From NCBI GenBank assembly GCA_902515745.1, contig CABXWB010000001.1:62001-126000 (forward strand): a stretch of DNA of 64,000 nucleotides, read 5' to 3'. The DNA is from an uncultured Alphaproteobacteria bacterium. GTDB lineage: Bacteria > Pseudomonadota > Alphaproteobacteria > HIMB59 > GCA-002718135. The notes beneath the pieces were generated by a model. That model saw only the letters and a list, made by a program, of their open reading frames with translations, made no database searches and was not told the DNA's origin. Below are positions 1 through 64,000 of the stretch, in pieces. Both the position numbers and the translations under genes were made by a program. The first letter of the stretch is position 1; every line of letters begins with the position of its first letter.

Positions 1-962
1 TTAATTAATTGCTCAAATTCTTTGTAATTATTTTTTGAAATAGTCATTATCAAACCTAATCCACAATTAAAGGTCTTCAACATTTCTTTATCTGAAATGT
101 TAGCTAAACTTTGAAACCATTGGAAAATTTCTTCATCACAAATAAATTTTTTATCAATCCTTACTGATAAATGTTCAGATAGCATTCTTGGTGCATTACC
201 AATAATACCTCCTCCTGTTATATGCGAAATACCATTGATAAAATTTGATGTTAAAATTTTTTTTAAAAAAGGAAAATATAGTTTTGTTGGAGCCATTAAG
301 GCTGCTGCATTTGTTTCGTAAGATGATTTAAATTCTGTTTTTTTATATAGATCTATATTTTTATCTCTTAAAACTTTTCGAATGAGAGAATATCCATTTG
401 AATGAAAGCCCGAAGATCTAATCCCATATATAAGATCATCTTCTTTCATGACATCTCTTTTAGGTAGAATTTTTTTTCTCTCTACTGCACCAACACAAAA
501 TCCAGCAAAATCAAAATCATCTTTTTTATAGAGCCCAGGCATCTCTGCTGTTTCACCACCAATAAGAGAGCAATTGTTTATCTTGCAAGCTTCAGTGATG
601 CTTTTCATAATTTTTAAAAAAGAATTTTTATCAATTTTGGAAGAAGCATAGTAATCTAAAAAAAATAATGGCTCTGCACCGTGGCAAAGAATGTCATTAA
701 GGCACATACCAACGAGATCATGACCCAAACCATCTAAAATGTCAGTTTCAATCCCTAGTAATATTTTTGTACCTATGCCATCTGTTCCAGACACCAATAA
801 AGGGTCTTCATATCCACAATTTTTAAGATCAAAAATCCCACCAAATCCGCCAATTTTATCAAAATTTCCGTTTCTGTTTGTTGATTTACTTAGATCAGAA
901 ATATCTTCAACAAGGGCATCTGTATTTTCTATATCAACACCTGCTTCTTTATATGTTGTCAT
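1..962 (-). CDS. purM: Phosphoribosylformylaminoimidazole cyclo-ligase PurM; 3' end runs off the window start
   Basis: Reverse-strand translation from ATG at 962: MTTYKEAGVDIENTDALVEDISDLS...GGFGGIFDLKNCGYEDPLLVSGTDGIGTKILLGIETD...GLGHDLVGMCLNDILCHGAEPLFFLDYYA...SLIGGETAEMPGLY...HITGGGIIGNAPRML; no stop before position 1. Typical PurM motifs. Confidence 0.95.
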   Translation of the reverse strand, partial: MTTYKEAGVDIENTDALVEDISDLSKSTNRNGNFDKIGGFGGIFDLKNCGYEDPLLVSGTDGIGTKILLGIETDILDGLGHDLVGMCLNDILCHGAEPLFFLDYYASSKIDKNSFLKIMKSITEACKINNCSLIGGETAEMPGLYKKDDFDFAGFCVGAVERKKILPKRDVMKEDDLIYGIRSSGFHSNGYSLIRKVLRDKNIDLYKKTEFKSSYETNAAALMAPTKLYFPFLKKILTSNFINGISHITGGGIIGNAPRMLSEHLSVRIDKKFICDEEIFQWFQSLANISDKEMLKTFNCGLGLIMTISKNNYKEFEQLI

Positions 963-1035
963 ATTTAATTAGTTTTAAACGAATCGTTAACGAGTAAACT
1001 ATTAATATAGTAAATTAAGTTGATTCGTACTCATA

Positions 1036-3966
1036 ATGACAAATACAATTCAAATTCTCTCGATTGTGAAGACAGGGAAAGAAAGTTCACTACAAAAAGA
1101 ACATAATAATAAATCCATCAAAATTATAGATGGATATTTCTTTTCGACAAATCTTGATGATCAAAAGTTTACTAAAATAAGTAAACTTATTTCTAATGAC
1201 GTTTCTCAAACAATATTAACAAAAAAAAATGTAAATAAGGTTTTATCTAGTTATAGTAATTTTAACTGGGTTGTAGAAATAAAATTTTTACCAGGTGTAA
1301 CTGATAATATTGCTACAACTGTAAAAGAAATAATCAAAGATAATCTTAAAAGTAGTTTTAAAAGCTTTGAACTTGGTTCAACAAAAATTATTTTAATAAA
1401 AGGAAGAAAAGAAGATATTACCAAAATATCTAAAAATGAAGCAAATCCCTTAATTCAAACAATTAAGATTTATTCATTTAAAAAATATTTAAATAATTTT
1501 AAAAAAAATCAATTTAAAATAGAAAAGGTAAAATTACCGAAAAAAAAATATAGTAAAAAAGAAATTAATTTAGATATTTCTGATCATCAACTCAGTCTTA
1601 TTGGTAAACTAGGTATTGAAGAAAATGATAAATCTAGAAGGGGAACACTTGGCTTAGATCTAGAATCTTTAAAAGCCATAAGAAATTATTTTTCTACTAT
1701 AAAACGTAAACCAACAGATGTAGAAATTGAAACATTAGCACAGACGTGGTCCGAGCACTGTAAGCACAAAATATTTTCAGCTAAAATTGATGATATTCAA
1801 GAAGGTATATTTAAAAAATACATTAAAGGTGCAACTGAAAAAATTATTCAATTAAGAAAAGATAATTTTTGTGTTTCTCTTTTTACGGATAATGCCGGCG
1901 GAATAGAATTTAATAAAGATTGGATTATTTGTCATAAAGTTGAAACACATAATACGCCTTCAGCCTTAGATCCATTTGGCGGTGCAATCACAGGAATTGT
2001 TGGTGTTAATAGGGATTGTCTTGGATTTGGAAAGGGAGCAAAACCTATAGCTAATACGTATGCATATTATTTAGCAGACCCAAATAAAAATTATCGATTG
2101 TATCGTCAAAAAAATAATAAGGATCCAATGCTTCCAGCAAATTTTATTGCTAAAGGTATTATCAGTGGTGTTAGAGTTGGAGGAAATTGTTCAGGTATCC
2201 CCACCCCTCAAGGTAATGTGTATTTTGATAATCGGTTTGCGGGAAAGCCTCTTGTGTTTTGTGGAACAGTTGGGATCATTCCAAAAAAAATAAAAGGAAA
2301 ATTATCACATAAGAAGAAAGCTAATCCAGGAGATATTATACTAATGGCTGGAGGTAGAGTGGGAAAAGATGGTATTCACGGTGCAACATTTTCATCGGAA
2401 GAGTTAGATCCTAATAGTCCAGTTTCTGCTGTACAAATTGGTGATCCAATAACACAAAAGAAAATGTCTGATGTCATCATTAGAGAATTGCGTGATGAAA
2501 ATCTTTACTCAAGCATAACAGATAATGGAGCGGGAGGATTATCATCATCAATTGGAGAAATGGCAAAAGAGAGCGGTGGTTTTATAGTTAATCTTGAAAA
2601 GATTCCCCTCAAATATAATGGTTTATATCCTTGGGAGATTTGGGTTTCTGAATCACAAGAAAGAATGACACTAGCGGTACCTCCGAAGAATGTAAAAAAA
2701 GTTATTAAGAGATTTAATGCAAGAGGTGTGGAAGCAACAATAATTGGTAAGTTTATTAAAAAAGAAAAAGCCATAGTAAAATACAATAAAATTGAAATTC
2801 TCAATTTAGATATGGAATTTCTTCATGAAGGTTATCCTAAATTAAATTTAAAAACATCTTTTCCAAAAATTAAAAAAGAAAAGAAAAAAATAATTAAAAA
2901 AAGTTCCATGATAGATAAATTACTTAAACTTCTTTCTAGTCCAAATATTGTATCAAAAGAATTTATAGCCACGCAATATGATCACGAAGTACAAGCAACC
3001 TCCATTATAAAACCATTACAAGGCGAAGGCAGAGTTTTTGGAAATGCTACTGCTATTAAACCTCTATTTAATGATGAAAAATCAATAGCTCTTTCTCAAG
3101 CTGCATATCCTCAGTACGCCGAAACAAATCCTTATGATATGGCTGGGTGCTCTATTGATACAGCATATAAAAATTTAATTGTAAGTGGTGCCAACTCAAA
3201 AAAAATTGCAATTCTTGATAACTTTTGTTGGTGCAGCTCAGATGAACCTGATCGCTTATATCAATTGAAAGAAGCAGCAAAAGCTTGTTATGATTATGCA
3301 GTTGCTTACCAAACACCTTTTATTTCAGGAAAAGATAGTATGTTTAATGATTTTAAAGGTTTTGATAAAACTGGAAAATCAGTAAAAATTTCAATACCAC
3401 CAACATTGCTTATTTCTTCTATTGGAGTGGTAGATAAAATTTCACACTTAACAAAAATAACACCCGATGATGGAGATATACTTTTAGTTTTAGGAGCTAC
3501 CCGTAATGAATTACAGGATAGTGTTTATTCCAAAACTATAGGTTATGAAAAATCAAAAAATCCAGTTGTAAATAGCAAGGATGCACTTCGCACATATAAA
3601 AATTTTGAAAAAGCTAATAAACTCAGAATTATAAATTCTGCAATTGGAATAGATTTGGGTGGACTTGGAATTGCAATTACAAAGATGGCAATTGCTTCAA
3701 AGAAAGGTTTAACCATTGATTTAAAACTTAAAAATAAAATCTCAGTTGACCAATTTTTATTTTCTGAAACACAAAGCAGAATTCTTGTTTCTCTTAAAAA
3801 AAATAAGTTAGCCAAATTTAAAAAAATATTTCGTACTTCTGATTATACAATCATTGGTAAATGTACTGGTTCAAATGTAATTGAGTTTAAAGATAATAAA
3901 AAAATTATAAGAAGTAAAATTTCCGATTTTGCAAAGTCATACAAACAAAAAATTAAAGGGTTATGA
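1036..3966 (+). CDS. purL: Phosphoribosylformylglycinamidine synthase, large (976 aa) PurL with N-terminal extension
   Basis: Motifs TWSEHCKHKIF, KVETHNTPSALDPFGGAITGIVGVNRDCLGFG, SITDNGAGGLSSSIGEMA; followed by purQ with 4-nt overlap. Confidence 0.95.
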   Translation: MTNTIQILSIVKTGKESSLQKEHNNKSIKIIDGYFFSTNLDDQKFTKISKLISNDVSQTILTKKNVNKVLSSYSNFNWVVEIKFLPGVTDNIATTVKEIIKDNLKSSFKSFELGSTKIILIKGRKEDITKISKNEANPLIQTIKIYSFKKYLNNFKKNQFKIEKVKLPKKKYSKKEINLDISDHQLSLIGKLGIEENDKSRRGTLGLDLESLKAIRNYFSTIKRKPTDVEIETLAQTWSEHCKHKIFSAKIDDIQEGIFKKYIKGATEKIIQLRKDNFCVSLFTDNAGGIEFNKDWIICHKVETHNTPSALDPFGGAITGIVGVNRDCLGFGKGAKPIANTYAYYLADPNKNYRLYRQKNNKDPMLPANFIAKGIISGVRVGGNCSGIPTPQGNVYFDNRFAGKPLVFCGTVGIIPKKIKGKLSHKKKANPGDIILMAGGRVGKDGIHGATFSSEELDPNSPVSAVQIGDPITQKKMSDVIIRELRDENLYSSITDNGAGGLSSSIGEMAKESGGFIVNLEKIPLKYNGLYPWEIWVSESQERMTLAVPPKNVKKVIKRFNARGVEATIIGKFIKKEKAIVKYNKIEILNLDMEFLHEGYPKLNLKTSFPKIKKEKKKIIKKSSMIDKLLKLLSSPNIVSKEFIATQYDHEVQATSIIKPLQGEGRVFGNATAIKPLFNDEKSIALSQAAYPQYAETNPYDMAGCSIDTAYKNLIVSGANSKKIAILDNFCWCSSDEPDRLYQLKEAAKACYDYAVAYQTPFISGKDSMFNDFKGFDKTGKSVKISIPPTLLISSIGVVDKISHLTKITPDDGDILLVLGATRNELQDSVYSKTIGYEKSKNPVVNSKDALRTYKNFEKANKLRIINSAIGIDLGGLGIAITKMAIASKKGLTIDLKLKNKISVDQFLFSETQSRILVSLKKNKLAKFKKIFRTSDYTIIGKCTGSNVIEFKDNKKIIRSKISDFAKSYKQKIKGL

Positions 3967-4727
3967 ACGTATTAGTCTTATCAGGTTATGGTATTAATTG
4001 TGAAAATGAAACACTGCATTCATTCGAAGTAGTAGGATTTAAAGGAAAAATTGTTCATATTAATGATCTGATTCAAAATCCTAAACAACTTAATAATTAT
4101 CAAGTATTCGCTATACCTGGTGGTTTTTCGTATGGCGATGATACGGGTTCTGGAAATGCAATGGCAAAAAAAATTATGACCAATTTGTATGATCAACTAA
4201 TAGATTTTTCACTAAAAGATAGATTAATTATAGGCATTTGTAATGGATGCCAGATATTAATTAATCTTGGTTTAATTCCAAGCCTAAATAAAAAAGATCC
4301 AGAAGTAGCAATGATTGAAAATAAATCTGGTAGCTATGAGTGTAGATGGGTTGATATAAAAGTAAGTAATAATAAATCACCATGGCTAAAAAATATTAGC
4401 ATCATGAACTTACCTGTTGCACATCAGGAGGGGCAATTCATGATACCTATTAATCTACTAAAAAGTGTCAAAGCTAATAACCTTATTGGTTTGCAATACA
4501 TTAATCATCATAAAAAATTAGCAAAAGGTCAATTTCCCTTTAATCCTAATGGATCTAAAGATGATATAGCTGCATTAACAAATCAAAATGGGAATATTCT
4601 TGCAATGATGCCTCACCCAGAAAGAGCATTTTATCATTATCATATTCCTAATTGGCAAAATACTACCTCAAAAAAATTTGGTGATGGATATAAAATTTTT
4701 ATGAATGCAAAAAAATTCTTTGCATAA
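3963..4727 (+). CDS. purQ: FGAM synthase glutamine amidotransferase subunit PurQ
   Basis: Class I GATase motifs GGFSYGDD, IGICNGCQIL and MMPHPERAF; ATGA overlap with purL. Confidence 0.95.
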   Translation: MNVLVLSGYGINCENETLHSFEVVGFKGKIVHINDLIQNPKQLNNYQVFAIPGGFSYGDDTGSGNAMAKKIMTNLYDQLIDFSLKDRLIIGICNGCQILINLGLIPSLNKKDPEVAMIENKSGSYECRWVDIKVSNNKSPWLKNISIMNLPVAHQEGQFMIPINLLKSVKANNLIGLQYINHHKKLAKGQFPFNPNGSKDDIAALTNQNGNILAMMPHPERAFYHYHIPNWQNTTSKKFGDGYKIFMNAKKFFA

Positions 4728-4728
4728 T

Positions 4729-5778
4729 TTATACTGCTATATCTACTATTTTTTTCATAACAGTTGGCATTCTAGAACTAGAATAAGATGATTTCTTTAT
4801 CCAATTACTTTTTGATAATTTTGCTTTTTTAACATTTCCATAAAAAATTTCTGTTTCTAAATCAAAATGACTAAATGAATATTCAAATGAACCTTTAGAT
4901 TGTAATTTTGTTTTTATTTTTTGTATGTATCGATCAGTAGTTAATAATTTTTTATTTTTAACCCAGACATCATTTGGTACTTCAAGCATGGAGGCCAACA
5001 TTCCTTTATTTGGTCTACTTCGCACAAGGATTTCATTCTTTTCATTCACAATTACATAAGCTCTTGTATACTTTATGGGCTTAATAGTTTTCTTTTTTAG
5101 TTTTAAAGGAATTTTATGCTGTAAATTTTTTTTATATGATTGGCAAAACTTATTAATTCCACAAATATTACATTTAGGGTTTCTCGGAAGACAAATCTCT
5201 GATCCGTAATCCATAAAAGACTGAATTAAATTTGAAGAGTATTTATCTGAGATAAATTTTTTTCCCAAATCTTTAAGTTTATTTTTTACTTTATTAATTG
5301 GTTTATCGATAGCATGTAACCTAACCAAAATTCTCTCAATATTAGCATCAAGTGGCATAACTGATTGATTGAATCCTATTCCAAGAATTGCTTTTGCTGT
5401 GTAATCTCCAATGCCAGGAAGTTGGATGAGTTCATCATATGTTTGTGGTATGTTATTTTTAAAATTTTTATGAATTAATTTTGCAGACTTTAATAAATTT
5501 CTAGCTCTTGAGTAATAACCAAGGCCAGACCAGAACTTTAAAATATTTGGCTCTGAAGTTTGCGCTAATTTATTTAGTGAAGGCCATTTTAAAATAAAAT
5601 CATTAAATTTATTTTTTACAGTATTTACTGTTGTTTGTTGGAGCATATACTCACTGACAAACACAAAGTATGGATCAGGTGAATTTAGATTTTTTTTCTT
5701 CCGCCACGGTAAATTTCTGGCATTCATGGAGTACCATTGAAGCAAAAACTTTATTACTTGTTTTTCGTGTTTAAACAT
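4729..5778 (-). CDS. mutY: A/G-specific adenine glycosylase MutY
   Basis: NLPWR, EYMLQQTTV, LPGIGDYTAKAI and Fe-S cysteines CLPRNPKCNICGINKFC. Confidence 0.95.
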   Translation of the reverse strand: MFKHEKQVIKFLLQWYSMNARNLPWRKKKNLNSPDPYFVFVSEYMLQQTTVNTVKNKFNDFILKWPSLNKLAQTSEPNILKFWSGLGYYSRARNLLKSAKLIHKNFKNNIPQTYDELIQLPGIGDYTAKAILGIGFNQSVMPLDANIERILVRLHAIDKPINKVKNKLKDLGKKFISDKYSSNLIQSFMDYGSEICLPRNPKCNICGINKFCQSYKKNLQHKIPLKLKKKTIKPIKYTRAYVIVNEKNEILVRSRPNKGMLASMLEVPNDVWVKNKKLLTTDRYIQKIKTKLQSKGSFEYSFSHFDLETEIFYGNVKKAKLSKSNWIKKSSYSSSRMPTVMKKIVDIAV

Positions 5779-5811
5779 ATTGCTTTCATATTTAGGTACT
5801 ATAAATTATTT

Positions 5812-6333
5812 ATGCATATGAACAAAAAAAATATAAAGCAAAAAAGAACATTTGTTCCACAATCTATTGGCGATACTCTGAGGAAGGTTAATAGAAAATT
5901 TTCCTCTAAATATAATCGTACAGAATTTATAATTAACTCCAAATGGCCGGAAATTGCTGGTAGTTATTTTAAAGAATATTCAGAACCATTAAATGTTTCA
6001 AGGGTGCGTGATTTTGAAAATGATTTAGGTGAAACAGTATATAAAAATTATCTAAACGTGAGTGTTACCCCAGCCGCAGCCATTGAATTTCAACACTTTA
6101 AAGACACTATAATTGAAAAAATTAATACTTATTTTGGCTATAAAGCTATAGTAGACTTGAGAATTCATCAAAATTACATACCTAAATATACTCATATGAA
6201 ACAAAGCAAGAAAAAACAAATAAACAAAGATGATATAAAATTTGTTGAAGAAAAAGTTAAAGAATTTCAAAATTCCGATTTGAAAAAATCACTATTAAAT
6301 CTAGGTAATAAAATTACAACTGAGGACAAATAA
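5812..6333 (+). CDS. DUF721 (DciA-like) protein
   Basis: The ORF track starts at 5737 inside the divergent mutY gene; a start at 5812 or 5818 is more plausible. Sequence fits the alphaproteobacterial DUF721 family (IGDTLRKVNRKF...WPEIAGSYFKEYSEPL...). Confidence 0.7.
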   Translation: MHMNKKNIKQKRTFVPQSIGDTLRKVNRKFSSKYNRTEFIINSKWPEIAGSYFKEYSEPLNVSRVRDFENDLGETVYKNYLNVSVTPAAAIEFQHFKDTIIEKINTYFGYKAIVDLRIHQNYIPKYTHMKQSKKKQINKDDIKFVEEKVKEFQNSDLKKSLLNLGNKITTEDK

Positions 6334-6944
6334 TGAAAATCAAAATTTTATTTATTTCTATTATACTATCACTACTTTTTATTAGTGCCAAAGCAGCTGA
6401 AAACTCGATACTAGAAGTTAAAGATAATGATTTTTATATTGGAGAAGAAAATGCTCCAATCACAATTATAGAATATGCTTCAATGTCTTGTAGTCACTGT
6501 GCAGATTTTCATAATGATACTCTGGCAGAGTTAAAAAAAGAGTTTATTGATACTGGTAAAGTTAAGTTTATTTTTCGTGATTTTCCCTTCAATTATCCAG
6601 CTCTTGCTGGAAGCATGATTTTAAGATGTGTGCCAGATGAGGTAAGATACGATTATATGAATGGACTTTATAAGCTTCAAAATAGTTGGGTTAAAAGAGA
6701 TCATTCCAAAACAAGATCTGAGTTATATAAGATTATGCAAAGTGGTGGTATGCAACAAGAAGATTTTGATGCATGTTTAAGTAATGCGGATTTAGAGAAT
6801 CAATTACTCGAAGGTGTAATGCAAGTACAAAGAGAATATAAGATAGATTCCACACCTTCATTCATTGTTAATGGAGTTTTGTATTCTGGGAATAAAAATA
6901 TAAAAGAGTTTAGACAAATCATTGATAAAATATTATCACAATAG
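6333..6944 (+). CDS. DsbA-like thioredoxin-fold thiol oxidoreductase, secreted
   Basis: Signal peptide plus SMSCSHCADFH (CxxC) and the cis-Pro region STPSFIVNG. Confidence 0.88.
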   Translation: MKIKILFISIILSLLFISAKAAENSILEVKDNDFYIGEENAPITIIEYASMSCSHCADFHNDTLAELKKEFIDTGKVKFIFRDFPFNYPALAGSMILRCVPDEVRYDYMNGLYKLQNSWVKRDHSKTRSELYKIMQSGGMQQEDFDACLSNADLENQLLEGVMQVQREYKIDSTPSFIVNGVLYSGNKNIKEFRQIIDKILSQ

Positions 6945-9593
6945 TTGATGATTAATTTTAGGACCCTTAAAGTCAAAGGCTTTAAGTCTTTTGTAGAACC
7001 AACAGAAATTTTGATTGAAAATGGTTTGACAGGAATTGTGGGTCCAAATGGATGTGGTAAATCCAATCTCGTTGAAGCTTTTAGGTTCGTTATGGGTGAA
7101 CTTTCTCCAAAACAAATGAGAGGAAGCGAACTAGATGATGTTATATTCAATGGTACAGATGATAGACCAGCATGGGATATTGCAGAGGTTTCCATAGATT
7201 TAGATAACAAAGCAAGAAAAGCGCCAAGTATTTTTAATGAAAGTGATACCATTGAAGTTACCAGAAGAATATGGCGAGGTGAGGGATCCGAATATAGAGT
7301 AAACGGAAAAGAAGTTCGGTTGAAAGATGTTCAATTATTATTCGCTGACGCTGCAACTGGAGCTAGATCGACCTCAATGGTGAGCCAAGGTAGAGTTGGC
7401 GCTATTATCGCTGCTAAACCTGAGCAAAGAAGAACATTACTCGAAGAAGCTGCAGGAATTACTGGTCTTCATTCAAGACGGCACGAAGCTGAATTACGAT
7501 TAAATGCTACTGAAAATAACTTAGAGCGTGTAAAGGACGTATTAAAAGCACAAGACGAACAACTTACAATATTAAAGAAACAATCTAAACAAGCTGAAAG
7601 ATACAAATACATTCAAAAAGTTATTACTAAAGCAAGGGCAAGATTATTTTATAAGAAATGGATTGATGAAAAAGATAAATTAAAAAATGCCAATGAAAAA
7701 ATTCAGTCTGAAACGAATGTTGTCAATGACCAAACACAAATTGTAGCACAAATAAATGTTGAATTTGAAAAAGTTCAAGAAAGTCTTCCAAACCTTAGAC
7801 TTCAAGAAAGTAAGATTGCAGCTGAGCTGCAGAAATATTCAATTAGTTTAGAAAATCAAGAAAAAGAAATTGAAAGAGCAAATATTGCAGTAGATGAAAC
7901 AAAAGTCCGTATAGAGCAAATTAAAAATGATATTGATAGAGAGAAGTTTTTATTCGAAGATGCAAAACAAAATCTTGAAAGAGTACAGGAAGAAAAATCA
8001 ATTTTGTTAAAACAACAAGGTGATCTTTTTATTCAAACTGATGATGATTTAAATACTGAAAATGGTACTAATAAAAAAAATAATAATCCAATAATAGATT
8101 ATCTAGACTTTGAAGATGGTCTTGAACAAGCAATTGCTGCAGTTTTTTCAGATGAGTTAATTGCATCTATTGATGAAGAACAAAGTATTTTTTGGAGAAA
8201 ATTGGATGTGGAAGATTCTTCCTTTAATTCAGAAATTTCAAAATTTTCCTCTCTCATCAAAGCTCCAGATAATTTGAAAAAGAAGTTAGAATTTGTTGGA
8301 TTAATTGAAAATAAAGAAAATGTTTTAGAAATTCAAAAAAACTTAAAACCAGGACAAATATTAGTTAGCAAACTAGGAGAAATTTGGAGATGGGATGGAT
8401 ATGTATCTAAAGGTAAACAAAATAATTCTACTAAAGCTATATTAGAGCAACTAAAAAATAGAAGAATAAAGCAATTAAGTGCTGAAGAAAAACAATGGAA
8501 TGATATTTCTGCAAAAGCAAATCAAAGAATAGAAGAATTAAATTCAAGGCAAAGTTCCTTAATTGATGAATTATCAAATCTCCAATCCGTTCCTGAAGAT
8601 GTATCAAGTGAAAAATTAAAAATACAAAAATTGATTGATGAAAATAAGAATTCTTACGAGCAAATAGCTGAACAACTTCGTCAAACTGAGCAAAATTCAA
8701 ATGAAATCAATAAGAAATTAAAACTAGAGGAAATTAAATTAAATGAATTGAGAGAAGAGAGAATTAGAACTGAAGGTCAAATTAATACAATTAATGAAGC
8801 AATAAAAATATTATCTACTCAAGTAAAAGAAAGATTGAGTGTAGATCTAGAAGAACTTTACAATATTGGAGAAATCAATCCAAATAAAGTCTTAGGCGAG
8901 ACTGATGATTTAGAAAAAAAGTTAGAGAGATTAATTGGCGAGCAAGAACGTTTAGGAGGTGTTAATCTTCTCGCAGAACAAGAGTCAAAAGATTTAGAAG
9001 AAAAAGTTAATACGATAAAGAAAGATCAAAGCGACCTTTTAAGTGCAATTGCAAAACTAAGAGAAGCAATTGACTCACTTAATACAGAAGGTAGACAACG
9101 CTTACTTGCTGCATATGGAATAGTAAATGAAAATTTTCAAAAGTTATTTACCAGGTTGTTTGGTGGTGGAAAAGCTTATCTAAAGTTTACAGATGAGTCA
9201 GATCCTCTTCAAGCTGGTTTAGAAATATTTGCAAGTCCTCCTGGAAAAAAATTACAAAATCTAAATTTACTTTCTGGAGGTGAGCAAGCTCTTACAGCCT
9301 TATCATTATTATTTGCTGTATTTTTATCCAACCCAGCTCCAATTTGTGTACTTGATGAGGTTGACGCTCCATTAGATGATACTAATGTTGATAGATTTTG
9401 TTCATTAGTAGAGGAAATAGCTAAAACTTCTTCAACAAAATTCTTAGTAATAACTCACCATAGAATGACAATGGCAAGAGTAAATAGATTATTTGGTGTT
9501 ACTATGCCTGAGAAAGGTGTATCACAATTAGTTTCCGTTGATCTTGAAAAAGCAATTGAGATAAAAGAGCAAGACGCTACAAATGAATTATAA
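6945..9593 (+). CDS. smc: Chromosome segregation protein SMC (short, 882 aa)
   Basis: Walker A GIVGPNGCGKSNLVEAFRFVMGE; C-terminal LLSGGEQALTALSLLFAVF and VLDEVDAPLDDTNV. Confidence 0.95.
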   Translation: MMINFRTLKVKGFKSFVEPTEILIENGLTGIVGPNGCGKSNLVEAFRFVMGELSPKQMRGSELDDVIFNGTDDRPAWDIAEVSIDLDNKARKAPSIFNESDTIEVTRRIWRGEGSEYRVNGKEVRLKDVQLLFADAATGARSTSMVSQGRVGAIIAAKPEQRRTLLEEAAGITGLHSRRHEAELRLNATENNLERVKDVLKAQDEQLTILKKQSKQAERYKYIQKVITKARARLFYKKWIDEKDKLKNANEKIQSETNVVNDQTQIVAQINVEFEKVQESLPNLRLQESKIAAELQKYSISLENQEKEIERANIAVDETKVRIEQIKNDIDREKFLFEDAKQNLERVQEEKSILLKQQGDLFIQTDDDLNTENGTNKKNNNPIIDYLDFEDGLEQAIAAVFSDELIASIDEEQSIFWRKLDVEDSSFNSEISKFSSLIKAPDNLKKKLEFVGLIENKENVLEIQKNLKPGQILVSKLGEIWRWDGYVSKGKQNNSTKAILEQLKNRRIKQLSAEEKQWNDISAKANQRIEELNSRQSSLIDELSNLQSVPEDVSSEKLKIQKLIDENKNSYEQIAEQLRQTEQNSNEINKKLKLEEIKLNELREERIRTEGQINTINEAIKILSTQVKERLSVDLEELYNIGEINPNKVLGETDDLEKKLERLIGEQERLGGVNLLAEQESKDLEEKVNTIKKDQSDLLSAIAKLREAIDSLNTEGRQRLLAAYGIVNENFQKLFTRLFGGGKAYLKFTDESDPLQAGLEIFASPPGKKLQNLNLLSGGEQALTALSLLFAVFLSNPAPICVLDEVDAPLDDTNVDRFCSLVEEIAKTSSTKFLVITHHRMTMARVNRLFGVTMPEKGVSQLVSVDLEKAIEIKEQDATNEL

Positions 9594-9870
9594 AAATAAA
9601 AATTTAGAAGAATTAGGTAAAAAAATTGATGATTTAGATAATCAAAATAAAGAACCTAATATTAAAAAAAAAGAAAGTGGTGCGGGATTTGGTTTTAAAA
9701 TTAGTACAGAAATTATAGCTGCACTAGTTGTTGGAGTTGGAATTGGGCTTATTGTGGATAATTACTTTAATACGAAACCAATAGGCTTAATTATTTTCTT
9801 CATATTTGGCGCATTAGCTGGATTTTTGAACGTTTATCGTGTAATGCGTCGCATTGAAAAGCAAAGGTAA
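9583..9870 (+). CDS. atpI: AtpI-type F0F1 ATPase subunit
   Basis: Small two-TM protein (GFGFKISTEIIAALVVGVGIGLIVD...) directly upstream of atpB. Confidence 0.85.
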   Translation: MNYKNKNLEELGKKIDDLDNQNKEPNIKKKESGAGFGFKISTEIIAALVVGVGIGLIVDNYFNTKPIGLIIFFIFGALAGFLNVYRVMRRIEKQR

Positions 9871-9891
9871 TTTTAATATTCAATATCAATT

Positions 9892-10626
9892 ATGGCCGCA
9901 AAAGATAGTCCTCTAAAACAGTTCGAAATAGATCCAATATCTAATATTGAACTTGGTGGTTATAACATTTCCTTCACAAACTCATCTTTAGCAATGCTAA
10001 TTACTGTTTTAGTGATTACTCTATTTTTAACTTTAACAGTGAACACAAGATCAATTATCCCTTCTAGGATGCAGCTTATCTCAGAGCTTATGTATAATTT
10101 TATTGCTCAGTTACTATCAGATACAGTTGGAGATAATGGAAAAAGATATTTCCCATTTGTTTTCTCTTTATTCATGTTTGTACTAATTGGAAATATGGTT
10201 GGAATGGTACCATATCAATTTACTTTCACGAGTCACATCATTGTTACATTTGCATTAGCAGCAGTGGTATTTATTGGCGTAACTATTCTTGGATTTATTA
10301 ACCATGGCATTAAATTTTTTACTTTCTTCTATATACCAGGTGTGCCTTTTTACATGCATCCACTGCTTATTCCCATTGAGGTAATTTCTTATTTATCAAG
10401 ACCTATAAGTTTATCAGTTAGATTATTTGCAAACATGCTGGCTGGTCACACACTACTAAAAGTATTTGCAGGTTTTGTAGTTTCAATGCCGTTTTTTACA
10501 GGAGTTTTTCCTTTAGCTTTTATTGTAGCTTTAACAGGATTAGAAATTTTAATTGCTTTTTTGCAAGCATATGTGTTTGCAATACTGACGTGTTTATATA
10601 TTAACGATGCTTATCATTTACATTAA
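9892..10626 (+). CDS. atpB: ATP synthase F0 subunit a
   Basis: SLSVRLFANMLAGHTLLKV and QAYVFAILTCLYINDAYHLH. Confidence 0.97.
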   Translation: MAAKDSPLKQFEIDPISNIELGGYNISFTNSSLAMLITVLVITLFLTLTVNTRSIIPSRMQLISELMYNFIAQLLSDTVGDNGKRYFPFVFSLFMFVLIGNMVGMVPYQFTFTSHIIVTFALAAVVFIGVTILGFINHGIKFFTFFYIPGVPFYMHPLLIPIEVISYLSRPISLSVRLFANMLAGHTLLKVFAGFVVSMPFFTGVFPLAFIVALTGLEILIAFLQAYVFAILTCLYINDAYHLH

Positions 10627-10644
10627 TTTAAAATAGGAGGACTT

Positions 10645-10869
10645 ATGGAAATTGAAGCAGCAAAAGTAATCGGGGCGGGTTTAGCCGTTATCGGTGTTAT
10701 TGGATCAGGTATTGGAATTGGGAATATTTTCTCATCTTTTATTCAAGCAGTTGGGAGAAATCCAGCAGCAAGAGGTGAAGTTTTTACAATGACAATGTTA
10801 GGTTTCGCATTAGTTGAAGCGATTGCACTTTTCGCGCTAGTTATTGCGTTAGTTATTTTGTTTGGATAG
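10645..10869 (+). CDS. atpE: ATP synthase F0 subunit c
   Basis: 74-aa two-TM proteolipid: GIGIGNIFSSFIQAVGRNPAARGEVF...LVEAIALFALVIALVILFG. Confidence 0.97.
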   Translation: MEIEAAKVIGAGLAVIGVIGSGIGIGNIFSSFIQAVGRNPAARGEVFTMTMLGFALVEAIALFALVIALVILFG

Positions 10870-10886
10870 AACACAATAATTAATTA

Positions 10887-11378
10887 ATGCCTCAATTAAA
10901 TCCAGAGTTTTTTGTTTCACAGCTCTTTTGGTTAGCTGTATTTTTTACTTTTCTATTGGTATTTTTATGGAGGGTATCTCTTCCAAGAATAGCTACAGTT
11001 TTAGAGAAAAGACAAAATAAAATAGATGAGAATTTATCTTCAGCAAAAGAGCTTCAAGAACAGGCAATGGAAATTGAAAAAAAAATTAATGATCAAATCA
11101 ATAAGGCTAAACTAGAAACAGATGAGAAAATTAAAGAAACAATCAATGCTTTACAACAAGATGTCTCTTCTCATCTTTCTTCACTTGATAAAGATTTAGA
11201 AAAAAAAGTTTCTGATGCAGAAAAAGAAATTTTAAAAAGCAAAGATAATCAAATGAAAAATATTAACAATGAAATAGCTAATATTACAAAACTGACTGTT
11301 GGTAAAATTACAGATATAGAATTGTCAGACAATGAAATTAATAAAGTTATTGAATCACATAAAGGTACTTTTAACTAA
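10887..11378 (+). CDS. atpF': ATP synthase F0 subunit b'
   Basis: N-terminal TM followed by coiled coil; between atpE and atpF. Confidence 0.88.
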   Translation: MPQLNPEFFVSQLFWLAVFFTFLLVFLWRVSLPRIATVLEKRQNKIDENLSSAKELQEQAMEIEKKINDQINKAKLETDEKIKETINALQQDVSSHLSSLDKDLEKKVSDAEKEILKSKDNQMKNINNEIANITKLTVGKITDIELSDNEINKVIESHKGTFN

Positions 11379-11863
11379 TGTTTTCTGATCCTCAATTTTG
11401 GGTTGCGGTATCTTTTATTCTATTTATTGCAGCTATTTTTAATCCAGTAAGAAAAATACTTACCTCTAGTTTGGATGCTCAAATAAAAGATATAAAAAAT
11501 AAAATAGATGAAGTTGAGAATTTAAAAAATGAAGCTCAAAAAGCTCTTGATGATTTAAAAGAAAGAGAAACTAAAGTAGAAAAGGAAATACAAAATCTTA
11601 ATTTGGAATCTGAAAAAAGAATAGCTGAACTGAAAGATATATCTACCTCTAAATTAACTGACCAAATTGAAAAAAGAAAAATATTGGCTGAAAATAAGAT
11701 TGAACAATTAGTAAGAGATACCAATAACTTCATAAAAAATTATATTTCAAGAGTTGCGATAGAGGCTACGAGAAATATTCTACTTCAAAATCTCAGCAAG
11801 GATAAAAAGTCTGAATTAATTGAAGAATCTATTACAGAATTTAACTCTGTTTTAAAGAACTAG
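11378..11863 (+). CDS. atpF: ATP synthase F0 subunit b
   Basis: N-terminal TM plus coiled coil; overlaps the preceding gene. Confidence 0.9.
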   Translation: MFSDPQFWVAVSFILFIAAIFNPVRKILTSSLDAQIKDIKNKIDEVENLKNEAQKALDDLKERETKVEKEIQNLNLESEKRIAELKDISTSKLTDQIEKRKILAENKIEQLVRDTNNFIKNYISRVAIEATRNILLQNLSKDKKSELIEESITEFNSVLKN

Positions 11864-11974
11864 AACTATATTTAGTTAATCCAAAATTTGCCTACAATAT
11901 TAATAAATTAATATTAAAAGATTTCAAAAACTATAGTATTATTAAGAAATCAAAATTAATATTAGCAAATTTAG

Positions 11975-12916
11975 ATGACAAAAAAACTTAATATCTTTCT
12001 TGCAGGACCTCGAGGATTTTGTGCAGGAGTAGATAGGGCTATAGAAATGGTTAAAGGTGCTTTAAAAAAATACGGAGCACCAGTATATGTTCGTCATGAA
12101 ATAGTTCATAATAAATTTGTTGTAGAAAATCTTAAGTCGCAAGGAGCTATATTTGTAGAAGAACTAAATGAAATTCAAGATAAAAGCAGGCCGGTTATAT
12201 TTTCTGCACACGGTGTTCCAAAAGCAGTCCCAGAGGAAGCATTAAGTTTAAATTTAGTATATTATGATGCAACATGTCCGCTTGTTAGCAAAATCCATAA
12301 AGAAGTTGAAAATTTTGATAAAAAAAATCTGCCAGTAATTTTAATTGGTCATAGAAATCATCCTGAAGTTATTGGAACTATGGGCCAAACAGATAAAAAA
12401 ATTCATTTAGTAGAAAAAGTTGAAGATGTAAAAAAATTACCTTTTAACCAAAATGATGAGATTGCATATGTTACTCAGACAACGCTATCAGTAGATGATA
12501 CTAAAGATATAATAAAAGAGATAAAATTACATTTTAGTAATGTCATAGAACCAAAAAAAAATGATATTTGTTATGCAACAACAAATAGACAAGAAGCAGT
12601 CAAAAAAATAGCGAATCAATGTGATTATTTTTTGGTAATTGGTGCAAGTAACTCATCAAATTCCCTAAGATTAGTAGAAGTAGCAAAAAATTATGGATCA
12701 AAAAAAGCTATTTTAGTAGAAGATGTAGATTCCTTAAATTTAAATATTTTTCAAGAATCTGAAAATATAGGAATAACAGCAAGTGCATCATCGCCAGAAG
12801 TACTTGTTAAAAAACTTCTAGATAATTTGAAAAGAAATTTTGAAATACATATAAATGAAGGATCTTTCCAAAAAGAAGATGTATTTTTTAAAGTGCCACA
12901 AAAACTAAACGTATAG
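11975..12916 (+). CDS. ispH: 4-hydroxy-3-methylbut-2-enyl diphosphate reductase
   Basis: LAGPRGFCAGVDRAIEMV, VFSAHGVPKAV, DATCPLVSKIH, GASNSSNSLRLVEVA. Confidence 0.97.
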   Translation: MTKKLNIFLAGPRGFCAGVDRAIEMVKGALKKYGAPVYVRHEIVHNKFVVENLKSQGAIFVEELNEIQDKSRPVIFSAHGVPKAVPEEALSLNLVYYDATCPLVSKIHKEVENFDKKNLPVILIGHRNHPEVIGTMGQTDKKIHLVEKVEDVKKLPFNQNDEIAYVTQTTLSVDDTKDIIKEIKLHFSNVIEPKKNDICYATTNRQEAVKKIANQCDYFLVIGASNSSNSLRLVEVAKNYGSKKAILVEDVDSLNLNIFQESENIGITASASSPEVLVKKLLDNLKRNFEIHINEGSFQKEDVFFKVPQKLNV

Positions 12917-12919
12917 AAG

Positions 12920-13870
12920 ATGGCAGTCTTTACTAAATTATTTAAAGAAGATATTGAAAACTTTATTTCTGAGTACTCAATTGGAAATTTAGATAGCTTT
13001 GAAGAAATTGTAGATGGGATAGAGAACTCAAATTTTAAAATTTTTTGTAATAATCAACCATATATTTTAACAATTTTTGAAAAAAGAGTAACTGAGCAAG
13101 AATTACCTTTTTTTATTAATTTAAAAAATTTTTTAAATAAAAATAAATTTAAATGTCCAAAAGCTATCTCTGATAAAAATGGAAAAATTTTAAAAAGAAT
13201 AAAAAATAAAACAGCTGTTATTATATCTTTTCTAGAAGGTAAAAGTATTGAAATTCCAAACTTAAAAATATGTAGAGAAGTTGGAAAGATGGTTGCTAAT
13301 TTACACAATCTTACTATAAATTTTGATGAAAAAAGAACTAACAGTTTAGATTTAAAGGATTGGAAAGAAATTTATAGAAAGTGCCTTAATAATAACTCTG
13401 AAAAGTTTAATGAAACAATGAATTTGTTAAAAAATGAAATAGAATATTTAGAAAATTATTGGCCAACAAACATTCCTTGCGGTGTCATACACGCTGATTT
13501 GTTTAGAGATAATATTTTTTTTAAAGATGAAAAAATTTCTGGAGTAATAGATTTCTATTTTTCATGTTATTATTTTTATGTGTACGATTTAGCTATAGTT
13601 ATTAATGATTGGTGCTTTGATGAAGATGGACAAAACTTTCACAAAGATAACTGCTTGAGTATTCTTGAGGAATATCAAAAACTCAGAGTATTAAGTGATC
13701 TTGAGAAGAAATCATTAAATATTTTATTAAGAGCTGCAGCTGTTAGAATATTATGTACAAGAGTACACGACTATATTTTTCATCCACCTAATGTAGTCGT
13801 TGTTAAAAAAGATCCATTTGAATATTTTAATATTTTAAAATGGCATCAACAGAATAATATTTTTGAATAA
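12920..13870 (+). CDS. thrB: Homoserine kinase, choline-kinase-like type
   Basis: GVIHADLFRDNIFF and GVIDFYFSCYYFYVYDLAI; conserved ispH-thrB-rnhA order. Confidence 0.93.
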   Translation: MAVFTKLFKEDIENFISEYSIGNLDSFEEIVDGIENSNFKIFCNNQPYILTIFEKRVTEQELPFFINLKNFLNKNKFKCPKAISDKNGKILKRIKNKTAVIISFLEGKSIEIPNLKICREVGKMVANLHNLTINFDEKRTNSLDLKDWKEIYRKCLNNNSEKFNETMNLLKNEIEYLENYWPTNIPCGVIHADLFRDNIFFKDEKISGVIDFYFSCYYFYVYDLAIVINDWCFDEDGQNFHKDNCLSILEEYQKLRVLSDLEKKSLNILLRAAAVRILCTRVHDYIFHPPNVVVVKKDPFEYFNILKWHQQNNIFE

Positions 13871-14298
13871 TGATTAATATTTATACGGATGGTGCATGTT
13901 CTGGGAACCCTGGTATAGGTGGATGGGGGGTTGTGATATTAGATAATAACAAAGAAATTTTATTAAATGGTGGTGATCAACAAACTACTAATAATAAAAT
14001 GGAACTTACAGCAGCAATAAAAGCACTGGAATATTTTGAGATAAAAAAAGAATTAATCATTTATACCGATAGCAAATATGTAAAGGATGGCATCGAATCA
14101 TGGATTACAAATTGGAAAAAAAATGGATGGAAAACATCAGCAAAAAAAATAGTGAAAAATAAAGAATTATGGATGCAATTAGATAATCTAATAAATAAAC
14201 ATATTGTAACATGGAAGTGGGTTAAGGGTCACGCAGGTTTCGAATTTAATGAGAAAGCTGATGAACTGGCAAGGAAATATATTGAAAGTAATATTTAG
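13870..14298 (+). CDS. rnhA: Ribonuclease HI
   Basis: YTDGACSGNPGIGGWG, NNKMELTAAIKAL, YTDSKYVKDGI, KGHAGFEFNEKADELA. Confidence 0.97.
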   Translation: MINIYTDGACSGNPGIGGWGVVILDNNKEILLNGGDQQTTNNKMELTAAIKALEYFEIKKELIIYTDSKYVKDGIESWITNWKKNGWKTSAKKIVKNKELWMQLDNLINKHIVTWKWVKGHAGFEFNEKADELARKYIESNI

Positions 14299-14845
14299 TT
14301 TATTTTTTATATTTCTGTATTTTAAACAGAGTTTAGCTAATGATTTATGGTCTATTGATAAAAATGTTTCTAGTATAGAATTTGAAGTCTCAGTTTTGTT
14401 TGCAAATAATGTAATTGGTAAATTTAATGAATTTGATGGTTTTGTTTCTTTAGATTTATCAAATCAAAATAACAATAAGGCTCTTATAAATGTAAGAATT
14501 GATAGTTTAGATATAAATTACAAACGGTATAAAGATTTAGTGCTTAGTGAAGTTTTTTTTGATGCTAAAAAATTTCCTTTAGGTCTTATTGACACAAATA
14601 ATTTCAAATTTAATTATGAAGATAATAAAATTAATTTGATAGGTGAGTTAACAATAAAAGGTAAAAGTCAAAATATTCCTATTGATGTTGAAGTAATAAA
14701 ATTAGCTAGTGAGTTGGTTCAGGTAAAAAGTGAAATATCTTTTTACAGAAATGAGTTTGAAATTGGCACTGGTAATTGGAAAAACACGACAATTCTCAAA
14801 GATAAAATAAAGATAAAAGCAAATATATTTCTTTTTAAAGAATAA
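14282..14845 (+). CDS. YceI-family periplasmic protein; probable TTG start
   Basis: The track ORF begins at 14249 (ATG); an in-frame TTG at 14282 gives a cleaner signal peptide (LKVIFSLFFIFLYFKQSLA). YceI fold pattern WSIDKNVSSIEFEV...GKFNEFDGFV...LIGELTIKGKSQNIPIDVEV. Confidence 0.82.
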   Translation: MKVIFSLFFIFLYFKQSLANDLWSIDKNVSSIEFEVSVLFANNVIGKFNEFDGFVSLDLSNQNNNKALINVRIDSLDINYKRYKDLVLSEVFFDAKKFPLGLIDTNNFKFNYEDNKINLIGELTIKGKSQNIPIDVEVIKLASELVQVKSEISFYRNEFEIGTGNWKNTTILKDKIKIKANIFLFKE

Positions 14846-14867
14846 TTTATAATTTAAAAAATAATTA

Positions 14868-16352
14868 CTAAAAATTCAAATTTTGAGCAATTTTATTATT
14901 ACTTTTATATAAATCTTTCCAAATAGAGTATCTCTGTAATAAAAGATCTATGTTATCTTCATTAGGCTTATAAGTTTTACTTATTTTTATTTCACTAACA
15001 ATATTTTCTTTATTATCATTTGTATCATCCTGATACATGGCTAATCTCGCTACACCAAGTGCAGCACCAAATTCACTTTGTTCGCAAACACTTAATTTTC
15101 TATTTAATAGTGATGCGAGCAATTCAATCCAAAAAGAACTTTTTGAACCTCCTCCAACCATAAAAATGTTATCAAAGTTATTGTTAACTTTCAAAATAGA
15201 ATTTACTCCATCTAGTATTCCAAAACTGACACCTTCAATTACTGCATACTGTAAATCTGTTGCATTTGTGGTTGTTTTTATAGAGTGGAATGAACCTCTA
15301 ATATGTGGATCATTATGTGGAGTTCTTTCTCCAGATAAATAAGGCAAAAAAAAAGAAGAATTTTTTATTGAATTACTATCTTTATAAAAGCTCTCTATAT
15401 TTTTAAGTGTTTCAGCAATTGAAGTATTGGTAATAGAACAAATCCAATCTAAACAATTACTTGCACTTAACATAACAGACATTAGGTGCCATTTATTCGG
15501 TAAACAATGACAAAATGAGTGAACTGCATCACCTGTATTACTCAAAAAATTATCAGTTGGAGTAAAAAAAACCCCTGAAGTGCCAAGAGATATAAAAGAT
15601 TGATTTGTATTCGTTATACCCATACCAGTAGCTGCAGCTGCATTATCGCCCGCTCCTCCAACAACTTTTACATTATAATTAAAACCAAATTTCTCTTTTA
15701 ATTTTTTTTTTAAAAAACCAGTCTGTTGATTTCCTTCCACTAGATCTGGCATATGTTTTTCTTCTAAATATGAACAAGATAAAAGTTGATGAGACCATTT
15801 TCTTTTTTGAATATCTAACCATAATGTCCCAGAGGCGTCTGACATTTCTGAAAAAAATTCACCGGTAAGAACAAATCGTAAATAATCTTTAGGAAGTAAA
15901 ACTTTGAAAATTTTTTTAAAATTATCTATCTCATTATTTTTTATCCAATTTATTTTTGGTGCAGTAAAACCAGGCATAGTAATATTTCCTGAAATTGATC
16001 GTACTTCAAAATTTTGTTTTTCAAATTCTTCACATTCTTGATATGATCTTGTATCATTCCAAAGAATACATGGTCGAATAACTTTTCCATCCTTGTCTAT
16101 TAAAGTAGCCCCATGCATATGACCAGATAAGCCAATAGAAATAGTTTGAGAAAATTCTTTTGGTTTTTTTAACTTTAAAATCTCCAAGCATTCCATTGTT
16201 GAATCAATCCATTCTTGTGGATTTTGTTCACTAAAACCATCTTTAGGAGATTGTACAGTAAGATTTGAATTAGCAGATGCAAGAATACTTTGATTTTGGT
16301 CTATTAAAATCATTTTGATTGATGAAGTTCCAAGATCAATTCCAATAAACAT
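14868..16352 (-). CDS. xylB: Xylulokinase-like FGGY sugar kinase
   Basis: MFIGIDLGTSSIKMILID, SIGLSGHMHGATLID, PCILWNDTRSYQEC, GGAGDNAAAATGMGI, PYLSGERTPHNDPHIRGSF. Confidence 0.9.
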   Translation of the reverse strand: MFIGIDLGTSSIKMILIDQNQSILASANSNLTVQSPKDGFSEQNPQEWIDSTMECLEILKLKKPKEFSQTISIGLSGHMHGATLIDKDGKVIRPCILWNDTRSYQECEEFEKQNFEVRSISGNITMPGFTAPKINWIKNNEIDNFKKIFKVLLPKDYLRFVLTGEFFSEMSDASGTLWLDIQKRKWSHQLLSCSYLEEKHMPDLVEGNQQTGFLKKKLKEKFGFNYNVKVVGGAGDNAAAATGMGITNTNQSFISLGTSGVFFTPTDNFLSNTGDAVHSFCHCLPNKWHLMSVMLSASNCLDWICSITNTSIAETLKNIESFYKDSNSIKNSSFFLPYLSGERTPHNDPHIRGSFHSIKTTTNATDLQYAVIEGVSFGILDGVNSILKVNNNFDNIFMVGGGSKSSFWIELLASLLNRKLSVCEQSEFGAALGVARLAMYQDDTNDNKENIVSEIKISKTYKPNEDNIDLLLQRYSIWKDLYKSNNKIAQNLNF

Positions 16353-16401
16353 GGAGTAAATTTATAACATTAATTTTTTAATTAATACAAAGAAATTAAA
16401 A

Positions 16402-17262
16402 CTACTTATAAGAATATCTAAATATAAATACTCCAGATGATACAATAATAATTGCTCCAATAATCGTAAATATATCTGGGACTTCTCCATATACTAATAA
16501 ACCAAAAATTATCCCCCATACAATTATGGTGTAATTATAAGGTGCTAAAATACTTGCTGGTGTAACACTCAATGCCTTAATTTGTAAAAATAAACCAGTA
16601 CAAAAAAAGATACCCAAAAAAATAAAAAAAATAAAAGAAAACGAATGTAGGGGTTGCCAGAAAAAAAGTGATAGTACAAATGTAATAATTGCACCTATGA
16701 GACCATTGTAGAACAACATAGTTTCATTGTTATCATACTTAGCATTTAATCTTGTTGCTATTTGAAATAGTGAATAAAAAAAAGCAGCACATAATGGAAT
16801 AATTAGATAAGGATTAAATATAGTCAGTCCAGGTCGCATGATTAGAATAACTCCACAAAAACTAACACCAATTGCTAGCCAGGTGGTTGTATTTATTTTT
16901 TCTTTTAATATAAAATAAGAAAAAACTAAAACTAGAACAGGGGCTAAAGAACCTACGGTATGAGCATCTGCTAGAGCTAAATGCCTAAAAGATAAAACAA
17001 AAAAACAAGATTCACATACAGATAAAATACATCTAGTTATTTGGATCTTGTAATTGTTTGAAAGATAAAATTTTTTAACTTTATTTTTTTTGGCAATAAA
17101 AAAAGAAAAGATAAAACAGAAAGTAAATTTAACAAATAATAATACAAAAACAGAGTGATACTGAACTGCTGTTTTTTGAATTGTATCTAAGATACCAAAA
17201 GATAAATAAGTTAAAAGGGTTAAAATTATTCCATAGGTATATGGATTTGATTTCATTTTCAT
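16402..17262 (-). CDS. DMT/EamA-family transporter
   Basis: About 10 TM segments with two EamA-like repeats. Confidence 0.85.
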   Translation of the reverse strand: MKMKSNPYTYGIILTLLTYLSFGILDTIQKTAVQYHSVFVLLFVKFTFCFIFSFFIAKKNKVKKFYLSNNYKIQITRCILSVCESCFFVLSFRHLALADAHTVGSLAPVLVLVFSYFILKEKINTTTWLAIGVSFCGVILIMRPGLTIFNPYLIIPLCAAFFYSLFQIATRLNAKYDNNETMLFYNGLIGAIITFVLSLFFWQPLHSFSFIFFIFLGIFFCTGLFLQIKALSVTPASILAPYNYTIIVWGIIFGLLVYGEVPDIFTIIGAIIIVSSGVFIFRYSYK

Positions 17263-18452
17263 TAAAGATTTTTAAAGATATTATTGTAAAAATCTTTTTT
17301 AATATTCTTATCAGCATCTAAAATTTGCATCATTAAAACAGCTGACAAATTATTTTTTGGATCTGCCAAAAAATAAGTAGCGGCATAGCCTGACCATCCA
17401 AATTCTCCAACTGGACCAAACTTATTTTGAGAAGTATTATTCATTAACACTCTAAATCCTAAACCCCAACCATATCCATCTAGATCATTTTCATAATCTG
17501 CATCTTTATTTGTATTAATTGATATGATTTCAATTGGAAATAACTCTTTATTTAAAGAATTATTTCGCATTAATTCTAAACTTTGAGAATTAATAAGCTC
17601 TTTTCCATTTTTATTTTTACCATCGATAAGCATTGTAGCAAATTTTTCATAATCTTCAGCTTTAGAAAACAAACCATGGCCTCCTCTGGAATAATTTTTA
17701 TTATTTGTTGGGTACCCGTATAATATTAACTTTCTTTTATCGTAATTTAAATTTGTTAGTTTTAATTTATCACTATTATATTCAAATGTTTCAACTAACT
17801 GACTATTACTATTTTCATCAATATAAAAATTTGTATTATTCATTTCTAAAGGTAAAAAAATATTTTCGTTTAAAACATCAAAAATTTTATCTTTTGTTAC
17901 AACTTCTATAATTCTCGCTAAAACATCTATAGATATAGAATAATGCCATTTTGAACCAGGTTCATATAACAGAGGTAATTCAGAAATTTTACTAATCTCT
18001 TCTTCCAAACTTGAAGATGCAGAATGAAATAAACTTCTATCCTCATATTCTTGAGCTAAAAAATTATCGCAACTGTTATATGTAAAGCCTGCTGTATGTT
18101 GTAAAAGTTGTCTAACAGTAGGTTTGTTTTCTAGAGAAGTTGTATTTTTTAAGTTGCTCTCAATACTACTAATTTTTTTTAAATTTTTAAAATCAGATAA
18201 ATGTTTATCTATAGTATCATCAAGAGATAAGAAATTTTTTTCAATTAATTGCATTGCTGCAAAACCAATAATTGGCTTTGTCATTGACCAAATTCTATAA
18301 TATGAATTTTTATTGAGCTTATTTTTTAATTCCAAATCTTTGTAACCAATTACTTCATGATAAATATTATTTTTATGATTTATTATCCATTCAGCTCCAT
18401 TACATCTTCCTGCATCAATATGTTTTTGAAAATCTAATTTAATATTATCCAT
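17262..18452 (-). CDS. Serine hydrolase, beta-lactamase/class C family
   Basis: SMTKPIIGFAAMQLIE (SxxK), YSISIDVLARIIE, GYAATYFLADP. Confidence 0.88.
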   Translation of the reverse strand: MDNIKLDFQKHIDAGRCNGAEWIINHKNNIYHEVIGYKDLELKNKLNKNSYYRIWSMTKPIIGFAAMQLIEKNFLSLDDTIDKHLSDFKNLKKISSIESNLKNTTSLENKPTVRQLLQHTAGFTYNSCDNFLAQEYEDRSLFHSASSSLEEEISKISELPLLYEPGSKWHYSISIDVLARIIEVVTKDKIFDVLNENIFLPLEMNNTNFYIDENSNSQLVETFEYNSDKLKLTNLNYDKRKLILYGYPTNNKNYSRGGHGLFSKAEDYEKFATMLIDGKNKNGKELINSQSLELMRNNSLNKELFPIEIISINTNKDADYENDLDGYGWGLGFRVLMNNTSQNKFGPVGEFGWSGYAATYFLADPKNNLSAVLMMQILDADKNIKKDFYNNIFKNL

Positions 18453-18459
18453 AAATGGG

Positions 18460-19458
18460 TTAGATTAGACTCTTTATCTTTTCTATTAGCTCTAAATTAA
18501 TTTGTCTTGGGCCTTTATCTTGCCTATTAGTATGTCTTCGTTGTCCAGGTAAACGCACATCGTCTAAAGATGTCATTTGTTCAAAAAATTTCTCAGCATG
18601 TTCATGCCAATTTTTTCCTGCAATAAGCTCTGGAGATAAGGCCAAAATAAATTCACCGCCCCTTGCAGGACCTCCGTCATTATTGTCTTCTTCTTTAGCT
18701 TCAAAACTAAATAAATCTCCTACTAGACCTGCAGCTAATAACTCAATCATCATTGCTATTGCAGAACCTTTGTAGTCGCCAAATGTTAAAAGGACTCCCC
18801 CATTTGCAATTTCAGAGGGATTATCAGTTTTTTCTCCATCTTTATTTAAGCCTGTTCCAAATGGAACTTTATGACCATCACGTGCTGCAACCTGAACTTC
18901 TCCCATCGCCATTGTTGAAGTAGCCATATCATAGACTACAGGGGTATTATTTTTTCTTGGCCAAGCAAAGGATATTGGATTTGTTCCAAATAATGGTTTT
19001 TTTGCACCAGCTGGGGCAACGCTTGGTTTATAAGCTGTACAAGCAATTCCAACTAAGTTGTTTTCAGCCAATGCTTCAGTTTCATGCCATAATGCTGCAA
19101 AGTGGTGTGTATTAGTTATAGTTAAAACACCAACACCATGTTTATTTGTCGTTTTTATCAATTCAGGCAAACCAACTTTTATTCCTACAGGAGCAAAGCC
19201 ATAATCTCCCTCTACACGAATTGCATTCTGTGTAAGATAAGTATTTGAAGGTCGCGAAACTCCATTTGCTTTTTTACTTTTTAAAGAAGCTACATAACCA
19301 GGAATACGAAACAATCCATGAGAAACACTTCCATCTCTTTCAGCATGTGAAACTGTTGTTGCTACAGAATCAGCATTGAAATGATCACATCCATGGGCTG
19401 ATAGTGCTTTATATGCTAAATCATATACATTTTCTAATTCTAATGGTGTGGTATTCAT
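18460..19458 (-). CDS. Malate/L-lactate dehydrogenase (Ldh/YlbC) family oxidoreductase
   Basis: HAERDGSVSHGLFRIPGYVASL, VLTITNTHHFAALWHETEALAE, YDMATSTMAMGEV, GGEFILALSPE. Confidence 0.9.
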   Translation of the reverse strand: MNTTPLELENVYDLAYKALSAHGCDHFNADSVATTVSHAERDGSVSHGLFRIPGYVASLKSKKANGVSRPSNTYLTQNAIRVEGDYGFAPVGIKVGLPELIKTTNKHGVGVLTITNTHHFAALWHETEALAENNLVGIACTAYKPSVAPAGAKKPLFGTNPISFAWPRKNNTPVVYDMATSTMAMGEVQVAARDGHKVPFGTGLNKDGEKTDNPSEIANGGVLLTFGDYKGSAIAMMIELLAAGLVGDLFSFEAKEEDNNDGGPARGGEFILALSPELIAGKNWHEHAEKFFEQMTSLDDVRLPGQRRHTNRQDKGPRQINLELIEKIKSLI

Positions 19459-19491
19459 TTACTTTTATTGAATAATTAATATTATTGATTA

Positions 19492-20862
19492 ATGGATAGA
19501 GGATTATTGGACAATTTAAAAGATATTTTAGAAGAAAGAATATCATTTTCAGAAAGTGTAAGAAATAATCATGCAAAAGGTGAAGATGCCTATGATCCTG
19601 TTCTACCTAGGGCAGTTTTGTTTCCAAAAAACAACGAAGAACTTTCAAAAATATTAAAAATTTGTAATGAATTTAAAGTACCAGTAACTGCGTATGGTAC
19701 TGGTACATCTTTAGAAGGTCATGTTGTTGGAAATGATGAAGGTTTTACAATTTCAATGGAAAATTTCAACAAAGTTATTTCTATTAATGAGGCGGACTTT
19801 GATTGTCGTGTACAAGCAAATGTCTCACGTGAACAACTAAATGAAACTTTAAAAGATAAAGGAGTTTTTTTCCCAATAGATCCAGGTGCAAATGCTTCTC
19901 TTGGAGGTATGGCAGCTTGTTCTGCTTCAGGAACAATGGCAGTAAGATATGGAACGATGCGAACTACTGTGCTTGGTTTAACTGTCGTAATGGCAAATGG
20001 CGATATAATTAAAACAGGAAGTAGGGCAAAAAAAACTTCCGCAGGATACAATTTAACAAACCTGTTTGTTGGTTCAGAAGGAACACTTGGGATTATTACT
20101 GAGGTTCATCTAAGGTTATCACCTATACCTGAAAGTATTATGAGTGCTGTTTGTCAATTTCCGGATCTAGACTCTGCTGTTTTAACAGCACAAGAAATAA
20201 TTCAGTATGGTGTGCCAATTGCAAGAGTAGAATTATTAAATAAAGATCAAATGGATATAAGTATTAAATATTCAAAGTTAGAAAATTTAGAAAGTTTGCC
20301 TACACTATTCTATGAGTTCCATGGGAGTGAAATTTCAAATAAAGAATCGATTGATGTAGTGGAAGAAATTTCAAAAAATAATAATGGCAGTGAATTTAAG
20401 TGGGCAGCAAACACAGAAGAAAGAAACAAGATCTGGAAAGCAAGGCATAATGTATATTATTCAGTAAAAGCTGAGGGAGATAACATTAGAGTGTATGTCA
20501 CTGATGTTTGTGTACCTATTTCAAACATTGTGGAATGTATTAAATTTGCAGAAACAGAACTTAGAGAAACTGGATTAAAGGCACCAATGGTTGGTCATGT
20601 AGGGGATGGAAACTTTCATGTATCTGTTGTTTACGATCCTAGTAAAGAAAATGAATATAAATATATTAGAGCATTTAGTAATAAATTAATTGATAAAGCA
20701 CTAGAAATGGATGGAACTATAACAGGCGAGCACGGTATAGGTCTTCAAAAGAAAGAGTATTTATTAAAACAACATCGAGATAATATTCCACTAATGAAAT
20801 TGATAAAGAAAAGTTTTGATCCAAACAATATTTTAAATCCTGGTAAAGTTTTTGATGTATAA
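19492..20862 (+). CDS. FAD-linked oxidase, GlcD/D-lactate dehydrogenase-like
   Basis: AYGTGTSLEGHVVG, FFPIDPGANASLGGMAACSASGTMAVRYGT, VGHVGDGNFHV, GTITGEHGIGLQKKEYL. Confidence 0.93.
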   Translation: MDRGLLDNLKDILEERISFSESVRNNHAKGEDAYDPVLPRAVLFPKNNEELSKILKICNEFKVPVTAYGTGTSLEGHVVGNDEGFTISMENFNKVISINEADFDCRVQANVSREQLNETLKDKGVFFPIDPGANASLGGMAACSASGTMAVRYGTMRTTVLGLTVVMANGDIIKTGSRAKKTSAGYNLTNLFVGSEGTLGIITEVHLRLSPIPESIMSAVCQFPDLDSAVLTAQEIIQYGVPIARVELLNKDQMDISIKYSKLENLESLPTLFYEFHGSEISNKESIDVVEEISKNNNGSEFKWAANTEERNKIWKARHNVYYSVKAEGDNIRVYVTDVCVPISNIVECIKFAETELRETGLKAPMVGHVGDGNFHVSVVYDPSKENEYKYIRAFSNKLIDKALEMDGTITGEHGIGLQKKEYLLKQHRDNIPLMKLIKKSFDPNNILNPGKVFDV

Positions 20863-21634
20863 ATTAAATAATGAGTTTGAAATAAATTATAACAAAGAAA
20901 TTATCCCAAAAAAATTAAATCCAGATTTAGATAAAAAATTAGAAAAAGAGGTCAATTTTTTTCTTAAATGGGGCTATCTTATTATTGATAAAGCTCTAAC
21001 AGATAACCAAATTGTACTCTTAAGAAAAACTTTTAATAAAACTTTTAAAAAACTTAAAGGAAAAGAACATATAGATTATAATTTATTTGAATATGATAAA
21101 AACTTCTTATTTTTGCTTGATAATAAACCCGTAATAAAAAGAATTTCTGCAATTCTAGGTAACTGTATTCAACTTCATAGCGCTTCAGCAAGACTATCAA
21201 GTCCTGGATCAAAAAATCAAAATTGGCATAGAGATGGGCATTGGCCTGTTGATCCAAATGGAACACCAATTGGAAGTATTCCTGGTCAAATTAATTGTGG
21301 TTATTATCTAGATCTCTTAACTGAACAAAATGGTCCGATAGCAATTGTTCCAGGAAGTCAAAAAGCTTTATTTAAACCGCCAAAAAAAGATTTTGAATTT
21401 CCAGATCAAAAAATAATATATGCAAAACCTGGGCAAGCCATAATATTTAATGGATGGATATATCATAGAGGTTTAGGTAATAAATCAAAGTCTAATAGAA
21501 GAGTGTGTTTAATATGCTATCAAAATTCATGGATGAAATCGCGAGAAACATTTGATGGGCCAATTATTTCAAAAATAAAAAAAAGTGGAAGTAGTTTACA
21601 AAAATTACTTTTAGGATCAGTTAATAAATGGTGA
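20852..21634 (+). CDS. Phytanoyl-CoA dioxygenase (PhyH)-family Fe(II)/2OG oxygenase
   Basis: NWHRDGHWPVD (HxD), IVPGSQKALFKPP, GWIYHRGLGNKSKSNRRVCLICYQ. Confidence 0.87.
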   Translation: MMYKLNNEFEINYNKEIIPKKLNPDLDKKLEKEVNFFLKWGYLIIDKALTDNQIVLLRKTFNKTFKKLKGKEHIDYNLFEYDKNFLFLLDNKPVIKRISAILGNCIQLHSASARLSSPGSKNQNWHRDGHWPVDPNGTPIGSIPGQINCGYYLDLLTEQNGPIAIVPGSQKALFKPPKKDFEFPDQKIIYAKPGQAIIFNGWIYHRGLGNKSKSNRRVCLICYQNSWMKSRETFDGPIISKIKKSGSSLQKLLLGSVNKW

Positions 21635-21640
21635 AGTAAA

Positions 21641-22696
21641 CTATATTCTTTCTAATTTTTCACTTTTCAGAGATTTATACATCGCTTCAAGTATTTTCAC
21701 AGTTTTTAGAGCAAGATCTCCATTTGAATGATTCGTTACGTTTTTATTTAAACATATATCTACAAATGTATTCAATGCTTCTTTAGTGCCATAAGCATAT
21801 GCACCATCACCCTCTTTAATTTTATGTTCAATAATATTTTCATCATTTAATCTTACAAAAAGTCTTTCTCTTTTTATTTCCATATCTAAATATAAAGTAC
21901 CAATAGTTCCATGAATTGTAATATAAAAAGTTCCTCCAAAATTTTTAGGCACAAAAGCACTACCAGAAAATGATCCAGTTGCTCCATTGGCAAATTTCAT
22001 TGATATCGCATTGGTATAATCAACTTTTGTTGGCGATGGAACTGAAAGACAAAATATACATTCTGGGTCAAGATTAGTAATTTTTAATATACCTGCAAAC
22101 ATATGCGATAATTGTCCCCAACCATAACCACCAGCTTTTTCAGGATCTGACCAAGTTGATGCATGAGGTTGAAAAGTATGATTATCTGATTCACTTAAAG
22201 GTATACCCTGAAATAAATCTGTTAAAGAAGAAGAAAAAGCTGCGTCTATATGCTTAATTTCTCCAATTAAACCATTTGAAATTATATCTTCTGCTTGTGA
22301 CATAAAAGTTTTAAAATTAAAACCATTAGGAATTAAAATTTGCTTATTATTTTTTTTAGCAAGTTCAATTAATATTTCTGCATCTTTAACATTCGTCGTC
22401 ATAGGTTTTTCAATCATTACATGACATTTTTTTTCAAGAGCTGCTTTGGCATTTTCAAAATGAGCGTGATGTGGAGAAGAAATAATTACCCCATCCAAAT
22501 CAGATAATTGAAGCATTTCCTTGTAATTTGTTGATGCAAATTTAAATCCAAATTTTTCCTTAACAAATTTTAATTGATCTTCTTCGAGTTTACATACACT
22601 TGTTAATTCTACTTCACTTCTTTCTAATAAATGTGGAATGTGGTTTTCAGTTGCCCACCATCCAGCACCTATTACCCCAATTTTTATTTTATTCAT
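21641..22696 (-). CDS. Gfo/Idh/MocA-family oxidoreductase
   Basis: IGVIGAGWWATENHIPHL, VIISSPHHAHFENAKAALEKKCHVMIEKPMTTN. Confidence 0.92.
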   Translation of the reverse strand: MNKIKIGVIGAGWWATENHIPHLLERSEVELTSVCKLEEDQLKFVKEKFGFKFASTNYKEMLQLSDLDGVIISSPHHAHFENAKAALEKKCHVMIEKPMTTNVKDAEILIELAKKNNKQILIPNGFNFKTFMSQAEDIISNGLIGEIKHIDAAFSSSLTDLFQGIPLSESDNHTFQPHASTWSDPEKAGGYGWGQLSHMFAGILKITNLDPECIFCLSVPSPTKVDYTNAISMKFANGATGSFSGSAFVPKNFGGTFYITIHGTIGTLYLDMEIKRERLFVRLNDENIIEHKIKEGDGAYAYGTKEALNTFVDICLNKNVTNHSNGDLALKTVKILEAMYKSLKSEKLERI

Positions 22697-22706
22697 TTTT
22701 AAAAAT

Positions 22707-23018
22707 TTAATCTAAATGCATTTGTAATGGTAATAAGTATGGAAAGTTTGTTTTTGGATCAATATCTACTTTCATAATAGGTTTCATATATTCAGACCAT
22801 TTTTTATTAATTTCGCTATTAGAGATAAAATTAATTGATTTATTAAGATCATCAGTTTCAAAATATCCAAAGAGTTTTATTCCATATCTAAAAATATTAT
22901 AGTTTCGTAATCCAGCTTCTTTAAGCATTTGAACCATTTCTGGCCAAATTTCATCATGTCTCTTTTTATATTCTTCCTCATATCCTGGTCGGATTTCAAG
23001 AATCCATGCGTAATTCAT
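22707..23018 (-). CDS. rhaM: L-rhamnose mutarotase family protein
   Basis: MNYAWILEIRPGYEEEYKKRHDEIWPEMVQMLKEAGLRNYNIFRYGIKLFGYFE; start at 23018 preceded by AGAGG, instead of 23078 in the track. Confidence 0.88.
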   Translation of the reverse strand: MNYAWILEIRPGYEEEYKKRHDEIWPEMVQMLKEAGLRNYNIFRYGIKLFGYFETDDLNKSINFISNSEINKKWSEYMKPIMKVDIDPKTNFPYLLPLQMHLD

Positions 23019-23095
23019 AAAACCTCTTTTCAAATAAATTATATGTATTAATTTTATAAAGTTATAGAAAAAATTCAATTTTATAAAAAATATAA

Positions 23096-24004
23096 ATGGA
23101 AAAAATAGCTATTATTGACTCACATCATCATCTATGGGATCTTGATTCTAAAGAAACATATTATCCTTGGTTAAGCGGTAATGAAGAAAATGCTTTTTAT
23201 GGAAGTTTTAAAAATATTAAAAAGAGTTATTTATTAGATGATTATTTAAATGATGCAAAAAATCAAAATCTTGTAAAATCAGTACATGTTCAGGCTGAAC
23301 ATGATGCAGTAAACCCGATAGAAGAAACAAAATGGTTACAAAATATTTCAGATAATAATAATTTAAAAATCCCAAATGGGATTGTTGCATTTGCAGATTT
23401 TTCTAAAGAAAAAGTCAGTGAAGTTCTTGATCAGCACCTTGAATATAAAAATGTAAGAGGAATTAGACAAATCTTGTCATTTGATAAAGATAAACCTGAA
23501 TATTCTCATGCTAAAAAAGATTATTTAAAAGATGAGTTATGGCAAGATAACTTTAGACATTTGGCCAATAGAGAATTATCTTTTGATATACAAATATATC
23601 CACATCAGTTTGAGGATGCTTGTAAATTAGCAAAACGTTACCCAAATGTACTATTTATCTTAAATCATACTGGCGAGCCTTGTCTCCAAACAAAAGAATA
23701 CAAAAATTATTGGATGAAAAATATGCAATCTTTAGCCAGGCATGAAAATTTTGTTTGTAAAATATCAGGATTAGGAATGTCTAATCCTAGTTGGACAATT
23801 ATTTCTACTGAATATTTTATTTTAAAAACAATTGAAATTTTTGGTGTTGATAGATGTATGTTTGGATCGAATTTTCCTATAGATAAGATTTTTAACACTT
23901 TTGATAATTATTGGAGTTCTTATTTTGAAATAGTAAAAAATTTTTCAAAAGATGAAAATGATAAAATTTTTTTAAAGAATGCAGAAAAGTGCTATAGAAT
24001 TTAA
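23096..24004 (+). CDS. Amidohydrolase-2 family, L-fuconolactonase-like
   Basis: IIDSHHHLWDLDSKETYYPWL, HVQAEHD, GIRQIL, FILNHTGEP, MFGSNFPIDK. Confidence 0.88.
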   Translation: MEKIAIIDSHHHLWDLDSKETYYPWLSGNEENAFYGSFKNIKKSYLLDDYLNDAKNQNLVKSVHVQAEHDAVNPIEETKWLQNISDNNNLKIPNGIVAFADFSKEKVSEVLDQHLEYKNVRGIRQILSFDKDKPEYSHAKKDYLKDELWQDNFRHLANRELSFDIQIYPHQFEDACKLAKRYPNVLFILNHTGEPCLQTKEYKNYWMKNMQSLARHENFVCKISGLGMSNPSWTIISTEYFILKTIEIFGVDRCMFGSNFPIDKIFNTFDNYWSSYFEIVKNFSKDENDKIFLKNAEKCYRI

Positions 24005-24981
24005 TGAGAAATAAAAAAATTATAGCTATTCTTTTAGGTGATCCATCTGGAATAGGCCCTGAATTAATTTCTAAAATTCTATCTCATAATATTTTAAAAA
24101 AAATAAATATTATAATTGTTGGAGAAAAATCTATATTTGATCAACATTTAACAAGACAACAAAATAAAACAAATATTAAATTTATAAATAATTTTGATCA
24201 GATAGAATTTAAAAATACTAATAAACTTTTCTTCGATATTACTAAAAGAAAAATAAGATATCCAATCGGCAAAGTAAATATAAAATCAGGAATTTCTGTT
24301 TTAAATTCTATCGATATAGCGGTTGATTTATATAATAAGAAAAAAATAGATGGAATTAATTTTGCTCCATTTAATAAAACAAGTTTAGATCTTGCTGGTA
24401 TGAAATTTAAGGATGAACTCCATTATTTTAAAAATAAATTTAAAATAAAAAGCTATGTTTGTGAACTTAACGTATTAAATAATTTTTGGACTGCTCGAGT
24501 AACATCACATATTCCGCTTAAAGATGTTGCAAAAAATATCACTATTAAAAATATTCTTGAACCAATTAAATTAGTTAATAAGTATTTAAAAAAAAATGGA
24601 TTAAAAAATCCAAAAGTAGGTGTTCAAGCTTTAAATCCTCACGCTGAGTTTGGAAATGAAGAGAAAAAAATAATAATACCTGCAATAAACAAAGCAAGAA
24701 AAATGAAAATCAAAGCTTTTGGCCCGTTACCATGTGATACATCATTTATTAGAGCTTATAAAAATAAAGAGTATAATTGTCTTGTCGGGATGTATCATGA
24801 CGCTATTCAATCAGGCCTTAAATCGTTTGGATTTGAAAAAGGTGTTACTGTTCAAGGTGGTTTACCAATACCCATAACTACACCTGCTCATGGAACAGCT
24901 TTTGATATTGTGGGTAAAAATAAAGCTAACGTAAGTCCGATGCTAGAATCTTTAAAGTTATTACTTAAACTCTTATCTTAA
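24004..24981 (+). CDS. PdxA-family (4-hydroxythreonine-4-phosphate dehydrogenase-like) protein, divergent
   Basis: GDPSGIGPELISKIL, NPHAEFGNEE, GPLPCDTSF, MYHDAIQSGLK, AHGTAFDIVG. Confidence 0.87.
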   Translation: MRNKKIIAILLGDPSGIGPELISKILSHNILKKINIIIVGEKSIFDQHLTRQQNKTNIKFINNFDQIEFKNTNKLFFDITKRKIRYPIGKVNIKSGISVLNSIDIAVDLYNKKKIDGINFAPFNKTSLDLAGMKFKDELHYFKNKFKIKSYVCELNVLNNFWTARVTSHIPLKDVAKNITIKNILEPIKLVNKYLKKNGLKNPKVGVQALNPHAEFGNEEKKIIIPAINKARKMKIKAFGPLPCDTSFIRAYKNKEYNCLVGMYHDAIQSGLKSFGFEKGVTVQGGLPIPITTPAHGTAFDIVGKNKANVSPMLESLKLLLKLLS

Positions 24982-25030
24982 TATTAAAAAATTCTCTTAA
25001 ATTGAATTAAATTAGTATAATAATTATTGT

Positions 25031-26215
25031 GTGAGTAAAATTGTAAGTGTTAAAGCAAAGGTCTATAAATGGACAGGGCCCGTTCAAAAAATTCACGAAA
25101 ATTTTTGCACAAATGCTGCAGATATTGTGAATCAAGAAAATATTTCAAATGATAGATGGACAACATATAAATTTCATAGTTGGTTAGTTGTTGAAGTAGA
25201 AACAAGTGATGGTTTTATAGGTTTAGGTAATGCCGCATTATCCCCAGAGCCGTGTAAATCAGTTGTAGATACTTATTTAGCCCCAGCCATTATCGGTGAA
25301 AGTATATGGGATTATGAGCATATATGGCAAAAGATGTATCGACAAACACTAGCTTGGGGAAGAAAAGGTGTAGGTATGACAGCTATTAGCGCTGTTGATA
25401 TTGCAATATGGGATGCACTTGGAAAATCTGCGAAACAACCTGTATTCAAATTATTAGGTGGAAAAACTAAATCAAAACTCCCTTGTTATGCAAGTAAGCT
25501 TTATAGTCAACCTCTTGATAGTCTTGCAAAAGAAGCTAAAGATTATGTAGATCAAGGTTTTAAAGCAATGAAATTAAGACTTGGTTGGGGTCCCACTGAT
25601 GGTGCTGAAGGTATGCACAAAAATATTGAGTTAATCAAAACAGTACGATCAGTTGTTGGTGATAATGTTGATCTTATGGCTGATGTATATATGGGATGGA
25701 CATTTGAATATGCAAAAAGAATGATGAGATTAATTGATAATGAAAATCTACGTTGGTTAGAAGAACCAGTTATTGCTGATGATATTGATGGTTATGCAGA
25801 TCTAAAAGCTTCATGTAGAACTCCTATATCTGGTGGTGAACATGAATATACACTTTTTGGTTTTAGACAATTACTAGAAAAAAAAGCAATTGATGTTGTG
25901 CAATTTGATACGAATAGAGTTGGTGGAATAACACAGGCGCATAAAATTTCTGCTTTAGCTGAGGCGTTTCAAATACCAGTTATTCCTCACGCTGGACAAG
26001 TCCATAATTTTCATATTTCCATGAGTTCAGTCAATGCTCCTATTGTCGAATATTTTCCATTCTGGCCAGTAGAAATTGGTAATGAATTATTTTGGTATAT
26101 TTTTGATGGAGAGCCTCAAGCAAAAAATGGTTTTATTGAATTAGATGAAAATAAGCATGGATTAGGAATAGAATTATCAGAAAAATATTTAGAAAACTTT
26201 GAAATTAATCAGTAA
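25031..26215 (+). CDS. Enolase-superfamily sugar-acid dehydratase, L-rhamnonate dehydratase-like; GTG start
   Basis: KMYRQTLAWGRKGVGMTAISAVDIAIWDALGK, AMKLRLGWGP, LMADVYMGWTFEYA, WLEEPVIADD, GGEHEYTLFGF, VIPHAGQVHNFH. Confidence 0.9.
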   Translation: MSKIVSVKAKVYKWTGPVQKIHENFCTNAADIVNQENISNDRWTTYKFHSWLVVEVETSDGFIGLGNAALSPEPCKSVVDTYLAPAIIGESIWDYEHIWQKMYRQTLAWGRKGVGMTAISAVDIAIWDALGKSAKQPVFKLLGGKTKSKLPCYASKLYSQPLDSLAKEAKDYVDQGFKAMKLRLGWGPTDGAEGMHKNIELIKTVRSVVGDNVDLMADVYMGWTFEYAKRMMRLIDNENLRWLEEPVIADDIDGYADLKASCRTPISGGEHEYTLFGFRQLLEKKAIDVVQFDTNRVGGITQAHKISALAEAFQIPVIPHAGQVHNFHISMSSVNAPIVEYFPFWPVEIGNELFWYIFDGEPQAKNGFIELDENKHGLGIELSEKYLENFEINQ

Positions 26216-26217
26216 AT

Positions 26218-27951
26218 TTAGTGACTATGTCTTTTGACTTCAGCACCTCTTTTTCCAATTAGAAAATCTAAATCTGCTCCTTTGTCAGCTTGCATTACAT
26301 GTTCAACATACATTTTTTGATAACCACCTGTGATTTCTGGAACAACAGGTGAATAATTTTCCAGACGATTTTTTATTGTTTCATCATCAACTTTTAAATT
26401 CATTGTTCCTTGATCAACATCAACTTCTATTTCATCACCATTTTGAACCGCTGCTAAAGGACCTTTAACCGCAGCTTCTGGAGCTGTATGAAGTATTACT
26501 GTACCATATGCTGTTCCACTCATTCTAGCATCAGATATTCGAATCATATCTCTCACACCTTTTTTAAGTACTTTTTGTGGAAGTCTCATATTTCCAACTT
26601 CAGCCATACCAGGATAACCTTTCGGCCCACAGTTTTTTAAAACTAATATTGAATTTTCATCAACTTCTAAATTAGGGTCATCAATCTTTTCATGAAACTC
26701 TTCTACGCTTTCAAAAACTACAGCTTTTCCAGTATGTTTCATTAATTCTGGTGATGCAGCTGATGGTTTAATAATTGCACCATTTGGAGCTATATTGCCC
26801 CTAAGAATTTTAATTCCTCCATTTTTTGTTAATGGATTTTCAAATTCTTTTATAACGTCATTGTTCCAGCATTTAGCGTTTAAATTATTCTCAGCTATTG
26901 TTTTTCCATTAACAGTCATTGAATTTTCATCTAGTAATTTTTTTTCCATTAATCTTTTTATGACTACTGGAACACCGCCTGCATAATAAAAATCTTCCAT
27001 TAAGTATTTTCCTGAAGGTTGAAGATTTACTAATGTTGGAATGCCATCTCCACATTTATTCCAATCATCTAAATCTAAATCAATTTCCATTCGGCCTGCA
27101 ATTGCAGCTAAATGGATAACTGCATTTGTAGATCCACCTATTGCTCCATTGACCTTGATTGCATTTTCAAATGATTTTTTTGTAACAATTTTTGACATTG
27201 TTATATCTTCCTTGACCATTTCAACAATTCTTTTTCCAGACATATGCGCTAAAGCATATCTTCTAGAATCCACTGCAGGTATTGCAGCATTTCCAGGAAG
27301 TGACATTCCTAATGCTTCTACCATCGAACCCATTGTTGATGCAGTCCCCATTGTCATACAGTTACCTTTTGATCTACTCATTGAAATTTCTGCATTTATA
27401 AAATCTTCTTCTGTTATTATGCCCGCATTTAAATCTGCATCAAGTTTCCAAACTCCTGTTCCAGAACCTATTGTTTCACCTTGATGATGTCCATTAAGCA
27501 TTGGACCACCTGAAACACCTATTGTAGGAAGATCTACACTCGCCGCACCCATCATTAATGAAGGTGTTGTTTTATCACAACCCATTAATAGTACTACTCC
27601 ATCTATAGGATTACCCCTTATTGCTTCTTCAACGTCCATACTTGCTAAATTTCTAAACAACATAGCTGTAGGTCTTAGATTTGATTCACTTGCTGAAAAA
27701 ACAGGAAATTCAAGAGGGAAACCTCCAGCTTCATAAACTCCTTTTTTGACAGACTCTGCTATCTCTCTAAAATGACCATTACAAGGAGTTAATTCTGACC
27801 ATGTGTTACAAATACCAATTACAGGACGACCGTCAAATAAATGATTTGGATGGCCTTGATTTCTCATCCAACCTCTATGAATAAATGTATCTCTTCGATG
27901 TGATTTAGAATTATACCAATTAGAAGATCTAAATTTATTTTTTTTATTCAT
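26218..27951 (-). CDS. IlvD/Edd-family sugar-acid dehydratase, L-arabinonate dehydratase-like
   Basis: GICNTWSELTPCNGHFREIAE, LLMGCDKTTPSLMMGAASVDLP, GTASTMGSMVEALGM, GGSTNAVIHLAAIAGR. Confidence 0.9.
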   Translation of the reverse strand: MNKKNKFRSSNWYNSKSHRRDTFIHRGWMRNQGHPNHLFDGRPVIGICNTWSELTPCNGHFREIAESVKKGVYEAGGFPLEFPVFSASESNLRPTAMLFRNLASMDVEEAIRGNPIDGVVLLMGCDKTTPSLMMGAASVDLPTIGVSGGPMLNGHHQGETIGSGTGVWKLDADLNAGIITEEDFINAEISMSRSKGNCMTMGTASTMGSMVEALGMSLPGNAAIPAVDSRRYALAHMSGKRIVEMVKEDITMSKIVTKKSFENAIKVNGAIGGSTNAVIHLAAIAGRMEIDLDLDDWNKCGDGIPTLVNLQPSGKYLMEDFYYAGGVPVVIKRLMEKKLLDENSMTVNGKTIAENNLNAKCWNNDVIKEFENPLTKNGGIKILRGNIAPNGAIIKPSAASPELMKHTGKAVVFESVEEFHEKIDDPNLEVDENSILVLKNCGPKGYPGMAEVGNMRLPQKVLKKGVRDMIRISDARMSGTAYGTVILHTAPEAAVKGPLAAVQNGDEIEVDVDQGTMNLKVDDETIKNRLENYSPVVPEITGGYQKMYVEHVMQADKGADLDFLIGKRGAEVKRHSH

Positions 27952-27982
27952 AAAAAAAGTTTTATCTAATTAAAGTAAAAAA

Positions 27983-28858
27983 TCAAATTTTAAATTTATT
28001 ATCTTCAAGGCCAGGCACATTAACATTTAATGCAAATAAGCTACCATCATATTTATTTTTACCTGAATTATTAGCAGTAGTAATAAATAGAGTTTTGAGA
28101 TCATTTCCACCAAATACACAATTTGTTACATTTTCAACAGGTAGCTCGTAAATTTGATCAACCCTGCCTTTTGGATCAATTTTAACAACACATGATCCAC
28201 CCCAACGGCAATTCCAAATAAAACCATCACTATCAATAGTTGATCCATCTGGAGCACCTCTATCAAAATCGAAGAAGTTTTTTTTATCTGATACACTACC
28301 TTCATCTAGGTTAAAATTGTATTCTAGTAATGATCCCTCGGTTGTATCAGCAAAATAAAATTTTGTGTTATCTGGACTCCAAACAAATGTATTAGGTATA
28401 CCAAGATTTGTTTCAACAATATTTACCTTATTATCAGATAAACAATATAAACTACCAGATTTAGCATTTAAAGATTTTGCACTTCCATCTTGATTAAAAT
28501 TATTTTGCATCGTCCCAAACCAAAGCCTGCCTCTAGCATCTGATGCACCATCATTAGATCTATTTGATGCAATATCATCTTCAACACTAATTATTCTTTC
28601 GTATTTTTTAGATTGAAAGTTAAATTTATTTACTCCATTATTTGAAACTAGAGCAATTTCATTCTCTGAGATTATTGACGTCGCTGTTACAAAATCAGGT
28701 AAATCAAAAGTTTCTATTTTTTCGTTATCTAAATTAATTCTGAATAAAACTGATTTTGGTTTAATATCTATCCAAAGTAAACTTTGATCAATTGAAGACC
28801 AAGTGATACCTTCTCCCAAACTATTTTGTACATCTTTATATAATTCGACATTACTCAT
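27983..28858 (-). CDS. SMP-30/gluconolactonase/LRE family protein
   Basis: LGEGITWSSIDQSLLWIDI, SNDGASDARGRLWFGTM, GIPNTFVWSPDNTKFYFADT, GAPDGSTIDSDGFIWNCRWGG. Confidence 0.93.
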   Translation of the reverse strand: MSNVELYKDVQNSLGEGITWSSIDQSLLWIDIKPKSVLFRINLDNEKIETFDLPDFVTATSIISENEIALVSNNGVNKFNFQSKKYERIISVEDDIASNRSNDGASDARGRLWFGTMQNNFNQDGSAKSLNAKSGSLYCLSDNKVNIVETNLGIPNTFVWSPDNTKFYFADTTEGSLLEYNFNLDEGSVSDKKNFFDFDRGAPDGSTIDSDGFIWNCRWGGSCVVKIDPKGRVDQIYELPVENVTNCVFGGNDLKTLFITTANNSGKNKYDGSLFALNVNVPGLEDNKFKI

Positions 28859-28902
28859 ATTTTAGATCAATATAATAAAATTTAAAATTTATGAAGATAA
28901 GT

Positions 28903-29907
28903 TTAGAGGTAATGTGCTTTATCTTTAATACGCGCCATTACTTCTTTTGTCGCTTCTTCAGAACCATCATGAAATGTACCCATAAGTTTATCTAAGAAAC
29001 TAGTATTTCCACCTGAATAATTACATTCAAAATATTTATGATGAATGTAATGCATATAATCACCTGTTGGAATTGATATACCATTTTTAAAGGTCATTTT
29101 CTCATATCCTGTATGTCCAGGTGTAGGCGCTAAACCAGCATGAAATACATGATACATCGCAACAAGAGGATGTGAAGGGATAATCCAATGAACTAAAATT
29201 CCTGAAAAATAGAGTATATGCTCTATTGGATGCATAGACATACCTGACCAAGCACCTGTATTCGTATTACGGTGGTGAACTTTATGAGCAATTTTATAAA
29301 GGGGTGCCCAGTGCAATAGTCTATGTGTTAAGTAAAAATGTGCGTCTCTTATAAACGGGACAAGAAAGAACATAAAACAACAATATATTGGATAAGCCTC
29401 CCAACTTACATATGGGATTATTTGATTTGCAAATGCCCAAAATGTAATTACTTCATAAGCTGTCCACAATGGAATAGCGCTACAAAAAGTATAGAATAGG
29501 TTATCTTTAGTCTGGTTATTAAATAAAAATGTAGAGTTATTTTTTTCTAAAGGTCGCGGATTATATTTAAATGAAGTTCCTTGTGTCTTCAGTCTTAAAT
29601 GAAAAAAGCCAGTCCAAAGCAAAATAATAACTGCATTTCTGAAAAATATATAGGATATCCATCCTATTTCAAAAGTCTTCATTGTTTCTAAAGAAGGAGT
29701 CAAAAAAAGATATGTAGCAACAGTTATTGCTGCAAAGACAAAAGTCCATGGGAAAAAAATTCCTGGAAATTTAAAAAAATACTTTAAAAATTTTATAGGG
29801 TTAAAAAATATATCTTTAGGCGGGTTAATACTTATTGTACCAAAAGGTTTCCAATGACCTCTTTTATCTCTTGTACCAAAATCATTATCATTTAGTTGAT
29901 TTCCCAT
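28903..29907 (-). CDS. Sterol desaturase/fatty acid hydroxylase superfamily membrane protein
   Basis: His boxes HFYLTHRLLH, HKVHHRN and HYIHHKYF between TM segments. Confidence 0.88.
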   Translation of the reverse strand: MGNQLNDNDFGTRDKRGHWKPFGTISINPPKDIFFNPIKFLKYFFKFPGIFFPWTFVFAAITVATYLFLTPSLETMKTFEIGWISYIFFRNAVIILLWTGFFHLRLKTQGTSFKYNPRPLEKNNSTFLFNNQTKDNLFYTFCSAIPLWTAYEVITFWAFANQIIPYVSWEAYPIYCCFMFFLVPFIRDAHFYLTHRLLHWAPLYKIAHKVHHRNTNTGAWSGMSMHPIEHILYFSGILVHWIIPSHPLVAMYHVFHAGLAPTPGHTGYEKMTFKNGISIPTGDYMHYIHHKYFECNYSGGNTSFLDKLMGTFHDGSEEATKEVMARIKDKAHYL

Positions 29908-29945
29908 GATGCATTTATAGTATATTTTGAATAAAAAAAAAGAGA

Positions 29946-30962
29946 CTAAATTGTCGTATCTGGAACCTTAACATCAATAAAATAATTTTTATCTTTAGAT
30001 TGCTTAAATATTGCTGGGATTATTGATCTATAAGCAGAAATTATTCCGTTATGAGGTTCTGGCATTTGATTTTTAACTATTTTATGAAATTTTTTTAAAT
30101 TATGGCAAGGGATTTTTGGAAAAATGTGATGCTCAATATGATACTCCATATTTGAATACAAAAAACTAAAAAAGGGATTCATAATAACGGTTCTTGTACT
30201 TTTTCTATGATCTTTAATATTATCAGCTAGTCCAGCATGTTGAGTCATGCCACAAATCATCAAAATAGTATTCCCATAAAATGGTGGTAAAATTATCATT
30301 ATGATTGGTAACCATGATTGTAAGAAAACTGAGGATAAAATTACAAGCAACCAAAAACTTACATATAATCTTGAACTATTAATAATTTTTTTTATCTCCT
30401 TTTCAGGTACTGTAACTTTAACAACAGGAGTAATTATCCCAAATGAATGTTTAATAATTTCAAAATGTGTAAAATGTCTTATTTTTTGAATATTAATTAT
30501 TGGACCAAGAGGTAAAAAATTTAAAAGAAATCTAACAGGTTCTGTTGGTTTAGGACTATTATTTTCGTAATCGTACACCTCCTCATGTGTAAATATGGTG
30601 TAAGTATGGTGATGAAAATGGCTCCACTTCCATCTAACTGCCTCAAAACCACCAAGTAAAGAAGTTATATGATAAAAAAATTTATTTAACGCTCTTGTTT
30701 TAAAATATGTTTCGTGATTTGTTTCATGTTGAATGCTTATGATCTTACAATAGAAAATATTTCCATAAAGCAAAAGAGCAGGTATTGACCATAAAGTACC
30801 CCAACTTTGAATACATAGATATCCACTTAATATTAGAGCAACAATAAATATGGATATATCTAATAAACCTTTTATATCCGATCTCTTAGAAAGTTCCTTT
30901 AAAGTTTTCTTATCTATTTTTGGTTTATACCAAGTTTTTAAATCGACTTCGCCCGCAAACAT
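29946..30962 (-). CDS. Membrane fatty acid desaturase-family protein, MocD-like copy 2
   Basis: HETNHET, HFHHHTY and HIEHHIF His boxes; clear paralog of the 33418-34404 protein (LKTWYKPKIDKKTLKEL versus LGKWYRANIDKKEFKQL; MTQHAGLADNIKDHRKSTRTVIMNPFFSFLYSNMEYHIEHHIFPKIP). Confidence 0.9.
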   Translation of the reverse strand: MFAGEVDLKTWYKPKIDKKTLKELSKRSDIKGLLDISIFIVALILSGYLCIQSWGTLWSIPALLLYGNIFYCKIISIQHETNHETYFKTRALNKFFYHITSLLGGFEAVRWKWSHFHHHTYTIFTHEEVYDYENNSPKPTEPVRFLLNFLPLGPIINIQKIRHFTHFEIIKHSFGIITPVVKVTVPEKEIKKIINSSRLYVSFWLLVILSSVFLQSWLPIIMIILPPFYGNTILMICGMTQHAGLADNIKDHRKSTRTVIMNPFFSFLYSNMEYHIEHHIFPKIPCHNLKKFHKIVKNQMPEPHNGIISAYRSIIPAIFKQSKDKNYFIDVKVPDTTI

Positions 30963-30965
30963 TAA

Positions 30966-31793
30966 TCAAAATTTTTCTGAAAGCTTTAAAAATTTTTCAA
31001 ATTCACCTTCATCAATGTTAACTGTGATTTTAGGATCATTAAATTTTTTGTTTACTGTATCATCGTGAAACTCTTTGAATGCACTTACTCTTTCAGCTTG
31101 TAGTTTTGAAAATTCTTTTTTAAAATCTCTATAAATTCGTGCATGTCTTGGAATTTTTCCTTGAGTATATCCGAGTACATCATTTGCAAATAAATATTGC
31201 CCATCACATCCAGAACCGCTTCCCATTGAGAGAGTCATGATATCAACTTTTTTTGTAATAACTTCTGCAACTTTTGGTGGAACTACTTCGAGTTCAACTC
31301 CAATAGCACCCGCTTCTTGTAACTCAAGAGTATGTTCTAAAATTCTTATGGCTTTATCTGCTGTTTTACCTTGTGCAACAAATCCTCCAATCCAAGTAGC
31401 ATTTCCTGGAACTAATCCAACATGACTATTAATTGGAACATACTCATCTCTTAATGCTCTAATCCATTTATAACTCCAATTACCACCATAGATAACATCT
31501 GCACCAATGTCTAAATACTTGTGTGATAGTTTCATTGCTTCGTATTCAGAAGCTACTCTTACTGCTCCTCCGGATTGCATAAAGCAAGTGGGTGCAGCAT
31601 CGCGAATTCGCTTAAGCTCATCAAAAGAATTGAAAATACCAAATTGTGGAGCATCATGAGAAGTACAAATCATGTCAATGCCTGCCTCTTCAGCTGCTGC
31701 AGCTTCATAAGCATTGTGCACAAACATAACACTTAGTTGTCTTTTACCTTTGCATTGCAAATAATCATAAACTGTAAGTTTTTTTCTGCTCAT
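30966..31793 (-). CDS. PanB-like (ketopantoate hydroxymethyltransferase-family) protein
   Basis: VYDYLQCKGKRQLSVMFVHNAYEAAAAEEAGIDMI, GADVIYGGNWSYKWI, HVGLVPGNATWIGGF, AIRILEHTLELQEAGAIGVELEVVPPKVAEVITKKVDIMTLSMGSGSGCDGQYLFANDVLGY. Confidence 0.83.
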   Translation of the reverse strand: MSRKKLTVYDYLQCKGKRQLSVMFVHNAYEAAAAEEAGIDMICTSHDAPQFGIFNSFDELKRIRDAAPTCFMQSGGAVRVASEYEAMKLSHKYLDIGADVIYGGNWSYKWIRALRDEYVPINSHVGLVPGNATWIGGFVAQGKTADKAIRILEHTLELQEAGAIGVELEVVPPKVAEVITKKVDIMTLSMGSGSGCDGQYLFANDVLGYTQGKIPRHARIYRDFKKEFSKLQAERVSAFKEFHDDTVNKKFNDPKITVNIDEGEFEKFLKLSEKF

Positions 31794-31812
31794 AAAATCT
31801 CCAAAAAAATAA

Positions 31813-32130
31813 TTAATCTATCTTAATGAAAATTTTGTCATTATCAACTTTAACTGGATATGTTTTTAAATCCTCACACGCTGGTGGGCTTAAAGCTTCT
31901 CCTGATTTAATATTAAAAATTCCCTGGTGCATTGGACATTCAATTTCATCATCCATAACTAAACCATCTTCAAGATGTACCGCCTCGTGTGTACAAATTC
32001 CATCAGTAGCATAAAAACCATCTGTTAGCTTATACACACAAAAAGTTTTATCTTGATGATCAAATCTGATGAGATCCTCTTCTTCAATACTATCTGTAGA
32101 CCCTACTTCAATCCAATTTTCTTCAGACAT
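31813..32130 (-). CDS. Rieske [2Fe-2S] ferredoxin, MocE/BphF-like
   Basis: CTHEAVHLEDG...IECPMHQGIFNIKSGEALSPPACEDLKTYPVKV (CxH...CxxH). Confidence 0.93.
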   Translation of the reverse strand: MSEENWIEVGSTDSIEEEDLIRFDHQDKTFCVYKLTDGFYATDGICTHEAVHLEDGLVMDDEIECPMHQGIFNIKSGEALSPPACEDLKTYPVKVDNDKIFIKID

Positions 32131-32182
32131 AGATTGTATATAATATCTATTTTATGAAAATAAATACAAAATAATTAAATTG

Positions 32183-33412
32183 TTATTTTTGTATAAGTTT
32201 ATTTAATTTTAGATTTTGATCTGAGAGAATTTGTTTATCTACAATGGTATCTTTCTCAGTTAATTTAGAAGTTATTCTAATGTCACGGCCTACTTTTCCT
32301 ATGATTCCAACACCACATGCTCCTCTTATTTTATTATTTTTTAGGAAAAAATAAATAACACCATTATTAATATCATTACCTCTTTCGATGATTTCATCAT
32401 ACTCATCACAAATACCAGTCAGTTGAAGATTCAAATTAAATTGATCAGACCACATCCAAGGAATTGAAGTGTATTCTGTTTTTACTCCAGCAATATTTTT
32501 TCCAGCACATATTCCATGATTTTGTGCATGTTGATAAGACTCGAGTCGCATATTTCTTTCATAGAATGGATGATAAAAATTAGATACGTCACCTGCTGCA
32601 TAAACATCTTTAATAGAAGTTTCACAAAATTGATTAGTTACAATACCATTATCAAGCTTTAAATTTGTTTTTTCAAATAACTTTACAGTCGGGGTTGAGC
32701 CTATACCTGCAATTATAAAATCTGTTTCTATTAATGAATTATCATTTAATAAAATTTCATAATCGTCATTTTTTTTAGTTATTTTTTCTATCTGTTTATT
32801 TAATATTATTTCATTTCCATTTTCTATATGAGTGTTTTGAACTAAATCAGCAATTTGTTTGGGTATAATTCTTCCCATAAGTTGATTACCAATTTCAATA
32901 ACAATTACTTTCTTTTGAAGCTGAGATAAAGATGAGGCAATTTCTAAGCCAATGAAGCCACCACCAATAATTGTTATTTTATTTTTATTTAAAACTATTT
33001 CTTTAATTTTTTTGGCTTCTTCTAAATTTCTTAGATAATAAATATCATTCTTTAAATTATTATCTAAAGTAAGTTTTTTATTTTCAGAACCTGTTGAAAT
33101 AAGCAAACTATCATAAGAGTAAACATTATCATTTTTTGCAAAAAGTTTTTTATTTTCAAAATCAACTTTATTAATTGATATATTTTCAAATTCTATATTT
33201 TCATTTTTTAGTACTTCGCTAGAATGGAAATAAAGATCTTCTTCTTTTTTTTTATCTAGCAAAAAATCTTTAGATAAAGGAGGTCTTTCGTATGGTAATA
33301 AATTTTCTTCACTTAAAATTTTAATATTTGATTTTGAATCGTTTTGTCTAATCTCTCTAGCAGCATAGATTCCAGCTTGACCACCGCCTAAAATTATAAT
33401 GTTTTTTTTCAC
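32183..33412 (-). CDS. FAD/NAD(P)-dependent ferredoxin reductase, MocF/rhodocoxin-reductase-like
   Basis: IIILGGGQAGIYAAREIR, YERPPLSKDFLL, ITIIGGGFIGLEIASSLSQLQKKVIVIE, VYAAGDVSNF, ACGVGIIGKVGRDIR. Confidence 0.93.
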   Translation of the reverse strand: MKKNIIILGGGQAGIYAAREIRQNDSKSNIKILSEENLLPYERPPLSKDFLLDKKKEEDLYFHSSEVLKNENIEFENISINKVDFENKKLFAKNDNVYSYDSLLISTGSENKKLTLDNNLKNDIYYLRNLEEAKKIKEIVLNKNKITIIGGGFIGLEIASSLSQLQKKVIVIEIGNQLMGRIIPKQIADLVQNTHIENGNEIILNKQIEKITKKNDDYEILLNDNSLIETDFIIAGIGSTPTVKLFEKTNLKLDNGIVTNQFCETSIKDVYAAGDVSNFYHPFYERNMRLESYQHAQNHGICAGKNIAGVKTEYTSIPWMWSDQFNLNLQLTGICDEYDEIIERGNDINNGVIYFFLKNNKIRGACGVGIIGKVGRDIRITSKLTEKDTIVDKQILSDQNLKLNKLIQK

Positions 33413-33417
33413 TTAGT

Positions 33418-34404
33418 CTAAGCTTTGCTTGGGACAGATAATGGAATTTGATAGTCAGGATTTTTTGCTTGTTTTATGAGTGCTGGGATAATTTCTTTAT
33501 AAGCCCCAAGAAGACCTTTTCTGGCAGGTGGTAATTGATCTTTAATCATAGCATGCAGTTTAGGTAAATTATGTGAAGGAACTTGAGGGAACATATGGTG
33601 CTCAACATGATATTCCATATGCCAATATAAAAAACTTAAAACTGGATTTAAATATACAGTTCTGGTTGTATACCTGTGATCTCTTTTATCTTCTCTAAGT
33701 CCTGCGTGCTGAGTAAGACCCATTAGCATAACAAGTGTCTTTCCATAAAAGTTAGGTAATAAAACATATAGAACTGGAAGCCAGCTTTGAAAGTATATCG
33801 AAGATGCAATGCTTATGATCCATATTGAAAGGTGACTCCAGGCAGACAATCTACATTTCCATCTTTCTTTTTCAGGAATACAAACTTTCATTACATCTGT
33901 AGTTACACCAAAGGCATGTTTTATAGTTTCCCATTGAAGAGAATTTTTAAAGAAAAATAAACCTGAAAATGGAATATAGTGAGAAAAAAATACAATCAAG
34001 TCAGTTGGTTTTTTTACATGTATTTCAAAATCTACAGGATCATTAAATTGAGTATAGGTATGATGATGGTAGTGTGAATACCTCCATCTAATCGGTTCAA
34101 AATTATCCATAAAGCTGGCTATGTAATAAAAGAAATCGTTCCAGAATTTAGATTTAAATGCTGTTCTATGACCAGTTTCGTGCCATATAGCATCGCTGCA
34201 TCCCCAAATATTTCCATATATTAAAAAAAATAGTAAAGACCACCAAGTACCCCAAGTAATATAAGCTAAATAACCAAAAACAATCAAAGATGAGAAAAAA
34301 ATAATCATGTGCTTGAAACCTTGCCAATCGGATTTCTTACATAATTGTTTAAATTCTTTTTTATCTATGTTGGCTCTGTACCATTTACCTAAATCAACAT
34401 CCAT
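33418..34404 (-). CDS. Membrane fatty acid desaturase-family protein, MocD-like copy 1
   Basis: HETGHRT, HYHHHTYT and HVEHHMF; MGLTQHAGLREDKRDHRYTTRTVYLNPVLSFLYWHMEYHVEHHMFPQVPSHNLPKLH. Confidence 0.92.
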   Translation of the reverse strand: MDVDLGKWYRANIDKKEFKQLCKKSDWQGFKHMIIFFSSLIVFGYLAYITWGTWWSLLFFLIYGNIWGCSDAIWHETGHRTAFKSKFWNDFFYYIASFMDNFEPIRWRYSHYHHHTYTQFNDPVDFEIHVKKPTDLIVFFSHYIPFSGLFFFKNSLQWETIKHAFGVTTDVMKVCIPEKERWKCRLSAWSHLSIWIISIASSIYFQSWLPVLYVLLPNFYGKTLVMLMGLTQHAGLREDKRDHRYTTRTVYLNPVLSFLYWHMEYHVEHHMFPQVPSHNLPKLHAMIKDQLPPARKGLLGAYKEIIPALIKQAKNPDYQIPLSVPSKA

Positions 34405-34593
34405 ATTTAAAAAATATCACTTTTTGGTAATCTTATAAATACAAAAATTAGGTTAATTTCCTGATTAAGTGCGACCATTTAATCTGTCGAAGGACATGAG
34501 AATATGATTTGAAATAAACCTTTTATACTTTAATTTAATTGTAATATTGATTTATTCACTTATAAAATAAATCATGAATTATTCGGAGGAATT

Positions 34594-35574
34594 ATGAAAA
34601 AAATCTTTGTCGTCATTGCTCTATTTTTTGCTTTTGTATCTAATTCAGCAGTAGCAAAAAATGATTATAGCTGTGACAAGAAATTTATCTTTTTCCCAGG
34701 TGGTCCAGAAGGTGGTCCATTTGGAACTATCGTTTACAATGGTGCAGTAGCTGCAGCAGAACATACTGGTTGTGACGTAGATTATTACTGGTCACAATGG
34801 AACTCAGAAATTATGATTAAGCAATTTAAAGAAGCTGTTGCTTTACAGCCTGATGGAATTGCAATTTATGGTTTTCCAGGTGATGCTGCAATGAGACCTA
34901 TTATTCAAGAAGCTAGAGAAATGGGAATAGTAATTACTACTATGAACACTCCTCTTCCTGATCTTGAATCAGAATATAAAACTGAAGGTTTTGGTTATGC
35001 AGGTGCAGATTTATTTGATGCTGGATTTAATCTAGGTAAAAAAGCTGTTGAAGTTTGTGGTCTACAATCTGGAGATAAAGCTTTTATCTGGGGTCTTGCA
35101 AGTATGCCAAATAGAGGAGAAAGAACTAAAGGTGCAATAGCTGGTGTTGAAGCAGCAGGTGTTGAAGTTGTTTATCAAGAAATTCCTGATAACGTAAACT
35201 CAGATGCATCTCAAGGAACTCCAATGTACGTTGCTACTTATAGTGCAAATCCTGATATCAAAATGGCGATCACAGATCATGGTGGATTAACTGCAAGTTT
35301 ACCAACTTATATGAAAGCTGCGGGCCACGGTACTGAAGAAGTATGTGGTGCTGGATTTGATTTATCAGCTCCAATTGTTGATGGAATTAACTCTGGTTAT
35401 ATTGACGTAGTAATTGATCAACAACCATTTATCCAAGGTTATATGCCAATTGTTCAGTTATTCCTAAGTACTAAATATGGAATGGCTGGATTAGCAATGG
35501 ATACTGGTGCTGCATTTGTTACAGCTGATAACGTGGAAGCTGTTGCTCCGTTAGCAGCAGTACAAATAAGATAA
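34594..35574 (+). CDS. Sugar ABC transporter periplasmic binding protein (RbsB/peripla_BP_4 type)
   Basis: Signal peptide (MKKIFVVIALFFAFVSNSAVAK), strong SD CGGAGGAATTATG, QPDGIAIYGFPGDAAMRPIIQEA. Confidence 0.92.
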   Translation: MKKIFVVIALFFAFVSNSAVAKNDYSCDKKFIFFPGGPEGGPFGTIVYNGAVAAAEHTGCDVDYYWSQWNSEIMIKQFKEAVALQPDGIAIYGFPGDAAMRPIIQEAREMGIVITTMNTPLPDLESEYKTEGFGYAGADLFDAGFNLGKKAVEVCGLQSGDKAFIWGLASMPNRGERTKGAIAGVEAAGVEVVYQEIPDNVNSDASQGTPMYVATYSANPDIKMAITDHGGLTASLPTYMKAAGHGTEEVCGAGFDLSAPIVDGINSGYIDVVIDQQPFIQGYMPIVQLFLSTKYGMAGLAMDTGAAFVTADNVEAVAPLAAVQIR

Positions 35575-35586
35575 ATTAAAATATTA

Positions 35587-35613
35587 AAACCTGCCTTATT
35601 TAAAGGCAGGTTT
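35587..35613 (+). terminator. Intrinsic terminator/attenuator hairpin after the binding-protein gene
   Basis: AAACCTGCCTT-attta-AAGGCAGGTTT: 11-bp perfect stem, 5-nt loop, followed by ATTTTTA; directly abuts the ATPase start codon. Confidence 0.85.
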
Positions 35614-35619
35614 ATTTTT

Positions 35620-36387
35620 ATGGCACAAGAACTCTTAAAATTAGAAAATATTTACAAAAACTTTGGAAATGTAAAAGTTTTAAAAGACGTAAACATCAAA
35701 ATAAATAAAGGTGAAGTAGTTGCTTTAATAGGTGATAACGGAGCTGGCAAATCAACACTTATAAAAGTCATAACTGGAGTTCATAGTCCAAACTCAGGAA
35801 AAGTATTTTTTAAAAATGAAGAAGTACAAATTAAATCAGTTGCTCAGTCAAGAAAAATGGGAATTGAAGCAGTTTACCAAGAAAGAGCATTGTGTGATCA
35901 ACAAGAATTATTTAGAAACATATTTGCTGGAAGAGAAATTACAAATTCATTTGGCTTTTTAGATATAAAAAAACAGAGAAAAGAAGCAGAGAAAATTCTT
36001 CGTGACTATATTGGATTTACATCAAAGGCTATAACGGTTGACTCTCAAGTAATGGGATTATCTGGTGGAGAAAAGCAAGGTGTTGCTTTTGGTAGATCAT
36101 TATATTTTAATTCTGATTTGATCGTATTAGATGAACCAACTATGGGCTTATCAATTCAAGAAACAGAAAAAGTCCTGAATTTCGTAAAGGGTTTAAAAAA
36201 TGAAAATAAATCAGCAATTTTTATCGATCATAATATAATTCATGTCTACGGTGCTGCAGATCGATTTATTATTTTGGATAGGGGTGAAGTTGTAGGAGAG
36301 TTTAATAAAGAAGAAATATCAAGAGAAGAACTTGTACAGAAAATGATACAGTTGCATGAATCTGGGAAAATTAAAGTGGAAGATTAA
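35620..36387 (+). CDS. Sugar ABC transporter ATP-binding protein, single-domain
   Basis: Walker A GDNGAGKSTLIKVI, signature LSGGEKQGVAFGR, Walker B LIVLDEPTMGLS. Confidence 0.95.
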   Translation: MAQELLKLENIYKNFGNVKVLKDVNIKINKGEVVALIGDNGAGKSTLIKVITGVHSPNSGKVFFKNEEVQIKSVAQSRKMGIEAVYQERALCDQQELFRNIFAGREITNSFGFLDIKKQRKEAEKILRDYIGFTSKAITVDSQVMGLSGGEKQGVAFGRSLYFNSDLIVLDEPTMGLSIQETEKVLNFVKGLKNENKSAIFIDHNIIHVYGAADRFIILDRGEVVGEFNKEEISREELVQKMIQLHESGKIKVED

Positions 36388-37365
36388 ATGAGTAATTTAT
36401 TAAATAGTTATTTTGTAAAAACACATAAACTTGAGATTAGTATTACAATAATCGCAATCGTTCTGTTTTTAATATACTTTTTAGGTGCACCACATGTTTT
36501 CACTCGCTTTCCAATTTATAGAGCATTTATGCAATCAATGCCTTTTTTTGGAATCATTGCTATATCAGCAACATTTGTCGTTACGCTTGGTGAAATTGAT
36601 TTATCATTTCCTTCTATAGTTGGAATTACTTCATTAATATTTGGAATGGTTATGACATCAACTGATGGTAACGTTTTCATTGCATTTATACTTGCAACTT
36701 CTCTTGGAATGTTTGCGGGTCTAGTTAATGGATTACTAGTTACTAAAATAGGTATTCCTTCAATAGTAGCTACTATAGGGACATTATTTTTTTGGCGTGG
36801 ATTGGTTAATGTAATTTCCCAAGGAAGTGGTATTGCAATCGTCGATGTAGCAGATGGAACCTGGCATCATATGATATTTGTTGAAAAATTATTTGGAAAA
36901 ATTCCAATGCAATTTATTTGGTTCATTGTTTTAACTGGATTAATGCAATGGGTTTATCGATACCATAAATTTGGAAATCACATCCACTTTGTAGGTGACA
37001 ACAAAGCAAGTGCTCAAATGATGGGAATTAATGTTGATAATGTAAAAATTATTGCTTTTGTTCAACTAGGATTTTTCTCTGCTTTAGCAGGAATCTTTAC
37101 AATGTATGAAATGTTATATTTCTGGCCTACACAAGGTGAAGGTTTAATGTTAACGACACTAGCAGCTGTCTTTGTTGGTGGTACTTCAGTCTTTGGTGGC
37201 AAAGGTACTATTTTTGGAACTTTTATAGGAGTGTTAATTATTGGATCATTAGAATCAGGAATAGTTGCTTTAGGCTTATCTGGTTTTTATGTAAAATTTA
37301 TTAACGGACTCATGATTACAGTAGCTGTTACAGTTTACGCCCTAATACAAAGAAGAAAAAATTAA
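36388..37365 (+). CDS. Sugar ABC transporter permease, RbsC/BPD_transp_2-type
   Basis: Polytopic; EIDLSFPSIVGITSLIFGM, GLVNGLLVTKIGIPSIVATIGTLFFWRGL, GGTSVFGGKGTIFGTFIG. Confidence 0.94.
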   Translation: MSNLLNSYFVKTHKLEISITIIAIVLFLIYFLGAPHVFTRFPIYRAFMQSMPFFGIIAISATFVVTLGEIDLSFPSIVGITSLIFGMVMTSTDGNVFIAFILATSLGMFAGLVNGLLVTKIGIPSIVATIGTLFFWRGLVNVISQGSGIAIVDVADGTWHHMIFVEKLFGKIPMQFIWFIVLTGLMQWVYRYHKFGNHIHFVGDNKASAQMMGINVDNVKIIAFVQLGFFSALAGIFTMYEMLYFWPTQGEGLMLTTLAAVFVGGTSVFGGKGTIFGTFIGVLIIGSLESGIVALGLSGFYVKFINGLMITVAVTVYALIQRRKN

Positions 37366-38099
37366 TAAGTAGCTCGACCACCACTCAAATCAAAAGTTGA
37401 TCCTGTGGTATAAGAATTTTCTTCAGAGGACATCCAAGCAACTAAAGAAGCTAATTCTTCAACTAACACAAATCTATTTCTAGGAATTTTTGATAACATA
37501 TAATCAATATGTTCTTGGGTAATTTGATCAAAAATACGCGTTTTAGCAGGAGCAGGAGTAACACAATTTACTGAAATGTTATTTTCTGCTAATTCTTTTC
37601 CTAAAGATTTAGTAAGTGCGATAACTCCTGCTTTAGCTGCACTATAAGGCATTGCATTAGGATTACCTTCCTTACCAGCTATCGAAGAAATATTAACTAT
37701 ACGTCCATAATTATGTTTTATGAAATGAGGAACTATAGTTTTGCAGCAATAAAATACTCCACTTAGATCTATATCTATAACTTTTTGCCATTCCTCAAGT
37801 GGGTAATCCCATGTCTTAAAGTTTGGTCCAGCTATTCCTGCATTATTTATTAAAATATCAATTTTGTTTTCATATGTAAGACTTTCAGTAAATGCATTCT
37901 CTACACTTTTATAATTTGAAACATCAACTTCAATTTTTTGAGTATTTTTTAGATCAACTTTATTTAAATATTCTGTATCTTTATCCCATATTAATACTCT
38001 TGCACCTGACTCTATAAATCTTTTAGTAATTGCTAACCCAAAGCCTTGTGCTCCGCCAGTTACGATTGCTACTCTATTTTCTAAATTAATTTTATTCAT
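37362..38099 (-). CDS. Short-chain dehydrogenase/reductase
   Basis: TGGAQGFGLAI, NNAGIAG, NISSIAGKEGNPNAMPYSAAKAG, TGSTFDLSGGRATY. Confidence 0.93.
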   Translation of the reverse strand: MNKINLENRVAIVTGGAQGFGLAITKRFIESGARVLIWDKDTEYLNKVDLKNTQKIEVDVSNYKSVENAFTESLTYENKIDILINNAGIAGPNFKTWDYPLEEWQKVIDIDLSGVFYCCKTIVPHFIKHNYGRIVNISSIAGKEGNPNAMPYSAAKAGVIALTKSLGKELAENNISVNCVTPAPAKTRIFDQITQEHIDYMLSKIPRNRFVLVEELASLVAWMSSEENSYTTGSTFDLSGGRATY

Positions 38100-38572
38100 T
38101 GGATTTGTTCTAAAATATATTCAGCTGAACTGACACGGTATTCACCATCATTTTCAATAAACTTGTTTATAATCATATTATTCTCAATGATCATGGCAAA
38201 CCTTCGACACCTAAAGCCCATATAATTTTTTGTCTTATCAGATATCAAGTCAAAATATTTTGTAATCTCAGCATTTCCGTCTGCAATTCCGTTGATCTTT
38301 TCTCCATCTGTATAACTCAATAACCAAGATTTCATTACATGTTCATCGTTTACAGAAAGACAATAAATTCCATCAATTTTTTTATTTATAAATGAATTAT
38401 ATAATTTTATATAACCTGGAAAATGTTTCTCAGAACAAGTTGGTGTAAATGCTCCTGGGACACCAAATAGGATAATTTTTTTATTTATAAATTCATTTTT
38501 TAATGAAGATACTGATGAAACACCTTTTTTAATAATAGGCACTTTAAAATCATCAACGATCATGTTTATCAT
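38096..38572 (-). CDS. Peroxiredoxin, Prx5/glutathione-type
   Basis: GVPGAFTPTCSEKHFPGYI, YCLSVNDEHVMKSW. Confidence 0.93.
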   Translation of the reverse strand: MINMIVDDFKVPIIKKGVSSVSSLKNEFINKKIILFGVPGAFTPTCSEKHFPGYIKLYNSFINKKIDGIYCLSVNDEHVMKSWLLSYTDGEKINGIADGNAEITKYFDLISDKTKNYMGFRCRRFAMIIENNMIINKFIENDGEYRVSSAEYILEQIQ

Positions 38573-40626
38573 TTAACTTTATTATATGTTTCAAATATTT
38601 GTTTCTCAGTCAATATTTCATTCATTACTATGCCGTCAGGAAATTTTGAAGAATAAAATGCATTAAAAGGTATGCCAAATTTATTATATTTTTTTAAAAA
38701 TTTATTTATTTTTTCATTTGGTTGTGTCCAATCAGCTTTTATCAATCTCACACCTTGTGAATCAAAAAATTCTGAAATTGTTTCTGAATTTAAAACATTA
38801 ATTTTATTAAACTTACAGGTAATGCACCAATCAGCAGTTATATCTAAAAAAACAATTTCATTATTATCTATTATTTCAGGAATACTTTTAGAATTAAAAT
38901 CTAACCAATTATTACTTTTATAATTTTCTTCATTAATTTTTTGAAAGAAATATAAATATGGAGTTAAAAAGAAAATAATTATTAAAGAAATAATTAAGGG
39001 AATTTGAAAAATTCTAAATTTTAAAATTGCTGATATTAAGATTAATAAAACAGTAAATGTAATAATGAAAAAATAATTAAAATAATTATTTAATATACTT
39101 AAAAGCCAAACAATTGTTATGAATAATAAAATAGATAAAAAATATTTAAAATAAATCATCCATTTTCCAGATCGAGGTAGAAAGGAAATTAAGCCTGGAA
39201 AAAAAGCGATAACCAAATAAGGTATGCTCATTCCTATACCCATAAAACAGAAAATTAAAAATAGATACGTTGTTGATTGAGTAAATGCTGCTGTAACAGC
39301 TGTTCCTAGATAAGGTGCAGAACAAGGTGTAGCAAGTAGTGTAGCAAAAAAACCATTAAAAAAATTCTTTGTATAAAAATTATTACCTGAATTTAAAATT
39401 TTTGATGAAGATAAAAAACTTGGTAAATTTATTTGGAAAAGATCAAGAGTATTCAAGAAGAACATTGATATAATTATTAAAATAAACATTAAAAAGTAAG
39501 GTTCTTGAAATTGCATACCCCAGGATATTGAAATATTGATTTGTTTAAGAATAGCAAAAAATGAACCAAGTATTAGAAAAGAAGTAATAATACCCAATAC
39601 AGTTATAAAAAAACTACTTTTTATCTTTTTATCTTCAGTATTAATTACAGATAATAATTTTAAAGATAACACGGGGAATACACATGGCATAAGATTTAAA
39701 ATAAACCCACCTAATAGTGAAATTAGGAGTAAGTATAAAAGACTATTGTTTATAGATATATTTTTATCTACATTTTCAATTTCCACATTTTTTTCAACTT
39801 TAAAGCTGTGGTTATTATCGTAAAAAAATATTTCAATTGGAAACTTTTTTTCATTAAATTGATCTGATCTAAAATTAAAGGAGGTTTTTAATTTTTGAAA
39901 ATCAAGAGAATAATTATTTATTGATTCTACAACTGGCAATCCAAATGGAGTGTGAATAAAAATTTTTGGATCCTCAAAAAAAGAACTAGTTGATATTTCT
40001 ATATCAAAAATAACGTCATTACTATTTTCAATAGCTTTAAATGAGAAATTAGAAATGGGCGTAAAATCAATATTATTGTTTAAGGTAGTAGATAAAACTT
40101 TTTCAATTTCAAAAAAATAATCTGTGTAAGCCCCATCTCCAGATGGTAAGTTTAAAAATATATCTGCATTACCTGGAATACAAACATCTCTACAAACTAA
40201 ATAATTTATATTTAAATTTAAATTTGTTTGTTTTTGGTAGTCTTCAATATCTACAATCAAAGGGAAGATAACTTTATCTTTATAACCAATTGATTTTAAA
40301 CCTAGTATTTCAAATTCTATTGGCTCTGGCCATAATATTTTAATATCTTTAACGTTGGTGGAATTATTCCATATAATTTTTTGAGGAAAACCTCCTCCTC
40401 CAGGAGATTTCCAATATGTTTTCCATTCCTCTTCTAGTTCATATTCTAATGCTAAAATTAATTGGTTGTTATTATTTGATGCAGTCGTTGGTGAAATTAA
40501 TCTAACTTTTGATTTTTCACTAATTGCCCAATCTGAAGACAAGGAGTATCCAGCTGGGCTAAATAGCCCAAGAGCAAGTATTATTGCTATTTTTAATAGT
40601 TTTATAACTTTTATTACCTTGTCCAT
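38569..40626 (-). CDS. DsbD/ScsB-like thiol:disulfide interchange protein with C-terminal thioredoxin domain
   Basis: Signal peptide, periplasmic domain (CRDVCIPG), DsbD TM core (NLMPCVFPVLSLKLL, LLATPCSAPYLGTAV), C-terminal DITADWCITCKFNK. Confidence 0.92.
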   Translation of the reverse strand: MDKVIKVIKLLKIAIILALGLFSPAGYSLSSDWAISEKSKVRLISPTTASNNNNQLILALEYELEEEWKTYWKSPGGGGFPQKIIWNNSTNVKDIKILWPEPIEFEILGLKSIGYKDKVIFPLIVDIEDYQKQTNLNLNINYLVCRDVCIPGNADIFLNLPSGDGAYTDYFFEIEKVLSTTLNNNIDFTPISNFSFKAIENSNDVIFDIEISTSSFFEDPKIFIHTPFGLPVVESINNYSLDFQKLKTSFNFRSDQFNEKKFPIEIFFYDNNHSFKVEKNVEIENVDKNISINNSLLYLLLISLLGGFILNLMPCVFPVLSLKLLSVINTEDKKIKSSFFITVLGIITSFLILGSFFAILKQINISISWGMQFQEPYFLMFILIIISMFFLNTLDLFQINLPSFLSSSKILNSGNNFYTKNFFNGFFATLLATPCSAPYLGTAVTAAFTQSTTYLFLIFCFMGIGMSIPYLVIAFFPGLISFLPRSGKWMIYFKYFLSILLFITIVWLLSILNNYFNYFFIITFTVLLILISAILKFRIFQIPLIISLIIIFFLTPYLYFFQKINEENYKSNNWLDFNSKSIPEIIDNNEIVFLDITADWCITCKFNKINVLNSETISEFFDSQGVRLIKADWTQPNEKINKFLKKYNKFGIPFNAFYSSKFPDGIVMNEILTEKQIFETYNKVK

Positions 40627-40683
40627 ATAAAATAAATCAATACAATATTGAAAAATATAAATTAACGCGAATATATATACTAT

Positions 40684-41235
40684 ATGAATTTAACTGGTCA
40701 GTTCTTAATTTCAATGCCTTCATTAGAAGATGATAGATTTGAAAAAACGGTAATTTATATGTGTGCTCACTCAAAAGATGGGGCTATGGGTATAATAATC
40801 AACAAAAAAATTGATTATGACCTTTACCCTGATTTGCTTGAACAACTAGGTATAGACAAGCCATTAGAAGATAAGAAACTTTACATTCGCTATGGTGGTC
40901 CTGTTGAAAGTGGCAGAGGGTTCGTTTTACATTCTGACGAAGTAATTCAAAAAGAAACCCTGACAATAGATAAAGGGGTAGCTTTAACCAGTACTTCAGA
41001 ATTTTTTGAAGACCTTTCTAAAGGTAATGGTCCAAAAAATAGTATTCTAGCTCTTGGATATGCAGGATGGGGTCCAGGACAAATTGAAAAAGAATTGGCT
41101 TCAAATAGTTGGATGACGCTAAAAACAAATAGTGATTTTATTTTTGACGAAAAAGTAAGTAATAAGTGGAAAGATGCATTTAATTTATTAGGAATAGATG
41201 CAAGTAAACTATCAATTTTCTCTGGAAATTGTTAA
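40684..41235 (+). CDS. YqgE/AlgH (DUF179) family protein
   Basis: LTGQFLISMPSLEDDRFEKTVIYMCAHSKDGAMGIIINK; LGYAGWGPGQIEKEL. Confidence 0.95.
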   Translation: MNLTGQFLISMPSLEDDRFEKTVIYMCAHSKDGAMGIIINKKIDYDLYPDLLEQLGIDKPLEDKKLYIRYGGPVESGRGFVLHSDEVIQKETLTIDKGVALTSTSEFFEDLSKGNGPKNSILALGYAGWGPGQIEKELASNSWMTLKTNSDFIFDEKVSNKWKDAFNLLGIDASKLSIFSGNC

Positions 41236-41427
41236 TTATAGAATAATTTCAAAAACCCTTTCCTGATCTTTTTCTATAACTTTTTTTATTTTAAATTTTG
41301 CTGTTTTTGTAAGTTTTGTTCCTTTATTTGTCACAAATGATTTCATTTTAATTACTTCTTTTTCAGGCATTTTTCTTTCATATTTCAAAATATGTTTCTT
41401 TCCAGTAATAATAAATGATGTTTTCAT
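41236..41427 (-). CDS. Small hypothetical protein (63 aa)
   Basis: Intact ORF with SD-like AGAGGAAATTTATATG; stop abuts the algH stop. Confidence 0.6.
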   Translation of the reverse strand: MKTSFIITGKKHILKYERKMPEKEVIKMKSFVTNKGTKLTKTAKFKIKKVIEKDQERVFEIIL

Positions 41428-41456
41428 ATAAATTTCCTCTAATTGATTAAACTAAA

Positions 41457-41831
41457 TTAATTTTCTAAACTCAACTTACTAAAAAATGAACCCTCTTTTT
41501 GTAACCAAGAGTTAATCATATTAAAAAAATTATTGCTTAAGTAGTAATTTTTTATTCGTCTATCTGTTTTACTTTGTTCTTTTACAAAAATATTTTTTTC
41601 CAACGCTTCGTTTAAAATTGATTGAATAGATGATCTAGAACCAATTGACTTGGGTATATTTGCACAAATTGTTTCAAATGAAATTCCATTTAATTTATTA
41701 TTTTCATAGATCTCTAGAGAAATGACATGGTGTAAAATTGATTTAAATAAAAATTTTGAAACATAATCTTCTGAAAAAAAACTAGAATAAATGTTTCTTT
41801 TTTTTTCTTTTATAATTTCTGTTTCAGTCAT
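41457..41831 (-). CDS. Hypothetical winged-helix-like regulator (124 aa)
   Basis: ICANIPKSIGSRSSIQSILNEALEKNIFVKEQSKTDRRIKNYYLSNN resembles a MarR-type wHTH; SD-like GAGAGGG upstream. Confidence 0.6.
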   Translation of the reverse strand: MTETEIIKEKKRNIYSSFFSEDYVSKFLFKSILHHVISLEIYENNKLNGISFETICANIPKSIGSRSSIQSILNEALEKNIFVKEQSKTDRRIKNYYLSNNFFNMINSWLQKEGSFFSKLSLEN

Positions 41832-41860
41832 TTGACCCTCTCATTAATGTTTAGCAAATT

Positions 41861-41882
41861 TGGGAGAGCAAATGCTCTCCCA
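41861..41882. terminator. Terminator-like hairpin between amtB and the winged-helix gene
   Basis: tGGGAGAGC-aaat-GCTCTCCCa perfect stem; followed by TTTTT on the + strand and only a weak T-run on the - strand. Confidence 0.6.
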
Positions 41883-41930
41883 TTTTTAGTGACCAACTAT
41901 AAGGAGTTGATGTGCTAATCACTAAATTCA

Positions 41931-43217
41931 TTAGTCTCTGATACTGTAAGCCATTACGCCTACTTCAGATTTATCTGTTCCGAGTTTTTCAGCCTCTTCA
42001 CTAATTCTAATACCAAAGAGCATTTTCATGATGTACCAAATAATAAATGATACAACAAAAACGAAAACATTAATTGCTATTATACCGTAAAGTTGAGCTC
42101 CAAAACTTGCAGCACTGTTTGAAATTGGAACAACTAATGTTCCAAAAATTCCAGCAAAACCGTGAACAGGAATTGCGCCTACAACGTCATCAATTTTTAG
42201 AGATATTAAAAGTCTAGTGCCGTAGAAGACAATTAAACCACCAACTGCACCAATGATTATTGCTAGGATTGGTGATGGAGCTAATGGTTCTGCTGTAATT
42301 GCTACTAAACCACCTAATGCACCATTAAGCATCATAACAACATCTGTTTTACCAGTTACTAGTCTTGAAATTACTGCACAAGCCATTACACCTGCACCAG
42401 CTGCCAAGTTAGTATTAATATATATTGTTGCTACTGCAGTAACATCATCAAATGTACCCATTGCAAGTTGTGATCCACCATTAAATCCGAACCATCCAAG
42501 CCATAGGATAAATACACCAAGAGTTGCAAGAGGTATTGAAGAATTTGCAAAAGGCTCCATTGGAGATGCTTCACCACTTTCAGTGAATCTTCCTAATCTT
42601 GGGCCTAATAAAATTGCACCAGCAAGTGCTGCTGCTGCTCCTGCACTATGTACTAGAGTTGAACCAGCAAAATCTGAGAAACCAGCTTCCGCTAAGTATC
42701 CTCCACCCCACTGCCAACCCATTTCAATTGGATAAATGAAACCAGTTAATAAAGCACAAAAAATAAAGAATGGCCAAATTTTAATTCTTTCAGCTAGTGT
42801 TCCAGATACAATTGAGCAAGTTGTTGCACAAAATACCATCTGAAAGAACCAGTCAGAACCATCGGAATAACCTGTATCGACAGCGCTACCATCACTCCAA
42901 GGAATTGGAGATCCAATAAATCCACCAGCGGGTATACCGTAAGCCATATTGTATCCGACTAACCAAAACATTATTCCTGCAATTGAATACAAGCCAATGT
43001 TTTTAGCTGCAATTGTTGCTACACTTTTGGATGTAACAAGTCCTGATTCAAGCATTGCAAATCCTGCTGCCATCCACATGACCAAGAACCCAGATACAAG
43101 AAATAGGAAAGTATTTAATATGTATTGCACTTCACCATCTACCTCTGCTCTTGCGTAAGAGCTAAAGAGTAAGAAGACAGTTACAATGCCAATGAAATAT
43201 ATAGATTTTTTTAACAT
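41931..43217 (-). CDS. amtB: Ammonium transporter
   Basis: FLVMWMAAGFAMLESGLVTSKS, GSTLVHSAGAAAALAGAILLGPR, GFNGGSQLA, IPVHGFAGIFGTL. Start at 43217 preceded by GGAGG rather than the upstream ATG at 43247. Confidence 0.95.
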   Translation of the reverse strand: MLKKSIYFIGIVTVFLLFSSYARAEVDGEVQYILNTFLFLVSGFLVMWMAAGFAMLESGLVTSKSVATIAAKNIGLYSIAGIMFWLVGYNMAYGIPAGGFIGSPIPWSDGSAVDTGYSDGSDWFFQMVFCATTCSIVSGTLAERIKIWPFFIFCALLTGFIYPIEMGWQWGGGYLAEAGFSDFAGSTLVHSAGAAAALAGAILLGPRLGRFTESGEASPMEPFANSSIPLATLGVFILWLGWFGFNGGSQLAMGTFDDVTAVATIYINTNLAAGAGVMACAVISRLVTGKTDVVMMLNGALGGLVAITAEPLAPSPILAIIIGAVGGLIVFYGTRLLISLKIDDVVGAIPVHGFAGIFGTLVVPISNSAASFGAQLYGIIAINVFVFVVSFIIWYIMKMLFGIRISEEAEKLGTDKSEVGVMAYSIRD

Positions 43218-43243
43218 TAATCCTCCATTATAAATTTCACAGT

Positions 43244-43266
43244 ACATGGCTCACACTGAGTCATGT
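43244..43266 (-). promoter_or_regulatory. Leader hairpin between the riboswitch pair and the amtB SD (possible expression platform)
   Basis: Minus strand ACATG-a-CTCA-gtg-TGAG-c-CATGT: 9 bp with one internal mismatch. Confidence 0.45.
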
Positions 43267-43309
43267 GTTACTTTTCATGCTTAGCTATGGAAATTAATTA
43301 CTAAGATCC

Positions 43310-43360
43310 GCGTTCCTTCGGTTTAACCTACTTCCGATTTGCAAACTGCAAATTGAACGA
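43310..43360 (-). ncRNA. Glutamine riboswitch (glnA RNA motif), promoter-distal copy
   Basis: Minus strand TCGTTCAATTTGCAGTTTGCAAATCGGAAGTAGGTTAAACCGAAGGAACGC: P1 CGTTC/GAACG, P2 ATTTGC/GCAAAT, conserved CGGAAGTAG, P3 GGT/ACC, CGAAGGAACGC. Confidence 0.88.
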
Positions 43361-43376
43361 TTTTATAACTTTGCAT

Positions 43377-43428
43377 GCGTTCCTTCGACTTTCGTCTACT
43401 TCCGTCATTCAAAAAGAATGATGAACGT
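43377..43428 (-). ncRNA. Glutamine riboswitch (glnA RNA motif), promoter-proximal copy
   Basis: Minus strand ACGTTCATCATTCTTTTTGAATGACGGAAGTAGACGAAAGTCGAAGGAACGCA: P1 CGTTC/GAACG, P2 TCATTC/GAATGA, CGGAAGTAG, P3 GAC-GAAA-GTC, CGAAGGAACGC. Confidence 0.88.
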
Positions 43429-43532
43429 AATGGTGGTTTACTTTATTATTAAAATTTATTAAGAATATTTAAGTAAAGTTTGCTATGCATTTTTTGCATG
43501 AATAAAAAAATACAAGAAAACTAAGGAAAAAT

Positions 43533-44684
43533 TCATATAATTTCAGATAAATTTATCCACTTTGAGTCTTTTGAACTAGAATCGACACTTGCGTTTATAA
43601 ACTTCATTATGTGTAAACCATCGTCAATATTTGGAAGAAGCTTTAGTAATTCTTCTTTATTTTCCTTATTTTGGATAACATCTGCAGCATCAGAGTAAAT
43701 TTGTGCAAATGCTTCAAGATACCCTTCTGGATGACCTGCAGGGATTCGAACATTAGCTTCAGTTCCCTCAACTTTAATTGAACCACCTCTAGTTATTATC
43801 TGGCTTGCCTCCCCTACTTGACTAAATGTTGCATAATTTGGATTTTCTTGACTCCATTTTAATGCACCCTTGTCACCATAAATAGCTACAGTAAAATTAT
43901 TTTCTTCACCTGTTGCAACTTGAGAAATAGATAATGATCCCTTAGCACCATTATTTAATCTGATCATAATTGAAGCATCATCGTCTAATTTTCTTCCTTC
44001 AACAAAAGTTGTAAGATCTGCACTAACTGATTGCAATTTTAATTGAGTTATAAATTCTAACAAATGCATAGTATGACTACCAATATCACCTACACCTCCT
44101 GCAGCCCCACTTCTTGAAGGGTCAGTTCTCCATTCTGCTTGTTTATTTGAACCAGAATCTTCTTCTTTTGATCCGAGCCATCCTTGCAAATAAGATCCTT
44201 TAACAATTCTTATTTTGCCTAGTGCTCCATTTTCAATAAGCGATCTCATACCTCTAACGACTGGATATCCAGAATAATTATGAGTTAAGAAAAAATGAGC
44301 GTCAGATTTAGAGACTGCTTCAACTAACTTATGAGCATCTTCCATTGTAGAAGTCATAGGTTTATCACAAATAACATGAATATTTTTTTCTAGAAATTCT
44401 ATTGCTGGTGCAGCATGCATATGATTTGGCGTAACAATAGATACTACATCAATACCATCATCTCTTTTAGATTCTTCCTCCGCCATAGTTTTAAAATCAG
44501 GGTAACTTCTTGAAAGATCGAGACCAATTTCCTCAGCAGATTTAGCTGCTTTTTCTGGAGTTGAAGATAAACAACCAGCAACAAATTCATACTTATCATC
44601 CATTCTTGCGCATAAACGATGTACAGCTCCTATAAAAGCTCCTTGGCCACCACCTATCATTCCAAGTTTTAATCTTCTTCCCAT
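43533..44684 (-). CDS. Gfo/Idh/MocA-family oxidoreductase
   Basis: KLGMIGGGQGAFIGAVHRLCARMDDKYEFVAGCLSS; VTPNHMHAAPAIEFLEKNIHVICDKPMT; GDIGSHTMHLLEF. Confidence 0.94.
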   Translation of the reverse strand: MGRRLKLGMIGGGQGAFIGAVHRLCARMDDKYEFVAGCLSSTPEKAAKSAEEIGLDLSRSYPDFKTMAEEESKRDDGIDVVSIVTPNHMHAAPAIEFLEKNIHVICDKPMTSTMEDAHKLVEAVSKSDAHFFLTHNYSGYPVVRGMRSLIENGALGKIRIVKGSYLQGWLGSKEEDSGSNKQAEWRTDPSRSGAAGGVGDIGSHTMHLLEFITQLKLQSVSADLTTFVEGRKLDDDASIMIRLNNGAKGSLSISQVATGEENNFTVAIYGDKGALKWSQENPNYATFSQVGEASQIITRGGSIKVEGTEANVRIPAGHPEGYLEAFAQIYSDAADVIQNKENKEELLKLLPNIDDGLHIMKFINASVDSSSKDSKWINLSEII

Positions 44685-44693
44685 AATAATTCC

Positions 44694-45746
44694 TTATATA
44701 CCTAAAATCTTTTTGTTAGCTTGCTCATCAGTTCCAGAACTTGCAAAATCATCAAAAGCTTTTTCTGTAACTTCAATAATATGATTTTGAATAAATGGAG
44801 CTCCTTCAGCTGCACCTTGTTCTGGGCTTTTAATACAGCATTCCCATTCTAAAACTGCCCATCCATCAAAATTATAACCAGATAGTTTTGAAAAAATTGA
44901 TTTAAAATCAACCTGTCCATCACCAAGTGATCTAAATCTACCAGCTCTATTTATCCATGATTGATAGCCTCCATAAACTCCTTGCCTACCAGAAGGGTTA
45001 AATTCTGCATCTTTCACATGAAACATTTTTATTCTTTCATGGTAAATATCAATGTGATCAAGATAGTTTAAACATTGGAGAACATAATGACTAGGATCAT
45101 ATAACATATTACAACGTTTATGATTCTTTACTTTCTCTAAAAACATTTCGAAAGTTGAACCGTCATGTAAATCCTCACTAGGGTGAATTTCGTAACAAAG
45201 ATCTACACCACAATCATCAAATTTATCTAAAATTGGATGCCATCTTTTTGCTAATTCTCCAAAAGCTTCATCTTCTAAACCTGAAGGTCTTTGAGGAAAT
45301 GGATAAAGAAAGGGCCAACATAAAGCACCAGAAAATGTAGCGGCAGTTTTTAAATTTAAGTTTTTTGATGCTTGAGCCACATTCATCATCCTTTTTACTG
45401 CCCATTCTTGTCTAGCTTTTGGATTACCCTTTACTTCATCAGCAGCAAAACCATCAAAGAGTGTGTCATAAGCGGGATGAACTGCAACCAATTGACCTGT
45501 TAGATGAGATGCAATATCAGTTATTTCAAGATTAAAATTTTTTGCTATTCCTTTTATTTCATCACAATAATCTTTACTCGAAGCTGCTTTGTCTAAATCA
45601 AAAACTGCTAAATTTTCTGCTGGTAATTGTATTCCTTTATATCCAAGATCAGATACCCATTTGCAGATACTAGGTAGTGAATTAAATGGTTCTTTATCTC
45701 CTATAAACTGTGCTAAAAATATAGCAGGTCCTTTAATTTTTTTCAT
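44694..45746 (-). CDS. Sugar phosphate isomerase/epimerase (AP-endonuclease-2/TIM-barrel family)
   Basis: WVSDLGYKGIQLPAENL; VDLCYEIHPSEDLHDG; MLYDPSHYVLQCLNY; HVKDAEFNPSGRQGVYGGYQSW; WAVLEWECC. Confidence 0.92.
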   Translation of the reverse strand: MKKIKGPAIFLAQFIGDKEPFNSLPSICKWVSDLGYKGIQLPAENLAVFDLDKAASSKDYCDEIKGIAKNFNLEITDIASHLTGQLVAVHPAYDTLFDGFAADEVKGNPKARQEWAVKRMMNVAQASKNLNLKTAATFSGALCWPFLYPFPQRPSGLEDEAFGELAKRWHPILDKFDDCGVDLCYEIHPSEDLHDGSTFEMFLEKVKNHKRCNMLYDPSHYVLQCLNYLDHIDIYHERIKMFHVKDAEFNPSGRQGVYGGYQSWINRAGRFRSLGDGQVDFKSIFSKLSGYNFDGWAVLEWECCIKSPEQGAAEGAPFIQNHIIEVTEKAFDDFASSGTDEQANKKILGI

Positions 45747-45765
45747 ACATTTTCTCCAAAACTAT

Positions 45766-46509
45766 TTAAGCATGAAACTTTAAAGTAGTCATTAAATTTT
45801 TAAAATTTTCGAATAATTTTTTAGTATTATTGTTCATTTCTTGAATATTATTTCTAAGCAATTTATCTAGTTCATCAATAGAGTTTCCTCCTAAATATTT
45901 TTCTAAAGCATTTTTTAATTCTGGAACTTTGGACCATTTAATGATTGTGTTTTCATCTACCTCTATATGAAATTGAATACCATAAGCATGGTTTTTATAC
46001 TTAAAAATTTGAAATTTTGTAATATCTGATGAACCTAAAATAGTAACATCTGAATTATGTAATTCACTTACTTCGTAACTATGCCATTGCAATGCTTTAA
46101 TCTGATTATCAAAATTTTGAAAAAGTTGATCTTTTTTTTTATTCTCTAAAATATTAATATTTAAAACCCCAATTTCTGGAGGATTAGATTTAGTTACTTT
46201 ACCTCCAAGAATTTCTCCTAAAAATTGACAACCTAAACAGATTCCAAGATATGGTTTTTGATTATTTAAAACAAATTCCTTAATCTTATTTTTTTCTTCA
46301 ATCATCCAAGGGTACCGCTGTTCCATCCAGGTATCCATTGGTCCACCTAAACATATCATTCCATCAAATATATCAAGATCAATAGGAATTTTTTCTCCCT
46401 TATCTAATCTAATAATGGTTGTTTCAACTAATTCTTCATTCATTAAATTTGTAAGGTATCCAGCTGTTACTAGGGGCGTATGTTGAAGAATAATTATTTT
46501 AAGGAGCAT
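45766..46509 (-). CDS. Class I glutamine amidotransferase-like protein
   Basis: DGMICLGGPMDTWMEQRYPWM; YLGICLGCQFLGEILGG; YGIQFHIEVDE. Confidence 0.9.
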   Translation of the reverse strand: MLLKIIILQHTPLVTAGYLTNLMNEELVETTIIRLDKGEKIPIDLDIFDGMICLGGPMDTWMEQRYPWMIEEKNKIKEFVLNNQKPYLGICLGCQFLGEILGGKVTKSNPPEIGVLNINILENKKKDQLFQNFDNQIKALQWHSYEVSELHNSDVTILGSSDITKFQIFKYKNHAYGIQFHIEVDENTIIKWSKVPELKNALEKYLGGNSIDELDKLLRNNIQEMNNNTKKLFENFKNLMTTLKFHA

Positions 46510-46939
46510 GTTTTTCTAAATTTAGTAATCTTTTTTTTAATTTAATCCCTCCTCTTCCTGAAAATCCTCCAAGTTTACCATCACTACGAATTACACGGTG
46601 GCAAGGTATAATAATTAAAAGTTTATTTTGCCCACAAACATTACCTACGTATCTTGGTGATGTGCCAACTTTTTTTGCTACTTCTCCATATGTTGAGACT
46701 TTACCATATTTAATTTTAGATAATTCTTTCCAAATTTTTTTTTGCAAAGTAGAGCCTTCAAAAGAATATTTAATCTTGAAATTTTTAAGTTTTCCAGCAG
46801 CATATAAATTAATCTGATTCTTAATATTAGTTAAATCAATTGTTTTATTTGTTTTGCCAAAACTCAGTGAAAATATGTTGCCGCCCTTTTTTTTTACCGT
46901 AATCCAACCGAGTTTAGTTTTAAAAGAAGCAGTTTCCAT
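46499..46939 (-). CDS. ogt: Methylated-DNA--protein-cysteine methyltransferase
   Basis: YGEVAKKVGTSPRYVGNVCGQNKLLIIIPCHRVIRSDGKLGGFSGRGGIKLKKRLLNLE (PCHR active site). Confidence 0.95.
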   Translation of the reverse strand: METASFKTKLGWITVKKKGGNIFSLSFGKTNKTIDLTNIKNQINLYAAGKLKNFKIKYSFEGSTLQKKIWKELSKIKYGKVSTYGEVAKKVGTSPRYVGNVCGQNKLLIIIPCHRVIRSDGKLGGFSGRGGIKLKKRLLNLEKHAP

Positions 46940-46992
46940 ATAAAATTAATAACATTATTGATTGAATCTATCAAAATAATTTATAGTAAATT

Positions 46993-47199
46993 ATGGATGA
47001 AGATAATTTAAATTTAGAGATTAGAAAATTTCTTAAACAAGTTGGTATTAGTTCGCAACGTGAAATAGAAAATTATATACGAAAAAAATTTAGCGAAGGA
47101 AGTTTCAAAATAGGTGAGTCCATAAAAGTATCTATGAATTTATCATCTGAAGATGGAGAGCTTAATCATTCAATTAATGAATCTTTGAAAATAAAATAA
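46993..47199 (+). CDS. Small DUF6494-like protein
   Basis: MDEDNLNLEIRKFLKQVGISSQREIENYIRKKFSEG pattern of a small conserved proteobacterial family; assigned from memory. Confidence 0.6.
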   Translation: MDEDNLNLEIRKFLKQVGISSQREIENYIRKKFSEGSFKIGESIKVSMNLSSEDGELNHSINESLKIK

Positions 47200-47224
47200 A
47201 TTATTATTTAGTATAGTTTAAAGT

Positions 47225-48478
47225 TTAATTTATACGTGATTGGATTTTATCAATATTTTCAAGTTTAGATAATGGTCCAATACTTGATATAGTTAATGGC
47301 CCTTTTACAATTTCATTAGCAATCTTTTGAACTGTCTCTTTAGAAACCTTATCTATATTTTTAATAGTTTCAGCTGGGTCTATTATTCTATTAAAGACCA
47401 GAAGTTGTCTAGCAGCACTCTCACATCTTCTAAATGCACTTTCTCTTCCCATCATTAAGCTTGCTTTCAATTGAGCTTTACCTCTGTTTATTTCTTTTTC
47501 AGTAATTGAATTTGGACTTTCATTTAATTGATCGCATAAAACAGGTATGAGCTCTTGGATTTGATTTTCACCTGTTCCACAATATATACCAAAAACACCC
47601 GTATCAGTGTAAGATGAACTAAAAGAGGAAATACCATATACAAGACCACGCTTCTCTCTTATCTCTTGAAACAATCTTGATGACATACCTCCACCTAATA
47701 AAGAAGAGTAAACCAATAAAGAATAGTAATCATCATTGTGATAATCTATGCCTTCAAAACCAAGCAGTAAGTGAATCTGTTCTAATTTTTTATCTTCTCT
47801 GTATTCTCCAGACTTGTAATCAGCTTTTTGTCTTTCAGTAGATAATCCAGATGGTAGGTTGGTGCATGATTTTTTAATAGATTCTACAAATTGATCATGG
47901 TCAATTTTTCCAGCTGCACTTACAATCATTTTTTTTGGATTATAATGGTTCATCATGAAGTCTTTAACTTCGTCTCTTGAAATATTTTTAATTATATCAG
48001 TTTTACCCAATATGGAACGTCCCATTGGCTGGTTCGGGTATGCTTCTTCTTGCCAATAATCAAAAATCATATCATCAGGTGTATCAAGGTACATGCCAAT
48101 TTCTTGAATTATAACTCCTCTTTCTCGATTAAGTTCATCTTCAGCAAATGTAGAATTTTGCAAAATATCTGTCAGAATATCTATTCCATAATGTAGGTCA
48201 TCAGCTAAGAGTTTTACATAATAAGCAGTTATTTCCTTTGAAGTATAGGCATTTATATCTCCGCCAACATTTTCAATTGTTTCAGCAATTTGAAGAGCAT
48301 TTTTAGTTGAGGTACCTTTAAAAGCCATGTGCTCTAAAAGGTGAGCAACACCATTTATGTCTTTTGTTTCATCTCTACCACCAACAAAATTCCATATACC
48401 CATTGATACTGTTTCCAGCCCTGGCATATTCTGGGTTACTATTCTTAATCCGTTTTCTAGTGTTGTAATTTTATGCAT
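47225..48478 (-). CDS. M16-family (processing-peptidase-like) metallopeptidase
   Basis: GVAHLLEHMAFKGT (HxxEH), ITAYYVKLL, GMSSRLFQEIREKRGLVYGI. Confidence 0.95.
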   Translation of the reverse strand: MHKITTLENGLRIVTQNMPGLETVSMGIWNFVGGRDETKDINGVAHLLEHMAFKGTSTKNALQIAETIENVGGDINAYTSKEITAYYVKLLADDLHYGIDILTDILQNSTFAEDELNRERGVIIQEIGMYLDTPDDMIFDYWQEEAYPNQPMGRSILGKTDIIKNISRDEVKDFMMNHYNPKKMIVSAAGKIDHDQFVESIKKSCTNLPSGLSTERQKADYKSGEYREDKKLEQIHLLLGFEGIDYHNDDYYSLLVYSSLLGGGMSSRLFQEIREKRGLVYGISSFSSSYTDTGVFGIYCGTGENQIQELIPVLCDQLNESPNSITEKEINRGKAQLKASLMMGRESAFRRCESAARQLLVFNRIIDPAETIKNIDKVSKETVQKIANEIVKGPLTISSIGPLSKLENIDKIQSRIN

Positions 48479-49847
48479 TGCTTATTTTTTCTAAGATGAA
48501 GTTTTTTACATCGATAGAACTATTAGGTAATATAGTCATCTTTTCCTCTTTATCAAAGAGATTGCTCAATTCTTTTGGTATATCAATTTCTTTATTAATT
48601 GCTTTATTCACAGCATTGTCAAATTTTGCAGGATGTGCACAAACCAAAGATATCCAGGCTTCATCATCTTTTTTATCTAATAATACTTTTAGTCCTGTTG
48701 CAGTATGTGGATCAGCAATATAATTATATTTTTCATATACATATTTAATTGTTTCCAGAGTCTGGTTATCATCAATTGAGGAAGCCTTATATATTTGCTG
48801 AAACTTAGCTAAAACAGAGTCATCAAATTGATAAAAACCTTTTGATGAAAAGCTTTCAAATACTTCATTTACTCTTTTGCTATCTCTATTTAGGGTTTCA
48901 AAAATTTGCCTTTCAAAGTTACTTGAAACTTGTATATCCATACTAGGGCTATATGTTTGAGAAACAGATTTTTTTTTCATTTCTCCAGTGTCTACTATGG
49001 ACTTCAAGATATCATTAGAATTAGTTGCAATATGTAAATGACCAATTGGTAATCCCATTTGTTTAGCAACAAAGGCAGAAAAGATATTGCCAAAATTTCC
49101 CGAAGGAACAATAAAATTTATTTGATGCTTATCAGTTTGTAAATAAGACCAGAAATAATAAACTACTTGGGCAATTAATCGTGCCCAATTTATAGAGTTT
49201 ACTGCAGTTAAAGAAGTAAACTCTTGTATTTCATCATCTACAAATAGTTCTTTGACAATTTTTTGACAATCATCAAAATTACCATCTACAGCAATATTAA
49301 AAATATTCTTATCAATTACTGTAGTCATTTGTTTTTGTTGAATAGGTGATACTTTATTATGAGGATGTAGAATAAATACATTTATATCTTTTTTTGATTT
49401 AAAAGAATGAATTGCAGCTGACCCAGTATCACCAGAAGTTGCACCTAAAACAGTAATTTTTTTTGGAGACATCTCTAAACTTGTAGAAAATAGGTTACCA
49501 AGAAATTGTAAAGCGTAATCTTTAAAAGCATAAGTAGGCCCATAAATTAATTCTAATAAAAATTTATTATTTTCTAATTCTACTAAGGGAGCTATTTTTT
49601 CATGATTAAAATTTGAATAGGTTTCATTTAAAATTTTTTGTAAATCTAATTTTTCTATGTTTTCATTTACATAAGGAAAAATAATTTCACATGCCACTTC
49701 TTCATATGATTTATTTTTTAAATTTAGTAAGTCTATTTTGGGCCAGCTTTGGGGTAAATATAGACCGCCATCTCTCGATAATCCTTGATAAAGAATATCG
49801 TTAAATGATCTGCTTAGAGAATCATCTCTTGTACTTAAATATTTCAT
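48471..49847 (-). CDS. thrC: Threonine synthase
   Basis: MKYLSTRDDSLSRSFNDILYQGLSRDGGLYLPQSWP; GPTYAFKDYALQFLG; LGATSGDTGSAAIHSFK; FIVPSGNFGNIFSAFVAKQMGLPIG. Confidence 0.96.
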   Translation of the reverse strand: MKYLSTRDDSLSRSFNDILYQGLSRDGGLYLPQSWPKIDLLNLKNKSYEEVACEIIFPYVNENIEKLDLQKILNETYSNFNHEKIAPLVELENNKFLLELIYGPTYAFKDYALQFLGNLFSTSLEMSPKKITVLGATSGDTGSAAIHSFKSKKDINVFILHPHNKVSPIQQKQMTTVIDKNIFNIAVDGNFDDCQKIVKELFVDDEIQEFTSLTAVNSINWARLIAQVVYYFWSYLQTDKHQINFIVPSGNFGNIFSAFVAKQMGLPIGHLHIATNSNDILKSIVDTGEMKKKSVSQTYSPSMDIQVSSNFERQIFETLNRDSKRVNEVFESFSSKGFYQFDDSVLAKFQQIYKASSIDDNQTLETIKYVYEKYNYIADPHTATGLKVLLDKKDDEAWISLVCAHPAKFDNAVNKAINKEIDIPKELSNLFDKEEKMTILPNSSIDVKNFILEKISNA

Positions 49848-51325
49848 TAAAGATAGCGATTAGTAATATATTCTTTGAAATATTTAGCATTTAAAGGCGA
49901 CTTTGTAACCTGTTCTAAGACCTCATTAGTTGAAAAAAAACTAGCTTTTTCATGGATATTTTTTTTAAGCCAATTTACTAATTTTGAAAATTCACCATTT
50001 TCTATTTCCTGATCTAATTCCTTTTGATCAGTTCTCAATTGAGATGCAAATTGAGCAGCGGTGAGTGCTCCTAATGAATATGTTGGAAAGTATCCAAATA
50101 ATCCGGCAAACCAGTGAATATCTTGTAAACATCCATCAGTGTCTTTATATATCGATAAATTAAATAATTTATTAAATTCATCATTCCAAGCATCTGGAAT
50201 GTCTGCAATATTTATTTCATTATTAAAAATTTTTCTTTCTAAATTAAATCTTAAAATAATATGCAAGGGATAGGTTACTTCATCCGACTCAACTCTTATA
50301 AACGATTTATTTACTCGAGTACCTAATTTGTAAAGATTATCTGGATTTGTAGCTTTGTCTTTAATATTGAATTTTTTATTTAAAGTATTAGATAAAAATT
50401 TTTTAAAAGCTAAAGACCTAGTGATTTGCATTTCAATTAATAGTGATTGACTTTCATGCATAGCCATCCCTCTAGATTTACCTGCTGGTTGATGCATCCA
50501 ATCTTTTGGTAGGTTTAGCTCATATAATGCATGTCCAGTTTCATGCATAACACCATCTAAAGATGAAAATGGATTTTCATTATTATATCTAGTTGTAATT
50601 CTAACATCATTTGTAGATCCTCCACAAAAAGGGTGAACACTTTTATCAAGTCTTCCTCTTGAAAAATCAAAACCTATTTGTTTCATTATATATTCAGAAA
50701 TATTTTTCTGCTTTTCTTCATCAATACTTGTTTCAAATTGAAATGTTTCTTCTTTTTTTTGCTTATCAATAATTTTATCAATAAGTGGTGTGAGAAATTT
50801 TTGTAAATCATCAAATACTTCAGATATTTTATTTTCTTCTGAAGAAGGTTCAAATTTATTTATTAGTGCTTCATAAGGAGAAACTTTAAAAGTTTCCCCC
50901 AGAATATTTGCTTCTTCTTTTGTTAAATTTATAAGTTCTTCTAAATCTTTTTTTACTAAATTAAAATCGGACTTTTCCCTTGCCTGTTGCCAAACACCTT
51001 CACATTTAGCTGAAGATTTTGAAATTTTTTCTACAAGCTCCGTTGGAATAGCAGAAGCTAATTTATATTCTCTATCCATTTCATTTAAGTTTTTCTGATC
51101 ACTGTTATTTAGATTAAGATTCTTTGAGTCTTCAATTAAATCACCAACTTCAGAAGATGAAATTTTACTATGACTAAGTTTTGATAAATAGGCTAATTGA
51201 TCTGATCTTTGATCTCTTGAGCTGCTCGGCATCATTGTTGCCATATCCCAATGTAAAATACCTGCAATATCTGATGTAAGTGAAGCTTCATTAAAGATCT
51301 CTTTAAGTTTTAAATATGTTTTCAT
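49847..51325 (-). CDS. M32-family carboxypeptidase
   Basis: SSLDGVMHETGHALYEL (HExxH-type), GMAMHESQSLLIEMQI, DEVTYPLHIILRF. Confidence 0.95.
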   Translation of the reverse strand: MKTYLKLKEIFNEASLTSDIAGILHWDMATMMPSSSRDQRSDQLAYLSKLSHSKISSSEVGDLIEDSKNLNLNNSDQKNLNEMDREYKLASAIPTELVEKISKSSAKCEGVWQQAREKSDFNLVKKDLEELINLTKEEANILGETFKVSPYEALINKFEPSSEENKISEVFDDLQKFLTPLIDKIIDKQKKEETFQFETSIDEEKQKNISEYIMKQIGFDFSRGRLDKSVHPFCGGSTNDVRITTRYNNENPFSSLDGVMHETGHALYELNLPKDWMHQPAGKSRGMAMHESQSLLIEMQITRSLAFKKFLSNTLNKKFNIKDKATNPDNLYKLGTRVNKSFIRVESDEVTYPLHIILRFNLERKIFNNEINIADIPDAWNDEFNKLFNLSIYKDTDGCLQDIHWFAGLFGYFPTYSLGALTAAQFASQLRTDQKELDQEIENGEFSKLVNWLKKNIHEKASFFSTNEVLEQVTKSPLNAKYFKEYITNRYL

Positions 51326-51933
51326 TTTTTCTTCCTAAATAAATAAATTATAAAAATAATCAAAAAAGAAAAGCTCATCAAAAACCATGTAATTGCATAC
51401 TGCAAATGATTATTTGAAAAATTATGATTTTGAGATGATGGTATTAAGAAATTCTCTGCATAATTGCTCATATTTTTAATGAAAAATTTCTGATTAATCT
51501 TAACATTTAAGAAAGTTTGAATTTGTTCCAAATCATAATAATACCACTGATTTGAAGAGATAGAATTATCAGGAGTAAACATCTGTTTTTGAGTTGGATA
51601 TCGGATGTATCCTAGAATTTCAGCATTTATTATTTCATTATTGTCTTTAAAATAATCATATCTACTTTGCTCAAACCAACCTTCATCAATTAAATAATTA
51701 TTACCATGATTATCTGACAATAAACTAGCTATTCTAACACCAGAAATCCCATTCAATGTTTTAGCAGGGAAAAAAATTTTTTTTCTTCTGTCAACAGTAC
51801 CTAAAGTGATTACTTTAGTAAACTCATCAATGTTTGGATACTTCATTTTTCCCATTGAAAGTGAAAGTGGCTTTTGATCCTTTAGTTCATTAAATTCGGC
51901 TATAATTTTTTCTTTCCATTCCAGTCTTTGCAA
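51322..51933 (-). CDS. SURF1-family cytochrome oxidase biogenesis protein
   Basis: Located after cox3; VDRRKKIFFPAK, LIDEGWF, QWYYYDLEQIQ, YAITWFLMSFSFLIIFIIYLFRKKK. Confidence 0.85.
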   Translation of the reverse strand: MQRLEWKEKIIAEFNELKDQKPLSLSMGKMKYPNIDEFTKVITLGTVDRRKKIFFPAKTLNGISGVRIASLLSDNHGNNYLIDEGWFEQSRYDYFKDNNEIINAEILGYIRYPTQKQMFTPDNSISSNQWYYYDLEQIQTFLNVKINQKFFIKNMSNYAENFLIPSSQNHNFSNNHLQYAITWFLMSFSFLIIFIIYLFRKKK

Positions 51934-52011
51934 TTGCCAAATTCCTAAAAATATAGTCAGCGAAATACAAAATAAACTAAATAAAAAAAATTTTATTGGA
52001 AAATTTTTAAT

Positions 52012-52860
52012 TTACGCACCCCAAACATAAACGCAGACAAACAAGAACAGCCAAACTACGTCAACAAAGTGCCAGTACCATGCTGCAGCCTCTAATCCAA
52101 AATGCCTATCTGGAGTAAAATGATTTTTATAAACACGATACAAACAAACAGCAAGAAATGCTGTTCCAACCATAACATGAAATCCATGAAAACCAGTAGC
52201 CATATAAAATACTGATGGATATATTCCATCAGTAAAACTAAAATAATGATGAGCAGCTTCGTAATATTCTACACCCTGCATAAATGAGAAGAAAATTCCT
52301 AAACCAACTGTACACCATAATGCTTGAATGGCTTGATCTCTATGACCTTCTCTAACAGCATGGTGAGCCCATGTACAAGTAGTACCTGACATTAATAAAA
52401 TTAATGTGTTTAAAAAAGGAACATCAAGCGGATCAAAGGTTTTAATACCTTCTGGTGGCCAAATTCCAACTGCACCTTCAGAGTCAAAAGTTTCTGAAAA
52501 TTCTTCAATTGGAAGCTTGGGAGTCAGACTTGCATCAAAAAAAGCCCAAAAAAAAGCAACAAAAAACATAACTTCAGATGCAATAAATAAAGCCATGCCA
52601 TATCTTAAACCTAACTCAACAACAGGAGTATGAGCTTTTTGATAAGTAGATTCTTTAATTACATCTTTCCACCAAAGAAACATGACAGTTAACAATCCAA
52701 TTGTACCCAATATTAACAACCAGCTAGTTCCATAATGCATGTAGAAGACCAAGCCTGCAGCCATTGCTAGCCCGGCAATTGAAGATAAAAAAGGAAGTGG
52801 ACTTGGATCAACTAAATGATAAGGGTGTTTCTGTCCTGTACTTGTAGATTTTTCTGCCAT
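52012..52860 (-). CDS. ctaE: Cytochrome c oxidase subunit III
   Basis: HPYHLVDPSPLPF, ASEVMFFVAFFWAFFDASL, TGFHGFHVMVGTAFL, AAAWYWHFVDVVWLFLFVCVYVWG. Confidence 0.97.
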   Translation of the reverse strand: MAEKSTSTGQKHPYHLVDPSPLPFLSSIAGLAMAAGLVFYMHYGTSWLLILGTIGLLTVMFLWWKDVIKESTYQKAHTPVVELGLRYGMALFIASEVMFFVAFFWAFFDASLTPKLPIEEFSETFDSEGAVGIWPPEGIKTFDPLDVPFLNTLILLMSGTTCTWAHHAVREGHRDQAIQALWCTVGLGIFFSFMQGVEYYEAAHHYFSFTDGIYPSVFYMATGFHGFHVMVGTAFLAVCLYRVYKNHFTPDRHFGLEAAAWYWHFVDVVWLFLFVCVYVWGA

Positions 52861-52862
52861 AA

Positions 52863-53378
52863 TTATTCTATATATTTAAAAAAAGTATATGACAATGTTA
52901 TCTCTTCAACATCTTTCATTGTAGGATCTTCACTGATTGATGGATCTACATAAAATACAACTGGCATTTCAACAGTCTCACCTGGTTTTAGGGTTTGTTT
53001 CTCAAAACAAAAACATTGTGTTTTTATAAAATAAGGGCCAACTTTTTGAGGTAAAACGTTAAAAGTTGCAGTTCCAATATTTTCAACATTAGAGAGATTT
53101 GTTGCTTTATAATTAACAAGCATATTTTCACCAACTTTGAAATTAATTTTTTCGGGAGCTTCAAAAGACCAATTTATACTATCATTAACATCCGCATTAA
53201 ATTTCAAGTTTATATCTCTTTCTAATATTGTGTTTGAACTAAACTCAGATGTGTTTGTTTTGCCTCCAAAGCCCGTTACTCGACAAAAAAGATCATAAAT
53301 AGGTACTGAAAATGCAACAAGCGTTATCATAATCAAAACTATAAAAGATAATCCAATTGCAGTTCTAATATTTGCCAA
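52863..53378 (-). CDS. ctaG: Cytochrome c oxidase assembly protein CtaG (Cox11); TTG start
   Basis: PIYDLFCRVTGFGG, IKTQCFCFEKQTLKPGETVEMPVVFYVDP. Confidence 0.95.
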   Translation of the reverse strand: MANIRTAIGLSFIVLIMITLVAFSVPIYDLFCRVTGFGGKTNTSEFSSNTILERDINLKFNADVNDSINWSFEAPEKINFKVGENMLVNYKATNLSNVENIGTATFNVLPQKVGPYFIKTQCFCFEKQTLKPGETVEMPVVFYVDPSISEDPTMKDVEEITLSYTFFKYIE

Positions 53379-53379
53379 C

Positions 53380-53487
53380 TTAAACCCCTAAAATATTTGC
53401 TTTAAATATGGTATATAAATAAAAGAAGGCGACAACACAGAGTAAGATTATTAAAGTTATTATATTTTTTTTTCTTCTATTTTTCAT
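53380..53487 (-). CDS. Small CoxF-like membrane protein (35 aa), not in the ORF track
   Basis: Minus-strand translation MKNRRKKNIITLIILLCVVAFFYLYTIFKANILGV*; basic N-terminus plus one TM; start overlaps the upstream stop (TAATG) between ctaB and ctaG. Confidence 0.75.
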   Translation of the reverse strand: MKNRRKKNIITLIILLCVVAFFYLYTIFKANILGV

Positions 53488-54407
53488 TACATAATCACAT
53501 GGTCAATTAATAATCCGGCAAACAAACTAAAAAGGTAAAATATAGTTAATGCAAAAAATTTTAATCCCTCAGTATTTGGAATTGATTTTTTTTCTTTAGA
53601 TTTTTTTAACTTAATTGCGTTGTTAAGTAAAAAAAAATTTAGAATTGTTGCTATTACAAAATATATTAAACCTACTCCCCTATCAATATAAGGAAGATAG
53701 CTTGAAGCTATCAAAATTACTGAGTAAAAAATAATTTGTTTTTTTGTTTCCTCTATACTGCTAACATTTGGTAACATAGGAACTTTAGCTTTTGCATAAT
53801 CATTACATCTATAAACTGATAAAGCCCAGAAATGTGGTGGCGTCCAAAAAAAGATAATTACAAACATACTTAATGGCAAAAGACTGATCTCAGGAGTAAC
53901 GGATGTCCATCCAATTATTGGTGGAATAGCTCCAGCTGCTCCACCTATTACAATGTTAAGCGATGTGGTTCTTTTTAACCAAAAGGTATAAATAAATATA
54001 TAAAACAAAATTGTAAAAAGTAATAAGCTTGTAGCAAGTGAATTAGAAAACCATTGCATTAAAATTAATGATACTGTTCCAGTGAGAATTCCAAGAACTA
54101 AAGCTTCATTTTTTGACACAATTCCCAGAGGAATTGGCCTCAGTTTAGTTCTTTCCATAGTTCTATCTATATCTTCATCAAACCACATATTGATTGCAGC
54201 TGAAGAACCTGCTCCTAAAGCAACTGCAACAATAATAATTAAATAATTTAAAATAGGAATCTGGTCTGGTGCCAAAAACATTCCAGTGAAGGCAGTAAAA
54301 ATAACTAGAGACATTACTCTTGGCTTCATGAGCTCGTAATAACCTTTAGTTTTTCTTAAAAAGATATTATTACTGTAGCCCTCCTCTAACAAGGTTTTAA
54401 CCTCCAC
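53487..54407 (-). CDS. ctaB: Protoheme IX farnesyltransferase
   Basis: ELMKPRVMSLVIFTAFTGM, NMWFDEDIDRTMERTKLRPIPLG, FFWTPPHFWALSVYRCNDY. Confidence 0.96.
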   Translation of the reverse strand: MEVKTLLEEGYSNNIFLRKTKGYYELMKPRVMSLVIFTAFTGMFLAPDQIPILNYLIIIVAVALGAGSSAAINMWFDEDIDRTMERTKLRPIPLGIVSKNEALVLGILTGTVSLILMQWFSNSLATSLLLFTILFYIFIYTFWLKRTTSLNIVIGGAAGAIPPIIGWTSVTPEISLLPLSMFVIIFFWTPPHFWALSVYRCNDYAKAKVPMLPNVSSIEETKKQIIFYSVILIASSYLPYIDRGVGLIYFVIATILNFFLLNNAIKLKKSKEKKSIPNTEGLKFFALTIFYLFSLFAGLLIDHVIM

Positions 54408-54412
54408 AATTA

Positions 54413-56822
<2,410 letters not shown>

Positions 56823-56920
56823 ATTAATTATTTATTTTATACACTAATAAATAAATTATTCAGTAAATTAACCAGTGATTTAGAGGCAAAATTCTAGGAC
56901 AGGTTGTCGCTCATTATGAT

Positions 56921-57652
56921 TTATTCAATAACCGATTGAATAGAAAAAATTGCAGCAGTAGTTGCAGTGTCTGATCTAAGAATTCTTTTTCCCAAAGAGA
57001 CGGATATACACGAAGACAAAGAAGAGATGGTTCTTCGTTCCTTTTCAGAAAAACCACCTTCGGGTCCAATGATGACAGACCATTTTTTGTATTTTTTTGT
57101 TTCATTAATTAATGCATTGTAAATAGTTGGTAAATTTTCATTTCCTTCGTCACAAAATACTAACCCTCTATCAGATGGAAAATTGTTAACTAAATCATCT
57201 AGTTTAATTGTTTTATCTAAAGTCGGAATTGACGATCTCTCAGATTGTTCTGATGCTTCAATCATATTTAATTCAAAATTTTTAAAATTTATTTTTGATT
57301 GATTTGTATATTCTGTCAAAATTGGAATAAATTTAGAGATGCCAAGCTCGGTAGCTTTTTGAATGGTGATATTCATTCTATAAGATTTGATTGGAGCAAA
57401 TATTAGCCATAAATCAGATTCTTGAGGAATATCTCTCAATTTGTTTTGAATTTGTAAAACAATGTTATCTCTATTGATAGAAATTACTTTAGATAACCAT
57501 TCACCTGTCAAACCATCGAATAAATTTATGTTATCTTCTTTTTTGATTCTAAGAACATTTTTCAAAAAGTGGTGCTGCTTATATTTTATATAAATTAAAA
57601 TATTGGCTGATAATTTTTTTGATACAAATAATCGTGTTTTAGACATTTTCAT
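56921..57652 (-). CDS. rsmE: 16S rRNA (uracil-1498-N3)-methyltransferase
   Basis: HHFLKNVLRIKKEDNINLFDG; KATELGISKFIPI; EQSERSSIP; IIGPEGGFSEKER; LGKRILRSDTATTAAI. Confidence 0.94.
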   Translation of the reverse strand: MKMSKTRLFVSKKLSANILIYIKYKQHHFLKNVLRIKKEDNINLFDGLTGEWLSKVISINRDNIVLQIQNKLRDIPQESDLWLIFAPIKSYRMNITIQKATELGISKFIPILTEYTNQSKINFKNFELNMIEASEQSERSSIPTLDKTIKLDDLVNNFPSDRGLVFCDEGNENLPTIYNALINETKKYKKWSVIIGPEGGFSEKERRTISSLSSCISVSLGKRILRSDTATTAAIFSIQSVIE

Positions 57653-57687
57653 TACAATAGTTTAGAATTATAACATTATATTCATAT

Positions 57688-58551
57688 ATGTGGGATAACT
57701 TAGTTGTAAAAAAAATATTTGATTACTGCGAGTTAATCAGACTTAACAAACCTATTGGCTTCCTTCTATTAATGTGGCCTTGCTGGTTTGGGTTAGCGAT
57801 ACTAAAAACAGAAACTTCTAAACTAATATTTTGGTATTTACTTTTTTTAATTGGTTCTTTTTTAATGAGAAGTGCAGGTTGTATAATTAATGACATCATT
57901 GATATTGATTTTGATCAAAAAGTTACACGTACCAAATTTAGACCTTTAGCATCAAAAAAAATTTCTATTACTGAAGCGATCTTACTATTAATAATATTAT
58001 TGGTAATTAGTTTTTTCATTCTTCTCGAGTTTAATTTTAATTCAATTTTATTGGGTTTCTTAAGTGTGCCATTTGTTATTTTATATCCTTTTATGAAAAG
58101 ATTTACTTTCTTCCCACAATTATTCCTTGGAATTATATTTAGTTGGGGGGTGCTAATAGTTTCAATACAATTTAATACACGAATTACATTCGATTTTCTT
58201 TTATTGTATTTTTTATGTATATTTTGGACATTAGCATATGATACTATTTATGCCTACCAAGATAAGGCAGATGATATTTTAAATAAGATCAAATCTACTG
58301 CAGTTTATTTTGATAAAAATGGTAAAAAATTTGTTCAAACATGCTATCTTATTATTTTAATTATATTGTCTTATTTTGTATGGAATTCCTCAAATTTTTT
58401 ACTAAGCTCAATTATTATAGCAACTATCGCAATTTGTACGTATATAGCAATCCAGAAATGGGATATAACATCACCTTCAAGCTCAAATTATTATTTCAGA
58501 CAAAATAATATTTTTGCAATTATGTTATTTTTACTTTTACAAACTTTTTAA
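57688..58551 (+). CDS. ubiA: 4-hydroxybenzoate polyprenyltransferase
   Basis: LIRLNKPIGFLLLMWPCWFGLAI; RSAGCIINDIIDIDFDQKVTRTKFRPLAS; YDTIYAYQDKADD. Confidence 0.95.
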   Translation: MWDNLVVKKIFDYCELIRLNKPIGFLLLMWPCWFGLAILKTETSKLIFWYLLFLIGSFLMRSAGCIINDIIDIDFDQKVTRTKFRPLASKKISITEAILLLIILLVISFFILLEFNFNSILLGFLSVPFVILYPFMKRFTFFPQLFLGIIFSWGVLIVSIQFNTRITFDFLLLYFLCIFWTLAYDTIYAYQDKADDILNKIKSTAVYFDKNGKKFVQTCYLIILIILSYFVWNSSNFLLSSIIIATIAICTYIAIQKWDITSPSSSNYYFRQNNIFAIMLFLLLQTF

Positions 58552-60299
58552 TGTCCTCAGAAAATAAACAATCCGTTACTTCAAGAATAGTATTTCAATA
58601 TTTAATGAGTCATAAACTCAAAATAATTTTAGCTTTATTTATGATGGTTATTTCAGCAGCAGCAACTGGTTTACATGCTTGGTTGGTAAGACCTGCGCTT
58701 GATGAAGTTCTAATCAAAGGTAATAAAGAAATGTTATTTTTAATTCCAATTGCAATAATTATAGTGACCCTCTGTAAAGGATTGGCAACATATACTCACT
58801 CTTATCAAATGAGTAAAGTTGCACATTCTATTATTGCAAAACTTCAAACTCAGATGTTTGAAAAACTCATGTATTTGAATATGAAATTTTATAATGATTC
58901 TAAGTCAGGTAATTTAATTTCAAGACTTATTAATGATACTTACTACTTAAGACTTGCAATAGTTAAATCTGTAACAGGAATTATAAAAGATGTTTTAGTT
59001 ATTATTTTTTTACTAGGTAACATGTTTTACCAAAGTTGGACCCTAACTCTTTTTGCTTTTTTTGCATTCCCTTTAGCGATCTGGCCCATACGAAAAATTG
59101 GGAAGAGTATAAGAAAAATTACTTACACTATCCAAAACGAAATTGCAGTTTTTTCTAATGTGTTAGCTGAGAGCATTAAAGGTATTAGACAAGTAAAAGC
59201 ATACTCAAGAGAAAACTATGAAAAACAAAGGGCTTTTGAAACAATTAGTTTCATTCAAAAATATTTTACAAAATCTGCTTTTATTAGCAATCGCTTAAGC
59301 CCCTTAATGGAATTTATTGGAAGTTTAGCTGTAGCACTCTCAATTTATGTTGGGGGTGTTTTTGTCTTAAACGAAAGTATGACAACAGGCCAATTTATGA
59401 GTTTTTTAGTAAGTCTTCTTCTGGCTTATCAACCAGTAAAGGCACTTGGAAATCTAAATATTAGTGTCCAGGAAGGCCTAGCTGGAGCTGAAAGAATATT
59501 TAAACTTTTAGATACAAGTGAAAAAAATATGGAAAATATTTCTCCAAAAAATACTATAAATCTAGATGGAGATATTGTTTTTAAAGATGTTTCATTTGCA
59601 TATAATGATAATACAGTGCTTGATAAAATAAGTTTAAGAATACCAAAAGGAAAAAAAGTTGCTTTAGTTGGTTTATCTGGATCTGGTAAATCAACGATAG
59701 CAAATATAATTTTGCGATTATATGATAATTATTCAGGCTCTATATTAATTAATTCTAAAGATATTAAAGAATTAGATCTTACAGATGTAAGAAATAGTGT
59801 TTCAATAGTAACGCAAGAAACAATTTTATTTAATGAGAGTATATTTAACAATATTAAATATGGAAACCTTAAAGCAACTGATGAAGAGATTAGTTTAGTT
59901 GCTAAAAATGCTGGGGTGAGTAGTTTTTCAGAAAAATTGGGTCAAAAACTAGACACTGTTATTGGAGAAAACGGCATAAAATTATCAGGTGGACAACGAC
60001 AAAGAATTGCTATTGCCCGAGCTCTAATAAAAGATGCGCCACTTTTAATTATGGACGAAGCTACATCTTCTTTAGATAACATAACTGAAAATAAAATTCA
60101 TGAAACAATAAATAGTCTTATGAATAATAAAACCAAATTAATAATTGCACATAGATTAAGTACAATAGAAGACGCAGATATTATCTACGTTTTAGATAAA
60201 GGCAAAATTGAAAGTCAAGGAAAACATGAAGAGTTAATTTCTAAATCAACTATTTATAGAAAATTACAACTAAGAGATCAGTTGGAAAATGAGTTTTAA
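58551..60299 (+). CDS. MsbA-like ABC exporter (lipid A flippase family)
   Basis: N-terminal TM domain plus ABC domain: GLSGSGKSTIANIILRLYDNYSG, LSGGQRQRIAIARALIKDAPLLIMDEATSSLD. Confidence 0.9.
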   Translation: MSSENKQSVTSRIVFQYLMSHKLKIILALFMMVISAAATGLHAWLVRPALDEVLIKGNKEMLFLIPIAIIIVTLCKGLATYTHSYQMSKVAHSIIAKLQTQMFEKLMYLNMKFYNDSKSGNLISRLINDTYYLRLAIVKSVTGIIKDVLVIIFLLGNMFYQSWTLTLFAFFAFPLAIWPIRKIGKSIRKITYTIQNEIAVFSNVLAESIKGIRQVKAYSRENYEKQRAFETISFIQKYFTKSAFISNRLSPLMEFIGSLAVALSIYVGGVFVLNESMTTGQFMSFLVSLLLAYQPVKALGNLNISVQEGLAGAERIFKLLDTSEKNMENISPKNTINLDGDIVFKDVSFAYNDNTVLDKISLRIPKGKKVALVGLSGSGKSTIANIILRLYDNYSGSILINSKDIKELDLTDVRNSVSIVTQETILFNESIFNNIKYGNLKATDEEISLVAKNAGVSSFSEKLGQKLDTVIGENGIKLSGGQRQRIAIARALIKDAPLLIMDEATSSLDNITENKIHETINSLMNNKTKLIIAHRLSTIEDADIIYVLDKGKIESQGKHEELISKSTIYRKLQLRDQLENEF

Positions 60300-60960
60300 A
60301 AAAAAAATTTTTAAATTTTCTATATCTCAAAAAATTTTAGCATTTATAGGTTACATATATATCTTATTCGTATGTTACACCTCTAAAATACAGATCATAA
60401 ACTCTGAGTTACCAGAAAAATTGTGGAGAGAGAATAAGCCTTTTATTTTAGCATTTTGGCATGGTCAATTGATGATGTTAGGATATGTATGGAAAAGTAA
60501 AGCTGTGTTAAATATGTTAGCATCTAGCCATAGTGATGGTCGATTTGGTTCATATATTGCAAGTTATTTTAATTTAAAAAATGTTTCTATAATGTCAAAA
60601 AATAAATCACCTTCATTAAGGAAAGTATTTAAAATTTTAAAAGATAGAAATTATATTGGTATTACTCCTGATGGACCAAGGGGACCAAATAAGAAAGTCT
60701 CAGAAGGAATTATAAAAATTGCAATTCATTCTCAAGTCCCTATTATACCACTTGGTTTTGCTTCAAATAAAAATCTTAAACTTAAATCTTGGGACTCATT
60801 TTTAATTACATATCCATTTTCAAGATGCAAATTTGTCTGGGGTGAACCAATTACTATTCCTTCTTCTACTAAAGATGATGATTTAGAAAAATATAAGAAT
60901 TTCTTGGAAGAAAAAATTAATGATTGCATGGAATCAGCAGAAAAAAATCTAAATGCTTAG
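60289..60960 (+). CDS. DUF374 lysophospholipid acyltransferase-family protein
   Basis: FILAFWHGQLMMLGYVW, ASSHSDGRFGSYIASYF, GITPDGPRGPNKKVSEGIIKIA. Confidence 0.92.
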   Translation: MSFKKKIFKFSISQKILAFIGYIYILFVCYTSKIQIINSELPEKLWRENKPFILAFWHGQLMMLGYVWKSKAVLNMLASSHSDGRFGSYIASYFNLKNVSIMSKNKSPSLRKVFKILKDRNYIGITPDGPRGPNKKVSEGIIKIAIHSQVPIIPLGFASNKNLKLKSWDSFLITYPFSRCKFVWGEPITIPSSTKDDDLEKYKNFLEEKINDCMESAEKNLNA

Positions 60961-62173
60961 AATATATCAGATACTTAGTACTCTTCTCATACCAGTAATT
61001 ATTTTTAATATATTTATTAGGATCTATAGAAAAAAAGAGGATAGACTAAGATTTATTGAAAGATTTGGAAAACCAACGGTAATAAAAAATACTGAGAAAA
61101 AAATTTTATGGATACATGCAGCAAGTATTGGTGAATTTAAATCTTCAGATTTAATTATAGAAAGATATCATAAAGTATTTGATATTTTAGTTACCACAAC
61201 AACAAAATCTTCTGCAGAATATATTGAGGAGTTTTATAAAAATAAAATTATCCATCAATACATCCCATTTGATGTGTCTCTGTGGTGTTCAAGATTTTTA
61301 AACTTTTGGAAACCAAATCTCATTCTATGGATAGAGTCAGATATTTGGCCAAATATGCTTAATAAAATTAGAGTTAAAAATATCAATTGTTTATATTTAA
61401 ATGCAAGGATTTCTCCAACTTCTTTTAAAAGATGGAAAAGTACAAAAAATTTCTACAGAAATTCATTAAAGAGTTTTAATAAAATTTTTGCACAAAGCAA
61501 AGATGACAAAAAAAGAATTCAAGAATTAACAAACTTACAAATTGACTATGTTGGAAATTTAAAATTAGCTAAAAATAAAAATAATTCTTCAATAAATAAA
61601 GATCAATCAAATACAATCATGATTGCAAGTACTCATTCTAATGAAGAAAAAGAGATAATTAAATGTATTAAAAAAACAATTCATGAATTTAATTTAAAAA
61701 TTTATCTTGCACCAAGGCATCCAGAAAGAATTGGTACAATTAAGCAAGAATTAAATAAAGAAGGATTTAATATTTCTTTAGAATCTAAAAAAGAAATTGA
61801 AGAAAATAATATCGTAATAATTGATAGTTTTGGAAAATTAGATCAATATTTTAAAATTAGTGATTTAGTTATTTTAGGTGGTTCTTTTTTAAAAAATATT
61901 GGCGGACATAATCCTATAGAGCCTGCAAGTTATGGATGTGCTATTATTAGCGGTAATTATGTTGATAATTGGACTAATATTTATGAAGATATGATAAAAG
62001 CAAATTCATGTATAATGGTAAATAAGTTTGAAGATATTGATGTAAAAATGAAAGAATTACTAAATAATAATTTAAAAGTAAAAAAAATTCAAGCAAATGC
62101 AATTGAGTTTTCTAATAGATCTTTCTTTGAAAAAGAAAAGCTTTTCAAAGACATCGAAAAGTACATTAATTAA
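60953..62173 (+). CDS. waaA: 3-deoxy-D-manno-octulosonic acid transferase
   Basis: RFIERFGKP, LWIHAASIGEFKS, WIESDIWPNML, LNARISPTSFKRW, LGGSFLKNIGGHNPIEPASYG. Confidence 0.95.
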   Translation: MLRIYQILSTLLIPVIIFNIFIRIYRKKEDRLRFIERFGKPTVIKNTEKKILWIHAASIGEFKSSDLIIERYHKVFDILVTTTTKSSAEYIEEFYKNKIIHQYIPFDVSLWCSRFLNFWKPNLILWIESDIWPNMLNKIRVKNINCLYLNARISPTSFKRWKSTKNFYRNSLKSFNKIFAQSKDDKKRIQELTNLQIDYVGNLKLAKNKNNSSINKDQSNTIMIASTHSNEEKEIIKCIKKTIHEFNLKIYLAPRHPERIGTIKQELNKEGFNISLESKKEIEENNIVIIDSFGKLDQYFKISDLVILGGSFLKNIGGHNPIEPASYGCAIISGNYVDNWTNIYEDMIKANSCIMVNKFEDIDVKMKELLNNNLKVKKIQANAIEFSNRSFFEKEKLFKDIEKYIN

Positions 62174-62174
62174 A

Positions 62175-63173
62175 ATGCTTAAAGCTCCTAAATTTTGGTA
62201 TAAAAAAAATGACACATACTTATCAAATTCCTTATATCCACTCTCATTACTATTTAGATTTGGAACTAAAATAAGAAATTTTGTTAGTAGAAAAACATCT
62301 TCTGGAATTCCAGTAATTTGTATTGGGAATATAGTAGTGGGAGGAGCTGGTAAAACACCAGTAGCTTTAAAAATTGGAAATTTATTAAAACTTAATGGCT
62401 ATAATCCTCACTTTGTTTCAAGAGGCTATGGTGGAGTTGAAACGTCTAATGTTCTTGTTAAAGATTGGCACTCTGCAAAAAGTGTTGGGGATGAATCTTT
62501 ATTATTGTCTGAAGTTGCACCAACGTGGATAGGCCAAGATAGAAACAGATCCTTTATTTTGGCTAGAGAAAAAGGTGCTGACTGCATAATTATGGATGAT
62601 GGCTTTCAAAATCCAAGTCTTCAGAAAGATTTTTCAATTATAGTAATTAATGGTGAACAAGGATTTGGAAATAAACGAGTGATTCCATCTGGCCCTCTTA
62701 GAGAAAGTATATCAAGAGGTATTTCTAGAGCAAATTTAGTAATTGTAATTGGTGAAATTGCTCAAGATGTTAAAGATAAAATTCCTAATACTGTTCCAAT
62801 TATTCATGCTAAGTTCCAAATTAGTAAAGATAATAAAATTTATAAAAATCAAAAAGTGACAGCTTTTGCAGGTATTGCTTATCCTGAAAAATTTTATAAT
62901 TCACTAACTGAACAAGGTGCTATTTTAGAAAAAAAAATTAGCTACCCAGATCATCATATATTTGATGAAAATGACATGTTAAATCTCGCAGAGAATGCTA
63001 ATCTTACAAAATCTGTATTGGTTACTACAAAAAAAGATTTTGTAAGAATACCAAAATCATATCGTTCTCTAGTAAGTACACTTAATGGTGAAATTAAATT
63101 TGAAGATGAAAATTTACTCAAAGAAATTTTAAGCAATGTACTAGAAAATAAAATTAATGATTTAGCAATATGA
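62175..63173 (+). CDS. lpxK: Tetraacyldisaccharide 4'-kinase
   Basis: MLKAPKFWYKK; VICIGNIVVGGAGKTPVALKI; DDGFQNPSLQKDFSIIVINGEQGFGN. Start at 62175 preferred over 62097 (inside waaA). Confidence 0.95.
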   Translation: MLKAPKFWYKKNDTYLSNSLYPLSLLFRFGTKIRNFVSRKTSSGIPVICIGNIVVGGAGKTPVALKIGNLLKLNGYNPHFVSRGYGGVETSNVLVKDWHSAKSVGDESLLLSEVAPTWIGQDRNRSFILAREKGADCIIMDDGFQNPSLQKDFSIIVINGEQGFGNKRVIPSGPLRESISRGISRANLVIVIGEIAQDVKDKIPNTVPIIHAKFQISKDNKIYKNQKVTAFAGIAYPEKFYNSLTEQGAILEKKISYPDHHIFDENDMLNLAENANLTKSVLVTTKKDFVRIPKSYRSLVSTLNGEIKFEDENLLKEILSNVLENKINDLAI

Positions 63174-64000
63174 AACAGGTAATTTACTTTTTACAGTATA
63201 TTGGATTTATTTTTATTTATTTTTTATATAAAATTTTACCACTAAATTTATCTGTTAAAGTTTCATCATTTTTATTTAGAACTTTTGGTAAATTTTCACG
63301 AGCCAATAAAACAGCTATAAATAATTGCAAGCATGTTTTCCCAAATCTTAAAGATGAAGAAATACAAAATATTATAAAAAAAAGTTGGAATAATCTTGGA
63401 ATGACAATTTGTGAACTGCTAAAAATTAATGATTTTTTTAAAAAAAAAAAAATAAAATATATCAATTTAGAAAATATGGAAGATTTTATTAAAAATAAAA
63501 AACAAGCAATTTTTATTAGTATTCATCAATCTAATTGGGAAATAATGATTCCAGGTTTAGATAGAATTGGAATTAATATTGGTTGTATTTATAGGCATAT
63601 AAATAATAATTTTATAGATAAACTAATACTAAATATTAGACAAAATTCGCTTGTTTCTAAAACTAGCTTTTACACTCCCAAGGGAAAGAAAAGTGCTAAA
63701 GATATTCTTGATGCTATAAATAATTCTTTATCAATTGGAGTATTAATAGATCAAAAAGATTCCTCAGGAGAAGAAGTAATGTTTTTTAATAAAAAAGTTA
63801 AAACACAAACAGGTTTTTTAAAAATAGCCAGAAAATATAATTTACCGATAGTTCCAGTACAAAATAAAAGAATGAATAATGGAAATATTGAATTAACATT
63901 TTTAGAGCCATTTTATCATAATAATTTAGAAATAAATGATACTCAAATGATGGAAGAAATTCATAAAAAGATTGAAGAGTGGATTAAAGCAGATCCATCT
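63170..64000 (+). CDS. LpxL/HtrB-family lipid A acyltransferase, 3' truncated by window end
   Basis: Translation from ATG at 63170 (ATGA overlap with lpxK): MKQVIYFLQYIGFIFIYFLYKILPLNL...AIFISIHQSNWEIMIPGLDRIG...GVLIDQKDSSGEEVMFFNKKVKTQTGFLKIARKYNLPIVPV; open to position 64000. Confidence 0.9.
   Translation, partial: MKQVIYFLQYIGFIFIYFLYKILPLNLSVKVSSFLFRTFGKFSRANKTAINNCKHVFPNLKDEEIQNIIKKSWNNLGMTICELLKINDFFKKKKIKYINLENMEDFIKNKKQAIFISIHQSNWEIMIPGLDRIGINIGCIYRHINNNFIDKLILNIRQNSLVSKTSFYTPKGKKSAKDILDAINNSLSIGVLIDQKDSSGEEVMFFNKKVKTQTGFLKIARKYNLPIVPVQNKRMNNGNIELTFLEPFYHNNLEINDTQMMEEIHKKIEEWIKADPS

Follow-up and report, generated by a model that had tools for sequence, protein, structure and literature searches.

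Upstream of amtB in an uncultured alphaproteobacterium lie two similar structured RNA elements, recognized in an earlier note as copies of the glnA motif. This locus raises the question of whether the pair is a glutamine riboswitch, how it might act on the transporter gene, and what part it could play in nitrogen control of its host. The window is the whole 64,000-nucleotide stretch analyzed, to which coordinates refer unless a locus is named (Table 1).

Two glutamine aptamers in the amtB leader

An Rfam search of the 64-kb window matched both copies, on the minus strand, to the glutamine riboswitch aptamer RF01739, and apart from this pair nothing in the window reached the Rfam threshold. The covariance-model test that the earlier note had proposed thus places both copies where the motif had been reported, far above the gathering score of 35, with model positions 1 to 53 covered by each. 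Aptamer 1 comprises P1 (CGUUC/GAACG), P2, and P3, with cores CGGAAGUAG and CGAAG; stems and cores agree with the previous description, but the reported spacing of 16 nt needs correction, as 18 nt (43377-43360) separate the P1 stems. The pair lies 90 to 210 nt upstream of an intact amtB on the same strand, and the Pfam and PDB matches of the gene product (Table 1) bear out the assignment of the element to the leader of an ammonium transporter gene.

An alignment of 52 diverse homologous leaders shows invariant cores, whereas in each of the two aptamers P2 and P3 vary on both sides. The aptamer stems contain 182 double-changed cells, against a shuffle mean of 55, and 97.5% of stem cells are paired, compared with 25 to 37% when the partners are slid, so that the claim of covarying stems around a conserved core holds. 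Because the stems of the two copies differ and covary, the simple duplication of one hairpin is ruled out. With scores above gathering, a P1-P2-P3 junction, a position in the leader of a nitrogen-metabolism gene, and two like aptamers in one leader, the glutamine-I class and tandem layout are, as judged from sequence, essentially certain.

The remainder of the amtB leader contains a hairpin between a candidate anti-initiation box and the Shine-Dalgarno (SD) region, with no U-run after it on the minus strand. No intrinsic terminator was found on the minus strand of the leader, the sole match being on the plus strand, and whole-leader stability (z = -0.57) was dismissed as evidence. Directly 3' of amtB is a 124-amino-acid (aa) ORF (41457-41831, minus strand) with no Pfam match, which in the relative G221 sits between two amtB genes and which may encode a small regulator. 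Farther away, at 14868-37365, many ORFs resemble by eye genes of sugar and sugar-acid catabolism (xylulokinase-like, dehydratases, lactonase) and an ABC sugar transporter.

Table 1. Features of the amtB locus and tandem aptamer pairs of the window's genome
Feature	Position	Strand	Basis
amtB, ammonium transporter, 428 aa	41931..43217	(-)	PF00909, E 9e-98; best PDB matches are Amt proteins
Shine-Dalgarno region of amtB, AUGGAGG	43222..43228	(-)	Sequence
Hairpin ACAUGACUCA-GUG-UGAGCCAUGU, between box and SD	43244..43266	(-)	Sequence, fold
P4 3' strand (AUAGCU 43288-43283, GCAUG 43280-43276), predicted	43276..43288	(-)	Box in 156/156 readable leaders
Candidate anti-initiation box AUUUCCAUA, complementary to SD AUGGAGG	43286..43294	(-)	Duplex prediction; shuffles ~10-16%
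Aptamer 2, glutamine-I riboswitch	43311..43359; Rfam bounds 43307-43361	(-)	RF01739, 59.7 bits, E 1.2e-10; homologue covariation
Inter-aptamer linker, predicted P4 5' strand (CAUGC 43377-43373, AGUUAU 43370-43365)	43360..43377	(-)	Length, RNAalifold, complementarity
Aptamer 1, glutamine-I riboswitch	43378..43427; Rfam bounds 43374-43429	(-)	RF01739, 64.0 bits, E 7.3e-12; homologue covariation
Tandem pair 1 of the window's genome	amtB leader		
Tandem pair 2 of the window's genome	Gap between glnB and glnA		
Tandem pair 3 of the window's genome	Leader of ATP-grasp/Alpha-E/transglutaminase operon		

Predicted pairing between the linker and a downstream box

We collected 186 riboswitch leaders and counted the linker between aptamers from the last C of GAAC. 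It is 17 to 20 nt long in 158 leaders of the alphaproteobacterial type, which span four target families, and 10 nt in the other tandem type, represented by 18 leaders from SAR86 and other Gamma- and Betaproteobacteria; in 73 tandems on viral contigs it is 9 to 12 nt. When RNAalifold was run separately on the alignments of the four targets, each paired the linker with a box 3' of aptamer 2, yielding a predicted helix, P4. For amtB, P4 joins CAUGC-AA-AGUUAU with AUAGCU-AA-GCAUG; the glnA box reads AUAACU-AGA-GCAUG, the internal loop having three nucleotides on both sides, and the inner part of the helix is predicted as four pairs in the glnA alignment. A joint alignment of 52 leaders, in which glnA is mis-registered by one base, returned only the outer five pairs. 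These five are present in all 156 readable long-linker leaders and the full eleven in 149 of the 156, while the box was found in none of the 18 genomic short-linker tandems, none of the 73 viral tandems, and none of the true single copies.

Substitutions in P4 are one-sided only, with linker and box conserved almost as sequence, and linker-box complementarity is matched by 3 to 7% of shuffles per leader, which is moderately better than chance. The support for P4 is therefore conservation rather than covariation. Together, the fixed linker and the linker-box helix suggest that the two aptamers may be coupled.

The tandem RF01739 pairs with linkers of 9 to 12 nt are followed by one small basic ORF, roughly 35 to 65 aa in length and ending, for example, in KKDVFFPYYL or YITDNPFYP. 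Such loci occur in SAR86/Gammaproteobacteria (L053:5393-5681, L038, L052, L069, and L080), in Betaproteobacteria (L056, L074, L092, and L143), and on viral contigs (L266-L340). Their SD sequence follows closely after aptamer 2 within a hairpin of the CAUCU...AGAUG type, a layout like that of an ON switch, and the small ORFs are possible analogues of glutamine synthetase (GS) inactivating factors. In divergent members of the host genus (L162, L210, L224, and L238), a different ammonium-transporter gene is preceded by a single glutamine aptamer that has neither P4 nor the box.

Direction of control

We consider it likely that the tandem riboswitch reduces translation of amtB at high glutamine, that is, that it acts as a translational OFF switch. 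At low glutamine, the linker after aptamer 1 would pair with the 3' box region to form P4, which would hold the box off the ribosome-binding site (RBS) and allow AmtB to be made. Glutamine bound at the base of P1 would draw the C that follows P1, with which P4 begins, into the binding site; with P4 weakened, box AUUUCCAUA could pair with AUGGAGG and block initiation. The presence of two aptamers might render the response steeper or wider.

In glutamine-I aptamers, the ligand contacts the terminal P1 pair (C1-G59), and a long-range pair caps P1 (PMC6698751). The box and the inner strand of P4 share AUA, and therefore box-SD pairing and P4 should compete. The pair capping P1 presumably involves the C that immediately follows P1. 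In the present leader this C also opens P4, and glutamine binding to aptamer 1 should accordingly destabilize the helix and free the box. Another possible competitor is the aptamer 2 core, whose GGAAGU pairs with the box in the predicted minimum-energy fold. In glnA leaders, duplex prediction pairs the box AUUUCAUA with the start region UAUGAAAU, and where one glnA leader carries a box of the amtB type, its SD is of the amtB type as well. In several relatives, the box of the ATP-grasp leaders is complementary to the start-codon region of a short upstream ORF (e.g., MIGIKFGFINTSFISSY), located between aptamer 2 and the ATP-grasp start, as at L156:2900-3020.

Measured against shuffles, box-RBS complementarity is weak, at 10 to 16% for the amtB and glnA leaders and 39% for the ATP-grasp leaders. 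Enforcing the aptamers during folding raises predicted box-RBS pairing, by count, in 97% of glnA, 85% of amtB2, 79% of amtB1, and 60% of ATP-grasp leaders, though mean pairing in the ATP-grasp leaders falls. Because the predicted accessibility of the RBS barely shifts under the same constraint, with a slight change in amtB2 only, the OFF direction is drawn mainly from physiology, in that a cell would not be expected to raise AmtB and GlnA at high glutamine.

These folding results are also compatible with the opposite polarity, in which bound aptamers stabilize a compact P4 fold and expose the RBS. Folded aptamer 2 would bring the strands of P4 together, and cyanobacterial relatives activate expression, with glutamine raising gifB (PMC6316151); we nevertheless regard an ON switch as unlikely here, since more amtB and glnA at high glutamine would make little physiological sense and the bound aptamer probably requires the first base of P4. 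The weak box-RBS complementarity, and the conservation of box and linker almost as sequence, would suit a riboswitch that acts mainly on transcription or RNA decay, with P4 and the box serving a structural or protein-binding role and no anti-SD switch. The glnA leaders also carry a GC-rich hairpin followed by UUUU, but the amtB leader has no minus-strand terminator, and in both amtB and glnA leaders the complementarity of the box falls on the SD or the start codon, which makes this explanation improbable.

It is more doubtful still that the elements are relics, or of changed specificity, no longer sensing glutamine or answering to a related ligand. The affinity of the class is only millimolar (PMC6698751), yet the cores of both aptamers are invariant in 52 of 52 leaders, covariation in P2 and P3 is strong, and the targets amtB and glnA are glutamine and ammonium genes. 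Translational repression at high glutamine remains the likely reading.

Probable glutamine sensing by RNA in a lineage without GlnD and GlnE

The window's genome (1.62 Mb in 42 contigs; window G+C content, 29.6%) has six RF01739 matches, forming three tandem pairs (Table 1). The third pair precedes an operon encoding a circularly permuted ATP-grasp protein (PF14403), an Alpha-E protein (PF04168), and a transglutaminase-like protein (PF01841). Genomes of AEGEAN-169/HIMB59 are 1.26 to 1.84 Mb in size, with a mean G+C content of 29.5% (PMC10308909), values that agree with those found here, so that the host is probably HIMB59/AEGEAN-169-like; the alphaproteobacterial host that had been proposed is supported. 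A survey of related leaders, also suggested in the earlier note, found aptamers before glnA and amtB paralogues elsewhere in the genus: in G221, which is better assembled, another amtB, likewise behind a tandem leader of its own, lies about 2 kb downstream of the first; this second transporter is absent from the window. Across the genus, RF01739 is present in 36 of 37 genomes, the sole exception (G015, 82% complete) also lacking a detectable PII gene.

GlnD, by textbook account the glutamine sensor of proteobacteria, was detected (TIGR01693) in all 24 genomes of the sister family but in none of the 37 of the genus, and GlnE (PF03710) in 22 of 24 and 0 of 37, respectively; GlnD was not found in the 96%-complete G221 either. 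The absence of GlnD and GlnE from the genus is well supported. Sigma-54 (RpoN) was not found in any of the 61 genomes of the genus and sister family, and matches to NtrC were all below the cut-off. The genus retains PII, whose T-loop reads STGGIDPNDGYDDEF or similar in the three sequences recovered and is remodelled relative to the E. coli-like HTELYRGAEY of the sister family. Since the alignment of these three sequences has a tyrosine in the Tyr51 column, loss of Tyr51 was dropped and only remodelling of the T-loop is claimed. PII loci with the remodelled loop include L245 and related loci and, in the window's genome, C2:22296-22616.

The riboswitch occurs in 36 of 37 genomes where GlnD and GlnE are absent and in 0 of 24 genomes of the nearest relatives, even with laxer filters, a comparison that amounts to one phylogenetic contrast in which most genomes of the genus are incomplete. 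In a class-wide sample, RF01739 was found in only 6 of 387 genomes, two from the genus and four from family f10; the latter have one copy each, which in the three read precedes the same ATP-grasp gene. A general rule of either a glutamine riboswitch or GlnD is ruled out because f10 genomes have both (three of four shown) and many of the GlnD-less alphaproteobacteria (108 of the 387 have no GlnD match) have no riboswitch.

Within this lineage, glutamine sensing by RNA appears to stand in for the GlnD/GlnE protein cascade, and because both proteins are missing, the RNA regulon is probably the main glutamine sensor. We find it evenly balanced whether a tandem-aptamer RNA regulon, unified by the linker-box helix and controlling ammonium uptake, glutamine synthetase, and an amidoligase-type operon, replaced the GlnD-GlnE sensor. 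The notion of a protein-independent nitrogen sensor, voiced before the genomes were compared, gains support from the absence of GlnD and GlnE, the sensing being putative. Among streamlined ocean bacteria, these two sister families would form a clean natural contrast, in which one keeps GlnD and GlnE and has no riboswitch whereas the other has tandem riboswitches and neither protein, an RNA sensor having taken over from a protein cascade.

Parts of the context that the earlier note inferred to be new were already known. The glnA RNAs, some of them tandem, were described in 2010 before genes for PII, GS, GOGAT, and ammonium transporters (PMC2864571), and a 2022 review counted 157 doublets (PMC9481103); where the earlier note suggested a cooperative sensor, that review places tandems of this kind among the pseudo-cooperative ones. 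Marine metagenomes had thus established the family, the tandem arrangement, and the link to ammonium transporters. What goes further here is the regulon of three tandem leaders, its apparent replacement of GlnD and GlnE, and the predicted linker-box helix. A 2018 review restricted the class to cyanobacteria, environmental sequences for these targets aside (PMC6316151), and a 2025 paper mentions that glutamine riboswitches were confined to Pseudomonadota in one survey (PMC12452182). The environmental glnA-amtB riboswitches, assigned to uncultured strains in the 2018 review, here gain a host. Upregulation of Anbu in Pseudomonas putida ties a related operon of Anbu, ATP-grasp, Alpha-E, and transglutaminase genes to nitrogen limitation (PMC5666114), and the poorly understood ATP-grasp/Alpha-E/transglutaminase operon is now linked to glutamine status in two alphaproteobacterial families.

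The elements resemble the marine-metagenome glnA RNAs (RF01739) in aptamer sequence and structure, in tandem copies, and in their ammonium-transporter and glutamine synthetase targets (PMC2864571, PMC9481103). They differ in belonging to an alphaproteobacterial lineage of a named order whose members lack GlnD and GlnE, in the linker of 17 to 20 nt and the linker-box helix outside RF01739, and in having the ATP-grasp operon as an extra target. The cyanobacterial gifB riboswitch (type 1) shares the aptamer class but is an ON switch controlling a GS inactivating factor (PMC6316151); here an OFF switch is expected because GS and the transporter are themselves the targets. Like the tandem glycine riboswitch, the pair consists of two similar aptamers joined by a short conserved linker upstream of one gene, but ligand and fold are different. 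A functional parallel is the GlnD/GlnE/PII cascade, which likewise senses glutamine and tunes GS and ammonium uptake in response, a role that is putative for the RNA; that cascade is protein based, whereas this genus lacks GlnD, GlnE, and RpoN and keeps PII.
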